From Candidatus Pacearchaeota archaeon (GTDB taxonomy: Archaea; Nanobdellota; Nanobdellia; Pacearchaeales; GW2011-AR1), in contig JAGLQO010000004.1 in NCBI GenBank assembly GCA_023136775.1, forward strand, positions 1-51,748: a stretch of DNA of 51,748 nt. Reading direction: 5' to 3'. A model generated the notes under the pieces. It saw only the letters and a program-made list of their open reading frames with translations, did not search any database and was not told the origin of the DNA. Numbering within the stretch: position 1 is the first letter of the stretch; each line of letters starts with the position of its first letter. A program made the translations under genes and the position numbers. This document shows, in pieces, positions 1-51,748 of the stretch.

Positions 1-23
1 TTTAGACTAAATCTAATTGATTT

Positions 24-63
24 TTCTTAACGCGCCTGTCCAGAGGACAACCTGTCGCTAAAA
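24..63. repeat. Copy A of structured core repeat (ttcttaacgcgcctgtccagaggacaacctgtcgctaaaa)
   Basis: Exact match to 27709-27749; internal hairpin TGTCC-aga-GGACA. Confidence 0.8.
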
Positions 64-354
64 ATTTTATTTGTGCGGTTCGGAGTGTTTGCTATTTGAG
101 CTGATGGCCTCAAATGGCATGACCCTGGGAGCCCGAGCGAGAGTTTTCCGAGCGATTAAATAGACAAGTCTTTGCAACGGAATGAATTTTATGTTTGGCT
201 TTTTCCATAGCATAATTGGATGAAAGGAGAAGTTGGAGGGAAACTTCAAAATATAAAGAACATTATGGAATACACTAAAAATAATTTTTTAACAGAAGAA
301 GATTTAGAAAAAATAAGAAAGACTTCTAAAAAGATGAAAGAAGTCTTTTAATGA

Positions 355-996
355 TTATTGTAAAATTCTTAAATCTGAACCTAATACTTTGCTTTCGATT
401 TTTTGTAAATGAACGCAAAGTGTACTTGGGGAAATTCCGAGCTCTTTTGATAATTGATTTAAGTTTATTCTTCTTGGGAAATCATAGTATCCTAGATTGA
501 TTGTTGGTTGTAAAATTTCTCTTTGTTTTATCGTAAACAAATCACTAAAATTCATACTCTTTCTTACTTTTGACATTCTCAAGATATCTATTCCCTTGTC
601 TTCAATTGGTATAAGTAAATTATCTGTATCTTCCGCGTTCAAGAAAACTTTTAGTCGTTTGAATTTTTTATTTAATTTTACTGGCCATTCCAGAACACAA
701 TCTATATTTAGCAAGGAGTCGTTTAGTTGTGAAAATTCATCGTGATAATGGAATATGTTTTCATCTGGATTGAATTCATTAAATTTCACGGGAAGACTGA
801 ACTCTTTAATAAATCTCCTAACTTTTGACATATTTGCATTTTCTATTTCCATTAATCCCATGAATTCGCTTTCTCCTGAGGGGTGGGCATTTCTGATTAC
901 AAAAGAAGAATCATTAAATTTATCTGCTAATTTGCACTCCCAAGAATCTGGCATATCTAAATCAAGAGTTAATAGTACGAGGTTGTCGTTATTCAT
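355..996 (-). CDS. HTH_10 (bacterio-opsin activator-like) DNA-binding protein
   Basis: C-terminal FTIKQREILQPTINLGYYDFPRRINLNQLSKELGISPSTLCVHLQKIESKVL fits the archaeal HTH_10 pattern. Confidence 0.8.
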   Translation of the reverse strand: MNNDNLVLLTLDLDMPDSWECKLADKFNDSSFVIRNAHPSGESEFMGLMEIENANMSKVRRFIKEFSLPVKFNEFNPDENIFHYHDEFSQLNDSLLNIDCVLEWPVKLNKKFKRLKVFLNAEDTDNLLIPIEDKGIDILRMSKVRKSMNFSDLFTIKQREILQPTINLGYYDFPRRINLNQLSKELGISPSTLCVHLQKIESKVLGSDLRILQ

Positions 997-1172
997 AATT
1001 AATTTAATATTGTAAATTTTAACTAAATTACTTGAGGGGCTTTTCCCTCTATAAAAAAAAATAAAACTCCTTTATTTTTCAATTCGATAAAAAACATGCA
1101 CTAAAAGTATTGATGCATTATCAAAAGTAAAAAATTAACATCGAACATATTAGTGATAAATAGTATACGAAT

Positions 1173-2963
1173 TTATTCTTTTTCATCGAAAAACATCTTA
1201 TTGTCTTTTTTATCTTGTTCGTAATCTTTCATCCCTAGGGAAATTTGCTCTGCAATCTCATTGACTCCTTGACTAAACATATCCAGATTGCCTTTTGATT
1301 CAATAAATGAATTCATTAATTTTTCTTCTATTTTATTTTTTCCACTTTTTCCCTCTCCATCTAACCCTAAATTAAAAAGAATTATTGGCAACTCCCCTAT
1401 GACCATTCCTACGCAACACATTTTATTTATAATTAAATCTACAACGTGTTCTTCCATTGTGCCTTTTGTGGCGAATGAATAAATATACATATCTCGTTTT
1501 TGTCCAATTCTGTCAAGCCTCCCAATTCTTTGCTCAACACTCATTGGGTTCCATGGCAAATCATAATTGATAAGATTTCTACAGAATTGGAAGTTAAGCC
1601 CTTCTGCTCCAGTGTCTGTTGAAATTAAAATATCTGCTTCTCCGTTCTTGAACGAATTTATTCTAACTGATTTTTCTTCTCTGTCTAATCCTCCCATGAA
1701 CTCAATAATCTTTAATCCGAATGGTTCTAATTTTTCTACGATATAACGAAGGGTTGTTGGATGTCTTGTATAGATAAGGATTTTTTCATCATCACTTCTT
1801 GCTCTTATTTCTTCTACTAAGTCTACCAACTTTTCAATTTTGGAGTCTTTGTTTAAAGTAGCATAATCATCAAGTATACCTTGAGCGAAATCTCGCGTAC
1901 CTTCATGGTAAATCTCGTTGTCAACTATTTTTTGCAAACTTTCAATTGCCGACCTTGAGGAACTTGTTACTTTTGGAAGAATTGCAAATACAATTAAGCG
2001 TCCGTTTATTTCTCTTCCATCTGCTCTAAAATAATTTTCTTTAAGTAGCCTTACAGTATTATCATAAATTGTTTTTTCTTGTTTTGTCATTATTACTGGA
2101 ACAATACATGGTATACGCGACTTATAATCAATGCCGGTTTCACTTCGTTTTCTTCTGACCATTACTTCTTCTAATTTCTTTTTTAATTCATCTGGATTTA
2201 ATGGATGCCTCTTGTTTCCCCTGTATAAAAAGTTCTTTCTGAATTCTTTCATAGTTCCGAGGTGTCCTCTTTTTAGAATATGTAATAAATTATATAATTC
2301 CAATAAATCATTTTGGAAGGGCGTTGCAGTTAGAAGTAGAAATCTTTTCTTTTGAAGTCTGTCAACGAATTTCCATCTAACTGTGTTTCTTTCTTTTAGC
2401 TTATGGGCCTCATCCACAATTACCAGATCCCAATTAATTGAATGGGCATTTTTATGCCTGAATTCTCGCTTTACTTTATCAAAAGTTTTGACTCTGTCAA
2501 TTGAAGCTATTGCAAAATCGAATTTGCTCCAATCTTCAGCTGATTCTATTATATCAAAATTCAAATCAAATTTTTCTTTTAGCTCTTCTACCCACTGATC
2601 AACAAGGCTTGGTGGAGTTAAAATTACGACTTTTTTTAAGAAACCCCTAACAATTCCTTCTTTGATAACGTAAGCTGTTGTGATTGTTTTTCCGAGCCCA
2701 ACTTCGTCTGCTAGCAGGGCGGTTGAATTTAAATCTCTTAGTAATTTTACTGCACCTTCTCTTTGATACGGCAAATCGTAAGCTAAATTTCTTTTAACCA
2801 TTTCGTAAGAAATTAATTCATTGATTTTTGAATCTTCATTTAACTCTTTTGCATCCATTTGAAGTTTAAATAATTCGGATGAGTCAAAACTGCCGTTTTC
2901 AATATCTCCGAATAATTCGGATGATCCGTCTTCAAAATCCTCGTTTACAATAATTTTCACCAT
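1173..2963 (-). CDS. SNF2/HepA-family DNA/RNA helicase
   Basis: LLADEVGLGKT, VIVDEAHK, LTATPFQN, QRIGRLDRIGQ. Start probably at 2963 (MVKIIVNEDF), since the longer ORF overlaps the divergent permease. Confidence 0.85.
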   Translation of the reverse strand: MVKIIVNEDFEDGSSELFGDIENGSFDSSELFKLQMDAKELNEDSKINELISYEMVKRNLAYDLPYQREGAVKLLRDLNSTALLADEVGLGKTITTAYVIKEGIVRGFLKKVVILTPPSLVDQWVEELKEKFDLNFDIIESAEDWSKFDFAIASIDRVKTFDKVKREFRHKNAHSINWDLVIVDEAHKLKERNTVRWKFVDRLQKKRFLLLTATPFQNDLLELYNLLHILKRGHLGTMKEFRKNFLYRGNKRHPLNPDELKKKLEEVMVRRKRSETGIDYKSRIPCIVPVIMTKQEKTIYDNTVRLLKENYFRADGREINGRLIVFAILPKVTSSSRSAIESLQKIVDNEIYHEGTRDFAQGILDDYATLNKDSKIEKLVDLVEEIRARSDDEKILIYTRHPTTLRYIVEKLEPFGLKIIEFMGGLDREEKSVRINSFKNGEADILISTDTGAEGLNFQFCRNLINYDLPWNPMSVEQRIGRLDRIGQKRDMYIYSFATKGTMEEHVVDLIINKMCCVGMVIGELPIILFNLGLDGEGKSGKNKIEEKLMNSFIESKGNLDMFSQGVNEIAEQISLGMKDYEQDKKDNKMFFDEKE

Positions 2964-3183
2964 CTTAGGAAGTTGGGACAAACTTTGTTTAAAAAAATAT
3001 TGACGGTGTACTGGTATTTTTGTTATATAAATACTGTTTATTGATTTTGACGGAAATAATTTGATTCTCGAGATTTTTGGAAATTTCTTGGGTATAATTA
3101 GATTGCTTAGATTTTGATAAATCAAAATCCTTAAAAACAATGTTGCTAACGATAAAATAGGTGATGCTTTAGCAAATAATAAT

Positions 3184-4305
3184 ATGATGAATAAGAAATT
3201 TTTGGCTACGACTTTTACTTTGACTGGTTCCATAATTGGTGCTGGGATTTTGGGACTTCCTTATGTTTTTGCCCAATCAGGACTTCTAATTGGGTTATTT
3301 TGGTTAATAGCTCTCGGAGCCATAATGATTTTTATGAATCTTACTTTGGGTGAAATTACACTTAGAACCAAAGGTAAACATCAGTTGGCTGGTTATGCTG
3401 AAAAATACCTTGGGAAAAAAGGCAAACGGGCTATGTTTTTTATTGTTATATTTGGTATTTATTCCGCACTTTTAGCGTATTTAGTTGGGGAAGGAAATTC
3501 TTTTGCTAGACTAATTCCGTTTAATGTTCCTCCTGTTGTATTTGGAATAATCTTTTGGGTTATTTTGACGTTAATGCTTAGAAAGGGAATGAAAGAACTT
3601 AAAAAAATTGAAACATGGGGTGTTATTGGTATTATTGGTATCGTTTTGGCAATTTTTATTCAATATGTTTTTACTCTTGATATTTCCAATCTTGCTACAA
3701 TTAATCAGGCTAACTTTTTTACTCCGATTGGAGTTGTGTTATTTGCTTTGCTTGGGTTCACATCTATTCCTGAACTTCGAATAGAAATTAAAGGGCAGGA
3801 GAAGCTGTTTAAGAGGGCTGTTATTATTGGAACAGTGATTCCGATTATTTTGTATATTTTATTTAGTATTATATTTATTGGGAAGTTTGGAATTACAGTA
3901 AATGAAGTTGCGACATTGTCTCTTGGTCCATTCGTCACGATTCTTGGGATATTTACAATGCTTACATCTTTTCTTGTGTTGTCTTTTTCACTGCATGACA
4001 TGTTCAAGTATGACCTCAAAACTTCTAATAAGGTTAATTTTTTCTTCACTTCGCTTGTTCCTTTGATATTATATATTTTAGCTGAACAATTTGATTTTAC
4101 TAGTTTTTCTACTATTCTTGGGATTGGGGGAACTGTCTCTGGTGGACTTACTGGAATTATGATTTTACTTATGGCTAGAAAAGCTAAGGCTAAGACTCGA
4201 AGTAAAAACAAAGAGCCTGAAATTAAAATGCCTATTAATTGGTTTATAGTAATAATTCTGTCTCTAGTGTTCATTGCAGCTATTGTCTTGCAATTATCTC
4301 GTTAA
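3184..4305 (+). CDS. Aromatic amino acid permease-like transporter (Trp/Tyr permease family)
   Basis: N-terminal TGSIIGAGILGLPYVFAQSG and about 10 hydrophobic segments. Confidence 0.75.
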   Translation: MMNKKFLATTFTLTGSIIGAGILGLPYVFAQSGLLIGLFWLIALGAIMIFMNLTLGEITLRTKGKHQLAGYAEKYLGKKGKRAMFFIVIFGIYSALLAYLVGEGNSFARLIPFNVPPVVFGIIFWVILTLMLRKGMKELKKIETWGVIGIIGIVLAIFIQYVFTLDISNLATINQANFFTPIGVVLFALLGFTSIPELRIEIKGQEKLFKRAVIIGTVIPIILYILFSIIFIGKFGITVNEVATLSLGPFVTILGIFTMLTSFLVLSFSLHDMFKYDLKTSNKVNFFFTSLVPLILYILAEQFDFTSFSTILGIGGTVSGGLTGIMILLMARKAKAKTRSKNKEPEIKMPINWFIVIILSLVFIAAIVLQLSR

Positions 4306-4437
4306 TTGAATCGGTTATAATTTATAATGAAAAGTAGATTGTTTTGAAATTCATGTTTCTAATAATGGTTATTAAATTATTGTTAAATTTACCGATAATA
4401 ACACCATTAGTACAATAATATTTAAATAATAAAAACT

Positions 4438-6015
4438 TTGTTTTGTTATATGGGAAAAATTGTGACTTTCGGTTTTATTTTTTTATTTTTAGTGATAACG
4501 GCTTCAGTTTTTGCCTATGAATTTTGTGAAGATGGCGTGGTTGGTTCTAAAAATTTAAGGCTGATTTCGGTTGATGATATGTTAAATCAAAACTCGATAG
4601 AGTGGACTTGGGAACCTGAAGAAACTGTTGAGATTGAGGCTCGTGTTGAAAATAAAGATAGTAGTTCTAATAATTATGTTTTGGAAGTTATTTTTGTTAA
4701 TGAAGATGGGAATACTGTAGATTTGGCAAAAGATGATGACGATTTAGAAGTTGATTTTTCTTTATCATCTGGTGAAAGGGAAAGTATTCTGATAAATTTT
4801 GAGGTTAATGAAGATATTGATGAAGATGATTATGATATGTATGTAAAAATGTATAAACATGGTGACGAAGATTTACAATGTGTTGAGAATGAAAAAGAAA
4901 CGGTAACTATTGATAAGGTTGAATTATGTGAAGACGGAAATGTTAAGGCTAGGGATTTAGAAATTACTGATATAACTGATGAGGAAAAAGACAATGATGA
5001 TAAATGGGAATGGTCTCCTGGGAATGATATAGAGATATCTCTTAAGTTAGAGAATAAAGACTACTCAGAAAGAAATTTTGTTGTTGAATTAATTATGCTT
5101 GATGAAAATAATGAAGAGATAACTTTTGCTAAAGATAAAGATAATTTGAAAGAAGAATCCACAATTGACGAAGGAGATGATGACATTTTTAATTTCGATT
5201 TTGAAATAAGGAATGAGCTTGATGCTGGAAGCTATACTTTTTATGCAAAAGCTTACGCGGAAGATGACGGAGACATTTGCACTAGTCTTAGAGCTGAAGA
5301 CGCCGATAATAGGGTTGTGGTAAATATTAATAGAGTTAATAAAAAAGTTATTGTAACTAAGGTTGTTGGACCTACGGAGAGTGAAACAAATGCTGTATTG
5401 ACATATACTGCAACTGTTACTAATATGGGATCTAAGAGCGAAGAAAAAGTGGCTGTCATTGCTTATAATCGATTACTTGGTATTAGGGAAGTTATTGAAA
5501 TTAATAATCTTGATACTGGGGAGGAGCAGAGTGTTGAGTTTAAAATTGAAATTCCATTGATAGCAAAATTAGCTATACATAAGATTTTATTTTCTACGGA
5601 ATACGAATATGATGAAAAGGTGGAGCATTTTCGAAGTAGTTCGGACGAAGACGACGATAAAAAAATTATTTTAACTTTAACGCAAGGGGAATTTGAAGAA
5701 GAAGTTGAAAATGAGACTGGGGAAGTTGAAAATGAGACTGAGAAGGTTGAAATTAATGAAACTTTGTTTGAAGAAGAAATGAGAGGTGAAGAAGAAGTTC
5801 CTGGGGCTGTTATTACTGGGAATGTGGTTGGTAAAACTAGTAAGCCTATTAATTGGTTTGGAATTTTAGTTTTTATTGTATTGGCTGGGGTTGGAGTATT
5901 TTTATTTTTGAAAAAACCAAAAATATTATCATCCCTTAAAAAGACAAAGCCTTACGGCGAAGAACCAATAGTTACACCAAATGTAACAAGAAGATATACA
6001 GCACGATTAAATTAA
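4438..6015 (+). CDS. Putative S-layer / cell-surface protein with two internal repeats and a C-terminal TM anchor
   Basis: N-terminal signal; repeats CEDGVVGSKNLRLISVDD / CEDGNVKARDLEITDITD; C-terminal ITGNVVG...TM...KKPK. Confidence 0.65.
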   Translation: MFCYMGKIVTFGFIFLFLVITASVFAYEFCEDGVVGSKNLRLISVDDMLNQNSIEWTWEPEETVEIEARVENKDSSSNNYVLEVIFVNEDGNTVDLAKDDDDLEVDFSLSSGERESILINFEVNEDIDEDDYDMYVKMYKHGDEDLQCVENEKETVTIDKVELCEDGNVKARDLEITDITDEEKDNDDKWEWSPGNDIEISLKLENKDYSERNFVVELIMLDENNEEITFAKDKDNLKEESTIDEGDDDIFNFDFEIRNELDAGSYTFYAKAYAEDDGDICTSLRAEDADNRVVVNINRVNKKVIVTKVVGPTESETNAVLTYTATVTNMGSKSEEKVAVIAYNRLLGIREVIEINNLDTGEEQSVEFKIEIPLIAKLAIHKILFSTEYEYDEKVEHFRSSSDEDDDKKIILTLTQGEFEEEVENETGEVENETEKVEINETLFEEEMRGEEEVPGAVITGNVVGKTSKPINWFGILVFIVLAGVGVFLFLKKPKILSSLKKTKPYGEEPIVTPNVTRRYTARLN

Positions 6016-6122
6016 AATATTGATATTAGTACTTAAATTTAAAAAGAGGTAATGTGTTTATTGTTTAAGGTTACTGGTTATGAGATTTCTATTAAAATTA
6101 TTAAATAAAACAGGAGGAAAAT

Positions 6123-6650
6123 ATGAAATTGTACGTAGGTAATTTACCTTGGAAAATTGACGATGCATCTCTAAAAGAACTATTTGTTTCTTACGGAGAC
6201 GTTGAAGAAGCTGTTCTAATTAAGGACAAGTTTTCTGGTCGATCTAAAGGATTTGGATTTGTAACTATGACTGATGACGCGGCGGCTAAGAAAGCTATCG
6301 AAGAAATGCATGAAAAAGAAGTTGAGGGGAGACCTTTAACTGTTAGTGAAGCAAAACCAATGGTTCCAAGAGATAATAGTCCAAGAGACGGTGGCTTTAG
6401 GGAACGAGGAAACTCAGCTCCTAGCGAAGCTCCAATGGCAGACCCATCTGAAATCAATGATGTAGTTGAAGACGCTATTGAAGACGAAGCGGCTCCAGAA
6501 GTTGTTGACGAAAATTCTGACGCTGAAGAAGGCGAAGAAAAAATCGAGACAGCTGGGGAAGCTATGGAAGACGCTGAATCTGACGAGCCAGCAGTTGAAG
6601 ACGCTGTTAAGGCAGAAGAGTCAACTGAAGCAGAAGAAGACGCAGAATAA
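6123..6650 (+). CDS. RRM RNA-binding protein with long acidic C-terminal tail
   Basis: RNP2 LYVGNLPW and RNP1 KGFGFVTM; preceded by aggagg. Confidence 0.9.
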   Translation: MKLYVGNLPWKIDDASLKELFVSYGDVEEAVLIKDKFSGRSKGFGFVTMTDDAAAKKAIEEMHEKEVEGRPLTVSEAKPMVPRDNSPRDGGFRERGNSAPSEAPMADPSEINDVVEDAIEDEAAPEVVDENSDAEEGEEKIETAGEAMEDAESDEPAVEDAVKAEESTEAEEDAE

Positions 6651-6760
6651 ATTTATTCTGATTTTTTATTTTTTATTTTTTATTTTTTATTCATGCTGTA
6701 AGTGTAGATGATATAAATATCTCTCGATAGTTTTATAAAACATAATCAAGTTGCTTATAT

Positions 6761-7054
6761 ATGGTGAATAAAAAGAAGGCTGATAAACCTAATGTTACTA
6801 TTAAGAAAGGGAAGAATAAGCCCGATGTTGATATTAAAATTCGAAATCTTGGAAAGGCAATTGGGGAACATAAAAAAGAGGACTCTTGTTGTAAAAATAA
6901 GCATTGTGGAAATTGTTGGATTTTTGGTTCGGCTTTAGCTATGGTTATTTCATACGAAAGAAGTGCTTCTATTCTTTGGGCAATTCTTCATGGAGCACTT
7001 AGTTGGTTTTATATTCTTTTCAGAGCAATGCAGAATTGGGGCTGGATTAACTGA
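6761..7054 (+). CDS. Small membrane protein with CCKNKHCGNC motif
   Basis: Intact ORF with hydrophobic C-terminal half. Confidence 0.55.
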   Translation: MVNKKKADKPNVTIKKGKNKPDVDIKIRNLGKAIGEHKKEDSCCKNKHCGNCWIFGSALAMVISYERSASILWAILHGALSWFYILFRAMQNWGWIN

Positions 7055-7127
7055 ATAATTTTAAAAAAATAAAAATGAACACGTAAAGTCGCGTCCGTAA
7101 AAATAAATGTGCATATTCTTTAGAAAT

Positions 7128-7628
7128 TTATTTCTTAGAATACTTTTTGTCAAGTGCTTTTTCTTTTGCTAAAGTTGCTTTTGAAGGAACTGGTTTTCTT
7201 TTTGTTGAGACTTTTTTCTTCGGAGTGGATTTCTTCACAGGAGCTTTTCTTTTTGTCGTGGTTTTCTTCTTAGCCGCTGACTTTTTTTTCTCACCATCCA
7301 ACCTAAATCCTGATTCTGATGCTTTGAAAGCTTTTGGTTCTTGTCGTAGTAAAGTTTCATTCATTCTATTTGATAAAGATGTTGCTTTTCTCATAGCTGT
7401 TCTAATATCCGAATCTAGCTTTGATAACTCCTTATTCGTTTTAACAACTGAAGAGGTTAGGGTCGCTCTAGAAATTTTTCCAACAGTAAATCTTCTTTTC
7501 TCTTTGTCAAATTCATTCATAACACTTTGTTTTTCGTCTTGACGAGTTCTGATTAATTCACCTTGAGAATTTATTTCCTTAACAAGTTTCTCGAAGGGAG
7601 CTTCGTTCATCATTTTTGCTTGTGCCAT
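7128..7628 (-). CDS. Hypothetical coiled-coil protein with Lys-rich (H1-like) tail
   Basis: KKKSAAKKKTTTKRKAPVKKSTPKKK tail; SD-like aggaggtg upstream on minus strand. Confidence 0.65.
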   Translation of the reverse strand: MAQAKMMNEAPFEKLVKEINSQGELIRTRQDEKQSVMNEFDKEKRRFTVGKISRATLTSSVVKTNKELSKLDSDIRTAMRKATSLSNRMNETLLRQEPKAFKASESGFRLDGEKKKSAAKKKTTTKRKAPVKKSTPKKKVSTKRKPVPSKATLAKEKALDKKYSKK

Positions 7629-7855
7629 TTTGGTTCACCTCCTTTTCAATATTTTAGTATAAGATTAAGGATACTCTAGAAAGGTTTGAAATTATTATAT
7701 TCAGGTTGGCGAATATGTTCGGAAACATAAAGTCTCGTTTTGATAATATGAGATGTTGAATATTGGAAAAAGGTACTGTTGCACTTTCATTAATCTATTA
7801 CAATAATATATATAAATTAAGTATGCGTGAATTTAAAATGATATTTTGTTGAAAA

Positions 7856-8194
7856 ATGAAAAATATCAAACGGGAAAATAGAATGAATTTATTAGATAAA
7901 GAATTTTTGAAAGTAACGCCGTTATTTCCGACTTACGATGATTTGGCTTATTTGATGAAAGATTTGGATACGTATTATGAAAATTGTATGTCAGCAATTT
8001 CATGTGGGGACGCTGAAAGATATCAAGATAATTATATAGCAATAAATCAAACGCATTCTCTTTTATCATATTTAGAAAATAAAAATATTATTTCTGGGAA
8101 TGGAGCTATAGGAAAAATACAGGATAAAATGTTTGTTATCCAGACGTTTAAGCGAGAGTTAGATGAACTAGGAAATCCAATTCCTATAATTTAA
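7856..8194 (+). CDS. Hypothetical protein
   Basis: 112-aa ORF. Confidence 0.45.
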   Translation: MKNIKRENRMNLLDKEFLKVTPLFPTYDDLAYLMKDLDTYYENCMSAISCGDAERYQDNYIAINQTHSLLSYLENKNIISGNGAIGKIQDKMFVIQTFKRELDELGNPIPII

Positions 8195-8249
8195 GATTTG
8201 TTTGTTTTTTGAAAGTTACTTGGCAAATGCTTGGATGGGTCAAGGGGGG

Positions 8250-8585
8250 TTAGAAAACTGGACTATTTCCAACCTTAGGAATAATTAATTTATCTCGCTG
8301 TATCCCCTCATCTGTTGTTATTGAAAAATTTATCACACTTGTAGTGTTTCTAAAATTAATTATATTCGCCCTGAACTCTTTTATTTTAGAAACTTCTATT
8401 ACTTTAGAAAATATTACTTTGAAAAGTTCAGACACATCAAGAAATTCCATACCTACTAAATTTTCACTAGAGTCTAAATCAAAAATAAAATTTCCAGTTT
8501 CTACTGCTCCTGCAGATTTTTTTTCGGAAGAATATGCAAATAAACTGTCATTCTCCTCATCATAATCAATTTCGAATTTTTCATC
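8250..8585 (-). pseudogene. DUF2283-like ORF lacking an in-frame canonical start codon near its 5' end
   Basis: Frame reads DEKFEIDYDEENDSLFAYSSEKKSAGAVETGNFIFDLDSSENLVGMEFLDVSELF...; a stop codon lies immediately upstream. Confidence 0.5.
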
Positions 8586-8598
8586 TTAAGTTTTTATA

Positions 8599-9007
8599 TT
8601 AGTTAAATTGTTTATAAAATTTCGGAGGAGACTCAGAAGATTCTTGAGAAATCTTACTTAAGGTTAAACGAAAGGCTTTTTCCTTTTTGATTAAACTAAT
8701 TAAATCTTCATCCATTTCTTTCTTTTTTATTTTACTTGTAAAACGAGAATAATTAATCATTGAAAATTCGTCCCATAAATATTTTTGTTTTAACATTTTT
8801 ATTATTGGGGTTTTATCTTCGGGATAAGTTATTTTTTCGTATTCCTTTACGGAACATTTTTTGTTGGTTCCAAATAGCATTTCGCTATTATTCTGTTTTG
8901 CAAATTCAATAATTTTTTTTCTTCAATTCTAACTCTTTTTTTGATATTTCTTTCTTCTGAATTTCAAGTTTTTCTAGTTCGTCGATTAAACCATTATCAT
9001 TTGCCAT
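8599..9007 (-). pseudogene. Frameshifted remnant resembling the C-terminal region of a PD-(D/E)XK nuclease-family protein
   Basis: MANDNGLIDELEKLEIQKKEISKKELELKKK | frameshift at T8 8913-8920 | IIEFAKQNNSEMLFGTNKKCSVKEYEKITYPEDKT... Confidence 0.6.
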
Positions 9008-9133
9008 GTTGTACTTATGTAATAATTATACTATTTAAATTTTATACGAATACATTATCTTAAATTAAAATTATTTATCCGATGTTACTTGGCAGATGAT
9101 TTTTAGTTAAGTCGCTTAGAGGGAGAAATTGGA

Positions 9134-9176
9134 ACACGGATTAAGGGGCAGGATTACACGGATTAACACGGATTTT
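9134..9176. repeat. ACGGATT short repeat cluster
   Basis: acacggattaaggggcaggattacacggattaacacggatttt; related clusters at 19238 and 38731. Confidence 0.7.
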
Positions 9177-10140
9177 GTGTGGAGGAGAATATTCGAGTTA
9201 CATAGCTTGTGCTTGGGTGGGTCGGGGAGTTAATCAACTTTTTAATCTCTTGTTGTTGCTTTGATTCGATGACTGATTTCTTCTTGTTTGATTTAATATT
9301 TTTATGTTTATGTTTGTTTGGAATATATTTTTTCTTTTTCTTTTTATGTTTGTTTGTTTCTCTATTTAGCTTGAATCTTAAAGCTGGATGCTTTCCTATA
9401 TTGTACTTCTTAATAGATACTCTTATGTTATGAGAACCACCACATTTTGAACAATCAGAAATTGCCATATTTGCTAATCTATTTACATTGTCTCTTGAAT
9501 AGATATACACATGTTCTCTTTTATGAAAATATATTCTTTCTATTATTTCAGATACTAAGTCGTCCTTAGACGCCCTTTTCTTAGCGAATACTCTCCAGAG
9601 ATGTTTCGATATCATTTCATTCCAAAAAATTGGAAAAATTTCTTTCTTAAATATCTCATCACTTACATCCATGCCTCCCTTCATAGATATCACCGGATAG
9701 ATATCTTGAGTAAAAACATCTCCTGATCTAAGCCAATTATATATTGTCCTGCCTCTTTTTGTAAAATGTCCTGAATTTTTTAAATCGATAATATCTTTTT
9801 CAGTCTCTCTACTCTCATCTTCTTTTACACACATTGCAGCTGCTGCCAAAAGGTGCCCCCTGTCCCTATCGTCAATATACGGAGAAATCTTATCTATTAT
9901 CTTTCTATAATTTTTTTGTGGTAAAATCATAGACAAGATTTCTTCAAAATTATCTTCTCTAGAAAAAAATTTGTTTTCCTTTAAATATTCCTCCACTGAT
10001 TTTATAGCATTTGCCGATAAATACGGGACTACTCTTTTTTGATTTGAAAAATTGCATTTGTTATATTTTGTAGATTTAGCATCTAAGGAAAGTTGCGGTG
10101 TAATGTTCGCTTCTACCTTTACTCCAGAAATATCATTCAT
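9163..10140 (-). CDS. Hypothetical protein with CSKCG zinc-knuckle-like motif and Lys/His-rich tail
   Basis: Start MNDISG overlaps the stop codon of the upstream 85-aa gene. Confidence 0.5.
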   Translation of the reverse strand: MNDISGVKVEANITPQLSLDAKSTKYNKCNFSNQKRVVPYLSANAIKSVEEYLKENKFFSREDNFEEILSMILPQKNYRKIIDKISPYIDDRDRGHLLAAAAMCVKEDESRETEKDIIDLKNSGHFTKRGRTIYNWLRSGDVFTQDIYPVISMKGGMDVSDEIFKKEIFPIFWNEMISKHLWRVFAKKRASKDDLVSEIIERIYFHKREHVYIYSRDNVNRLANMAISDCSKCGGSHNIRVSIKKYNIGKHPALRFKLNRETNKHKKKKKKYIPNKHKHKNIKSNKKKSVIESKQQQEIKKLINSPTHPSTSYVTRIFSSTQNPC

Positions 10141-10390
10141 TAAATAACTTTTTCGCCAAATGAGAACCAAAACAATACGGATTTTCGCAAAAAAGGAGAT
10201 TTGACCCCTTTGCTATATTCCCTATATTGTTAAAAGATAATGACTTCTTGCAACATTCACAAGTAGCCGGGGCACCTAATTCATTTAATATTATTTTTTT
10301 ATCGCCTTCTATTATAATTTCTACCCCAATCCTTCTAAGAATCTCTTCAGTTTGATTTTTTTTAAATACTATTAATCCTTTATTTAACAT
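10133..10390 (-). CDS. Small zinc-ribbon-like protein (CxxC...CxxxxC)
   Basis: CECCKKSLSF...LLFCENPYCFGSH; overlaps the next gene. Confidence 0.5.
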   Translation of the reverse strand: MLNKGLIVFKKNQTEEILRRIGVEIIIEGDKKIILNELGAPATCECCKKSLSFNNIGNIAKGSNLLFCENPYCFGSHLAKKLFNE

Positions 10391-10495
10391 AATCCTTCTC
10401 CCATTGTTTTAAATTTAATCTCATATTTAAAGATATCTTAAATCAAATATTAAAATTGCAATACGAACATATTCTTTATCCAAAACTAGAATTTT

Positions 10496-11878
10496 TTATC
10501 CTATCAACCTTTTCATAACTTCCGTAGCCGACTTAAAATCTGCACGTCGATTTGAGAGCCGCATTACTTGTCCAATTAAGAAATTTAGTGAAGCTGTTTT
10601 TCCGCCTTTGTAGTCGCTTACTACATGAGCATTTTCATCAATTACTTGATGACATAAATTTTCAATTGCTTCTTCAGAAATATTAGAAACTTCGTCGGCG
10701 TGGTCGGCTAATGAAAAAGATTTTGGAACAAAATCATTCATTATTTGTTTTGCTTTCAAAACTGTAATTTTAGAATCATTCGCAGCCTTAATTAATTCTG
10801 CTAAATGAGTTGGCAAGATTTCAACATCAGCATCTTCTAGGGTTTTTTTATTGTAATTTAAAACTCTTAATAATTCAATTGTTACCCAAGACAATCCCTT
10901 CTTAATATCAATTCCTTCGTTGATTAGTTCTTCGAAGAATTCAACTAACTCTAAATTTCTTGTCAAAACTTTCGCGTTCTTTTCATCAACGTGATGTTCG
11001 TCAAGAAGTCTTGCTAGTTTTGTTTCTGGCATTTCTGGCAGAGTTCCTTTAACTTCACTTACTAATTTTTTCGTAATTTTTAATTGCGGCAAGTCTGGGT
11101 CTGGAATAAATCTATAGTCAGAAGCTCCTTCTTTGCTTCGCATCTTTATTGTAATGCCTTGTTTTTCGTCGAATGCTAAGGTATCTCTTGTCTGCACAAT
11201 TCCTTTTTTATGATTCTCAACTTGTCTTAAGATTTCGTAATTTATTGCTTTCTTGATTTTTTCCAGGCTGTTTAAATTTTTCATTTCAACTCGCTCACCA
11301 TATGTTGAAACATTTACATCAACTTTAATTCCTGCATTTTTCCTAACGGCTTTAATATAACTCAAACTCAAAAGTAAATCTTTTAGCCAAGTGACTACAT
11401 CTTCGCTGTTGTGAAATTCTGGTTCGGTTACAATTTCGATTAAGGGGAGTCCTGAACGGTTATAATTAATCCTTCCAGTTTCTGGATTCCATTGTGCTGG
11501 GTCTTCTTCGAGGTGGATTTCTGTTAAATTAATTCCTTTGAATTTTCCGCTTGATGCGTTAACAACAGCGTGAGCTCCAGAAATTGTTGTCTGGTATCCT
11601 TTGGGATTATCTGCCCAGTTATAATGTTTTCTTTGCCAAATAACTTTATCATAAGAAATTTTAGAATCAAAAACTAAAGCTAATTGAATCATTTTTTTAA
11701 CGGCTGATAAATTTGGAGCCATTGGTTTACTTCCTGGAGTTCCTGTGCAAATTGGGCAAATGTGGGAATTTTGAGCATCATCAGAATCAGTTGAACATTT
11801 ACAGAATAACTTTTCTTTAGTATCTAAATAACCGTGAACTTCTAATCCGATTTTTACTGGGTATGTTGTTTCTTCCAT
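10496..11878 (-). CDS. gatB: Asp-tRNA(Asn)/Glu-tRNA(Gln) amidotransferase subunit B
   Basis: KIGLEVHGYLDTKEKLFCKCSTD, CPICTGTPGSKP, YNRSGLPLIEIVTEPE. Confidence 0.95.
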   Translation of the reverse strand: MEETTYPVKIGLEVHGYLDTKEKLFCKCSTDSDDAQNSHICPICTGTPGSKPMAPNLSAVKKMIQLALVFDSKISYDKVIWQRKHYNWADNPKGYQTTISGAHAVVNASSGKFKGINLTEIHLEEDPAQWNPETGRINYNRSGLPLIEIVTEPEFHNSEDVVTWLKDLLLSLSYIKAVRKNAGIKVDVNVSTYGERVEMKNLNSLEKIKKAINYEILRQVENHKKGIVQTRDTLAFDEKQGITIKMRSKEGASDYRFIPDPDLPQLKITKKLVSEVKGTLPEMPETKLARLLDEHHVDEKNAKVLTRNLELVEFFEELINEGIDIKKGLSWVTIELLRVLNYNKKTLEDADVEILPTHLAELIKAANDSKITVLKAKQIMNDFVPKSFSLADHADEVSNISEEAIENLCHQVIDENAHVVSDYKGGKTASLNFLIGQVMRLSNRRADFKSATEVMKRLIG

Positions 11879-11928
11879 AACTAATAAAATTTCTAAAGCT
11901 TTTTATATCTTGTTAAGTTAGGAGTTGC

Positions 11929-12168
11929 ATGAGTATAGTAGAGGATTATAAAAAAGAAATAATTGATACTCGTAAATTTGCTGGAAGATTATACGAAAGT
12001 AGGTATTCGGAAATTTTTGAAAAACTGGACCACATTGGTGAGGAGTATAATGAGATTGCGGCTGTTTTTGGAGCTGTGGATGAAATCTGTAAAAAGTATG
12101 ATGAAATGGGATTTAATTCTTCTAGGGGAACTGTCTATCAGGATTTGTATAATACTAGAGTAATATAA
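11929..12168 (+). CDS. Hypothetical protein
   Basis: 79-aa ORF. Confidence 0.4.
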   Translation: MSIVEDYKKEIIDTRKFAGRLYESRYSEIFEKLDHIGEEYNEIAAVFGAVDEICKKYDEMGFNSSRGTVYQDLYNTRVI

Positions 12169-12200
12169 AAGCTTTTATATTTTATCCAATTCTTATCTGT

Positions 12201-12653
12201 ATGAAATCGTTAAAAGTATTGGTGGTTGACTCTAACATAGTTTTGACAGATAAATTAATAGATAAAATAGATGATATTGAAAATTATGAGGCAGTTGTGA
12301 TTCGGGGGCAAAGACCTTACAGTGAAGATGCTGTTTATCTACAAGAAAGTCTAGGGAATGAAATATTCGGAGTTCCCTATAAAAGAAAATCTGATGAAGA
12401 AATTCTAAAGGATATAGATTCAAGAAAACATAGGAGAATTTCTGGATTTATGTCAACTGTTCTTGTATTGGCCGCTTCTGGAATGTCCGAAATGAGTGAG
12501 CCATACTGTTTGAGCATCTTAAAATATTTAGAGGGTCCAGATATATTTAGAGAATCAAAAAATTACGACAAGAATTATAAAAAATGGAACATAAAACAAA
12601 GAAAACCCTATGATACTCGAAATCAAACAAGGCTATATAGGCACTCAAGGTAA
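12201..12653 (+). CDS. Hypothetical protein
   Basis: 150-aa ORF. Confidence 0.5.
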   Translation: MKSLKVLVVDSNIVLTDKLIDKIDDIENYEAVVIRGQRPYSEDAVYLQESLGNEIFGVPYKRKSDEEILKDIDSRKHRRISGFMSTVLVLAASGMSEMSEPYCLSILKYLEGPDIFRESKNYDKNYKKWNIKQRKPYDTRNQTRLYRHSR

Positions 12654-12685
12654 ATCTTTTTATACATCTGAGAACTAATTATTTT

Positions 12686-13945
12686 ATGGAAACAAAAACT
12701 TTCAAGCCTGGCGACAAGGTTAAGATTCAGACTAAATCTAAAACATGGGAAGGTCTCGTATTAGAATCACATGATTCTAGCATAATTTTATTGAAATTAA
12801 AATCTGGTTACAATATTGGAATTCGGGAAGGTGAAATTTTGGATGCTGAAGTTTTAGCAAAAGCTGAAGGGATAAAAAAGGAAAAGCCTGAAATTGTAGT
12901 GGATTCTAATTTGCCTAATGTTGCTTTGATAATTACTGGTGGAACTATTTCTTCTCGGCTTGATTCTAAAACTGGTGGAGTTATTGGAACTGATAAAGAT
13001 GACATTTTGAATATTGCTCCTAAACTAAAAGAAATCTGCAATCCTATAATTGTTAGTCCATTTATGAAAATGAGTGAGGATATGGACCCTAAAGATTGGA
13101 TAAAGATTGCTGAGGAATGCGAGAAATATTTGAATGATGAATCAATATCTGGAATAATTGTGACACAAGGAACTGACACTTTGCATTACACAGCTTCGGC
13201 ACTTTCATTTTTTCTTCGAAATTTAAATAAGCCTATTGCATTAACTTATTCACAAAGGTCAGTGGACCGAGCTTCAACTGACGCTTCGCTGAATTTAGTT
13301 TGTGCTGCTCGGTACGCAGTTTCTGAAATCGCGGAAGTTGCAATTGTTGGACACAGGGATTCTAATGATAAAGTTTGTCTCGCTATGCCTGCGACGAAAA
13401 CTCGTAAGATGCACACTTCTAAGAGAGATGCTTTTCATATAATTAACGGTGAACCTATTGCTGAAATCACAAAAGAAAAATTAATTCCTTTGAAAGATTT
13501 TGATGTTAGACTTTTAACTAAACCAAAATTGGATGCTAAATATTCGGATAAAGTGGCTTTAGTGAGAGTTTATCCTGGACAAGATCCTTCTATTTTGGAA
13601 TACTATGAAAAGGAAGGATATAGGGGAATTGTTTTGGAGACTACTGGGCTTGGGCATGTTCCGACAAAAGATTCCAACAACAATTGGTTGCCTAAAATTA
13701 AAAAGGCAATTTTAAATGGGATGACTATTTGCGCTGTTGCGGGAACCATTAATGGTCGACTGAATCCTAATGTTTATTCTGCTGGAAGAGATTTGCAAAA
13801 GAGTGGAATAATTTATCTAAAGGATATGTTAGCTGAAACTGCGTTAGTAAAATTAGGTTGGGTACTTGCCCATAAAAAATGGGAAGTTAAAGAAAAAATG
13901 TTGGAGAATATCGCGGACGAGTATTCTCCAACACTGCATAATTAA
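12686..13945 (+). CDS. gatD: Glu-tRNA(Gln) amidotransferase subunit D (asparaginase-like)
   Basis: ALIITGGTISSRLDSKTGGV, TQGTDTLHYTA; N-terminal SH3-like extension. Confidence 0.95.
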   Translation: METKTFKPGDKVKIQTKSKTWEGLVLESHDSSIILLKLKSGYNIGIREGEILDAEVLAKAEGIKKEKPEIVVDSNLPNVALIITGGTISSRLDSKTGGVIGTDKDDILNIAPKLKEICNPIIVSPFMKMSEDMDPKDWIKIAEECEKYLNDESISGIIVTQGTDTLHYTASALSFFLRNLNKPIALTYSQRSVDRASTDASLNLVCAARYAVSEIAEVAIVGHRDSNDKVCLAMPATKTRKMHTSKRDAFHIINGEPIAEITKEKLIPLKDFDVRLLTKPKLDAKYSDKVALVRVYPGQDPSILEYYEKEGYRGIVLETTGLGHVPTKDSNNNWLPKIKKAILNGMTICAVAGTINGRLNPNVYSAGRDLQKSGIIYLKDMLAETALVKLGWVLAHKKWEVKEKMLENIADEYSPTLHN

Positions 13946-13967
13946 AAATTAAAAAAAATTAAAATAT

Positions 13968-14405
13968 TTATTTCTTAAAATATTTTTTAGTCGACTTGCT
14001 AAAGAAGAGGTACCAAATTTGTAAGCCTGCGATTGCAGCTCCTGCAAATCCGATTGCAAAATATTTATTGATTAATAATACTATTGATACAATTGCAATT
14101 ATTGCTGCGACTACTCCTGCGGCTATTTTTGACCATTTCTTTGCTTTCAATAGGTTTTTCCCTACGAAATAAGAAAATAATGATAAAATAACTAATGCAA
14201 ATCCAATTCCTAAAAATTGGCCAGAAGTTATGTATCCTACAGCTACTCCAGTTGCTGGATCAGCTAAAGGTAATCCTACGGTTCCCCTAAAAACATCCGA
14301 TAAAGAAAATATTTGTAGACTCATTGTCATGAATCCCATAGCACTTAGAAAAGCTATTACTGCTAAAACCCAAATACCTTCACGAACATCATTTAAATTT
14401 TTCAT
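13968..14405 (-). CDS. Four-TM membrane protein
   Basis: Hydrophobic segments. Confidence 0.55.
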   Translation of the reverse strand: MKNLNDVREGIWVLAVIAFLSAMGFMTMSLQIFSLSDVFRGTVGLPLADPATGVAVGYITSGQFLGIGFALVILSLFSYFVGKNLLKAKKWSKIAAGVVAAIIAIVSIVLLINKYFAIGFAGAAIAGLQIWYLFFSKSTKKYFKK

Positions 14406-14451
14406 TTCAACCTCCTTGATATTTATACGAGCAAAGAAGAATATATAAAGA

Positions 14452-14577
14452 TTGACATTTTCGCGTGGTCGCGAAAATCGTCAAGGGAAATTCTGCAGAA
14501 TTTCTAGATTCCGAACCCCTTACCGTCGAGGCCGCAGAGGGTTCGATTCAAGTGAAGGGAATTTGTTTCAAATTCCC
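14452..14577 (+). repeat. Structured dispersed element, copy 1
   Basis: H1 TTTTCGCG-tggt-CGCGAAAA; H2 GAAATTC-tgca-GAATTTC; H3 CGAACCC-(cttaccgtcgaggccgcaga)-GGGTTCG; H4 GGGAATTT-gtttc-AAATTCCC. Confidence 0.9.
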
Positions 14578-14937
14578 GCGTTCCAGAATGTTACCCTCAC
14601 TATATTGATTAAATATAGGTTGGCCTCAAACGGTCCCCAATTAGGGACGACCTTGTTAGCCCCCAGAACCTGGTGGTCCCGGGCAAACCCTCTTCCATAA
14701 AAAATTACGAAGTCTTCGACTCCGCATTTCTTATGGAGATGTAATTTGATTAATTGATTGTGTCAATATGGAAGCGTCGGTTTGGACTGGGCGTTCTGAG
14801 CAGGTGAGTCGAAGATATAGCGAATGACAAGAATTATATTTTATACTCGAATCGAAAATTTGACTATTAATGTGATTAAAAATTTATTTTAAAAATGTAA
14901 AGAAAAATATTTAAAAACTTATAGCGTTTTTTATTAT

Positions 14938-15195
14938 ATGAAAATAAAATTTCTGGGATCTATTGAAAAAAATAAAGGATTAATTGACGATCTTTTAGAG
15001 GCCCTTAAAGAATTAAATATAGACCCTCACTTAAAAATTTTAAATAGCCCACGTGATTTTATAAAATACAAAGTTAGAGCTCCTGCGGCAATAATTATTA
15101 ACGAAAATGTTATTTTTAAGGGTCACCATGATCTTTCGAAAAATATCAAAAAAGCACTAAAAGAAGAAATAAAAAAAGAAAAAACACAAAGCTAA
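14938..15195 (+). CDS. Thioredoxin-fold small protein (no CxxC)
   Basis: Size and pattern; APAAIIINENVIFKGH. Confidence 0.55.
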   Translation: MKIKFLGSIEKNKGLIDDLLEALKELNIDPHLKILNSPRDFIKYKVRAPAAIIINENVIFKGHHDLSKNIKKALKEEIKKEKTQS

Positions 15196-15226
15196 TTTAT
15201 TTAAAGCTTGCCAAGTAAATTATTAT

Positions 15227-16765
15227 ATGGAACAAATCAAGGAGGGAAAAGCACAAACAAAGAACACAGCAAGTTCCGTCACCCGTCACCCGTCACCCTC
15301 GTCCGTAAATCCCGAAGGATTTACTCCTGCCTCTCAAAGTGCGCATGACTATAAGAAAATTGGATTAAAATCTGGTTTGGAAATTCATCAGCAACTTGAT
15401 ACTCATAAGTTATTTTGCAATTGCCCGAGCATCCTTCGAAATGACGAACATAAGTACGAAGTTAAAAGAACTTTAAATCCTGTTGTTGGAGAAACTGGAA
15501 TTGTGGATGTTGCGGCCAAACATGAAGCTGCTCAAAATAAGGATTTTATTTATCAAGTTTATGATACTAATTGCTTGGTTGAAATTGACGAAGAGCCACC
15601 TCATACAATTAATCAAGAAGCTTTAGAAATTGCTTTGCAGATTGCTCATTTATTGAATTGTAAAATTTTTCCTGTTACTCAAATTATGAGAAAGACTGTG
15701 ATTAATGGGTCTAATACAACTGGATTTCAGCGGACTGCTATGATTGCTCACGACGGTTATATTGAAATTTCTACTGGAAAAATTTCTATTGATGCTTTAA
15801 TGCTCGAGGAGGATTCTGCTCGTAAGGTTTCGGTTAATGAGGACGGGACTGTTACTTACAAATTGGATAGGCTAGGGATTCCTTTAGTTGAGATTGCTAC
15901 TGGTCCACATATGCATACGCCCGAAGAGATTAAGGAAGCTGCTTTGAAACTTGGTGAAATTTTAAGAGCTTGTAAAGTTAAGCGAGGTCTTGGGACTATT
16001 CGTCAAGATGTTAATATTTCAATTGAGGGAAGTAAGCGAGTTGAGATTAAGGGATTCCAAGACCCGAAGATGATGAAGAAAACTATTGATTTAGAAATTG
16101 AACGACAGAAAAAATGCGTAGAGGAAAACACTTGTCAAGAAGAGGTAAGGAACGCTTTGCCTGACGGGACTACTGAATTTTTGCGACCAATGCCTGGGGC
16201 TGCCAGAATGTATCCTGAGACTGACCATCCTTTATTGAAAATTTCTAGAGAATTAATGGACAGAACTAAAAAGAATTTGCCGAAGTTGGCGTCGGAACAT
16301 AAATCTTATTTGAGTGAATTTGGTTTGAATGACGAGTTGATAAAATTATTATTGAAGCAAAATATGATTGAGGAATTTAAAACGTTACTTCATTCTTGTG
16401 ATAATCATGAATTGATTGCTAAAACTTTAACACTTTTTCAAAAGGAAATTTCTAGAAAAGAGAATAAGGAGCTAAAGGAAATTAATGAAATTTTTGATGC
16501 TCATATGCTAGAATCCATTCTTGAAAAAGTTGGAAAAGATATTTCGTCGAATGATGTTAAAGGAATCATGTTGAAGATTGTTCAGGGTAAAACTTTGAGT
16601 GAGGCGACAGAAAAAAGTGACGTTGATTTGAGGGGTGAGGCTGAAAAACTAATTGCTGAAAAACCCGGGCTTAGTCAGGGTGCTTATATGGGTTTGCTTA
16701 TGGGAAAATTTAAGGGTCAAGTTTCTGGGAAAGACGTTTCTGAAGTTTTGAAAAAAATTCTTTAA
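15227..16765 (+). CDS. gatE: Glu-tRNA(Gln) amidotransferase subunit E
   Basis: YKKIGLKSGLEIHQQLDTHKLFCNCPS, KRGLGTIRQDVNISI. Confidence 0.95.
   Translation: MEQIKEGKAQTKNTASSVTRHPSPSSVNPEGFTPASQSAHDYKKIGLKSGLEIHQQLDTHKLFCNCPSILRNDEHKYEVKRTLNPVVGETGIVDVAAKHEAAQNKDFIYQVYDTNCLVEIDEEPPHTINQEALEIALQIAHLLNCKIFPVTQIMRKTVINGSNTTGFQRTAMIAHDGYIEISTGKISIDALMLEEDSARKVSVNEDGTVTYKLDRLGIPLVEIATGPHMHTPEEIKEAALKLGEILRACKVKRGLGTIRQDVNISIEGSKRVEIKGFQDPKMMKKTIDLEIERQKKCVEENTCQEEVRNALPDGTTEFLRPMPGAARMYPETDHPLLKISRELMDRTKKNLPKLASEHKSYLSEFGLNDELIKLLLKQNMIEEFKTLLHSCDNHELIAKTLTLFQKEISRKENKELKEINEIFDAHMLESILEKVGKDISSNDVKGIMLKIVQGKTLSEATEKSDVDLRGEAEKLIAEKPGLSQGAYMGLLMGKFKGQVSGKDVSEVLKKIL
15277..15324. repeat. Heptamer array (CGTCACC x3) plus palindrome inside the gatE 5' coding region
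   Basis: CGTCACC x3 at 15277-15297; GTAAATCC-cgaa-GGATTTAC at 15305-15324. Confidence 0.85.
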
Positions 16766-17319
16766 TTAAGAGCTACTTTTATAAAATTATTTATTATTTT
16801 GCCTACATATCCTTTTTCTTTGGAAATTTCTGGGTGAAATTGTACTCCCCATATTCTCTTTGTTGGGTGCCTTATAATTTCTATTCCATTTTTAGATTTG
16901 GCTAGCGGAATTAAATATTTAGTTTTTGAAACTGCCCATCTATGAGCTTCGAAAACTTCAAACTCTTTTTTTAGTCCTTTCAATATTTGATCTTCAGAAA
17001 TTATTTTTATTTTTTCCGATCCTTTTTTCTTTTTTGCCATCTTTTCTAATTTTTCATTAAAAGAATATGCGATGAGTTCGAATCCTAGGCATATTCCTAA
17101 AATTGGCCTAGAGGAATTTTTAATCAAATCTATTTCTTTTTTATATTCTTCTTTGTGATTTTTTACTGAGAAAGAAGAACCACCTGAAAGAATTATTAAA
17201 TCAAATTTTTTATAATTAATCAAATCTAATTTCTTGAAATCTACAACTTTTACATCCTTTAATTTATTTAATAACTCACTCAAATGTTTGGAGTGATTGT
17301 TTACTAATAGGATTTTCAT
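16762..17319 (-). CDS. Class I glutamine amidotransferase (GMP synthase glutaminase-like)
   Basis: LILSGGSSF, PILGICLGFELIA, GVQFHPE. Confidence 0.85.
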   Translation of the reverse strand: MKILLVNNHSKHLSELLNKLKDVKVVDFKKLDLINYKKFDLIILSGGSSFSVKNHKEEYKKEIDLIKNSSRPILGICLGFELIAYSFNEKLEKMAKKKKGSEKIKIISEDQILKGLKKEFEVFEAHRWAVSKTKYLIPLAKSKNGIEIIRHPTKRIWGVQFHPEISKEKGYVGKIINNFIKVALN

Positions 17320-17368
17320 TTTAATTTAGTTAGAATCTTATCCTTAATAATATTTCTATAAAATAATT

Positions 17369-17434
17369 ATGAAGAAATTTAAAGGACAGGTTAATGGGAA
17401 AGAAGTGAGTGAAGTGCTTCGAGAACTTTTGTAA
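17369..17434 (+). pseudogene. Fragment duplicating the gatE C-terminus
   Basis: MKKFKGQVNGKEVSEVLRELL* vs gatE end KFKGQVSGKDVSEVLKKIL*. Confidence 0.8.
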
Positions 17435-17445
17435 AGTTCTCTCAA

Positions 17446-17505
17446 GTTGGTAGTTTGTAGTGAATTGTTGGTAGTGGGATGTATTGCTGCGTGGTTTATC
17501 CACGC
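17446..17505. repeat. GTTGGTA heptamer array followed by hairpin
   Basis: GTTGGTA|GTTTGTA|GTGAATT|GTTGGTA|GTGGGAT then GCGTGG-tttat-CCACGC. Confidence 0.75.
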
Positions 17506-17638
17506 TTGTTTTTTGGAGCGAGGAAGCCCGAGCGATTAAATGGACAAGTCAATGAGACGAGACTTTCGACGAAGTCGAAAAACGAAGTGGACAGTCGAAG
17601 TGAATAAATATGAGAACTTTAGTTCTCTAAATTAGAAT

Positions 17639-18475
17639 TTATTTTAATTTCTTTTTTTCAGAATTAGAAAAATAATTTTGTTTAGTTGATACTGGGCGTC
17701 CTAATTCTTTTTCAGTATCCTTTCTTGCATTGCCTGCAACATTACCACCTCTTATTGCTACACTCTTGCTTTGGATAAAAGTTTCTGGCTTTTCCCCTTG
17801 GGATAGTTCAGTAGTTATACGTTCACCAAGCATTGTGAAAATTAATTCTAAATCGTCCATATGATCTCGTAGATTATCTTTTGATTCTTTTGGTATATTT
17901 TTATATTTTTTATATTCGGTAGGCGTCATCCCAAATGTAGCATTAGAAATTTCTGCTGTTAATATTCCTAAATCTGTGTATGTTTTCATGCCTCTTTCTT
18001 TCCATTCATCTGTCAAATTTTGTCTTATAGTTATGCCCCTTAATCTTTTATCAATCCAATCTTTAGAATATCCTTTTGCTGAATAAATTTCTTTCATTCT
18101 TATTTGGGCAAGTTCAGGATTTTCTATTTCATCTATTCTTTCTTTTCCTACATTTGCAAGCCATCGTTTAAATGGTTCTGCGTTTTTACTTGGGATTGAT
18201 TGAATAATACGAAAAATATCCTTTGTATTCCCTGCAAGAACTGTTCTTTTCTTTTCTGTTAACGTAGACATTTCTACATGGGGACAATTTGTCCCTAGAT
18301 AAATTCTTAATTCTTCATCTCTTTTACGTAGTTTTTTTAAATAATCTGTAGGATTGATACTTTCTGTTAAAGTCTGTATAATGTCCACTAAAGAATAATA
18401 CCATTCATCTTTAAACCAAATTCTTCGAATATTTTTATTTTTAAATACAATTAATGATTTATCTAAATTATTCAT
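17639..18475 (-). CDS. Bro-N / DinD-like antirepressor-type protein
   Basis: FKNKNIRRIWFKDEWYYSLVDIIQTLTES..., FIQSKSVAIRGGNVAGNARKDTEKELGRPV. Confidence 0.8.
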   Translation of the reverse strand: MNNLDKSLIVFKNKNIRRIWFKDEWYYSLVDIIQTLTESINPTDYLKKLRKRDEELRIYLGTNCPHVEMSTLTEKKRTVLAGNTKDIFRIIQSIPSKNAEPFKRWLANVGKERIDEIENPELAQIRMKEIYSAKGYSKDWIDKRLRGITIRQNLTDEWKERGMKTYTDLGILTAEISNATFGMTPTEYKKYKNIPKESKDNLRDHMDDLELIFTMLGERITTELSQGEKPETFIQSKSVAIRGGNVAGNARKDTEKELGRPVSTKQNYFSNSEKKKLK

Positions 18476-18510
18476 ATTATTGTTATCTTGACAAATTATT
18501 TAAGTCTTCT

Positions 18511-18678
18511 CTATTTTTTATCTAAGATTCCAGAAATTCCCCAAGCTGTCATTGCTGCAAATGATGCAGCAACAATTGCTACTACAATTAAAGATTCAGC
18601 TCCGCAAACAGCACCAATGCTTCCGCCGACTGCTCCAGATATTCCACCAATAATTATTCTCTTATTTTTTTCGTCCAT
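18511..18678 (-). CDS. Tiny glycine-zipper membrane protein (55 aa), absent from the ORF track
   Basis: MDEKNKRIIIGGISGAVGGSIGAVCGAESLIVVATIVAASFAAMTAWGISGILDKK*; ATGA overlap with upstream gene. Confidence 0.6.
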   Translation of the reverse strand: MDEKNKRIIIGGISGAVGGSIGAVCGAESLIVVAIVAASFAAMTAWGISGILDKK

Positions 18679-18899
18679 CAGTTTACCCCAAGTTCTTTTA
18701 ATCTGTTGATATGCATTTTCATAATTGCTTCAACGTTTCCAACCATTTTTACCAACTCATTTCTCTCTGCTGACAAAGTACTAACGGCACCTTTGTGAAA
18801 ACCAATCTCTTGTTCTTCTGTCATCTTTGGATTTTCAGGTTCACTAACTGCTTCTTCTTTTGCAGAATTAATTGCACTTTCTAAATCGTTAACATCCAT
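18678..18899 (-). CDS. Small acidic helical protein
   Basis: Likely start MDVNDLESAINSAKEEA at 18899; stop overlaps the tiny membrane gene. Confidence 0.55.
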   Translation of the reverse strand: MDVNDLESAINSAKEEAVSEPENPKMTEEQEIGFHKGAVSTLSAERNELVKMVGNVEAIMKMHINRLKELGVN

Positions 18900-18957
18900 G
18901 CTTAGAAATAATAAATTGTGTATATAAATGTTATTAACACAATTTATTATTTCTAAG

Positions 18958-19050
18958 AGGTGAGCGGGTAGTAGGTGAATCTTCGGTTCATGGTGAGCGG
19001 GTCTGGGGTTTGGGGTGAGCGGGTTGGTAGATAGGTGAACTTTGTTCACG
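18958..19050. repeat. G-rich heptamer-type repeat with hairpins
   Basis: GGTGAGCGGGT x3 and hairpin GTGAAC-ttt-GTTCAC. Confidence 0.65.
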
Positions 19051-19237
19051 ATTTATTTTTTTGGAAACATTGTTACTCGCTGTGGCGCGTTTTTGGATTT
19101 TTGTTTTTTTGTTTTTTTGTTTTTATCTATTATCTTATTTACACCAATAGATACCCCTCAGTATCTCCGATGAGTTTTTGTAATTTCAGAGTTAATTATA
19201 TATTTTTTGAAAATTTTGCTATCTAAGGCAATTTCAT

Positions 19238-19268
19238 CCACGGATTTGCACGGATACACACGGATTTT
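19238..19268. repeat. ACGGATT short repeat cluster
   Basis: ccacggatttgcacggatacacacggattttt. Confidence 0.7.
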
Positions 19269-19375
19269 TGAATTTTATGACTCGTGATTTCAATAGTGAT
19301 TTCATTTTCCTTTATAACTATCGGATATACTGAAAGTATCGCAATTCTTTTAAAGTTAAATTTCGGTTAATAATT

Positions 19376-20764
19376 ATGGAAAGAACAATGATTAAAGATT
19401 TGGCTTCTATGGAAGGACAAGTTGTAGAAATCAAGGGATGGATTGATACTATTCGAGAACATGGGAAGCTTACTTTTTTAGAGATTAGGGATATTGGGGG
19501 GACTGTTCAAACAATCACTACGGCAAGAGATGAAGTTAATTTTGAAATTGCCAAATCACTTTCAAAAGAATCTTGTGTTAGAATTAAGGGCGAAGTGAAA
19601 TCTCGACCCGAAGGAACACATAATAAAAATTCTCCAGCTGGAAATGTTGAGGTCAAAATTGAAGACTTAGAAATTTATACTAAATGTCCTGCACTTCCTT
19701 TTGATATTGATAATGATGAAGTTGGCGAAGACATCCGATTGAAATATAGATATTTAGATCTTCGAAGACCGTTAATGCAAAAAAACTTATTACTTAGAGG
19801 AAAAATAATTAAGTTAATTCGAGATTTTTTATATGAAGAAGGATTTAATGAGTTTGAAACTCCTGTTCTTGGAAAATCCACTCCAGAAGGAGCTCGAGAT
19901 TATGTAGTTCCTTCAAGAACTCAACCTGGGAAATTCTTTGCACTTCCTCAATCTCCACAATTATTCAAGCAACTTTTAATGGTAGCTGGATTTGAAAAAT
20001 ACTTTCAGATTGCAAGATGTTTTAGAGACGAAGATCTTAGAAGCGACAGACAGCCAGAATTTACTCAATTAGATGTGGAAATGTCATTTGTTACACAAGA
20101 TAATATAATTGCTTTAACCGAAAAATTGCTCCAAAAAATTTGGAAAGAGATATTAAATGTTGATATTCAAATTCCTTTTCAAAGAATTTCGTATGATGAA
20201 TCTATGGAAAAATATGGAATTGATAGGCCCGATTTAAGAAAAGATAAAAATAATCCTAATGAATATGCGTTTTGCTGGGTTGTTGATTTTCCTTCATTTG
20301 AATATTCTAAGGAACATGAAAGATATACTGCAGTTCATCATCCTTTCACTCATCCAGAAATGAAAAGTTTTAATGAAGATCCTAAAACGGCTAAAGCAAT
20401 TGCTTATGATGTTGTGTTAAATGGAACTGAAATTGGTGGAGGTTCTATTAGAATTCACGAGGCAGATATTCAGGCTAAGGTATTTGAAACACTTGGTATT
20501 GGGGAAGAAGAACAACAAGAAAAGTTTGGATTTTTACTTGATGCTTTGAAGTTTGGGGCACCACCTCATGGAGGAATTGCATGGGGATTAGACCGACTCG
20601 TTCAAGCAGTTCTTAATGCTGAATCTATTAGGGAAACAATTGCATTTCCAAAGAATAAGGAAGCGAGAGACTTAATGTTAGATGCTCCAAGTGGAATAGG
20701 TGATAGACAACTTAAAGATATTCATATTAGGACAGATATTCCGATTAAAGAAGAGAAAGAATAA
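19376..20764 (+). CDS. aspS: Aspartate--tRNA ligase, bacterial-type core without GAD insertion
   Basis: FFALPQSPQLFKQLLMVAGFEKYFQIARCFRDEDLRSDRQPEFTQLDVEMSF, APPHGGIAWGLDR. Confidence 0.93.
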   Translation: MERTMIKDLASMEGQVVEIKGWIDTIREHGKLTFLEIRDIGGTVQTITTARDEVNFEIAKSLSKESCVRIKGEVKSRPEGTHNKNSPAGNVEVKIEDLEIYTKCPALPFDIDNDEVGEDIRLKYRYLDLRRPLMQKNLLLRGKIIKLIRDFLYEEGFNEFETPVLGKSTPEGARDYVVPSRTQPGKFFALPQSPQLFKQLLMVAGFEKYFQIARCFRDEDLRSDRQPEFTQLDVEMSFVTQDNIIALTEKLLQKIWKEILNVDIQIPFQRISYDESMEKYGIDRPDLRKDKNNPNEYAFCWVVDFPSFEYSKEHERYTAVHHPFTHPEMKSFNEDPKTAKAIAYDVVLNGTEIGGGSIRIHEADIQAKVFETLGIGEEEQQEKFGFLLDALKFGAPPHGGIAWGLDRLVQAVLNAESIRETIAFPKNKEARDLMLDAPSGIGDRQLKDIHIRTDIPIKEEKE

Positions 20765-20771
20765 TAATTTT

Positions 20772-21107
20772 TTAGCAATTTAATTTAAAGCCATCTTCTA
20801 GTTTTCTTGGCAGAATATGTGCGTGTAAATGTTCTATTACTTGACCTGCTGTTTTTCCGTTATTGATAATTAAATTAAAATCTCCTGAAAAAGTTCCTAT
20901 TGCGTCTTTTACTGTTTGAAAAAAATCTTCGTATTTTCTATGTGGCATATCTAAAAAAGAATTATAATGTTTCTTTGGGATAACTAATAAATGTCCTGGC
21001 ACTTTTGGATTCGCATCTTTAATTACAATGTAACCTTTATTTTCTAAAACCTTTTCAGCTGGTATTTTTCCTGCTACAATTTTACAAAATATGCAATCTG
21101 GTTTCAT
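20772..21107 (-). CDS. HIT family hydrolase
   Basis: CIFCKIVAGKIPAEKV, EHLHAHILPR. Confidence 0.93.
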   Translation of the reverse strand: MKPDCIFCKIVAGKIPAEKVLENKGYIVIKDANPKVPGHLLVIPKKHYNSFLDMPHRKYEDFFQTVKDAIGTFSGDFNLIINNGKTAGQVIEHLHAHILPRKLEDGFKLNC

Positions 21108-21157
21108 ATATTATACAGCATCACCAATTTTATAAACCTCTCGGATTACATTTTAGT

Positions 21158-21418
21158 ATGGCAAATTCATTATGGCACGAAGTAAGCGAAGAGGAAAAAG
21201 AACAAATTAGGAAGGATTCTAAGTCTCTTATGGCTGAGTTTGCAACAAAGCTTTCTAAAATAAAAACTAGCGATAATCATTTTGAAAATTATACTGGATT
21301 TAGAGAGGAAGGTGAGCCTTGGAAAACTCCACAAGATTTTAAAGATTTAACTTTACTTAATGCTCCATTCGTAGAAGATAATTTTTTAGTAGCCGAAAAA
21401 GGAGGCTGGAAAAAATGA
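21158..21418 (+). CDS. gatC: Divergent GatC-like amidotransferase subunit
   Basis: C-terminal FREEGEPWKTPQDFKDLTLLNAPFVEDNFLVAEKG resembles the GatC tail; located two genes upstream of gatA. Confidence 0.65.
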   Translation: MANSLWHEVSEEEKEQIRKDSKSLMAEFATKLSKIKTSDNHFENYTGFREEGEPWKTPQDFKDLTLLNAPFVEDNFLVAEKGGWKK

Positions 21419-22257
21419 AGATATTGTATTCAAACGAAGAAAATTTTAATGAAGTTTATGAAAAAATTAAAAGTGATGAAAAAGATAATTTGCACGTCTT
21501 GGCAGATTTTGATAGAACTTTAACTTACGGTTCAATCAATGGAATAAAAACGCCTTCAATTATTTCCTTGCTTCGAGATGGAAATCATTTATCTGAAGGA
21601 TACGCCGAAAAGGCTCACGCATTATTCGATAAGTATCACCCTATGGAAATTGACCCGAATATGCCGATTAAAGAAAAGAAAGATGCAATGATGCAATGGT
21701 GGGATTCTCATAATCAATTACTTATAGATTCTGGATTAAAAAGAAAAGATTTAGAAGATATTGTAGAAAATGGACATTTAAAATTTAGAGAAGGAGTTCT
21801 TGAATTATTAGACAACTTATACAAAAAGGATATTCCTTTAGTAATAATGTCTGCCAGTGGAGCTGGAGACGCCATCCCAATGTTTTTTGAAAAGCACGGT
21901 AAAAATTATTCTAATATAACTTATGTTGTTAATAAATTCGAATGGGATAATAACGGAAATTTTAAAGGACGAATCAAGCCTACTATTCATTCTTTAAACA
22001 AAGATGAAACTGTATTAAAAAATTTCCCAGAAATTTATTCTAAAATAAAGAATCGAAAAAACGTTATTCTTTTAGGGGACGGACTTGGAGATGTCGATAT
22101 GATTACTGGATTTGGATATAATAGTTTAATTAAAATTGGATTATTAAATTCTGATGGAGAAAAATTAAGAGAAAAATATTTAGAAAAATTTGATGTTGTA
22201 CTAGAAGGCGACGAAGATTTAAACTTTGTAAATGATTTAATTGGAGACATAAAATAA
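21415..22257 (+). CDS. HAD-superfamily pyrimidine 5'-nucleotidase-like (UMPH-1 family)
   Basis: LADFDRTLTYG, DPNMPIKEKKDAMMQWWDSHNQLLIDSGL, LLGDGLGDVDM. Confidence 0.8.
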   Translation: MKILYSNEENFNEVYEKIKSDEKDNLHVLADFDRTLTYGSINGIKTPSIISLLRDGNHLSEGYAEKAHALFDKYHPMEIDPNMPIKEKKDAMMQWWDSHNQLLIDSGLKRKDLEDIVENGHLKFREGVLELLDNLYKKDIPLVIMSASGAGDAIPMFFEKHGKNYSNITYVVNKFEWDNNGNFKGRIKPTIHSLNKDETVLKNFPEIYSKIKNRKNVILLGDGLGDVDMITGFGYNSLIKIGLLNSDGEKLREKYLEKFDVVLEGDEDLNFVNDLIGDIK

Positions 22258-22259
22258 AA

Positions 22260-23594
22260 ATGACATTAAAACACAAACTTAAACAAATCAAGGAAGGAAA
22301 ATTATCTGCAGTTGAAAACTTGATGAATTTTTCTGCTAAAATTTCTACGCCGAAAGTTAAAGATTTGAATATCTTTTTATCTTTAAATAATGAAGCAATT
22401 GAACAAGCAAAAAAAATTGATGAGAGAATCAAAAGTGGCGAGGCTGGAAAATTAGCTGGTTTATGTTTTGCAATTAAATCCAATATTTCTGCCAAGGGCA
22501 TGGAAACAAATTGTGGCTCTAAAGTTTTAGAGGGATATGTTTCACCGTATAATGCAACGGTAATTAACAAATTACTTTCAGAAGATGCAATTTTAATTGG
22601 AATGTTAAATCAAGATGAATTCGCTTGTGGGGCTTCTGGAGAAACGTCAGCTTTTGGGCCAACAAAGAATCCTTTGAATCCTGAATTAATTCCTGGCGGC
22701 TCTTCATCGGGTTCTGCGGCTTGTATGGCAGCCGAGTTAGCAGACTTTACACTCGGTTCTGACACTGGTGGTTCAATTAGAAATCCTGCTTCGCATTGTA
22801 ATGTAGTTGGACTAAAACCAACTTATGGGGCAGTTTCTCGATATGGATTATTGGATATGTCAATGTCACTCGACGTTATCGGACCTTTGACGAAAACTCC
22901 AGAAGATTCTCGAATGATTTTTAATGTAATTAAGGGGCAGGATAATTTCGATCAAACTACTACCGACTACCGACTACCGACTGCTGACTCGCACAAAGGA
23001 ATAATTGGACTCGTTGACGTTCAAGATTTTTGCAATAAAGAAATTGCTGATTTGATTGAGAAGCGAACTATGGAGGTCGCTAAAAAAAATAATTGGACTG
23101 TGAAGAAAATTAATTTGCCTTTAGATATTGTGATTGAAACTTATTACATGATTGTTTATACTGAATTCTTTTCTTGTACTCGTAAATATGACGGAAGACG
23201 ATTTGGTAAAAAAATAGAAGAAACTGGAGGACCTGAAGTTATCCGAAGAATTATTGGAGGTTCTGAAATAACAAAAGCTGAACACGATGGTAAATATTAT
23301 CGGGAAGCTTTGAAAGCTAGGAACTTTTTGAAAGAAAAATTAAACGAATTATTTGAAAGTGTTGACGCAATAATTTTGCCAACGGTTCCAAGAACTCCAC
23401 ATAAAATTGGCGAATCGATTTCTGTCGAAGATATGTATAATTATGATGTTTTTACAACACCTGCTTCTATTGCGGGACTTCCTGCAATTTCAGTTCCTGC
23501 TGGTAAAATTGATGGAAAAGATATAGGGCTTCAAATAATGGCTCCGCACTTCTGCGAGGAATTAATTTTTAAATTGGCTGAAGATTTTGAATAA
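22260..23594 (+). CDS. gatA: Asp-tRNA(Asn)/Glu-tRNA(Gln) amidotransferase subunit A
   Basis: AIKSNISAKGMETNCGSKVL, PGGSSSGSAACMAAELADFTLGSDTGGSIRNPAS. Confidence 0.97.
   Translation: MTLKHKLKQIKEGKLSAVENLMNFSAKISTPKVKDLNIFLSLNNEAIEQAKKIDERIKSGEAGKLAGLCFAIKSNISAKGMETNCGSKVLEGYVSPYNATVINKLLSEDAILIGMLNQDEFACGASGETSAFGPTKNPLNPELIPGGSSSGSAACMAAELADFTLGSDTGGSIRNPASHCNVVGLKPTYGAVSRYGLLDMSMSLDVIGPLTKTPEDSRMIFNVIKGQDNFDQTTTDYRLPTADSHKGIIGLVDVQDFCNKEIADLIEKRTMEVAKKNNWTVKKINLPLDIVIETYYMIVYTEFFSCTRKYDGRRFGKKIEETGGPEVIRRIIGGSEITKAEHDGKYYREALKARNFLKEKLNELFESVDAIILPTVPRTPHKIGESISVEDMYNYDVFTTPASIAGLPAISVPAGKIDGKDIGLQIMAPHFCEELIFKLAEDFE
22961..22988. repeat. Heptamer array inside gatA coding sequence
   Basis: TACCGAC x3 + TGCTGAC (reverse complement GTCGGTA), same class as intergenic GTTGGTA arrays. 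Confidence 0.85.
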
Positions 23595-24409
23595 TGAAAA
23601 CTAATAAAAAAGCTATTCTTAAACAAATTATTGACATAGCGAAAAGTGCTGGAGAAATAGCTATGAAATATCATGGCAAAGAATTAGACATAGAAACAAA
23701 ATCCCATGAGCATGATTTTCTAACTCAGGTCGATATAGAATCCGATAAATACATAAGAGAAGAGATTGGAAAATTATTTCCTGAAGACGAAATACTTTCT
23801 GAAGAATCCAAAGATATTCCAAGTGACTATTCTGGAAGGGTTTGGATGATTGACCCACTTGACGGAACAAAAGATTTCGTTTACAAAGGAAGAGGTTTTT
23901 CTGTAATGATTGGACTTTGCGTAAATGGAGAGCCAATGCTTGGGGTGGTTTATGCTCCCGCAAGAGAAACATTATACTACGCAGAAGAGGGGACTGGTGC
24001 TTATGTTGAAAAAAATAAAGAGAAGATTGATCTAAAGGTTAGCGAAATATCAGAATTAAAATCTAGCAAAATTGTAACCAGAATCATTCATAGGGAGAAA
24101 AGAGATTTGGATAAGTTGGTTGATTCTATTGGGGTTAAAAGTGAAATGCCAGAAAGTAGCGTTGGAATAAAACTTGGATTAATAGCCGAAGGCAAAGCCG
24201 ACCTGCATATAAATACAAATTACAGATGTAGTAAGTGGGATACTTGTGCTCCACAAATAATATTGGAAGAAGCTGGAGGGATTGTAAGTGATTTTAGTGG
24301 AAACCCTTTAAATTATAAACAAAAATCACCAAAATGGGAGAATTCTTTTGTGGCATCAAATCACAACCTTCATAAAAAAATAATAACACATATTTCGGAG
24401 AATATATGA
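23594..24409 (+). CDS. Inositol monophosphatase family protein
   Basis: WMIDPLDGTKDFV, WDTCAPQIILEEAGG. Confidence 0.9.
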   Translation: MKTNKKAILKQIIDIAKSAGEIAMKYHGKELDIETKSHEHDFLTQVDIESDKYIREEIGKLFPEDEILSEESKDIPSDYSGRVWMIDPLDGTKDFVYKGRGFSVMIGLCVNGEPMLGVVYAPARETLYYAEEGTGAYVEKNKEKIDLKVSEISELKSSKIVTRIIHREKRDLDKLVDSIGVKSEMPESSVGIKLGLIAEGKADLHINTNYRCSKWDTCAPQIILEEAGGIVSDFSGNPLNYKQKSPKWENSFVASNHNLHKKIITHISENI

Positions 24410-24732
24410 AAACTTCACAAATTGGAGATTTTACCGTTGGGAAATTTAAAACAGTAGTTCTTGCCACCGAAGAAGTTAAGAAAAAATTCAAAAGTAAAAA
24501 AGTTTCTTTTACTATATTAATGCCTGTTCCTTGGGCATTTTTAGATGTAGAACTTTTTGATGTAATTGACGAGAATGGCGACGGAAAACCTGATGAAAAA
24601 TTCGGAACTGAATTTAAGATAATTTATGTGTTGGAAAAACAAAATGCTATGGAATTTGAACAAGATGCTTTGATTCTTAATAAGATTACAATTGGCGGAA
24701 TTAGATTAAAGTATGTCGCGTTAAAACTTTAA
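24406..24732 (+). CDS. Hypothetical protein
   Basis: Overlaps upstream stop by 4 nt. Confidence 0.5.
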   Translation: MKTSQIGDFTVGKFKTVVLATEEVKKKFKSKKVSFTILMPVPWAFLDVELFDVIDENGDGKPDEKFGTEFKIIYVLEKQNAMEFEQDALILNKITIGGIRLKYVALKL

Positions 24733-24756
24733 ATAGTCGAAATTCAATTTGTTTTA

Positions 24757-25767
24757 ATGGGAAAAATAACATTTGAAGAAGCTAAAGAATTTTTAAATAA
24801 AATAACCAATGAAGATAAAGTTGCTATTATTCATCATGATGACGGGGATGGTTTTTGTTCTGGAATTTTATATTATGATTGGTGCAAAGAAGCTGGAGCT
24901 GAAGTTGAAGAATTTACTTATGTAATTAGTAAATCTAAAATTAAAGATTTTGATTTAAAAAAATTTAACAAGATAATTTTTACGGATTTAGCTAGTGGAT
25001 TTATGGCTGAACAATTAAACATAATTTCAGATAAGGAAGTTTTCTATACTGACCATCATCCAGAAGAGGGGGTTTTTCCTAAAGAAATTTTGACATTTAT
25101 TACAGATAAGGATGGATATATCCCCTCGTCAAGAACCGCTGGTAAATTAACTGGGATAAAACCGTTTTTGGCTTTAACTGGAACAATTACTGACTCTGGA
25201 GACTTGTACGCTGAAAATGATGAATTTATTAATTCTCATTTAGATAAGCTTGGAATTTCTCTGGACGATTTCAAGAAAGATATTTCTAGTGTAATTTCAA
25301 ATACTCTTTCTTATTTGGACAAAAATCATAAAAAAGCTTTTGAATTATTACATGAATTGGAATCTATTGTAGATGTTAAAGGTCTTCGAAAATATGCCGA
25401 TAAAATTGAAGACGAAATTGAAAAGTTTGTTAATGAGTTTGAAGAAGAAAAAGAAATGATAGCAAGTGCTAATTTTTATTATTTCGAGCCTGTATTGAAT
25501 GTTAAGGGTCCTGTTACTGGAATAATTTCTCATAGTGATCATAAAAAAATATACATCTTTGCTTCACCAAAGGAAGATGGAAAATATATCTCGCTTTCAG
25601 CTAGGAATACTTCTCAAAATCCCAGCATGGTAGAAATGTTGAGAGCTGGAGTTGAGGGATTAGAAGACGGAAATGCTGGTGGGCATCCTCCTGCGGCTGG
25701 CGGAATGATTCATGCTAAAGATTTGGATAAATTCAAAGATAATATTAGAGAATTTTTAGAAAAATAA
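24757..25767 (+). CDS. DHH/DHHA1 phosphoesterase (RecJ-like)
   Basis: IIHHDDGDGFCSG, YTDHHPEEG, NAGGHPPAAGG. Confidence 0.9.
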   Translation: MGKITFEEAKEFLNKITNEDKVAIIHHDDGDGFCSGILYYDWCKEAGAEVEEFTYVISKSKIKDFDLKKFNKIIFTDLASGFMAEQLNIISDKEVFYTDHHPEEGVFPKEILTFITDKDGYIPSSRTAGKLTGIKPFLALTGTITDSGDLYAENDEFINSHLDKLGISLDDFKKDISSVISNTLSYLDKNHKKAFELLHELESIVDVKGLRKYADKIEDEIEKFVNEFEEEKEMIASANFYYFEPVLNVKGPVTGIISHSDHKKIYIFASPKEDGKYISLSARNTSQNPSMVEMLRAGVEGLEDGNAGGHPPAAGGMIHAKDLDKFKDNIREFLEK

Positions 25768-25768
25768 A

Positions 25769-25924
25769 TTGACATTTTTCCGTGGTCGCAAAAATCGTCA
25801 GGAGAAATCCACACAGGATTTCAGATTCCAGACCGCTTACCGTCGAGGCCGCAGACGGTCTGATACATTAAGGGAATTTCGTCATTTGACGCGCCCAGTT
25901 ACGAATCTTCGGGGCGAAATTCCC
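25769..25924 (+). repeat. Structured dispersed element, copy 2
   Basis: H2 GAAATCC-acaca-GGATTTC; H3 CAGACCG-(cttaccgtcgaggccgcaga)-CGGTCTG; H4 GGGAATTTC...GAAATTCCC; begins right after DHH stop. Confidence 0.9.
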
Positions 25925-26069
25925 GAGTTGGCTAACTTTGTTATGTAAATTACAGTATTTGTTCGTTGTTCGGAGTGGATGTTATTTTGTTTGGAGAATT
26001 CTTAGAAAATCATAGGGAGTAAATCTCCTGATAATATACTTCCAATTTACATGACATCAGCCGCCAAGT

Positions 26070-26192
26070 TGGGAATTTGGAACAAATTCCCTCGATATAT
26101 CGAATCGTCTGCGGCCTCGACGGTAAGGGATTCGGAATTTAGAAATCCCTGCGGATTTCACCCAACGATTTTTTCACCAGAAAAAATGTTGA
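26070..26192 (-). repeat. Structured dispersed element, copy 3 (inverted)
   Basis: Minus strand: TCAACATTTTTTCTGGTGAAAAAATCGTTGG...CGAATCc-cttaccgtcgaggccgcaga-cGATTCG...GGGAATTTgttccAAATTCCC. Confidence 0.9.
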
Positions 26193-26323
26193 CTCAGTCG
26201 CATATATATTTTTAAACAAAAATTACTACCTATTTTGTATGAAACTAAAAGAGATGGGATTTGCATTCGAGAGCAATTATAATCAAATATATCTTGGGGC
26301 ATTTTATTGTTCCAAAAAATGTA

Positions 26324-26402
26324 GCGGCGGTACCGAAGGTACCTTGGGCAAATTTTTCATATTGAAAAAAGTGACGGCGGCATCGGAGATGCCTTGGGCA
26401 AA
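26324..26402 (+). promoter_or_regulatory. Twin-hairpin candidate leader RNA upstream of ftsZ
   Basis: GGCGGTACC-gaa-GGTACCTTGGGCAAA and GGCGGCATC-gga-GATGCCTTGGGCAAA, 50-nt spacing. Confidence 0.65.
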
Positions 26403-26450
26403 AAATATAATTACAATTAATTTTTTGAAAGGAGGTAAAAAAAAGAGAAA

Positions 26451-27530
26451 ATGCCATTAGATTTTGCAAAAGAAGCGATTGCTAACGCAGAAGCAAATTC
26501 CATTAACTTCGACGAACTTCGTGCTGGAAAGGCCAACATTAAAGTTTTCGGATGTGGTGGATGTGGATGTAACATGGCTACCTGGCTTTTTAATAAGGGT
26601 ATCAATGGGGCGACTATTTATGGTCTGAACACTGATGCACTTCATTTATCTATTACAAAGGCCGACGAGAAATTACTTATTGGTAAGGAATTAACTCGTG
26701 GACTTGGTTGTGGAGGCTACCCTAAGAAGGGACGAGAAGCTGCAAAAGAATCTCTTACTGACCTGAAAAAAGCTGTTTCGAATTCGGATATGGTTTTTGT
26801 TCTGGCTGGTATGGGAGGAGGATCCGGAACTGGATCTATACCTGTAGTTGCTCATTTAGCTAAAGAAGCAGGAGCTGTAGTAATTGCTGTAGTTACAATG
26901 CCTTTCGAGGCAGAAAAAGCAAGAATCGATAAAGCAGAGTTCGGATTACAAGAACTTAGAGAAGTAGCTGATACTGTTATTGTTTTAGACAATAATAGAT
27001 TAGTTGACATTGCTGGACAACTCCCTATGGAACAAGCGTTCGCTGTTGCTAACGAATTAGTAGCGACTATGATTAAGGGAATTGTTGAAACAATTACTTT
27101 GCCATCATTAATTAACTTAGATTATGCCGACGTTTCTTCTATTATGAAGAACGGAGATGTAGCAGTTATTGGTATCGGTGAAGACAACTCAAGTTCAAGA
27201 GTGGACGCGGCTGTACAACAAGCTTTGACTCATCCTTTGTTGGATGTAGATTATAGAGGAGCTTCGGGTGCGCTTGTTCATATCACTTGTGGACCAGACT
27301 TAAAGCTAGAGGAATTCGATAACATTGGACGAATGATTACAGAAAATCTGTCGCCTGAAGCCCAAGTTATTATCGGGGCTAGAGTTAGCAAGGATTTCCA
27401 AGGACGTGTTAGAGTTATTACAATTATGACAGGAGTTAAGTCTCCATACATTCTAGGAAAAGAATCCAGCAGCTTTGACGACCGTGATACAATTAGTGTT
27501 AACGAACTAGGTTTAGACGATTTAAGCTAA
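26451..27530 (+). CDS. ftsZ: Cell division protein FtsZ
   Basis: VFGCGGCGCN, GMGGGSGTGS, NLDYADV; SD ggaggt upstream. Confidence 0.96.
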   Translation: MPLDFAKEAIANAEANSINFDELRAGKANIKVFGCGGCGCNMATWLFNKGINGATIYGLNTDALHLSITKADEKLLIGKELTRGLGCGGYPKKGREAAKESLTDLKKAVSNSDMVFVLAGMGGGSGTGSIPVVAHLAKEAGAVVIAVVTMPFEAEKARIDKAEFGLQELREVADTVIVLDNNRLVDIAGQLPMEQAFAVANELVATMIKGIVETITLPSLINLDYADVSSIMKNGDVAVIGIGEDNSSSRVDAAVQQALTHPLLDVDYRGASGALVHITCGPDLKLEEFDNIGRMITENLSPEAQVIIGARVSKDFQGRVRVITIMTGVKSPYILGKESSSFDDRDTISVNELGLDDLS

Positions 27531-27563
27531 ATAAACAAATTTTTATTATTATTTTTTATATTT

Positions 27564-27584
27564 CCTCCGAGATTTTCTCGGAGG
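27564..27584 (+). terminator. Hairpin downstream of ftsZ
   Basis: CCTCCGAGA-ttt-TCTCGGAGG. Confidence 0.55.
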
Positions 27585-27640
27585 GATTAATATTTTAGGC
27601 TCCCTTTTTAGAAAAGGTTCCCTGGAATCAAAATCAAATA

Positions 27641-27689
27641 GTTTTAATCTAAAATAAATTTTTTATAAAAAATTGATTTTAGATTAAAC
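27641..27689. repeat. Long near-perfect palindrome
   Basis: gttttaatctaaaataaattttttataaaaaattgattttagattaaac. Confidence 0.75.
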
Positions 27690-27697
27690 AATATATG

Positions 27698-27760
27698 GCG
27701 AAATTGAATTTCTTAACGCGCCTGTCCAGAGGACAACCTGTCGCTAAAATTTAATTTCGC
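27698..27760. repeat. Copy B of structured core repeat with extended closing stem
   Basis: GCGAAATTGAATTT...core...AAATTTAATTTCGC. Confidence 0.8.
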
Positions 27761-27839
27761 ATGCTTGGCTGCTTTTGTTATTTTGTAACGAGAGCGAGCG
27801 AATAAATATGAGGAGCGTAAGCTTCTCTAAGTGAGGGCT

Positions 27840-28358
27840 TTAATCGTGGAAAAATCTCACCATATTTTTTCCGTTCCAAGATTCCCAATTGTAGTCTTCG
27901 TTAAAGCCTTGAGCGATTAGAATATTAATCATATTATAGTTATTTTTTTCTATATCTGCAATGCAATGCTTATCAATTCCTTTTGCTAATTTCATATTTT
28001 GCTTTATGAATTTGGTCCCAATTCCTTGACTCCTAAAATCTGGATGAACAAATAATTTCCTTAAGTAAAAATAATTTAAGTTACTCCCCATATCTAATGC
28101 CTTTTTTTCGTAAGGAGTCGGCGATGCATTTTGCATAATCGTGAAAGAATTGTACCCAACAACCCTATCGTCTAAAGAACAAGTAGTTCCCATATTTGTT
28201 CTACTTTTATTTGAAATATTATTTTTATCAAAATTTTCAAAATTAGTAAGTTCATTATAAATTTGTTTTATAGAAGGTCTTCTCCCCAGGAAATACATGT
28301 CTTTAGAATCTGCAGTATTCAACAATTCTTTTACGCTTTCTGATAGGTTATTCATCAT
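27840..28358 (-). CDS. GNAT-family N-acetyltransferase
   Basis: YLRKLFVHPDFRSQGIGTKFIKQNMKLAK. Confidence 0.8.
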   Translation of the reverse strand: MMNNLSESVKELLNTADSKDMYFLGRRPSIKQIYNELTNFENFDKNNISNKSRTNMGTTCSLDDRVVGYNSFTIMQNASPTPYEKKALDMGSNLNYFYLRKLFVHPDFRSQGIGTKFIKQNMKLAKGIDKHCIADIEKNNYNMINILIAQGFNEDYNWESWNGKNMVRFFHD

Positions 28359-28410
28359 TAGTATAGGAATCTAAAGTTTATAACTTCTATTATGCTAATG
28401 GGATAAATAA

Positions 28411-30147
28411 CTAATTCTTTTCCAGAAAATCAAGTACTCGTTTTGGCGCCCATTGTGATTTTATGATTGGTATTGATTGGGCAAGGCCACCTTTGTAGAT
28501 TGCATTATTGCCTGCCATTGATGTTGAAAAATATCCCTTTTGGTAATCCATAACTTCCGTGCTTGTTCCTGCCATTAAGGCATCGTGCCAACGCATTAAA
28601 GCGTGACCGTGAGCTATAGAAGATTTAGCTACTGCTTTTTCTATTCCTTTCAAACTTCCTTTTCCCCCATTGGAACCTTTATGTCCATGCATTGACATTA
28701 AATATCCCTGCACAAACATATCTTCATCTGGGGCTAGAAATACCACGTTATTCGGAAGGTCATAAAATGTTTTCATTGCTATTTCAAGACAATTATCTCT
28801 ACTCGGATCTTGTGCTAAAATTTTATGGGCAGTTAAAACATTTTCTTTATCATTTTTGTAGCCATCTGCGGTTAGCCATCTGTAAAGCATGTCATCGTGA
28901 TTAGAGGCTTTTATGTAAACTTTTCCACCCCATTGTCCTACCAAATTTGCATTTTCAGTTACATATTCTGCGGTTAAAGACAGTTCTTTTTCTAAATTAC
29001 TGAGTCCAGCACGATGCAATCTTGCCAATCTAATTTTATCTTTCACGTCGTGAACGCTGACAGAAAGTGCTGCAAAAACGTCATTTAAAAAAGTTGATTC
29101 TGGTCTAAGATATCTCATCATATCCATATTGGCTTCATTTATTTTCGGATTAATTTCAACAAAATGAGAATCTCCGACGTCTATTGCAGAAACTTCGGCT
29201 CTTTCTGGATCTTTTCCATTGACATATTTTATTCCCAAATCAATAAATGTTCCATTTTTTTGTGCTGGTACAATTCTTGGAAGAAATATTTTATCATCTA
29301 AAACGTCGACGACTGCGAATCCATATCTATGGTGTTCCTTTGCCATATATCCTTGGTCTCCAAAATTATAATTCGGATAAGTGCATGCTCCAGTGGTCAT
29401 CAGTAAATGTGGATATTCTGCAGAAGCCCCTTTAGCTGCTGGAATCATCATTCTCTTTGGAGAGCCTATAATAACTGAGCCTCCTCCAAATTTTTGAGTT
29501 AGAAATTCTTTTCCATTTAGCGGTTGTTTATTCTGTGGTTTTAATGGGATATTTGCGGTTCTAATATTGGAATTTAATCTCTTTCCAATTAATGGCCAAT
29601 CCGTTTCGGGAACATTTTCCCAAAAATAATGCATTGGCATATTGTATGGGCAATCTTTCGATTTCACATCAAATGTACTAAAAGAATCAAATATCTCGTT
29701 ATTTGAATCATAATCCTCCATGTCTCCAAAATTATTTTCCCATTCCCTTTGCTTTGCTTTTTCTATATTCTGTTCTGCCTTTAGTTTTCTGATTTGTTCA
29801 TTTTCGTCCCATTTATGTACCCTGCCTTCATAATTTTCTCTTTTTACTGACTCCTTAACTCTGTTTTGAAGATTTCTTTTTTTAGAATCGGATTCGACAT
29901 AAACATCATCCCTATTATTAAAAAATGGGTGAAGTTCAATTTCGTTACAATTCCCCCCTACAAGAGAATGAATTTGGAGCTCTGCGTTGTTCTCTTCTAC
30001 ATAACTCTCAATATTTTTAATTAAATGTTTATTTGGGGCACCTTTAGATGTATCTCGTCCATACATTCTGGCAGAATAAGGATTTTGAATTCCTTGAGCA
30101 GCGGTAATCACATAAGTTTTTTCTTTGCCACTCTTTTTCTTTGCCAT
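28411..30147 (-). CDS. Phage-type protein resembling the T5 A1-like/metallophosphoesterase-related family
   Basis: N-terminal YVITAAQ...; C-terminal MHGHKGSNGGKGSLKGIEKAVAKSSIAHGHALMRWHDALMAGTSTEVMDYQKGYFSTSMAG. Confidence 0.5.
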   Translation of the reverse strand: MAKKKSGKEKTYVITAAQGIQNPYSARMYGRDTSKGAPNKHLIKNIESYVEENNAELQIHSLVGGNCNEIELHPFFNNRDDVYVESDSKKRNLQNRVKESVKRENYEGRVHKWDENEQIRKLKAEQNIEKAKQREWENNFGDMEDYDSNNEIFDSFSTFDVKSKDCPYNMPMHYFWENVPETDWPLIGKRLNSNIRTANIPLKPQNKQPLNGKEFLTQKFGGGSVIIGSPKRMMIPAAKGASAEYPHLLMTTGACTYPNYNFGDQGYMAKEHHRYGFAVVDVLDDKIFLPRIVPAQKNGTFIDLGIKYVNGKDPERAEVSAIDVGDSHFVEINPKINEANMDMMRYLRPESTFLNDVFAALSVSVHDVKDKIRLARLHRAGLSNLEKELSLTAEYVTENANLVGQWGGKVYIKASNHDDMLYRWLTADGYKNDKENVLTAHKILAQDPSRDNCLEIAMKTFYDLPNNVVFLAPDEDMFVQGYLMSMHGHKGSNGGKGSLKGIEKAVAKSSIAHGHALMRWHDALMAGTSTEVMDYQKGYFSTSMAGNNAIYKGGLAQSIPIIKSQWAPKRVLDFLEKN

Positions 30148-30293
30148 TTTTAATTTAAATACTGCAGAAGTGTCGAAAAAATAATTTCTCTTTTACGATA
30201 TCCAAGTTCCCCGAGTTCTTGTTTCCCATATTATGCAAAAGAGTTCTTTCTTTATAAATAATTATATAATCAAAAAGTAGTTTTACTCACAAA

Positions 30294-30830
30294 TTAATTC
30301 ATTTTGGATTTTCCGTACTTTTCGAAGTACAAATAATTTTCTAGTTTTTCTTTGAGCTTTGGTTTTGTTCTTATATTTCGTGCTTTCCCTATTGGGAATA
30401 TCGCTTCAATTTTCATTTTTTCTGGAATTTTAAAAATTCTGTGAATTTGTTCTGGGTAAAAATGCCCGACCCACATAGTTGATAATTTTTGTTCGGTTAA
30501 TCCTAAAAGAAAATTTTGAATTGCGGCACCTGCTTGTTGTGGAGCATAACGCTTTCCCCTGTCGTCGTAAGATTGTATTAATTTTTTTTCGTCAGATGTT
30601 ACTATTACTATGTATTTTGCTTCACCCACAAATTCTTGCTGAGAGGCCGTTGCTAACTCTTTGATTTTTTTCTCGTCGGAAACCAAAATGAATTTGTTTA
30701 CAAATTTGTTTCCTGCGGTTGGGGCGAATCTGGCATAATCAATTGCTCTAACTATTTTTTTCCAATCGACTTTTTTGTAAGAGAAATGTTTTACACTCTT
30801 TCTTGTCGTTATCGCTTCTTTTAAGTTCAT
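30294..30830 (-). CDS. Nitroreductase family protein
   Basis: ITTRKSVKHFSYKKVDWKKIVRAIDYARFAPTAGNKF. Confidence 0.85.
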   Translation of the reverse strand: MNLKEAITTRKSVKHFSYKKVDWKKIVRAIDYARFAPTAGNKFVNKFILVSDEKKIKELATASQQEFVGEAKYIVIVTSDEKKLIQSYDDRGKRYAPQQAGAAIQNFLLGLTEQKLSTMWVGHFYPEQIHRIFKIPEKMKIEAIFPIGKARNIRTKPKLKEKLENYLYFEKYGKSKMN

Positions 30831-30862
30831 GATTTAAAGAGGCGGGGGCGGTATAAAAATGT

Positions 30863-32716
30863 TTAGAATTTCTTTTCGTAATAGGCGAATGGATCTTTAA
30901 TTTCAATATTGTAGCCTTCCAGCTCTCCTATTGTTGCATATAGTGTTGCACTATTTTTTTTACGCACAATTCCTGCAGGCAATACTACATTGTATAGTTC
31001 TGGAGATTTACTATCTCCGTCTGGAAGTTCTCCTCGTTTTAACAATATTCTAATAGATGTTGTATCATAACTAATTGGATTAAAACAGAATACAAATGGA
31101 TAGCAAAAATAATTTCCAGCCACTTTTGATTTTCTAGCGATATATCCGAGAATTCCAATTTTATCGTTATTCAATAATATCGCCTGAGATATGCTTCCCC
31201 ATTCTCCACTAGCAAAATCTAATATTATTTTTGAATGTCCTAGAACCCCCTCGTATAATTCCTCTAAATTATTTGCCTCAGAATAACTTATCTTTCCGTT
31301 TCTCTTAAAGAATATTCTTATCTTGTTGCTAATATTTATTAAAACCATATCTTGAACATCATCATATTCTTTAACTTTTTCTAATGTGTTAATTGAATCT
31401 CCGCTGTATATTACCATTTTGTTTTCTTCTTTCCCAAGTAAAATTATTTTATCATGTATATTGAAAATTTTTATATTACTTAATTTTGGACACTTACTAT
31501 TTTCATCCACAATCCAATAATTTTTTTCTTTTTTTATAAATACTACTTTTGATTCTCTGGAATTATCACCTTCTATTTCAGCAATCATATATTTCTTAGA
31601 ATTTATCCATATTTGAGAAGATAGTTGAAAAATAGCGTTATTTCTAAGTCCTGTAATTCTAAACCTTTCTGAGCGTATTAAATTTTTTGAATTATATACC
31701 TTCATTATTGATTTTATTGATTTCTTCTTCTGAGATTTGGGCCAATAACTTTTTATGAAATTTGGGTCCATGCATATTTTATAAAATCTATCTGAAAAAT
31801 CTTTATTCTTTACGTCAAAATTTAATGAATAATTTTTTTCAGATTCTGGAAATTTAAAATTTATTTTGTTTTCATTAAAATCTAGATCACAATCTATACC
31901 AACTGGAATCGTTATATTCGGCAACTGATGCCCGAAAGGCACACCAAAAATTATTGGAATATCTGGAAATATTTCTTTTATCATATTTTTTAATTTCTCA
32001 TCTTTTTCTATCCCAAGCCCGCCAAAAACTAAAGCTTTTGGCTTAAATAAACTATAATTTTCTAGAAAAATAAAATAATTATATGCCTGGAAATCTTTAA
32101 CTTCGCCTATTTCGCCCACAATCTTTTTATCCTCTATGAATAATATTTTATCCACAAAATCAATTCCCAAATGCAATGTTATACTCTTAATAAAAGTTCT
32201 TAAATTCCCAGCCACTGTTTTACCTGAAATTTTTTCAGTTGGTAGATTAATCGTATTTTCTTTACTAAATGGAATTGAATAATCTATCATAGAAAATGCT
32301 TTTTGTAATGCCAATAGGCTATCCGCATCTAACTGCTGAAATGCAGTTGGCCCATATAATGAAATAATTTTTGATCGCTGGCTAATTAAATTTACTAAGG
32401 GTGTCAAATTACTATACCCTATTAACATTTTTTTATTTTTTTCAAACAAAGAATAGTCTACATCTTTTATAAAATGAGTTATTCCAGATCCACCTTTTGC
32501 CGCAACAATAGCCTGTGAATCAGAAGATATTGCCAAATGAAGCAAGTCTAATCTTTCACTCGGATCTCCAGCCCACTTTTCAAAATATCTCTCCGAAGAA
32601 ATTAGATATTCTGGATTTGAAAATCCCATTATATTAACATTTTTTTGAATCCTTGACATATCATTGCCACAATAATGAGAAGTTGCAATTACTGAACATC
32701 TATTTTTTGATTTCAT
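30863..32716 (-). CDS. Peptidase S66 (LD-carboxypeptidase/MccF-like) fused to DUF1861-like beta-propeller
   Basis: GGSGITHFIKDVDYSLFEKNKKMLIGYSNLTPL; FGVPFGHQLPNITIPVG; C-terminal GEWGSISQAILLNNDKIGILGYIARK...ILLKRGELPDGDSKSPELYNVVLPAGIVRK...IEIKDPF. Confidence 0.75.
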   Translation of the reverse strand: MKSKNRCSVIATSHYCGNDMSRIQKNVNIMGFSNPEYLISSERYFEKWAGDPSERLDLLHLAISSDSQAIVAAKGGSGITHFIKDVDYSLFEKNKKMLIGYSNLTPLVNLISQRSKIISLYGPTAFQQLDADSLLALQKAFSMIDYSIPFSKENTINLPTEKISGKTVAGNLRTFIKSITLHLGIDFVDKILFIEDKKIVGEIGEVKDFQAYNYFIFLENYSLFKPKALVFGGLGIEKDEKLKNMIKEIFPDIPIIFGVPFGHQLPNITIPVGIDCDLDFNENKINFKFPESEKNYSLNFDVKNKDFSDRFYKICMDPNFIKSYWPKSQKKKSIKSIMKVYNSKNLIRSERFRITGLRNNAIFQLSSQIWINSKKYMIAEIEGDNSRESKVVFIKKEKNYWIVDENSKCPKLSNIKIFNIHDKIILLGKEENKMVIYSGDSINTLEKVKEYDDVQDMVLINISNKIRIFFKRNGKISYSEANNLEELYEGVLGHSKIILDFASGEWGSISQAILLNNDKIGILGYIARKSKVAGNYFCYPFVFCFNPISYDTTSIRILLKRGELPDGDSKSPELYNVVLPAGIVRKKNSATLYATIGELEGYNIEIKDPFAYYEKKF

Positions 32717-32757
32717 ATAAAAATAAAATATAAGATCTATTTATTATTAATGGTAAT

Positions 32758-33690
32758 TTAATTTAATTTTTTAAAATTGGATTCTAACTTATCAATAATA
32801 TTTTTGTTTAAATCTAAAAATATTTTTCCACTTGAACCCATCTTATCACGATAAAAAGTTTGAGTTCCACTTCCATTAATTTCCAAAACATAATCTCCTC
32901 TAAAATCAATACACCCATATTTAATTCCAGTTAAATCCATAGCCTCTCTTGCGATTTCAAGATGTTTTTTATTTGGAGTTTCCAATAAATATCTATTTCC
33001 CAAACTTTCTCTTGCAGGACTTCCTATCTTTTCTGCGACCCTAGATCCGACCCTTTCATTAAATAAATAAATATGCCTTATTTCCTTTTGATTTGGAATA
33101 AATTGCTCTACAATATAGTCATTCTTCAAATCGTCCTCGGTAATCGCACCCGTTCTTAGCAAATTTTCTAGCCCCGTTGTATTTTTTATAAATTCCACCC
33201 CATTTCCTTGCAATCCATAAACTGGTTTTAAAATAATTCCATCTTTATGTTCTTTGAGTAATGCGTTGACATCTACCTCTCCATTTATATCATAACTTGG
33301 AATAAATGGTAATGGAAGTTTTTTTTGATTATCTTTTCTAGAATAAGCTGTAGCTGAAGAACTATTTACAACTAAGGAAATATTCTCCTCTATAGACTTC
33401 ACAGTATCTACTAGGTTATCAAAACATTCCTTTCCTACTCTCATTCCATAACCCCTAATCATTAAAGCGTCAGGCAACGTAAAATCCCTATAAATGATTT
33501 TATTATTATTTAAGTAAAGTTCTTTAGAAAAACCCTTTCCAATAATTGCATCTTCAGACTGAACCATTCGAACATCATGTCCTCTATTTTCTGCTTCTTT
33601 GATTAAATGATATGTATCCCAATGTTCTGCACTATCACTACCATCAAGTTTATTGCTAAGTATAGAATCTATAGTAAAAGTTATTTTCAT
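32758..33690 (-). CDS. ATP-grasp ligase (RimK/GshB-like)
   Basis: GIILKPVYGLQGNGVEFIKN, YIVEQFIP, GCIDFRGDYVLEINGSG. Confidence 0.8.
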   Translation of the reverse strand: MKITFTIDSILSNKLDGSDSAEHWDTYHLIKEAENRGHDVRMVQSEDAIIGKGFSKELYLNNNKIIYRDFTLPDALMIRGYGMRVGKECFDNLVDTVKSIEENISLVVNSSSATAYSRKDNQKKLPLPFIPSYDINGEVDVNALLKEHKDGIILKPVYGLQGNGVEFIKNTTGLENLLRTGAITEDDLKNDYIVEQFIPNQKEIRHIYLFNERVGSRVAEKIGSPARESLGNRYLLETPNKKHLEIAREAMDLTGIKYGCIDFRGDYVLEINGSGTQTFYRDKMGSSGKIFLDLNKNIIDKLESNFKKLN

Positions 33691-34661
33691 TTTGTCAAAT
33701 GTTTTGAAATTAATTTATCTAAAAAATTAACTAATTTTATTGCAAATTCCTCTCCGACTCTTGCAAAGATTGCAAATGCACTTGGATTTAGTAATTCGGC
33801 TTCTATAATATGCGGTTCATTATTATGATATGAAAAATCTATCCTGCTATACATTGTTGGATATTTCTTAGAAATTAAATTCATAATTCCTTTTGAGTAT
33901 TCAATTTCTTCTTCTGTTGGCTCATATTTAGAAACAATTCCACCAGCAGATTTGTTGCATCTAATTTCATTTTTATTGTCTGGATTTGGAACTTTTAATA
34001 CGGCATGACTATAATTATTTCCAATAAAGAACAAACTTTTTTCTCCTTCGCGTATTCCATTACAAAGCTCTTGTGCTACATAATTTTCAAGAGAATCTTC
34101 TAAATTTTTTATTTTATTTAGATCTTCTTTAAAATTAATTAATATTAATCCATCTCCCCTAGAAGCTATCTTTGGCTTTACTACAAATTTTTCTCCAGAT
34201 CCCACCCTATTTATTACATCTTTAACCTCATAAGCTTTACAAACTTTGGCATCATTCTCCATTAAATAATATAAGTGCTCCTTTGAAATATTCCACCTGA
34301 TTGTTTTAGGATTATTAATTATAAACGCTCCAGTTAATTCTATCTCATCTAGCATTCTATGAAATCTAGAAATATTCTCTGGCAACAAAAATCCCTCTTG
34401 TTTATATAAAAAAATAGCATCTTCAGGAGTTAATTTTTTAGGTTCTACAAATTTAGAGCTATTGTAATGATATGTATTTAAAAATATTTGATTTGAATAG
34501 TCATCCCAATTAACAAAATAAATATCATAATTTTTTTTCTCAAATTCTTTTATCCAAAAAGTATAATCATCTCCTCCAACTTTATTATCTACTACAAAAG
34601 TATTTGGAATTTTATCTTGATCTTTTCTGGACAATGTAAAATAAATAGACTTACGCATCAA
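33687..34661 (-). CDS. ATP-grasp ligase (GshB-like), second paralog
   Basis: FVVKPKIASRGDGLILI, YVAQELCNGIREGEKSLFFIG, SRIDFSYHNNEPHIIEAELLNPSAF. Confidence 0.8.
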   Translation of the reverse strand: MMRKSIYFTLSRKDQDKIPNTFVVDNKVGGDDYTFWIKEFEKKNYDIYFVNWDDYSNQIFLNTYHYNSSKFVEPKKLTPEDAIFLYKQEGFLLPENISRFHRMLDEIELTGAFIINNPKTIRWNISKEHLYYLMENDAKVCKAYEVKDVINRVGSGEKFVVKPKIASRGDGLILINFKEDLNKIKNLEDSLENYVAQELCNGIREGEKSLFFIGNNYSHAVLKVPNPDNKNEIRCNKSAGGIVSKYEPTEEEIEYSKGIMNLISKKYPTMYSRIDFSYHNNEPHIIEAELLNPSAFAIFARVGEEFAIKLVNFLDKLISKHLTK

Positions 34662-35520
34662 TTGGCTCTACAAAATTTACTTCTTCCAATACAGAACCCT
34701 CATCTTTTGAAAAAATACAGACAGCCTCTAGATCTTCTCCAAAATCATTAATATTCTTTGAAATTATAATTTCATTTGGAACAACAACATGATTAAATAA
34801 CTCTTCCATATCTAGGATTTCCGAATAACGAACAAGTTCATTTGCACAATTATTCATTGGATCATAAACCGAAATTTCAAAATGTGATTTATTTAAAACT
34901 AATGGAATTTCTGTACATCCTAAAACTAATGCCTCTGCCCCATTAACTATCATCATATTTCCCGCTTCAATAAGCAGTTTTCTTGGCTTTATTTTTTTTC
35001 CAGCTTTGATTTGATAAATAGAATCCATTACCAAATTCTCCTGATCTGTTCTTTCTAGTTTAACTACCTCTATTCCAACGAGATCAAAATATTTTTCATA
35101 AAGTTTTAAATCTATTGTTAAAGTTGTTCCCAAAATTCCTATTTTTTTCATACGTGGATTCTCTATTTTTATCTGCTTTACTAATAATTGAATCATATCA
35201 ATTATTGGAATAGAAACATGTCTTTGAACCTCTGGAAGAAGATAATGAACAGTATTACATGGAACAACGACACAATCTGCTCCCATTGATTCCAATACTC
35301 TACATGTCTTAACCATTTCTGGTATTGGGCTGATACTACTGTTCCCCGAAATATAATCAAGTCTACTTGGTATTTTAGAATTGCAATAATGAATAAAATT
35401 TATATTATCTTGATCTTTTTCTGCTGATTTACATCTAATTAAATATTCACAGAATTTATTTGATGCTTCTGGACCCAACCCACCCAAAACTCCTACCGTG
35501 TTCATTTTCATTTTTTCCAT
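34651..35520 (-). CDS. Aspartate/glutamate racemase family protein
   Basis: VGVLGGLGPEAS, VVPCNTVHYLLP and LVLGCTEIPLV (both catalytic-Cys contexts). Confidence 0.88.
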   Translation of the reverse strand: MEKMKMNTVGVLGGLGPEASNKFCEYLIRCKSAEKDQDNINFIHYCNSKIPSRLDYISGNSSISPIPEMVKTCRVLESMGADCVVVPCNTVHYLLPEVQRHVSIPIIDMIQLLVKQIKIENPRMKKIGILGTTLTIDLKLYEKYFDLVGIEVVKLERTDQENLVMDSIYQIKAGKKIKPRKLLIEAGNMMIVNGAEALVLGCTEIPLVLNKSHFEISVYDPMNNCANELVRYSEILDMEELFNHVVVPNEIIISKNINDFGEDLEAVCIFSKDEGSVLEEVNFVEPIDA

Positions 35521-35880
35521 TTTTAAATTTTTCTAATTTTTCCATTAGAATATCTCAAAAATGGGGGGTTTCTTTATAAGGTTAACGTTGAATTTTCAAG
35601 TAACAACAACATTTTTGATAAAAAAAAAGTCAAAAAATTATCTCAAATATAAAAAAGTTACATAACAACTCATAAAATTTACACAAGCTTTTGGGAGAAA
35701 TCGGGATCGCAAAAACTAGGGTTTTTGCTGAGCCATGCGTGTCGCAGAACCTCTGGTTCGGTTCTCCCAAACGAGAAGCGCAGAAGCGCTTCCCGAGATG
35801 ACTCTGCTCGCAAAATGTATTAAATAATTTAATAAAAAAATCAGAATTCTACTACCATCTTGGCTTATACGCTCAAAAGC

Positions 35881-35952
35881 GCCCGGAAGAGGACTCGAAC
35901 CTCCGACATCACGATTAACAGTCGTGCGCTCTACCTGCTGAGCTATCCGGGC
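35881..35952 (-). tRNA. tRNA-Asn (GTT)
   Basis: Minus strand gcccggatagctcagcaggtagagcgcacgactGTTaatcgtgatgtcggaggttcgagtcctcttccgggc; complete cloverleaf. Confidence 0.96.
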
Positions 35953-35989
35953 TTCCTATTTAGTAATTTAAATCGTTTTTAAACTTTGT

Positions 35990-36240
35990 TTATTTGTAAT
36001 TTAATACTTGTGCAAACTCATCAAGACCTACCAAAAGACAATCTTCAATAACTTTATAATATTTTTTCAAAGACTCGGAAATTATAACATAAACTTCATA
36101 CTTCTCCCTTAAATAAGAAATCTATAGGAGCCTTCTTTTTCTACTAAAGATTTTAGAAATTTCTCCTGATCTTTTAATCTAATGAACATTAAAGAATATG
36201 TCAGCCAAATTATATAAATTTTATCTTTCCTGCTGAGCTA
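35990..36240 (-). pseudogene. Decayed ORF fragments
   Basis: ...MFIRLKDQEKFLKSLVEKEGSYRFLI* then LREKYEVYVIISESLKKYYKVIEDCLLVGLDEFAQVLNYK* in another frame. Confidence 0.4.
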
Positions 36241-36290
36241 TAAAAGCATAATCAATAGAAAATAATTTTGTTTCTGAAAATGACGATTAG

Positions 36291-36863
36291 TTACTTTCTT
36301 TTCTTAATCATCTTTAAAGAGAATTTTTTGGGATTATTTATCTGTTCAAAATCTCTGACTACTCTCATATCTTCAATGGAATAAAATGCCTTGGGATTTG
36401 TTTCGTTTACTATGTCTAGAAACTTTTTTACTTTCTTTCTATCTACGACAGAAAGAATAATTGAAACTTTTTTCTTTTCTTTTCCAGATTCTCCATTTGC
36501 AATAGTTATAGGGTAACCACTATTCTTTAAATTTTCAAGAAGTTCTTTATCGTTTCTTCTGACAACTAATCTTATCATCACCTTTCCAATGGAAAATTTT
36601 TCGTCCATAAACATACCCAGATAAGTTCCAGCAGAAAAACCTAATGCATAAATAATATAGAGCCAAAAACTATTCATATTTTCCATAAGTTTTCCCATTG
36701 CAATAACCCAAACAAGAATTTCGAAAAACCCTAAAATAGGTGCTAAGTTTTTATGACCCTTATTTACAAAAATCATCCTAACTGTTCCGATACTAACATC
36801 TGCAATACGTGAAAGAAATATCAGCAACGGGATTACAATGTAATTAAAATATACAGTTTCCAT
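36291..36863 (-). CDS. UPF0316-like membrane protein (DUF5698/DUF2179)
   Basis: FLSRIADVSIGTVRMIFVNKGHKNLAPILGFFEILVWV. Confidence 0.8.
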   Translation of the reverse strand: METVYFNYIVIPLLIFLSRIADVSIGTVRMIFVNKGHKNLAPILGFFEILVWVIAMGKLMENMNSFWLYIIYALGFSAGTYLGMFMDEKFSIGKVMIRLVVRRNDKELLENLKNSGYPITIANGESGKEKKKVSIILSVVDRKKVKKFLDIVNETNPKAFYSIEDMRVVRDFEQINNPKKFSLKMIKKRK

Positions 36864-37002
36864 CGAAGCTTAGTTGCTATTTGCTTTTTAAATTTTCCTA
36901 CAACTCAGCGCTATCCAGAATAAGAAATCTCTCAACATAAATTCGAAGAATCCATCAAAATCTTACACGTAAAAAATCTATTCCGGACAGAGCCTATAAC
37001 TC

Positions 37003-37602
37003 TTATTCTAGCTCTTTTTCTATTCTTGCCAATTCTTCTTCGGTGATTGGATCGGAATCATCATCCTCTTCGATATCTATATCTTTAACACCTTCTTTTA
37101 ACCCTAAATCATCTCTGTCAAATTTTCCCCTAGAAGCGTTTTGCTTTTCCAGGTAAGCGAATACATTTCCGTGTTTTGCTCCTTGAATTAAAGATTCTAT
37201 TCCTTGAACTACTGCATCTAGATGATCTGAATCTACAATTACTCCGACGGTATTTCCGCTTATTACTATTTCTGAACCTGTTAAATTTTCGATTGTCTTT
37301 CTAGCCTTTCCGCCAGTTCCAATTAATCTTGCTCTAACATCTTTTAGATTCTTTCTTCTTGTGTGCTCTTTTACTTCTATGAACTCTAACACAAAATCTT
37401 CGTTTGTTAAAAGCAAAGCGTCGTCTACACAAAAACCAAAATCTAATGCATGAACTACTTTTTCCACTAAGAATTCTGTTAGCTCATTTCCCTTTAGTCT
37501 AATTGAACCTTTTCCGAAGCTGATTTTTATTTTTGTCTTATTTTCAATTGCGGGAACTGCTTTTTTTATCTTTCTCATATTTTGAACTTTTACGTCTCTC
37601 AT
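37003..37602 (-). CDS. KH-domain RNA-binding protein (archaeal Krr1/Dim2-like)
   Basis: VRARLIGTGGKARKTIENLTGSEIVISGNTVGVI. Confidence 0.85.
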   Translation of the reverse strand: MRDVKVQNMRKIKKAVPAIENKTKIKISFGKGSIRLKGNELTEFLVEKVVHALDFGFCVDDALLLTNEDFVLEFIEVKEHTRRKNLKDVRARLIGTGGKARKTIENLTGSEIVISGNTVGVIVDSDHLDAVVQGIESLIQGAKHGNVFAYLEKQNASRGKFDRDDLGLKEGVKDIDIEEDDDSDPITEEELARIEKELE

Positions 37603-37632
37603 ATTATTATTATTGTTTGGAAGTTTATAATT

Positions 37633-38175
37633 TTATTGATGCACTCTGAAAAACTCTGCATAATTTCCATATTCCATTGGAATACAGTCTAAAGTATGAT
37701 TATAAATATGACCCTCTCCCCATTTTGAATTAATATATATATCTTCTTCAATCTTATCTACAATCCCCCAATGTGTCACATTTTTCAGATTAAAATACAT
37801 AACAATAGAACCTCTTTCTGGTTTTGGAATCCACTGAATATCTGGTAAATCTTCGAACCTTAATTTATTAGCCACATCGTTACCTTCTCTCCAACTATAT
37901 TTATATAAACCTACATTATCAAAAGCCCAATCTCTACAGTCATAATAAGGAACTCCCATTGAGCTATAATTAGAAGCGTCTTCTAATAAATTTAATTCAA
38001 CTCCCTCTGGTTTTTTGAATAACGAAGAATATAGACCATTTTGAGAATCAAGGAAGCATGTGAAAAGATCAACCCTAGTTCTAATATCAATGGAACTTGA
38101 AAGTAATATTGAGTTTCTATTATTAGAAAAAACATCTCTTTCCTCAAAATGCTTATTATTTGTTCCGATTTCCAT
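37633..38175 (-). CDS. Putative cysteine peptidase/amidase-like protein (NlpC/P60 or CHAP-like pattern)
   Basis: DCRDWAFDNVG ... RGSIVMYFNLKNVTHWGIVDKI...YINSKWGEGHIYNH. Confidence 0.45.
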   Translation of the reverse strand: MEIGTNNKHFEERDVFSNNRNSILLSSSIDIRTRVDLFTCFLDSQNGLYSSLFKKPEGVELNLLEDASNYSSMGVPYYDCRDWAFDNVGLYKYSWREGNDVANKLRFEDLPDIQWIPKPERGSIVMYFNLKNVTHWGIVDKIEEDIYINSKWGEGHIYNHTLDCIPMEYGNYAEFFRVHQ

Positions 38176-38211
38176 AATTAACCTAGAAATATTCTTGATC
38201 TATTAACCTGA

Positions 38212-38568
38212 TTAGAATTCTGAATCATCTGTTGTGAGCTTGCCCATTTGTTTCAACTTGGTCACTTGATTTGGAGTATATTTAAATAAGACATCTCCTT
38301 TATCATCGTCAAATTCCCATGGTTCGATAATTATTGCGTCGCCTTCTCTTAACCACAACCCTCTTCGCTTACTTCCTGGAACTCTGCAGTTTCTTGTTTT
38401 TCCGTCCATGCAAGATACGAACATTCTACTCGCTCCGCACCTTTGTGTTATGATTCCAATTACTTCTCGTCCGTGTGGTAACTTGACTCTTACTGGTCCT
38501 TCGAAACCTGGTACAAAAACTTTCGCTTTGTTTTTCTTGGATTTGTCTTTAAATTTGCTAAATGCCAT
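38212..38568 (-). CDS. Translation initiation factor aIF-1A
   Basis: CMDGKTRNCRVPGSKRRGLWLREGDAIIIEPWEF. Confidence 0.92.
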   Translation of the reverse strand: MAFSKFKDKSKKNKAKVFVPGFEGPVRVKLPHGREVIGIITQRCGASRMFVSCMDGKTRNCRVPGSKRRGLWLREGDAIIIEPWEFDDDKGDVLFKYTPNQVTKLKQMGKLTTDDSEF

Positions 38569-38644
38569 TATTGGTTAAATCGAAATCTACTTTTAAAACT
38601 ATGTGTAACGATTTAGAGTTGGTAGCATAACTAGTTGGTAGTCT

Positions 38645-38700
38645 GGGTGGTTGGTGTGTCGGGTGGTTGGTGTGTCGGGTGGTTGGTGTGTCGGGTGGTT
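38645..38700. repeat. G-rich minisatellite, 16-bp unit x3.5
   Basis: GGGTGGTTGGTGTGTC repeated exactly. Confidence 0.95.
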
Positions 38701-38730
38701 TGCTTTGGGAGTTTTTGCTATTTTTATTGC

Positions 38731-38770
38731 TCACGGATTTACACGGATGAGTTCCTCATTCACGGATTTT
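38731..38770. repeat. ACGGATT short repeat cluster
   Basis: tcacggatttacacggatgagttcctcattcacggatttt. Confidence 0.7.
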
Positions 38771-38985
38771 TTGTTTTGGGAGTGATGGAGCGAATGATAA
38801 TTTGTGATTAAATGGGCTTCGCGTTGCAACTGAGAGAATGAGATGAACGTAGTGTTTTGCCTGAGTGAATGTAGCGGAATGAAAGAGCACGTAAAAGTGT
38901 ACCCTCTAAATAAGCAATACTTTGATTGCATCTTAATTGGGCAAGAGAGACTTATGTGATACGAGAAACGTAAGCTTCTCTAAAT

Positions 38986-39291
38986 CTATAATAAAACTAA
39001 TCCGAAGGGGATGCCTTCGATGTGAATTATTCCCTCGTCTTTTACTATACCTAATTTTTTTGCTAAAGCTACGGATTTTTCTCCTACAAAATTGAATGTT
39101 GCGTCTTCGTTGGAGCATCGAATGATTTGATTTTCGGCTTGTTCCTCGGTCATTTCTTCTCCGTCAAAAAATTGAGTACTAATATCTAAAGCCCGTTTTC
39201 CCTCATGTAATTTTCGTCCGAACACATCTTTATCACATACAGCTACCACCCACCGATATGATTCATGAACTTTTAGTAATATTTCACCCAT
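38986..39291 (-). CDS. DUF424 family protein
   Basis: VHESYRWVVAVCDKDVFGRKLHEGKRALDISTQFF. Confidence 0.85.
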   Translation of the reverse strand: MGEILLKVHESYRWVVAVCDKDVFGRKLHEGKRALDISTQFFDGEEMTEEQAENQIIRCSNEDATFNFVGEKSVALAKKLGIVKDEGIIHIEGIPFGLVLL

Positions 39292-39380
39292 ATAGTAGAA
39301 TAAAAAATTTGGTTTATAAAACTGTCTTTAAAAATCTTCTACGCGACAAGAAACAATCCGCGTTAAATAAAAAAAATCAA

Positions 39381-39407
39381 AGCCCCTTTTCTCCCTAATT
39401 AGGGGCT
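39381..39407 (-). terminator. Hairpin downstream of the DUF5679 gene
   Basis: AGCCCC...GGGGCT. Confidence 0.45.
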
Positions 39408-39420
39408 GTTGAATATAAAA

Positions 39421-39615
39421 TTAATAAGCTTTTTTAGCTTCACCGTCAGATATTGCCTTTTCAGCGTTATCCTTAGACATGATTCTACACATGCCGCATC
39501 CGCAAACAGAACATTTTCCCTTAGCCATATATCCGCCTCGAGATGTCATGTGCATTTCTGCATCTTTCATTTCCTTATTCTCTTTACATTTCATACATCT
39601 TCCTTCAATTGCCAT
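39421..39615 (-). CDS. DUF5679-like small zinc-binding protein
   Basis: GRCMKCKENKEM..., CSVCGCGMCRI. Confidence 0.75.
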   Translation of the reverse strand: MAIEGRCMKCKENKEMKDAEMHMTSRGGYMAKGKCSVCGCGMCRIMSKDNAEKAISDGEAKKAY

Positions 39616-39642
39616 ATTTTTCCTCCTTGTAATTTAGTTTGT

Positions 39643-40044
39643 CTAAATTTTATGCACTTCGTGTTTCTCACCACATGCTAAACATCTAACGAATAATCTT
39701 TGACCCTCGTCGTCTAATTCAGTATCTGGTTTTCCACATTTAGTACAAATTACATACCTTTGAACATACTTCTCAATCTTATCATTAATAACTTGGCTTG
39801 ATAATTTTCTAGATAGAATAAGCCTATCTCGGTTAATCTCGCATTGACTCGCCAATTCTTTACTTAAATATTTCATTAAATGAACTGGGGTCCTTCTCGC
39901 ACACGCTGCCACTTGAGTAAAATTTGAAACTATCGTCCTAATTCCCTCGTGATGCCCCTTTACTTTTAAAATTTCAAAACGTTCTGACTCTTCAGTTACT
40001 TCGACATTTTCATACGCTGAGTCCAATAATTCTTCATAATTCAT
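39643..40044 (-). CDS. Translation initiation factor aIF-2 beta subunit
   Basis: C-terminal zinc ribbon CTKCGKPDTELDDEGQRLFVRCLACGEKH. Confidence 0.92.
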   Translation of the reverse strand: MNYEELLDSAYENVEVTEESERFEILKVKGHHEGIRTIVSNFTQVAACARRTPVHLMKYLSKELASQCEINRDRLILSRKLSSQVINDKIEKYVQRYVICTKCGKPDTELDDEGQRLFVRCLACGEKHEVHKI

Positions 40045-40165
40045 AAAATACCAAGCCTCAGTTCCTTTATAAAAATAACCACAATAAAAACAACACCAAA
40101 AAACTTATAAATTGAATAAAACTTCGTATAGTATAAATTCTTGAGTTCTCTCGAGTGATTCTAAA

Positions 40166-40831
40166 ATGGATGCAGATTTAAAAAACAATATATTAAGTAC
40201 AGGTACGAGCTTAGTTGGAATTATATGCAAAGACGGCATAGTTATGGCTGGAGACAGAAAAACTACAGCTGGAGGACATATTGTTATGAGTAAAAATACA
40301 CAAAAAGTTTGTCCTGTTAATGATTATTTAGTAATTTCTGGAACTGGAACAGCGTCTGATATTGAAGTTGCAAAAAAACTAATTAGAGCTCAACTTAAAC
40401 TTAAAGAACTTCGGGATAAAAAAAAGGCAACTGTTAAAGAAGCTGCAAATTTAATTGCTGCATCAAATTATAGAAACATTAGACAACCTTCTATGATTCC
40501 GTTCATGGCTGGATTAATGGTCGGTGGAGTTGATGAAGACGGAAAAACCGAGCTTTATTCTGTTGAACCAGCTGGAAGTACTATGAAAGTTGAAGACTTT
40601 GACGCTAATTTTAGTTCAGGAATGCCTTATATTCTCGGTATGATGGAAAAAACTTATAAGAAAGATTTGACTATGGAAGAGGGAATCGAAATGGCTATTG
40701 ATGCAATTAAGGCATCTAGTGAGAGAGATACAGCATCTGGTTGTGGAATTGATGTATTCAAGATTACAAAAGATGGTATTGAGCATATCTCTAAAAGACG
40801 AATGGAAAAAGAATACAAAGAGCATGATTAA
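40166..40831 (+). CDS. psmB: Proteasome beta subunit
   Basis: STGTSLVGIICKDGIVMAGDRKTTAGGHI. Confidence 0.95.
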   Translation: MDADLKNNILSTGTSLVGIICKDGIVMAGDRKTTAGGHIVMSKNTQKVCPVNDYLVISGTGTASDIEVAKKLIRAQLKLKELRDKKKATVKEAANLIAASNYRNIRQPSMIPFMAGLMVGGVDEDGKTELYSVEPAGSTMKVEDFDANFSSGMPYILGMMEKTYKKDLTMEEGIEMAIDAIKASSERDTASGCGIDVFKITKDGIEHISKRRMEKEYKEHD

Positions 40832-40855
40832 TTTTAAATTAATTTAAATTTTCAA

Positions 40856-42745
40856 ATGGCAGATATTTTAAAAGCAATAGAAGAACAATTACCTAGGGGA
40901 GTTGTGGGTTCGACAATTTTTGAAGGTGCGAACATTGTAGTTTATACAACTGACATAGCATTTTTGAAAAGTGGCGACGCAAAGATTAAGGAAGTAGTGA
41001 ATACTATCAAGAAACGAATTGAGCTTAGGGCCGATAAAAAACTTTTGATGGATCAAGCTTTGACTGAAAAGAGAATTAGAGAAATTGTTCCTAAAGAAGC
41101 TGATATTGCCCAAATAATTTTTGACCCTCAAAGAAGCATTGTTATTATTGATACTAAGAAGCCTGGACTTGCTATTGGCAAAGCTGGTTCTATTTTAAAA
41201 GAAATAAAATGTGAGACTATGTGGACTCCAGCTGTACAAAGGTCTCCTGCGATTAAATCTAAAATTACGAATAAGATTAGAGAGGTTTTATATCAGGATA
41301 ATAATTACCGAAAGAAATTTTTGAATAACATTGGAGAGAAGATTTACAAATCTTGGAATCCTGATAAAATGGAAGAATGGATTAGAATAACTGCTCTTGG
41401 TGGTGGACGACAGGTTGGACGAAGTTGTTTTTTATTGCAAACTCCAATTTCACGAGTATTAATTGATTGTGGTGTTGATGTTTCTTCTTCGGGAAAGGAC
41501 AAGTATCCCTACCTGGAGGCTCCTGAATTAGATTTAAACACAATTGACGCTGTAATTCTTTCTCATGCGCATCTTGACCATTCTGGGCTAATTCCTTATC
41601 TTTACAAAATGGGTTATACTGGACCTGTTTACATGACTGCTCCGACACGAGACATTTCTGCCTTAATGGCACTTGATTTTATCGGGGTCGCTTACAAGCA
41701 AGCTTCTGCCCCACTTTTCAAGTCTACTGATATTAGAAGTATGGTTAAACATTCCATTACATTACATTATCAAGAGGTTACTGATATTACTCCAGATATT
41801 AGGATTACAATGTATAACGCTGGTCATACTCTCGGGAGCGCTATGATTCATTTTAACATTGGAAACGGGCTCCATAATTATGTTTATTCTGGGGATATTA
41901 AATTTGGAAAGTCTAGATGTCTAGAATCTGCTACGTCTTATTTTCCTCGACTGGAAACTCTTCAGATGGAGGCAACTTATGGTGGAAGAGATAATAATTA
42001 TCCTCCGCGAAAAGAATCCGAAGAAGAATTACTTAATTTTGTGAATGATGTTGTAACGAATGGGGGAAAGGTTCTTTTGCCTGAGCTTGGAACTGGTCAC
42101 GCCCAGGAAAAAATGATGATTTTGGAAGATGCAATGAGAAACGGAAAAATTCCAAAAATTCCTATTTATATTGATGGAATGATTTGGGACATTAACGCTA
42201 TTCATACTGCTTACCCTGATTTTTTATCTAATTCACTTAGGGCAAATATTTTTGCTGATAAAAATCCATTCGTATCAGAAATTTTCAAGCAAGTTGGTTC
42301 GGCTCAAGAAAGAAAGCAAGTTATTGAAGGTGGACCTTGTATTGTTTTGGCGACATCTGGTATGCTTGTTGGTGGAGCTTCAGTTGAATACTTAAGAAAC
42401 TGGGCCGATTCTCATGTCAACGGACTTTGTTTGTCTTGTTACCAGCCAGCTGGTGGACTTGGAAGGCAATTGAAGGAAGGTGCTAAGGAAGCTAAATTCG
42501 ATGTTAATGGTCGGATAGAAACTGTTCCTATTAATTTGAAGTTTTTGAATATTGATGGATTTTCTGGGCATTCGTCTAGGAATGAATTAATGGCTTTTAT
42601 GAATAGTCTTAATCCGAAGCCGAGGAAAGTGATTATTAATCACGGTGAGCAGAGTAAATGTTTGGATTTGGCTTCTAGTATTTACAAAAGTCAGAGGACT
42701 GAAACTACTGTTCCTAAGAACTTGGAAACAATAAGACTCCGTTGA
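40856..42745 (+). CDS. Beta-CASP ribonuclease aCPSF1 (KH + MBL)
   Basis: ALGGGRQVGRSCFLLQT, SHAHLDHSGLIP, NHGEQSKC. Confidence 0.95.
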   Translation: MADILKAIEEQLPRGVVGSTIFEGANIVVYTTDIAFLKSGDAKIKEVVNTIKKRIELRADKKLLMDQALTEKRIREIVPKEADIAQIIFDPQRSIVIIDTKKPGLAIGKAGSILKEIKCETMWTPAVQRSPAIKSKITNKIREVLYQDNNYRKKFLNNIGEKIYKSWNPDKMEEWIRITALGGGRQVGRSCFLLQTPISRVLIDCGVDVSSSGKDKYPYLEAPELDLNTIDAVILSHAHLDHSGLIPYLYKMGYTGPVYMTAPTRDISALMALDFIGVAYKQASAPLFKSTDIRSMVKHSITLHYQEVTDITPDIRITMYNAGHTLGSAMIHFNIGNGLHNYVYSGDIKFGKSRCLESATSYFPRLETLQMEATYGGRDNNYPPRKESEEELLNFVNDVVTNGGKVLLPELGTGHAQEKMMILEDAMRNGKIPKIPIYIDGMIWDINAIHTAYPDFLSNSLRANIFADKNPFVSEIFKQVGSAQERKQVIEGGPCIVLATSGMLVGGASVEYLRNWADSHVNGLCLSCYQPAGGLGRQLKEGAKEAKFDVNGRIETVPINLKFLNIDGFSGHSSRNELMAFMNSLNPKPRKVIINHGEQSKCLDLASSIYKSQRTETTVPKNLETIRLR

Positions 42746-42757
42746 AGTCTAATTGTA

Positions 42758-42813
42758 GTTAGTAGTGGGCAGTTCGAAAAATCTTTGATTTTTCTGATAG
42801 TTGGTAGTAGAAT
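42758..42813. repeat. Heptamer array interrupted by 28-nt hairpin unit
   Basis: GTTAGTA|GTGGGCA|GTTcGAAAAATCtttGATTTTTCtgATA|GTTGGTA|GTAGAAT. Confidence 0.75.
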
Positions 42814-42992
42814 ACATTATTGCGCTATATGTCGCGCTTTTGGAATTTTTTATCTTGGAGCGAAGGATTCCCGAGCGATTGATGATAAGATTATGAGCGA
42901 GTAGCGAACTATTAATAATCGAATCTAAGATTCGATAATTGAATGACGTAACTCTTATATACTTCTCAAAACTAGAAGTCTTAGAGGTTAAC

Positions 42993-43952
42993 ATGAAGCA
43001 CAGATTATCTATTACATTAATTTTACTTGGAATGTTTTTAGTTACGCAATTTATTGGATTATTTGTTGTTAATACTTATGCGCCAACAGAACAAACTATT
43101 GTTAATATTACGACTGGCGAGGCTGAAATTCTTTTGGTTGGTGGGGAATTGCCGTATGGACTCGAGACTCCAGAAACAGACCCGACTCCTAATTTTATTT
43201 CAATTGTGTTTTCGTTCGTTTTAGCATTTGCTATAATTTTTATTTTAATGAAGTATAAATGGAAAATGGTAATTCGTATTTGGTTTTTCTTTGTTGTGTG
43301 CCTAGCTCTTTCAATTGCAATTAATGCATTCTTATCGTTTACACCTTTAGTTAATGCTTCGATTTATGCTTTATGTTTAGCTGTGCCTCTTTCTGCCTTG
43401 AAGATATTCAAACCTAATGTTTATGCTCATAATCTTACTGAACTTTTAATTTACCCTGGAATTGCTGCCGTGTTTGTTCCCATATTAACTCCTATGTCAA
43501 TTATTGGACTTTTGATTTTGATTTCGTTTTATGATATGTGGGCTGTTTGGAAATCTGGCATTATGCAGAAGATGGCTAAATTTCAAATGGAGGAAATAAA
43601 AATATTTGGTGGATTTTTATTACCATCGGTTTCTAAAAAAGTTAAGAAAGAAATTAGCAATGTTAAACAAAAATATAAAGATAAAAAAATTCCAAAAAAA
43701 ATAAGAGAGAGAAAGTATAAAGTTAATTTAGCAATTCTTGGTGGAGGAGATGTCATATTTCCTATAATTACTTCTGGTGTATTTATGAGAGCTTATGGGT
43801 TAATTCCAGCTTTACTGATAATCTTTGGAGCGTTCTTGGGACTTGGATTTTTGTTTATAATAACTAAGAAGGGCAAGGCTTATCCTGCTATGCCGTATAT
43901 TAGCGTTGGAATATTCCTCGGAATGTTGATTGGGAAACTGTTCTTCTTTTAA
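42993..43952 (+). CDS. Presenilin/signal-peptide-peptidase-like aspartyl protease (A22)
   Basis: SFYDMWAVW, GGGDVIFPIITSG, YPAMPYIS. Confidence 0.85.
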   Translation: MKHRLSITLILLGMFLVTQFIGLFVVNTYAPTEQTIVNITTGEAEILLVGGELPYGLETPETDPTPNFISIVFSFVLAFAIIFILMKYKWKMVIRIWFFFVVCLALSIAINAFLSFTPLVNASIYALCLAVPLSALKIFKPNVYAHNLTELLIYPGIAAVFVPILTPMSIIGLLILISFYDMWAVWKSGIMQKMAKFQMEEIKIFGGFLLPSVSKKVKKEISNVKQKYKDKKIPKKIRERKYKVNLAILGGGDVIFPIITSGVFMRAYGLIPALLIIFGAFLGLGFLFIITKKGKAYPAMPYISVGIFLGMLIGKLFFF

Positions 43953-44443
43953 TATAAAATTCCTATTGTTATGTATTCTATATCTTTGAATCTTATTTTG
44001 CCGTCTGAAAATGAATTATTGTCTCCTTTTGTCATGAAATATATTCCTTTATTGTCTTGTCCTTTTTCGGTTACTCTGTGCACTACTAAGAATCCGAAAC
44101 TTCTGTAACTGATTATATCTCCGACTTTTATTTCTTCTGCTACTGTTGGTTTTATTCTTATTCCATTTGCTCCTTCGTCGAAGAAGGGTTTCATACTCCC
44201 TGTATCTGCATAACTAGAAAGAGTTGCTTCTGGGATATTTAATATAATTTTATCTTTAAGTATAATTATATCATCGTTTGATATTCTGTCTGATGGCGAT
44301 ATGGTAGCACTGGATATGGAAGCTAACCCAGTTACTGATGGGATTTCTAGAGAAGAATATTGTAAAACGTAAAATAAAAATACGCAACTAAAGAAACCTA
44401 GTAAGAATATTAAGATTGAACTTTTTACCATAATTAATCTCAT
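43949..44443 (-). CDS. Signal peptidase I (archaeal S26B type)
   Basis: TGSMKPFF, VGDIISYRSFGFLVVHRV, TKGDNNSFSD. Confidence 0.85.
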   Translation of the reverse strand: MRLIMVKSSILIFLLGFFSCVFLFYVLQYSSLEIPSVTGLASISSATISPSDRISNDDIIILKDKIILNIPEATLSSYADTGSMKPFFDEGANGIRIKPTVAEEIKVGDIISYRSFGFLVVHRVTEKGQDNKGIYFMTKGDNNSFSDGKIRFKDIEYITIGILY

Positions 44444-44542
44444 AAATTTTATTATTTAAAACTTGCGTTTGTAACTCCTGCAGAAAGACAACAAAATCGA
44501 AAGCTTTATAAAAGAAGTTTTTATTCTATAGTAGTAAAAGAA

Positions 44543-44629
44543 TGTTGAAAATCAAAGATTTTCACCAGAGGAAAACCAACGGGTTTCCAAATTCCGATTT
44601 CCGACCGAGCAAGTAACTCGGAAATCGAT
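44543..44629 (+). repeat. Divergent structured element (copy 6)
   Basis: GAAAATC-aaa-GATTTTC; GGAAAACC-aac-GGGTTTCC; aaattc; CGATTTCCGA...TCGGAAATCG: same hairpin order as copies 1-5. Confidence 0.55.
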
Positions 44630-44691
44630 ATAGGCTTGAGCAACCCCCGAGTCTTCGATAAAAATAAAACAAACAATATAAAATTGAAAAA

Positions 44692-45474
44692 ATGATAGTA
44701 AAACCCGAATTAATAAAAAAACTGAAAGGACATTTTGATTTGAACATTTACGAGACTAAGGTCTGGTTAGCTTTGCTTTCAAAAGGAATTTCTTCTGCTG
44801 GAGAGATTGCTGAGATTAGTGGAGTTCCACGTTCTAGGACTTATGATGTTTTAGAATCTTTAGAGAAGCGAGGATTTGTTATTCAAAAGCTTGGGAAACC
44901 TGTGAAGTATATCGCTGTTAGACCTGAAGTTGTTATTGAGAAGTTGAAGAATAATACTAATCAAGAGGCTGAGGACAGAATTAAGACGCTTTCTAACTTG
45001 AAGGATACGACTGAATATAAGGAACTGAATGAATTACATAAGACTGGTGTTGACCCGATTAAGAATCATGAGCTTTCAACTTCTATCAAGGGTCGGAGTA
45101 ATCTTTATGTTCAAATGAGAGCGGTTATGGAATCTTCTGAAAGATCTGTTTATTTGACTTCTTCTGCTTATGAATTGTCTTCTAAGTTAAAAATGTTTAA
45201 GGATACTTTTGCAAAATTGGCGAAGAGAAATGTTAATATTAAAGTTATGATTGGTGACGACGAAGACGAAGCTAAAAAACTTTCTAAGAAACTTGGCGTT
45301 GAAATTCGATCAAGACCAATTCACGCTCGATTTGTAATCTCAGATAAAACTGAATTGATTTTTACGATTAAACCAAACAATGTTCATGAAGATTTTGATT
45401 ATGGTGTTTGGATTAATTCTCCATTCTTTACAAATTCTTTGGCTTATATGTTTGATTTGGCGTGGAAGAATTAA
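44692..45474 (+). CDS. TrmB-family transcriptional regulator
   Basis: NIYETKVWLALLSKGISSAGEIAEISGVPRSRTYDVLESLEKRGFV. Confidence 0.88.
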   Translation: MIVKPELIKKLKGHFDLNIYETKVWLALLSKGISSAGEIAEISGVPRSRTYDVLESLEKRGFVIQKLGKPVKYIAVRPEVVIEKLKNNTNQEAEDRIKTLSNLKDTTEYKELNELHKTGVDPIKNHELSTSIKGRSNLYVQMRAVMESSERSVYLTSSAYELSSKLKMFKDTFAKLAKRNVNIKVMIGDDEDEAKKLSKKLGVEIRSRPIHARFVISDKTELIFTIKPNNVHEDFDYGVWINSPFFTNSLAYMFDLAWKN

Positions 45475-45666
45475 CATTTTTTTCTGGTTTCCGCCTCACT
45501 GGCACACCACTTTGCGAAGCGGCGAAATCGTTAGGGGAAATCCACACAGGATTTCAGATTCCAAATCCCTTACCGACTAGCGCACCCTCACTGATATATA
45601 TTTTTTAGGTTGGGGCAGACCCTCGCAGATGATTTGATTTATTGAGGGAATTTATTCTAAATTCCC
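45475..45666 (+). repeat. Structured dispersed element, copy 4, with internal insertions
   Basis: H2 GAAATCCacacaGGATTTC; H3 split cttaccg...cgcaga; H4 GGGAATTTattctAAATTCCC; starts right after TrmB stop. Confidence 0.85.
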
Positions 45667-45904
45667 GTTTTGGGGAGTGGTTGATATTTATTCCATAAGA
45701 AATCATAGCGATTTTTCCTGCGAAAAAAACGCCACGATGTTCTCATAGACATTTTTGGAGAGAGAGTTTCTTAAGCTATTAAATGGACAAGGTGTGCAAC
45801 GGAGAGAATGAAATGAACGAGCGGTCGGGCTAGCGAACGAAATGAAATGGAGAGAGAAACTTATATAAATATGATAAGGCGTGAGCTTATTTAAATAAAT
45901 ATTT

Positions 45905-46471
45905 TTAATGTTTCCAGAGGACGTCTGTTTTTGTTATTAATCCTATGAATCCATTATTTTCGCCTTTGTATTTTTTATTTTTTAATGATGGCTTAATTAA
46001 TATTAAGGGGAATTCTTTTAGTAAATGAACTATTGTTTCGTAAGTTGTGTCTTCTAAAACTACTGGTGGAGCGTCTGACATTATTTCTTTTACTAATTGA
46101 CTTCTTGATGTCTTGTCAATATTGTCTAATAAAATTCCTTCGCTAATGTAACCTTCTAATTTATCTGTATTTAAAACTGGAAGCTGAGAGATTCCTTTTT
46201 TTCTCATTATTGAAATTACATCTTCTATTTTATTTTCTACATCACAAAAAACAATTTTCTTTTGCATGAAATCTTTGGCACGAGACTTTGATGAGGAACT
46301 TAAGGAATCTAATGCTTTGAATATTTTTTTAGCTACATTATAACTTGCCTCGGCTCTTCCAGCCTCTATTTTTGCAATCATTGATTGAGAAATGCCTGAT
46401 AATTTTGACAATTCTTTTTGAGTTGTTCCAAGAGAGAGTCTCCTTTTTTTTATTAACTTTAAGTTGTCCAT
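45905..46471 (-). CDS. HTH (XRE) + CBS-domain regulator
   Basis: TTQKELSKLSGISQSMIAKIEAGRAEASYNVAKKIFKAL; tandem CBS pattern. Confidence 0.85.
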   Translation of the reverse strand: MDNLKLIKKRRLSLGTTQKELSKLSGISQSMIAKIEAGRAEASYNVAKKIFKALDSLSSSSKSRAKDFMQKKIVFCDVENKIEDVISIMRKKGISQLPVLNTDKLEGYISEGILLDNIDKTSRSQLVKEIMSDAPPVVLEDTTYETIVHLLKEFPLILIKPSLKNKKYKGENNGFIGLITKTDVLWKH

Positions 46472-46560
46472 ATGAATAGGGAATAATTATACTATAAAAA
46501 TATTCCTATAGGAATATTATTGTCAAAAGATTTTACATAGAAAACAATGTATGAATTATT

Positions 46561-47745
46561 ATGAAAAATTATTTATTTACATCTGAAAGCGTGACTGAGG
46601 GGCATCCAGATAAAATTTGTGACCAAATTAGTGACGCTATTTTAAATGAAGCTTTAAGGCAGGACCCTAATTCTAGAGTTGCCGTTGAAACTTGCACTAA
46701 AACTGGAATGGTTTTGTTGGCAGGGGAAATTACTACTAAGGCTATTTTGGATTATCCTAAAATTGCTAAGCAAACTTTAAAGGAAATTGGATATACAAAA
46801 TCTTCACATGGAATTAATTATGAAACTTGCGCTGTGCTTGTTCACTTAGAAGAACAGTCTCCTGATATCAGTCAAGGCGTAACTGAAGGGGAAGGCGACC
46901 ATAAAGAACAGGGTGCGGGCGACCAAGGCTTAATGTTTGGATATGCGTGTAATGAAACTAAAGAATTAATGCCTCTTCCGATTCAATTAGCTCATAGGTT
47001 AACTGAGAGACTCAGCCTAGTTAGAAAAATTCAAGAAATTCCATATCTTGGACCTGATGGAAAAAGTCAGGTTACTGTAGAATACGAAGATGATAAACCT
47101 AAGAGAATTGATGCTATTGTTATTTCAAATCAACATTCTAAATTTATTTCTCAGGAAGTTTTAAGGAAAGATGTTTTGGAAAAAGTTATTCGTCCAATTT
47201 GTAAAAATTTGATTGATGAAAATACAAAAATTCATATTAATCCAACTGGTGTTTTTATCAAGGGTGGGCCTTACGCTGATGCGGGTCTTACTGGTAGAAA
47301 AATAATTGTTGATACTTATGGCGGGATGGGCAGGCACGGTGGAGGAGCATTTTCCGGAAAAGATCCTTCAAAAGTTGACAGAAGTGCAGCTTACGCGGCA
47401 CGTTATATTGCTAAAAATATTATTGCGGCTGGCTTGGCTAACAAATGTGAAATTCAATTAGCTTATGCTATTGGAGTGAGTGAGCCTGTTAGTATTAATG
47501 TAAATACTTTTGGAACTGGGAAAATCAGCGAAGAGAAATTGAGCGAACTTGCTCGAAAACATTTTCCAATAAAGCCACAGGACATTCTAGAAGAGCTTAA
47601 ATTAAAGAGACCTATTTATAGACAGACTGCTAGTTACGGACATTTCGGACGAGAGAATCCAGATTTTACTTGGGAGAAATTGGATAAGGTTGATGTTTTG
47701 TTAGAAGAAAGTGGATTACAATTAAGAGTTCCTATTAAAAATTAA
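46561..47745 (+). CDS. metK: S-adenosylmethionine synthetase, bacterial type
   Basis: [53 protein letters not shown]. Confidence 0.96.
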
Positions 47746-48974
47746 TTAATTATTGTCAAGTTTGCACCCATTTCGGTTTCTACTTTTTTTAGTAGTTTTG
47801 AAATTTCTTTTATGCTTGTTTTTTCTTTGTACCAATAATATCCTTTTTTCTTAAAAACCCTATCGCCTTTAGCTTTTTTAAAAGCCTTAATCGGAATTTC
47901 TAAACCTAACTCTGGTCCCCTGAATTCAACTTCGGTTTTTTCTTCTACTACTAAATATCCCTTAGCCTTTTGTTTTCCAAAATAATCAAATTCTTTTTTT
48001 AATATAATTTGTTTTTTCCTAGCTAATTCCTCAGAAAAGAAATCTAAAATCTTTTTCATCTTTGTTCCAGCGATGTCGCCTTCTTGCCTATTCGTAGATA
48101 AATCCATTTCTATGAATACTGCTTTTGATTTTTCTGCAAAACTTTTTAATCCTTGAATATCAATTTCTTTTTTCTTGAAAAATTCTCCAGTTGGATTTTT
48201 TAAAAATTCTTTTGCTGTGTCTAAAAATTTTACGAAAGTTTCCATCCCAAGACCAGCTGTTACATTTCTATATTTATAAGTTGGGTCAATGACAACTAAT
48301 GGACAATTTAATTTTGAATGATTAAGTTCCCTTAAAACTTCATGTTCTCCCTTGAAATATTTTAAGGGGTCTATTACTTTTGCCCTTTGTATTTTTTTTA
48401 GAAATTTAACAAAACTTCCGAAATAAATCACTAATATTTCTAGAGAATAGCCGCTGAATCCATGAATATAACTTTCTGCTCCGTAATAACGATTTGCTCT
48501 ACAAAATGCCTTAGCAAGCTTAATTTCGTCTGCTATTGATGGATTTTTCTTAACTTCGGCTCCAATATATTTAACATGACTAAGAGAAACATCTGTCACA
48601 TTTTCTGCTAATTCTGGGTCACTATTTTTAATTACTGGAATGATTTCCAATATAGCATCTTTGCAATTAATTTGAAAATAATCGCGTGATCCATGAACTT
48701 TTTTTAAAGTTCCTGGCAATTTAAGATTTTTTAAGATTTTTTCTAGTTTTGATATATCTTCACTATAATCAAAAATTACAAAAATATCAACATCTTGTTT
48801 GGAGTCTTTTTTTATTAAAGTTCCCTTTGCTAAACTTCCGCCAATTCGTGCATGAACTTTTTTTGTTTTTAGTAATTTAACAAAATCGTTTGAAATATTT
48901 CTTAATTTAGAAACATCTTCGATTGATAATGAAATTTTATTTAGCTCATCTTTTAGAATATCTTGTATGTTCAT
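47742..48974 (-). CDS. cca: Archaeal class I CCA tRNA nucleotidyltransferase
   Basis: [28 protein letters not shown]; Archaeal CCA architecture. Confidence 0.9.
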
Positions 48975-49002
48975 AATTTAAATAAGAGAAATTGATTTAT
49001 AA

Positions 49003-49383
49003 CTATTTCTTTAAGCCTAAATCTTCTATGTCAATTAAATATTTTCCTTCTTGGATTTTAAATACAATTGGGCGACGATTCATTAAGGAAACTATATCAA
49101 TTTCAAACTTTCCTGGACTTGAAATTTTTACACTTTCTAAATCTAAAATAACTGGTTTATCATCGTCTTCTATTTTTAAAATACTTCTAACATCTTGCTC
49201 AACTTGTTTTTTATCAACTGTATCAAATTCTGGGATTGGAATTTCTTTTTGTTCTTTTATTCTAGCTACTTGTTCATCTCTAATATAGAAAAAGAATTTA
49301 CCGCCACAACTAGAACATCCTTCAAGTATTTCTTTACTTGCGGCTTCTATTATTTTACTGCAATGTACGCATTGGTGTGGCAT
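49003..49383 (-). CDS. Zn-ribbon protein (OapC/ArvC-like)
   Basis: QCVHCSKIIEAASKEILEGCSSCGGKFFFYI. Confidence 0.7.
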   Translation of the reverse strand: MPHQCVHCSKIIEAASKEILEGCSSCGGKFFFYIRDEQVARIKEQKEIPIPEFDTVDKKQVEQDVRSILKIEDDDKPVILDLESVKISSPGKFEIDIVSLMNRRPIVFKIQEGKYLIDIEDLGLKK

Positions 49384-49558
49384 AGAAAAAGAAACCTCTC
49401 AAAGTATAAAAAACTAACTAAAAGCTATGGAGCGAATGAAATTCGCGATTGTGTTGCCAAGCTGGCAGTCTGTGTTTTTTTAGGACGGAGTCCGTGAAGA
49501 AAAATCCAGCTGCAAAATATGATAATGAGCGAAGCGAATTATCTTAGATTAATGTTTT

Positions 49559-49666
49559 TTATTTTCTCTGCAACATAAATTCGATTTTCTTTGGATCTTG
49601 TTTTATGTCTTTTACAACCGAGGCTGGACCGATGATTGTTATTGCGTCTTGTTCTCCGACTAGAAT
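49559..49666 (-). pseudogene. Duplicated 3' end of the DUF2073 gene
   Basis: 107 nt identical to 49837-49943 except one base; retains ...KIEFMLQRK*. Confidence 0.95.
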
Positions 49667-49672
49667 ACTATA

Positions 49673-49795
49673 TTGACATTTTTTCTGGTGAAAAAATCGT
49701 CAGAGAGAATCCACACAGGATTCTAAATTCCAGACCGCTTACCGTCAAGGCCGCAGACTGGTCTGATACATGGAGGGAATTTATTCTAAATTCCC
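49673..49795 (+). repeat. Structured dispersed element, copy 5
   Basis: H1 TTTTTTctggtgAAAAAA; H2 GAGAATCCacacaGGATTCT; H3 CCAGACC-gcttaccgtcaaggccgcagact-GGTCTG; H4 GGGAATTTattctAAATTCCC. Confidence 0.9.
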
Positions 49796-49835
49796 GACTG
49801 GTGCAGCTTCGCTATATAATCTAAGAATGCTAGTG

Positions 49836-50270
49836 TTATTTTCTCTGCAACATGAATTCGATTTTCTTTGGATCTTGTTTTATGTCTTTTACAACCGAGG
49901 CTGGACCGATGATTGTTATTGCGTCTTGTTCTCCGACTAGAATTTTTGCTATATTGTGTCTAATTCTGTCGAATAATTTTTGATGTTCGTTTTCTCCAGA
50001 GATTGCTGCAATTTCAACTCCTTGGAAATTTTCAACATTGCCAATTAACATCATAGAATTTTCAATCAATCTAACTTCTTCGTCGGCTGTTAATTTTCCT
50101 TGAAGAATAACAATTTTTTGATCAAGAACTGCACTCATTATTTTTTTAATTCTGCCAATTGTATCTTCTTTGGCTATTTCAGAATATGGCATAAAATGTA
50201 TTGTCAAATCTTTACTAGACTTCTTATTCACCTTTTTACTTTTTTTCTTTGCCATATTTTTAAATCTCAA
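49836..50270 (-). CDS. DUF2073 (OapB/ArvB-like) protein
   Basis: ILQGKLTADEEVRLIENSMMLI...FQGVEIAAIS...ITIIGPASVVKDIKQDPKKIEF. Confidence 0.8.
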   Translation of the reverse strand: MRFKNMAKKKSKKVNKKSSKDLTIHFMPYSEIAKEDTIGRIKKIMSAVLDQKIVILQGKLTADEEVRLIENSMMLIGNVENFQGVEIAAISGENEHQKLFDRIRHNIAKILVGEQDAITIIGPASVVKDIKQDPKKIEFMLQRK

Positions 50271-50574
50271 TCCCCTCTTTTATTGCTAAATTAATAATCG
50301 TGGGCTTGTCTTTCATCCCCTCAAACTCCTCAGAAGTAAGACAAACAAAATCCACTGAATAATTTGCGTCCCAAGCCCTATACATATCGGGAGCTCTCTT
50401 ATAACTTCTAACTCCATCAAACTCATCGCTAACCACAATCAAATCGAAATCGCTATCTTTCCTAAAATCTCCACGAGCTCGACTCCCGAACAAAATAATT
50501 TTTTTTATTTTTATTTTTTCAGAAACAATTTTTTTAAAAGCCTTTACAACTTTTATATTCTTTTTCTTATCCAT
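50260..50574 (-). CDS. MNT-type nucleotidyltransferase (HEPN-MNT partner)
   Basis: ILFGSRARGDFRKDSDFDLIVV. Confidence 0.9.
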   Translation of the reverse strand: MDKKKNIKVVKAFKKIVSEKIKIKKIILFGSRARGDFRKDSDFDLIVVSDEFDGVRSYKRAPDMYRAWDANYSVDFVCLTSEEFEGMKDKPTIINLAIKEGIEI

Positions 50575-50918
50575 ATCAACACCTCCTCAGCAAACTTAAT
50601 AAAGCTATTCACTTCCTTCTCTTTAAAATCTTCAAGAGGAATATATCTTGACCCAGTATATGAATTAGATAACTCCACCAAATTGTTAAGAAAATTCTCA
50701 GGAGAATCAACCTCTCTTCCTAATTTAGCTAAATCATGCGTCCTAATTAATCCTTTTCCATTCTTAATCATCAGAGCCTTGAGTCCTTTCTCAACAGATT
50801 GCTGACACAAAAAAATTGCAACGGAATACTTCTCACCATTAAAATTATATTTGGCACTATCCAAATCAATATCAGCCTGTTCCAACCACTTTTCAAATTC
50901 CTCTTTTTCATTCACCAT
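50553..50918 (-). CDS. HEPN domain protein
   Basis: EQADIDLDSAKYNFNGEKYSVAIFLCQQSVEKGLKALMI...RTHDL. Confidence 0.9.
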   Translation of the reverse strand: MVNEKEEFEKWLEQADIDLDSAKYNFNGEKYSVAIFLCQQSVEKGLKALMIKNGKGLIRTHDLAKLGREVDSPENFLNNLVELSNSYTGSRYIPLEDFKEKEVNSFIKFAEEVLIWIRKRI

Positions 50919-50919
50919 T

Positions 50920-51558
50920 TTAAACTTTTTTTACTAATTTAAAAAGTGCTTCATAAAACTCATCTATGTTTTCACCACTTTTTGCAGAGATTCCCACTAC
51001 ATCGTATTCTGGGAAGGCTCCCTTAACTTTCTTAATATCAGACTTTTTTAAATCTATCTTGTTTGCAACAATTAATACTGGGATATTTCTTGCAACAAGA
51101 TTTCCAATAATTGTAATATTAACTTGAGAATATGGATTTACCGTCGAGTCAATCATAATAACCACTGCATCCATATCGTCCAGCCATTTAATAGATTCTA
51201 TGATTCCTTGGGTTGCTTCCTTTGCTCGCTCTTGGGCCGCTTTCTTTTTCATTCCAAATTTCATGAAATCTTCAAAATCTATTTTTGTTGCAATCCCTGG
51301 AGTATCAATTAATTTAAACTCAATTTTTTTACCGTCTCTTGAAATCATTACCTTTTCTTTTGCTTGAACCTCTCTTGTCTCATGTGGCATTTTACTTACT
51401 GTTCCTAAATCTTCACCTAGCCAATCTTGACAAATTCTATTTGCGATACTGGTTTTACCTGCATTTGGAGACCCATAAAAACCTAATTTTATCTCTCCTT
51501 TCTTTTTAAAAATACCAGAAAAAATCTTTTTGGCAAAATTTTTAATTACTTTTATCAT
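50920..51558 (-). CDS. Era-like small GTPase
   Basis: GFYGSPNAGKTSIANR, LIDTPGI, VANKIDLKK, SAKSG. Confidence 0.9.
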   Translation of the reverse strand: MIKVIKNFAKKIFSGIFKKKGEIKLGFYGSPNAGKTSIANRICQDWLGEDLGTVSKMPHETREVQAKEKVMISRDGKKIEFKLIDTPGIATKIDFEDFMKFGMKKKAAQERAKEATQGIIESIKWLDDMDAVVIMIDSTVNPYSQVNITIIGNLVARNIPVLIVANKIDLKKSDIKKVKGAFPEYDVVGISAKSGENIDEFYEALFKLVKKV

Positions 51559-51560
51559 TA

Positions 51561-51748
51561 TTACTTTCGTGTAAATCTAGATTTATTAATGTTTCGCGGT
51601 GAAAGTTGTCCAAAAGCAGTCGCAACATTATTTCTTGCATTTGCTATGCCTGCATCTGAATTTAATGGTGGGGGTAAATTTGGTGGACCCATTGGTCGAT
51701 TTATGTTTTGATTAACAGAATTGTTTTGCTTAGCTTCTTTTTTTTGCT
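51561..51748 (-). CDS. C-terminal part of a Pro/Asn-rich protein (truncated by window edge)
   Basis: Reads ...PMGPPNLPPPLNSDAGIANARNNVATAFGQLSPRNINKSRFTRK*. Confidence 0.5.
   Translation of the reverse strand, partial: QKKEAKQNNSVNQNINRPMGPPNLPPPLNSDAGIANARNNVATAFGQLSPRNINKSRFTRK

What the first reader, a model, noticed from the sequence alone, without database searches (positions are those of the whole stretch)
49559..49943. Element copy 5 is flanked by a 107-bp direct duplication of the DUF2073 gene's 3' end
49560-49666 and 49837-49943 differ at one base, and both encode the same C-terminus ending EFMLQRK*. The element lies between them. Insertion left the functional gene end intact and pushed a spare 3' fragment outward, suggesting a mobilisation or duplication mechanism that regenerates gene ends, and a recent event.
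Basis: seen in the sequence. Interest (0 to 1): 0.8.

Follow-up and report, generated by a model that had tools for sequence, protein, structure and literature searches.

The report
Hairpin element with long target-site duplication
In this archaeal genome, small non-coding hairpin elements insert between genes and copy 46-143 bp of the target on their two sides, so the duplicated gene end is an unusually long, variable target-site duplication rather than a device that regenerates genes.

Summary
In detail: 49559-49666 and 49836-49943 are 108-nt direct repeats with one synonymous difference, on either side of a structured non-coding element (E, core 49673-49795 +). The element inserted 3' of oapB (DUF2073). 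E is a family of about 76 copies in this 1.2-Mb genome. It has a sharp 5' end and hairpins conserved by compensatory changes, and it matches no Rfam family, phage or plasmid. The duplication is not unique: six E insertions, and six insertions of a second, unrelated hairpin family (F, about 25 copies), have direct repeats of 46-143 bp (77-100% identical) at the element's 5' end (12 of 97 copies, against 0 of 300 control sites). The duplicated DNA may be a gene's 3' end (either orientation), a gene start with its promoter, or a tRNA end. It is therefore a long, variable-length target-site duplication. Genes stay intact because insertions that broke them would have been lost. Best mechanism: insertion at two widely spaced nicks followed by fill-in, possibly target-primed; the enzyme is unknown, and no reverse transcriptase was found. 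Main rival: capture of elements during double-strand-break repair. One relative (G022) has an oapB gene-end duplication without E, which favours the rival.

The parts
49559..49666 (-). D1: spare copy of the oapB 3' end (35 codons + stop), left target-site duplication, abutting the 5' end of the element
49667..49672 (+). 5' junction: ACTATA; the intact target continues TTTTGCTATATTG, sharing CTATATTG with the element's 5' end (microhomology)
   Evidence: sequence
49673..49795 (+). E core: hairpins P1 (49673-49703), P2 (49706-49724), P3 (49731-49765), P4 (49775-49795)
49796..49835 (+). E 3' tail (short type) plus a few nt of oapB 3' flank; the exact right end of E is uncertain (about 49815-49835)
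49836..49943 (-). D2: intact 3' end of oapB, right target-site duplication
49836..50255 (-). oapB (DUF2073, PF09846), intact
49420..49540 (-). E2: fragment of another E-type element (P4-like hairpin + type-c tail), lacking P1-P3, between D1 and oapC
49003..49383 (-). oapC (PF09845); in four relatives it lies 30-41 nt after oapB
14452..14577 (+). other E copy
25769..25890 (+). other E copy
26071..26192 (-). other E copy, facing the previous one
45471..45666 (+). other E copy, with extra hairpin modules inserted in P1 and P3
27596..27761 (+). copy of the second hairpin family F

Best explanation
The 107/108-bp repeat is a long target-site duplication. A non-autonomous, protein-less hairpin element (E) was inserted where the two target strands had been nicked about 108 nt apart, one nick just 3' of oapB and the other inside the gene's last 108 nt. 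Filling in the two long single-stranded ends duplicated the stretch between the nicks on both sides of E. SHOWN: E and a second family F have defined 5' ends, and long direct repeats of differing length (46-143 bp, 77-100% identical) adjoin those 5' ends at 12 insertions; genes remain intact in one of the two repeat copies where this could be judged. INFERRED: staggered nicking and fill-in. Also inferred, with less confidence: the copy is primed from the 3' end of D1 (target-primed), because the element's 5' end is constant while 3' tails vary, and microhomology lies at the D1/E junction. The enzyme is not identified; it may be missing from the assembly (87.5% complete) or supplied by another replicon. 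The gene end stays intact through selection, not regeneration.
For: Repeats adjoin the E 5' end within 2-9 nt at C33 (108 bp, 99%), C15:40183 (129 bp, 97.7%), C23 (74 bp, 100%), C22 (46 bp, 100%), C35:12291 (113 bp, 81%) and C35:12585 (75 bp, 84%). F insertions show the same with 90-93, 111, 141, 140, 56-60 and 53-60 bp. Controls: 0 of 300 pseudo-sites, Fisher p = 2.6e-8. In a scan of 284 kb for local direct repeats, 7 of 20 pairs flank E and 3 flank F. At C35 two nested E insertions give D1-E1-D2-E2-D3(gene). E has a sharp 5' edge: information jumps from 0.0 bit at -2 to 1.5 bits at 0 in 65 copies; tail b also ends sharply. Variable duplication length argues against a fixed-stagger transposase. 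Four relatives have oapB and oapC 30-41 nt apart, with neither element nor duplication.
Against: Most copies (85 of 97) show no long duplication; decay with age is assumed, not shown. No reverse transcriptase domain was found in the genome, and the Y1 transposases that are present are not known to make target duplications. The relative G022 has the oapB 3' end duplicated around a 41-nt non-E insert, so duplication can occur without E. A few nt of unexplained sequence lie between D1 and E and between the E tail and D2. No empty site from the same species was available. One F event (C35:5287) is less clean, because its repeats include an E tail and a tRNA.
Confidence: 0.72

Rival explanations
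1. Host double-strand-break repair made the duplication. Two nicks tens of bp apart gave a break with long overhangs; fill-in plus template switching or filler capture joined the ends around whatever sequence was at hand, often an abundant hairpin element. E and F would then be passengers, not transposing elements.
For: Variable lengths, junction microhomology and small extra bases are typical of this; small tandem duplications at breaks with ssDNA protrusions are documented in animal cells (PMC8355091). G022 shows an oapB gene-end duplication around a non-repeated 41-nt insert.
Against: Fillers should have random ends, but E begins at the same base in 65 of 76 copies and the tails fall into a few sharp classes. 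One family amplified to 76 copies while nearly absent from relatives looks like mobility.
Confidence: 0.18
2. A tandem duplication of the gene end came first and E later inserted at its junction.
For: Tandem duplications of gene ends occur (G022).
Against: The element lies at the edge of the repeats in 12 insertions of two unrelated families; repeated coincidence is very unlikely.
Confidence: 0.04
3. Site-specific recombination: E arrived on a circle carrying a gene 3' end and recombined with the chromosome, restoring the gene as integrative elements do at tRNA genes.
For: The gene end is intact and a spare end lies outside.
Against: Each insertion duplicates a different local sequence of different length, including gene starts and a sense gene on the other side; no shared att core is visible.
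Confidence: 0.03
4. Assembly artefact of the metagenome bin.
For: The genome is a 38-contig assembly and some contigs break at elements.
Against: Repeat pairs at many loci with 0-23% divergence and unique flanks on both sides cannot all be assembly errors.
Confidence: 0.03

Closest known systems
Non-LTR retrotransposons and SINEs (target-primed reverse transcription)
   Same: Protein-less structured elements, variable-length target-site duplications, one constant end and one variable end, truncated copies.
   Different: Typical duplications there are about 7-20 bp (background knowledge), not 46-143; no reverse transcriptase found here; archaeal host.
Bacterial structured interspersed repeats (bcr1, ERIC, BOX, Correia elements)
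   Same: 100-200 nt, intergenic, many copies, folded, modular, non-coding.
   Different: Those with known target duplications have short fixed ones (2-5 bp; background knowledge); no sequence match to any Rfam family.
IS200/IS605 elements and their non-autonomous derivatives
   Same: Hairpin ends; Y1 transposases are present in this genome and an IS605-like element seems to have inserted into some E copies.
   Different: IS200/IS605 insertion makes no target duplication (background knowledge); here 46-143 bp.
Tandem duplications from break repair; transposed genes with flanking repeats (PMC8355091, PMC2869330)
   Same: Inserted DNA or joints flanked by direct repeats of variable length taken from the target.
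   Different: No defined element ends or high-copy family in those cases; eukaryotic repair proteins.

Membership tests
Retroposon / SINE-like element (TPRT) | variable-length target-site duplications | tested here: met
   46-143 bp at 12 insertions
Retroposon / SINE-like element (TPRT) | a reverse transcriptase able to mobilise it in the genome | tested here: not met
   PF00078 gives no match in the assembly, 87.5% complete
Retroposon / SINE-like element (TPRT) | constant priming end, variable other end | tested here: inconclusive
   constant 5' edge and three tail classes, but tails are classes, not random truncations
IS200/IS605-derived element | insertion without target duplication | tested here: not met
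   long duplications
DDE-transposase MITE | short duplication of fixed length | tested here: not met
   lengths range from 46 to 143 bp
DDE-transposase MITE | terminal inverted repeats | not tested
   a weak TTGACAT/ATGTTAT likeness was seen by eye only
Known Rfam RNA (HEARO, group I/II intron, etc.) | match to covariance model | tested here: not met
   no relevant match for E or F
tyrosine-recombinase integrative element | constant att core shared by all insertions | tested here: not met
   a different local sequence is duplicated each time

The most novel reading that the evidence does not exclude
Archaeal hairpin elements of at least two unrelated families share an undescribed insertion machinery that cuts the two target strands 46-143 nt apart (or primes copying at one nick), giving long variable target-site duplications of a kind not known to me in archaea, and their hairpin arms are kept complementary after insertion.
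Probability: 0.3. Interest if true: 0.85.

Novelty: new variant of a known kind. Interest (0 to 1): 0.62.

Why it matters
Prokaryotic mobile elements normally make short, fixed target duplications or none; duplications of about 50-140 bp point to an insertion chemistry not described, to my knowledge, for archaea, or to an unusual break-repair route. In a reduced 1.2-Mb genome these insertions also explain how compact intergenic regions grow and how spare gene ends, gene starts and tRNA pieces arise. The recent insertions (97-100% identical repeats) suggest activity that could be seen in populations.

Tried and rejected
Rfam at gathering score on the window and at permissive score on E and F loci: no relevant family. 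A P3 pattern against GTDB genomes and IMG/VR gave scattered hits in unrelated hosts that look like chance; one IMG/VR hit scored only E = 0.33 with the model. Phage and plasmid collections: none. Reverse transcriptase in the own genome: none. Deciding the RNA strand from G-U against A-C mismatches: uninformative (4 against 6); the minus strand folds more stably in 49 of 62 copies, which is only weak evidence. Searching G022 for further copies of its 41-nt insert: none. Flanking repeats at the G125 copies: none that adjoins the element. Paper searches found no description of this family or of such long duplications in archaea.

Full report
Observation. Positions 49559-49666 and 49836-49943 are direct repeats of 108 nt with one difference. 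The right copy is the 3' end of an intact gene on the minus strand, oapB (DUF2073, PF09846). The left copy encodes the same last 35 residues. Between them lies a non-coding element, E, whose core is 49673-49795 on the plus strand. The next gene is oapC. In four relatives oapB and oapC are 30-41 nt apart; here they are 452 bp apart. Part of that gap is a fragment of a second E-type element on the minus strand, 49420-49540.

What E is. blastn finds about 43 copies in the genome, and a covariance model built from 35 copies finds 76 at E <= 0.01. E is a chain of hairpins. On the alignment, 14 of 21 modelled pairs have compensatory changes, 97.8% of cells are paired, and no shuffle reaches the observed covariation. 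Two further hairpins (P2, P4) vary in the same compensatory way between copies. The 5' end is sharp: sequence information jumps at one base in 65 copies. There are at least three kinds of 3' tail. E is rare elsewhere: weak or few matches in four related genomes, none in phages or plasmids, none in Rfam.

The duplication is general. Comparing left and right flanks of each E copy gives six insertions with direct repeats of 46-129 bp (81-100% identical), all adjoining the element's 5' end within 2-9 nt. One locus (C35) holds two nested insertions, with three copies of the gene end. Of 300 control sites, 15 had any repeat and none of 46 bp or more adjoined the site. A scan of 284 kb for local direct repeats then showed pairs around another interspersed hairpin family, F. 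F has about 25 copies and six insertions with repeats of about 56-143 bp (77-97%) at its 5' end. Pooled: 12 of 97 copies against 0 of 300 controls, p = 2.6e-8. The copies are related to one another, so p is only a guide.

Not a gene-end device. The duplicated DNA is a gene 3' end in antisense orientation to E in several cases, including oapB, a 417-aa and a 311-aa ORF. At C22 it is the end of a sense gene on the left, where D1 is the intact copy. At two F insertions it is a gene start with its upstream region, one reading MLKLYN..IYTCGPT, the cysteinyl-tRNA synthetase N-terminus by eye. At another it includes part of a tRNA-Ser. Selection against gene-breaking insertions explains why one copy is intact.

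Mechanism. Lengths vary widely between insertions, so a transposase with fixed stagger is unlikely. The simplest scheme is two nicks 46-143 nt apart on opposite strands, insertion, and fill-in. The constant 5' edge, variable tails and microhomology at D1/E (for example CTATATTG in C33, TAATATC in C23) would fit copying primed at the D1 end, but no reverse transcriptase domain was found. Break repair with capture of element DNA is the main rival and is helped by G022, where the oapB end is duplicated twice around a 41-nt insert that occurs nowhere else in that genome.

A further oddity. The four youngest E insertions (repeats 97.7-100%) differ from each other by 15-22%, so they did not come from one master copy. 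In the four oldest insertions (repeats 77-84%), the hairpins found hold 98 Watson-Crick pairs and one mismatch, although neighbouring duplicated DNA has diverged by about 20%. The hairpin finder favours intact stems, so the contrast is overstated, but it suggests that the hairpins are kept complementary after insertion, by selection on each copy or by arm-to-arm correction. One-sided changes (G-U type) are almost absent: 6 cells against 78 two-sided, which fits DNA-level correction better than RNA evolution. This is inference.

Limits. No reads, no second strain, and an assembly 87.5% complete. Background statements about duplication lengths of known elements are from general knowledge, not from papers read here. 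Of the two papers cited, only the abstracts and outlines were read.

Noticed in passing
window 27596-27761; G000 C15:33090-33291, C15:16963-17128 and about 22 more (L181-L209): Second interspersed hairpin family F (starts AGGCTCCCTTTTAGAAAAAGG), with a 50-nt hairpin whose arms stay complementary while the sequence varies; also flanked by long direct repeats.
   Followed up: yes
G000 C12:21093-21690 (L037): Possible third family (TTTTAGCCACTAACTC...ACAAACCTGCGG), two copies inside a pair of 63-bp direct repeats (87%).
   Followed up: partly
L068 1308-1586 (genome G022): oapB 3' end present three times around two copies of a 41-nt insert, without E; the insert is not repeated elsewhere in that genome.
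   Followed up: yes
E copies genome-wide (alignment A2): Pairs change on both sides with almost no one-sided intermediates; old insertions keep nearly perfect hairpins. May reflect palindrome correction or strong selection.
   Followed up: partly
G000 contig ends C7:10658, C16:7739, C6:2, C21:2, C19:36422: Contigs end in or near E at P2, joined to sequence resembling an IS200/IS605 end (GCCTACCTCGTCTTTCAAGGCGGGGAG / GGGAGGATGTCA): another element seems to target E.
   Followed up: no
window 45471-45666, C15:5453-5613, C34:71048-71206 and others: Extra modules inserted in hairpin loops of E (e.g. GCACCCTCACTGATATATATTTTTTAGGTTGGGGCAGACCCTC), reused in different hairpins and tails.
   Followed up: no
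L209 (C35:4999-5521): Truncated tRNA-Ser-like copy beside an intact tRNA-Ser (TGA), with an altered anticodon arm, inside an F duplication.
   Followed up: partly
several E copies, e.g. C35:607, C34:81745, C19:9994: A TATA-box-like TTTATAAA lies about 8-12 nt before the E 5' end in many copies, perhaps because insertions just upstream of promoters are tolerated.
   Followed up: no
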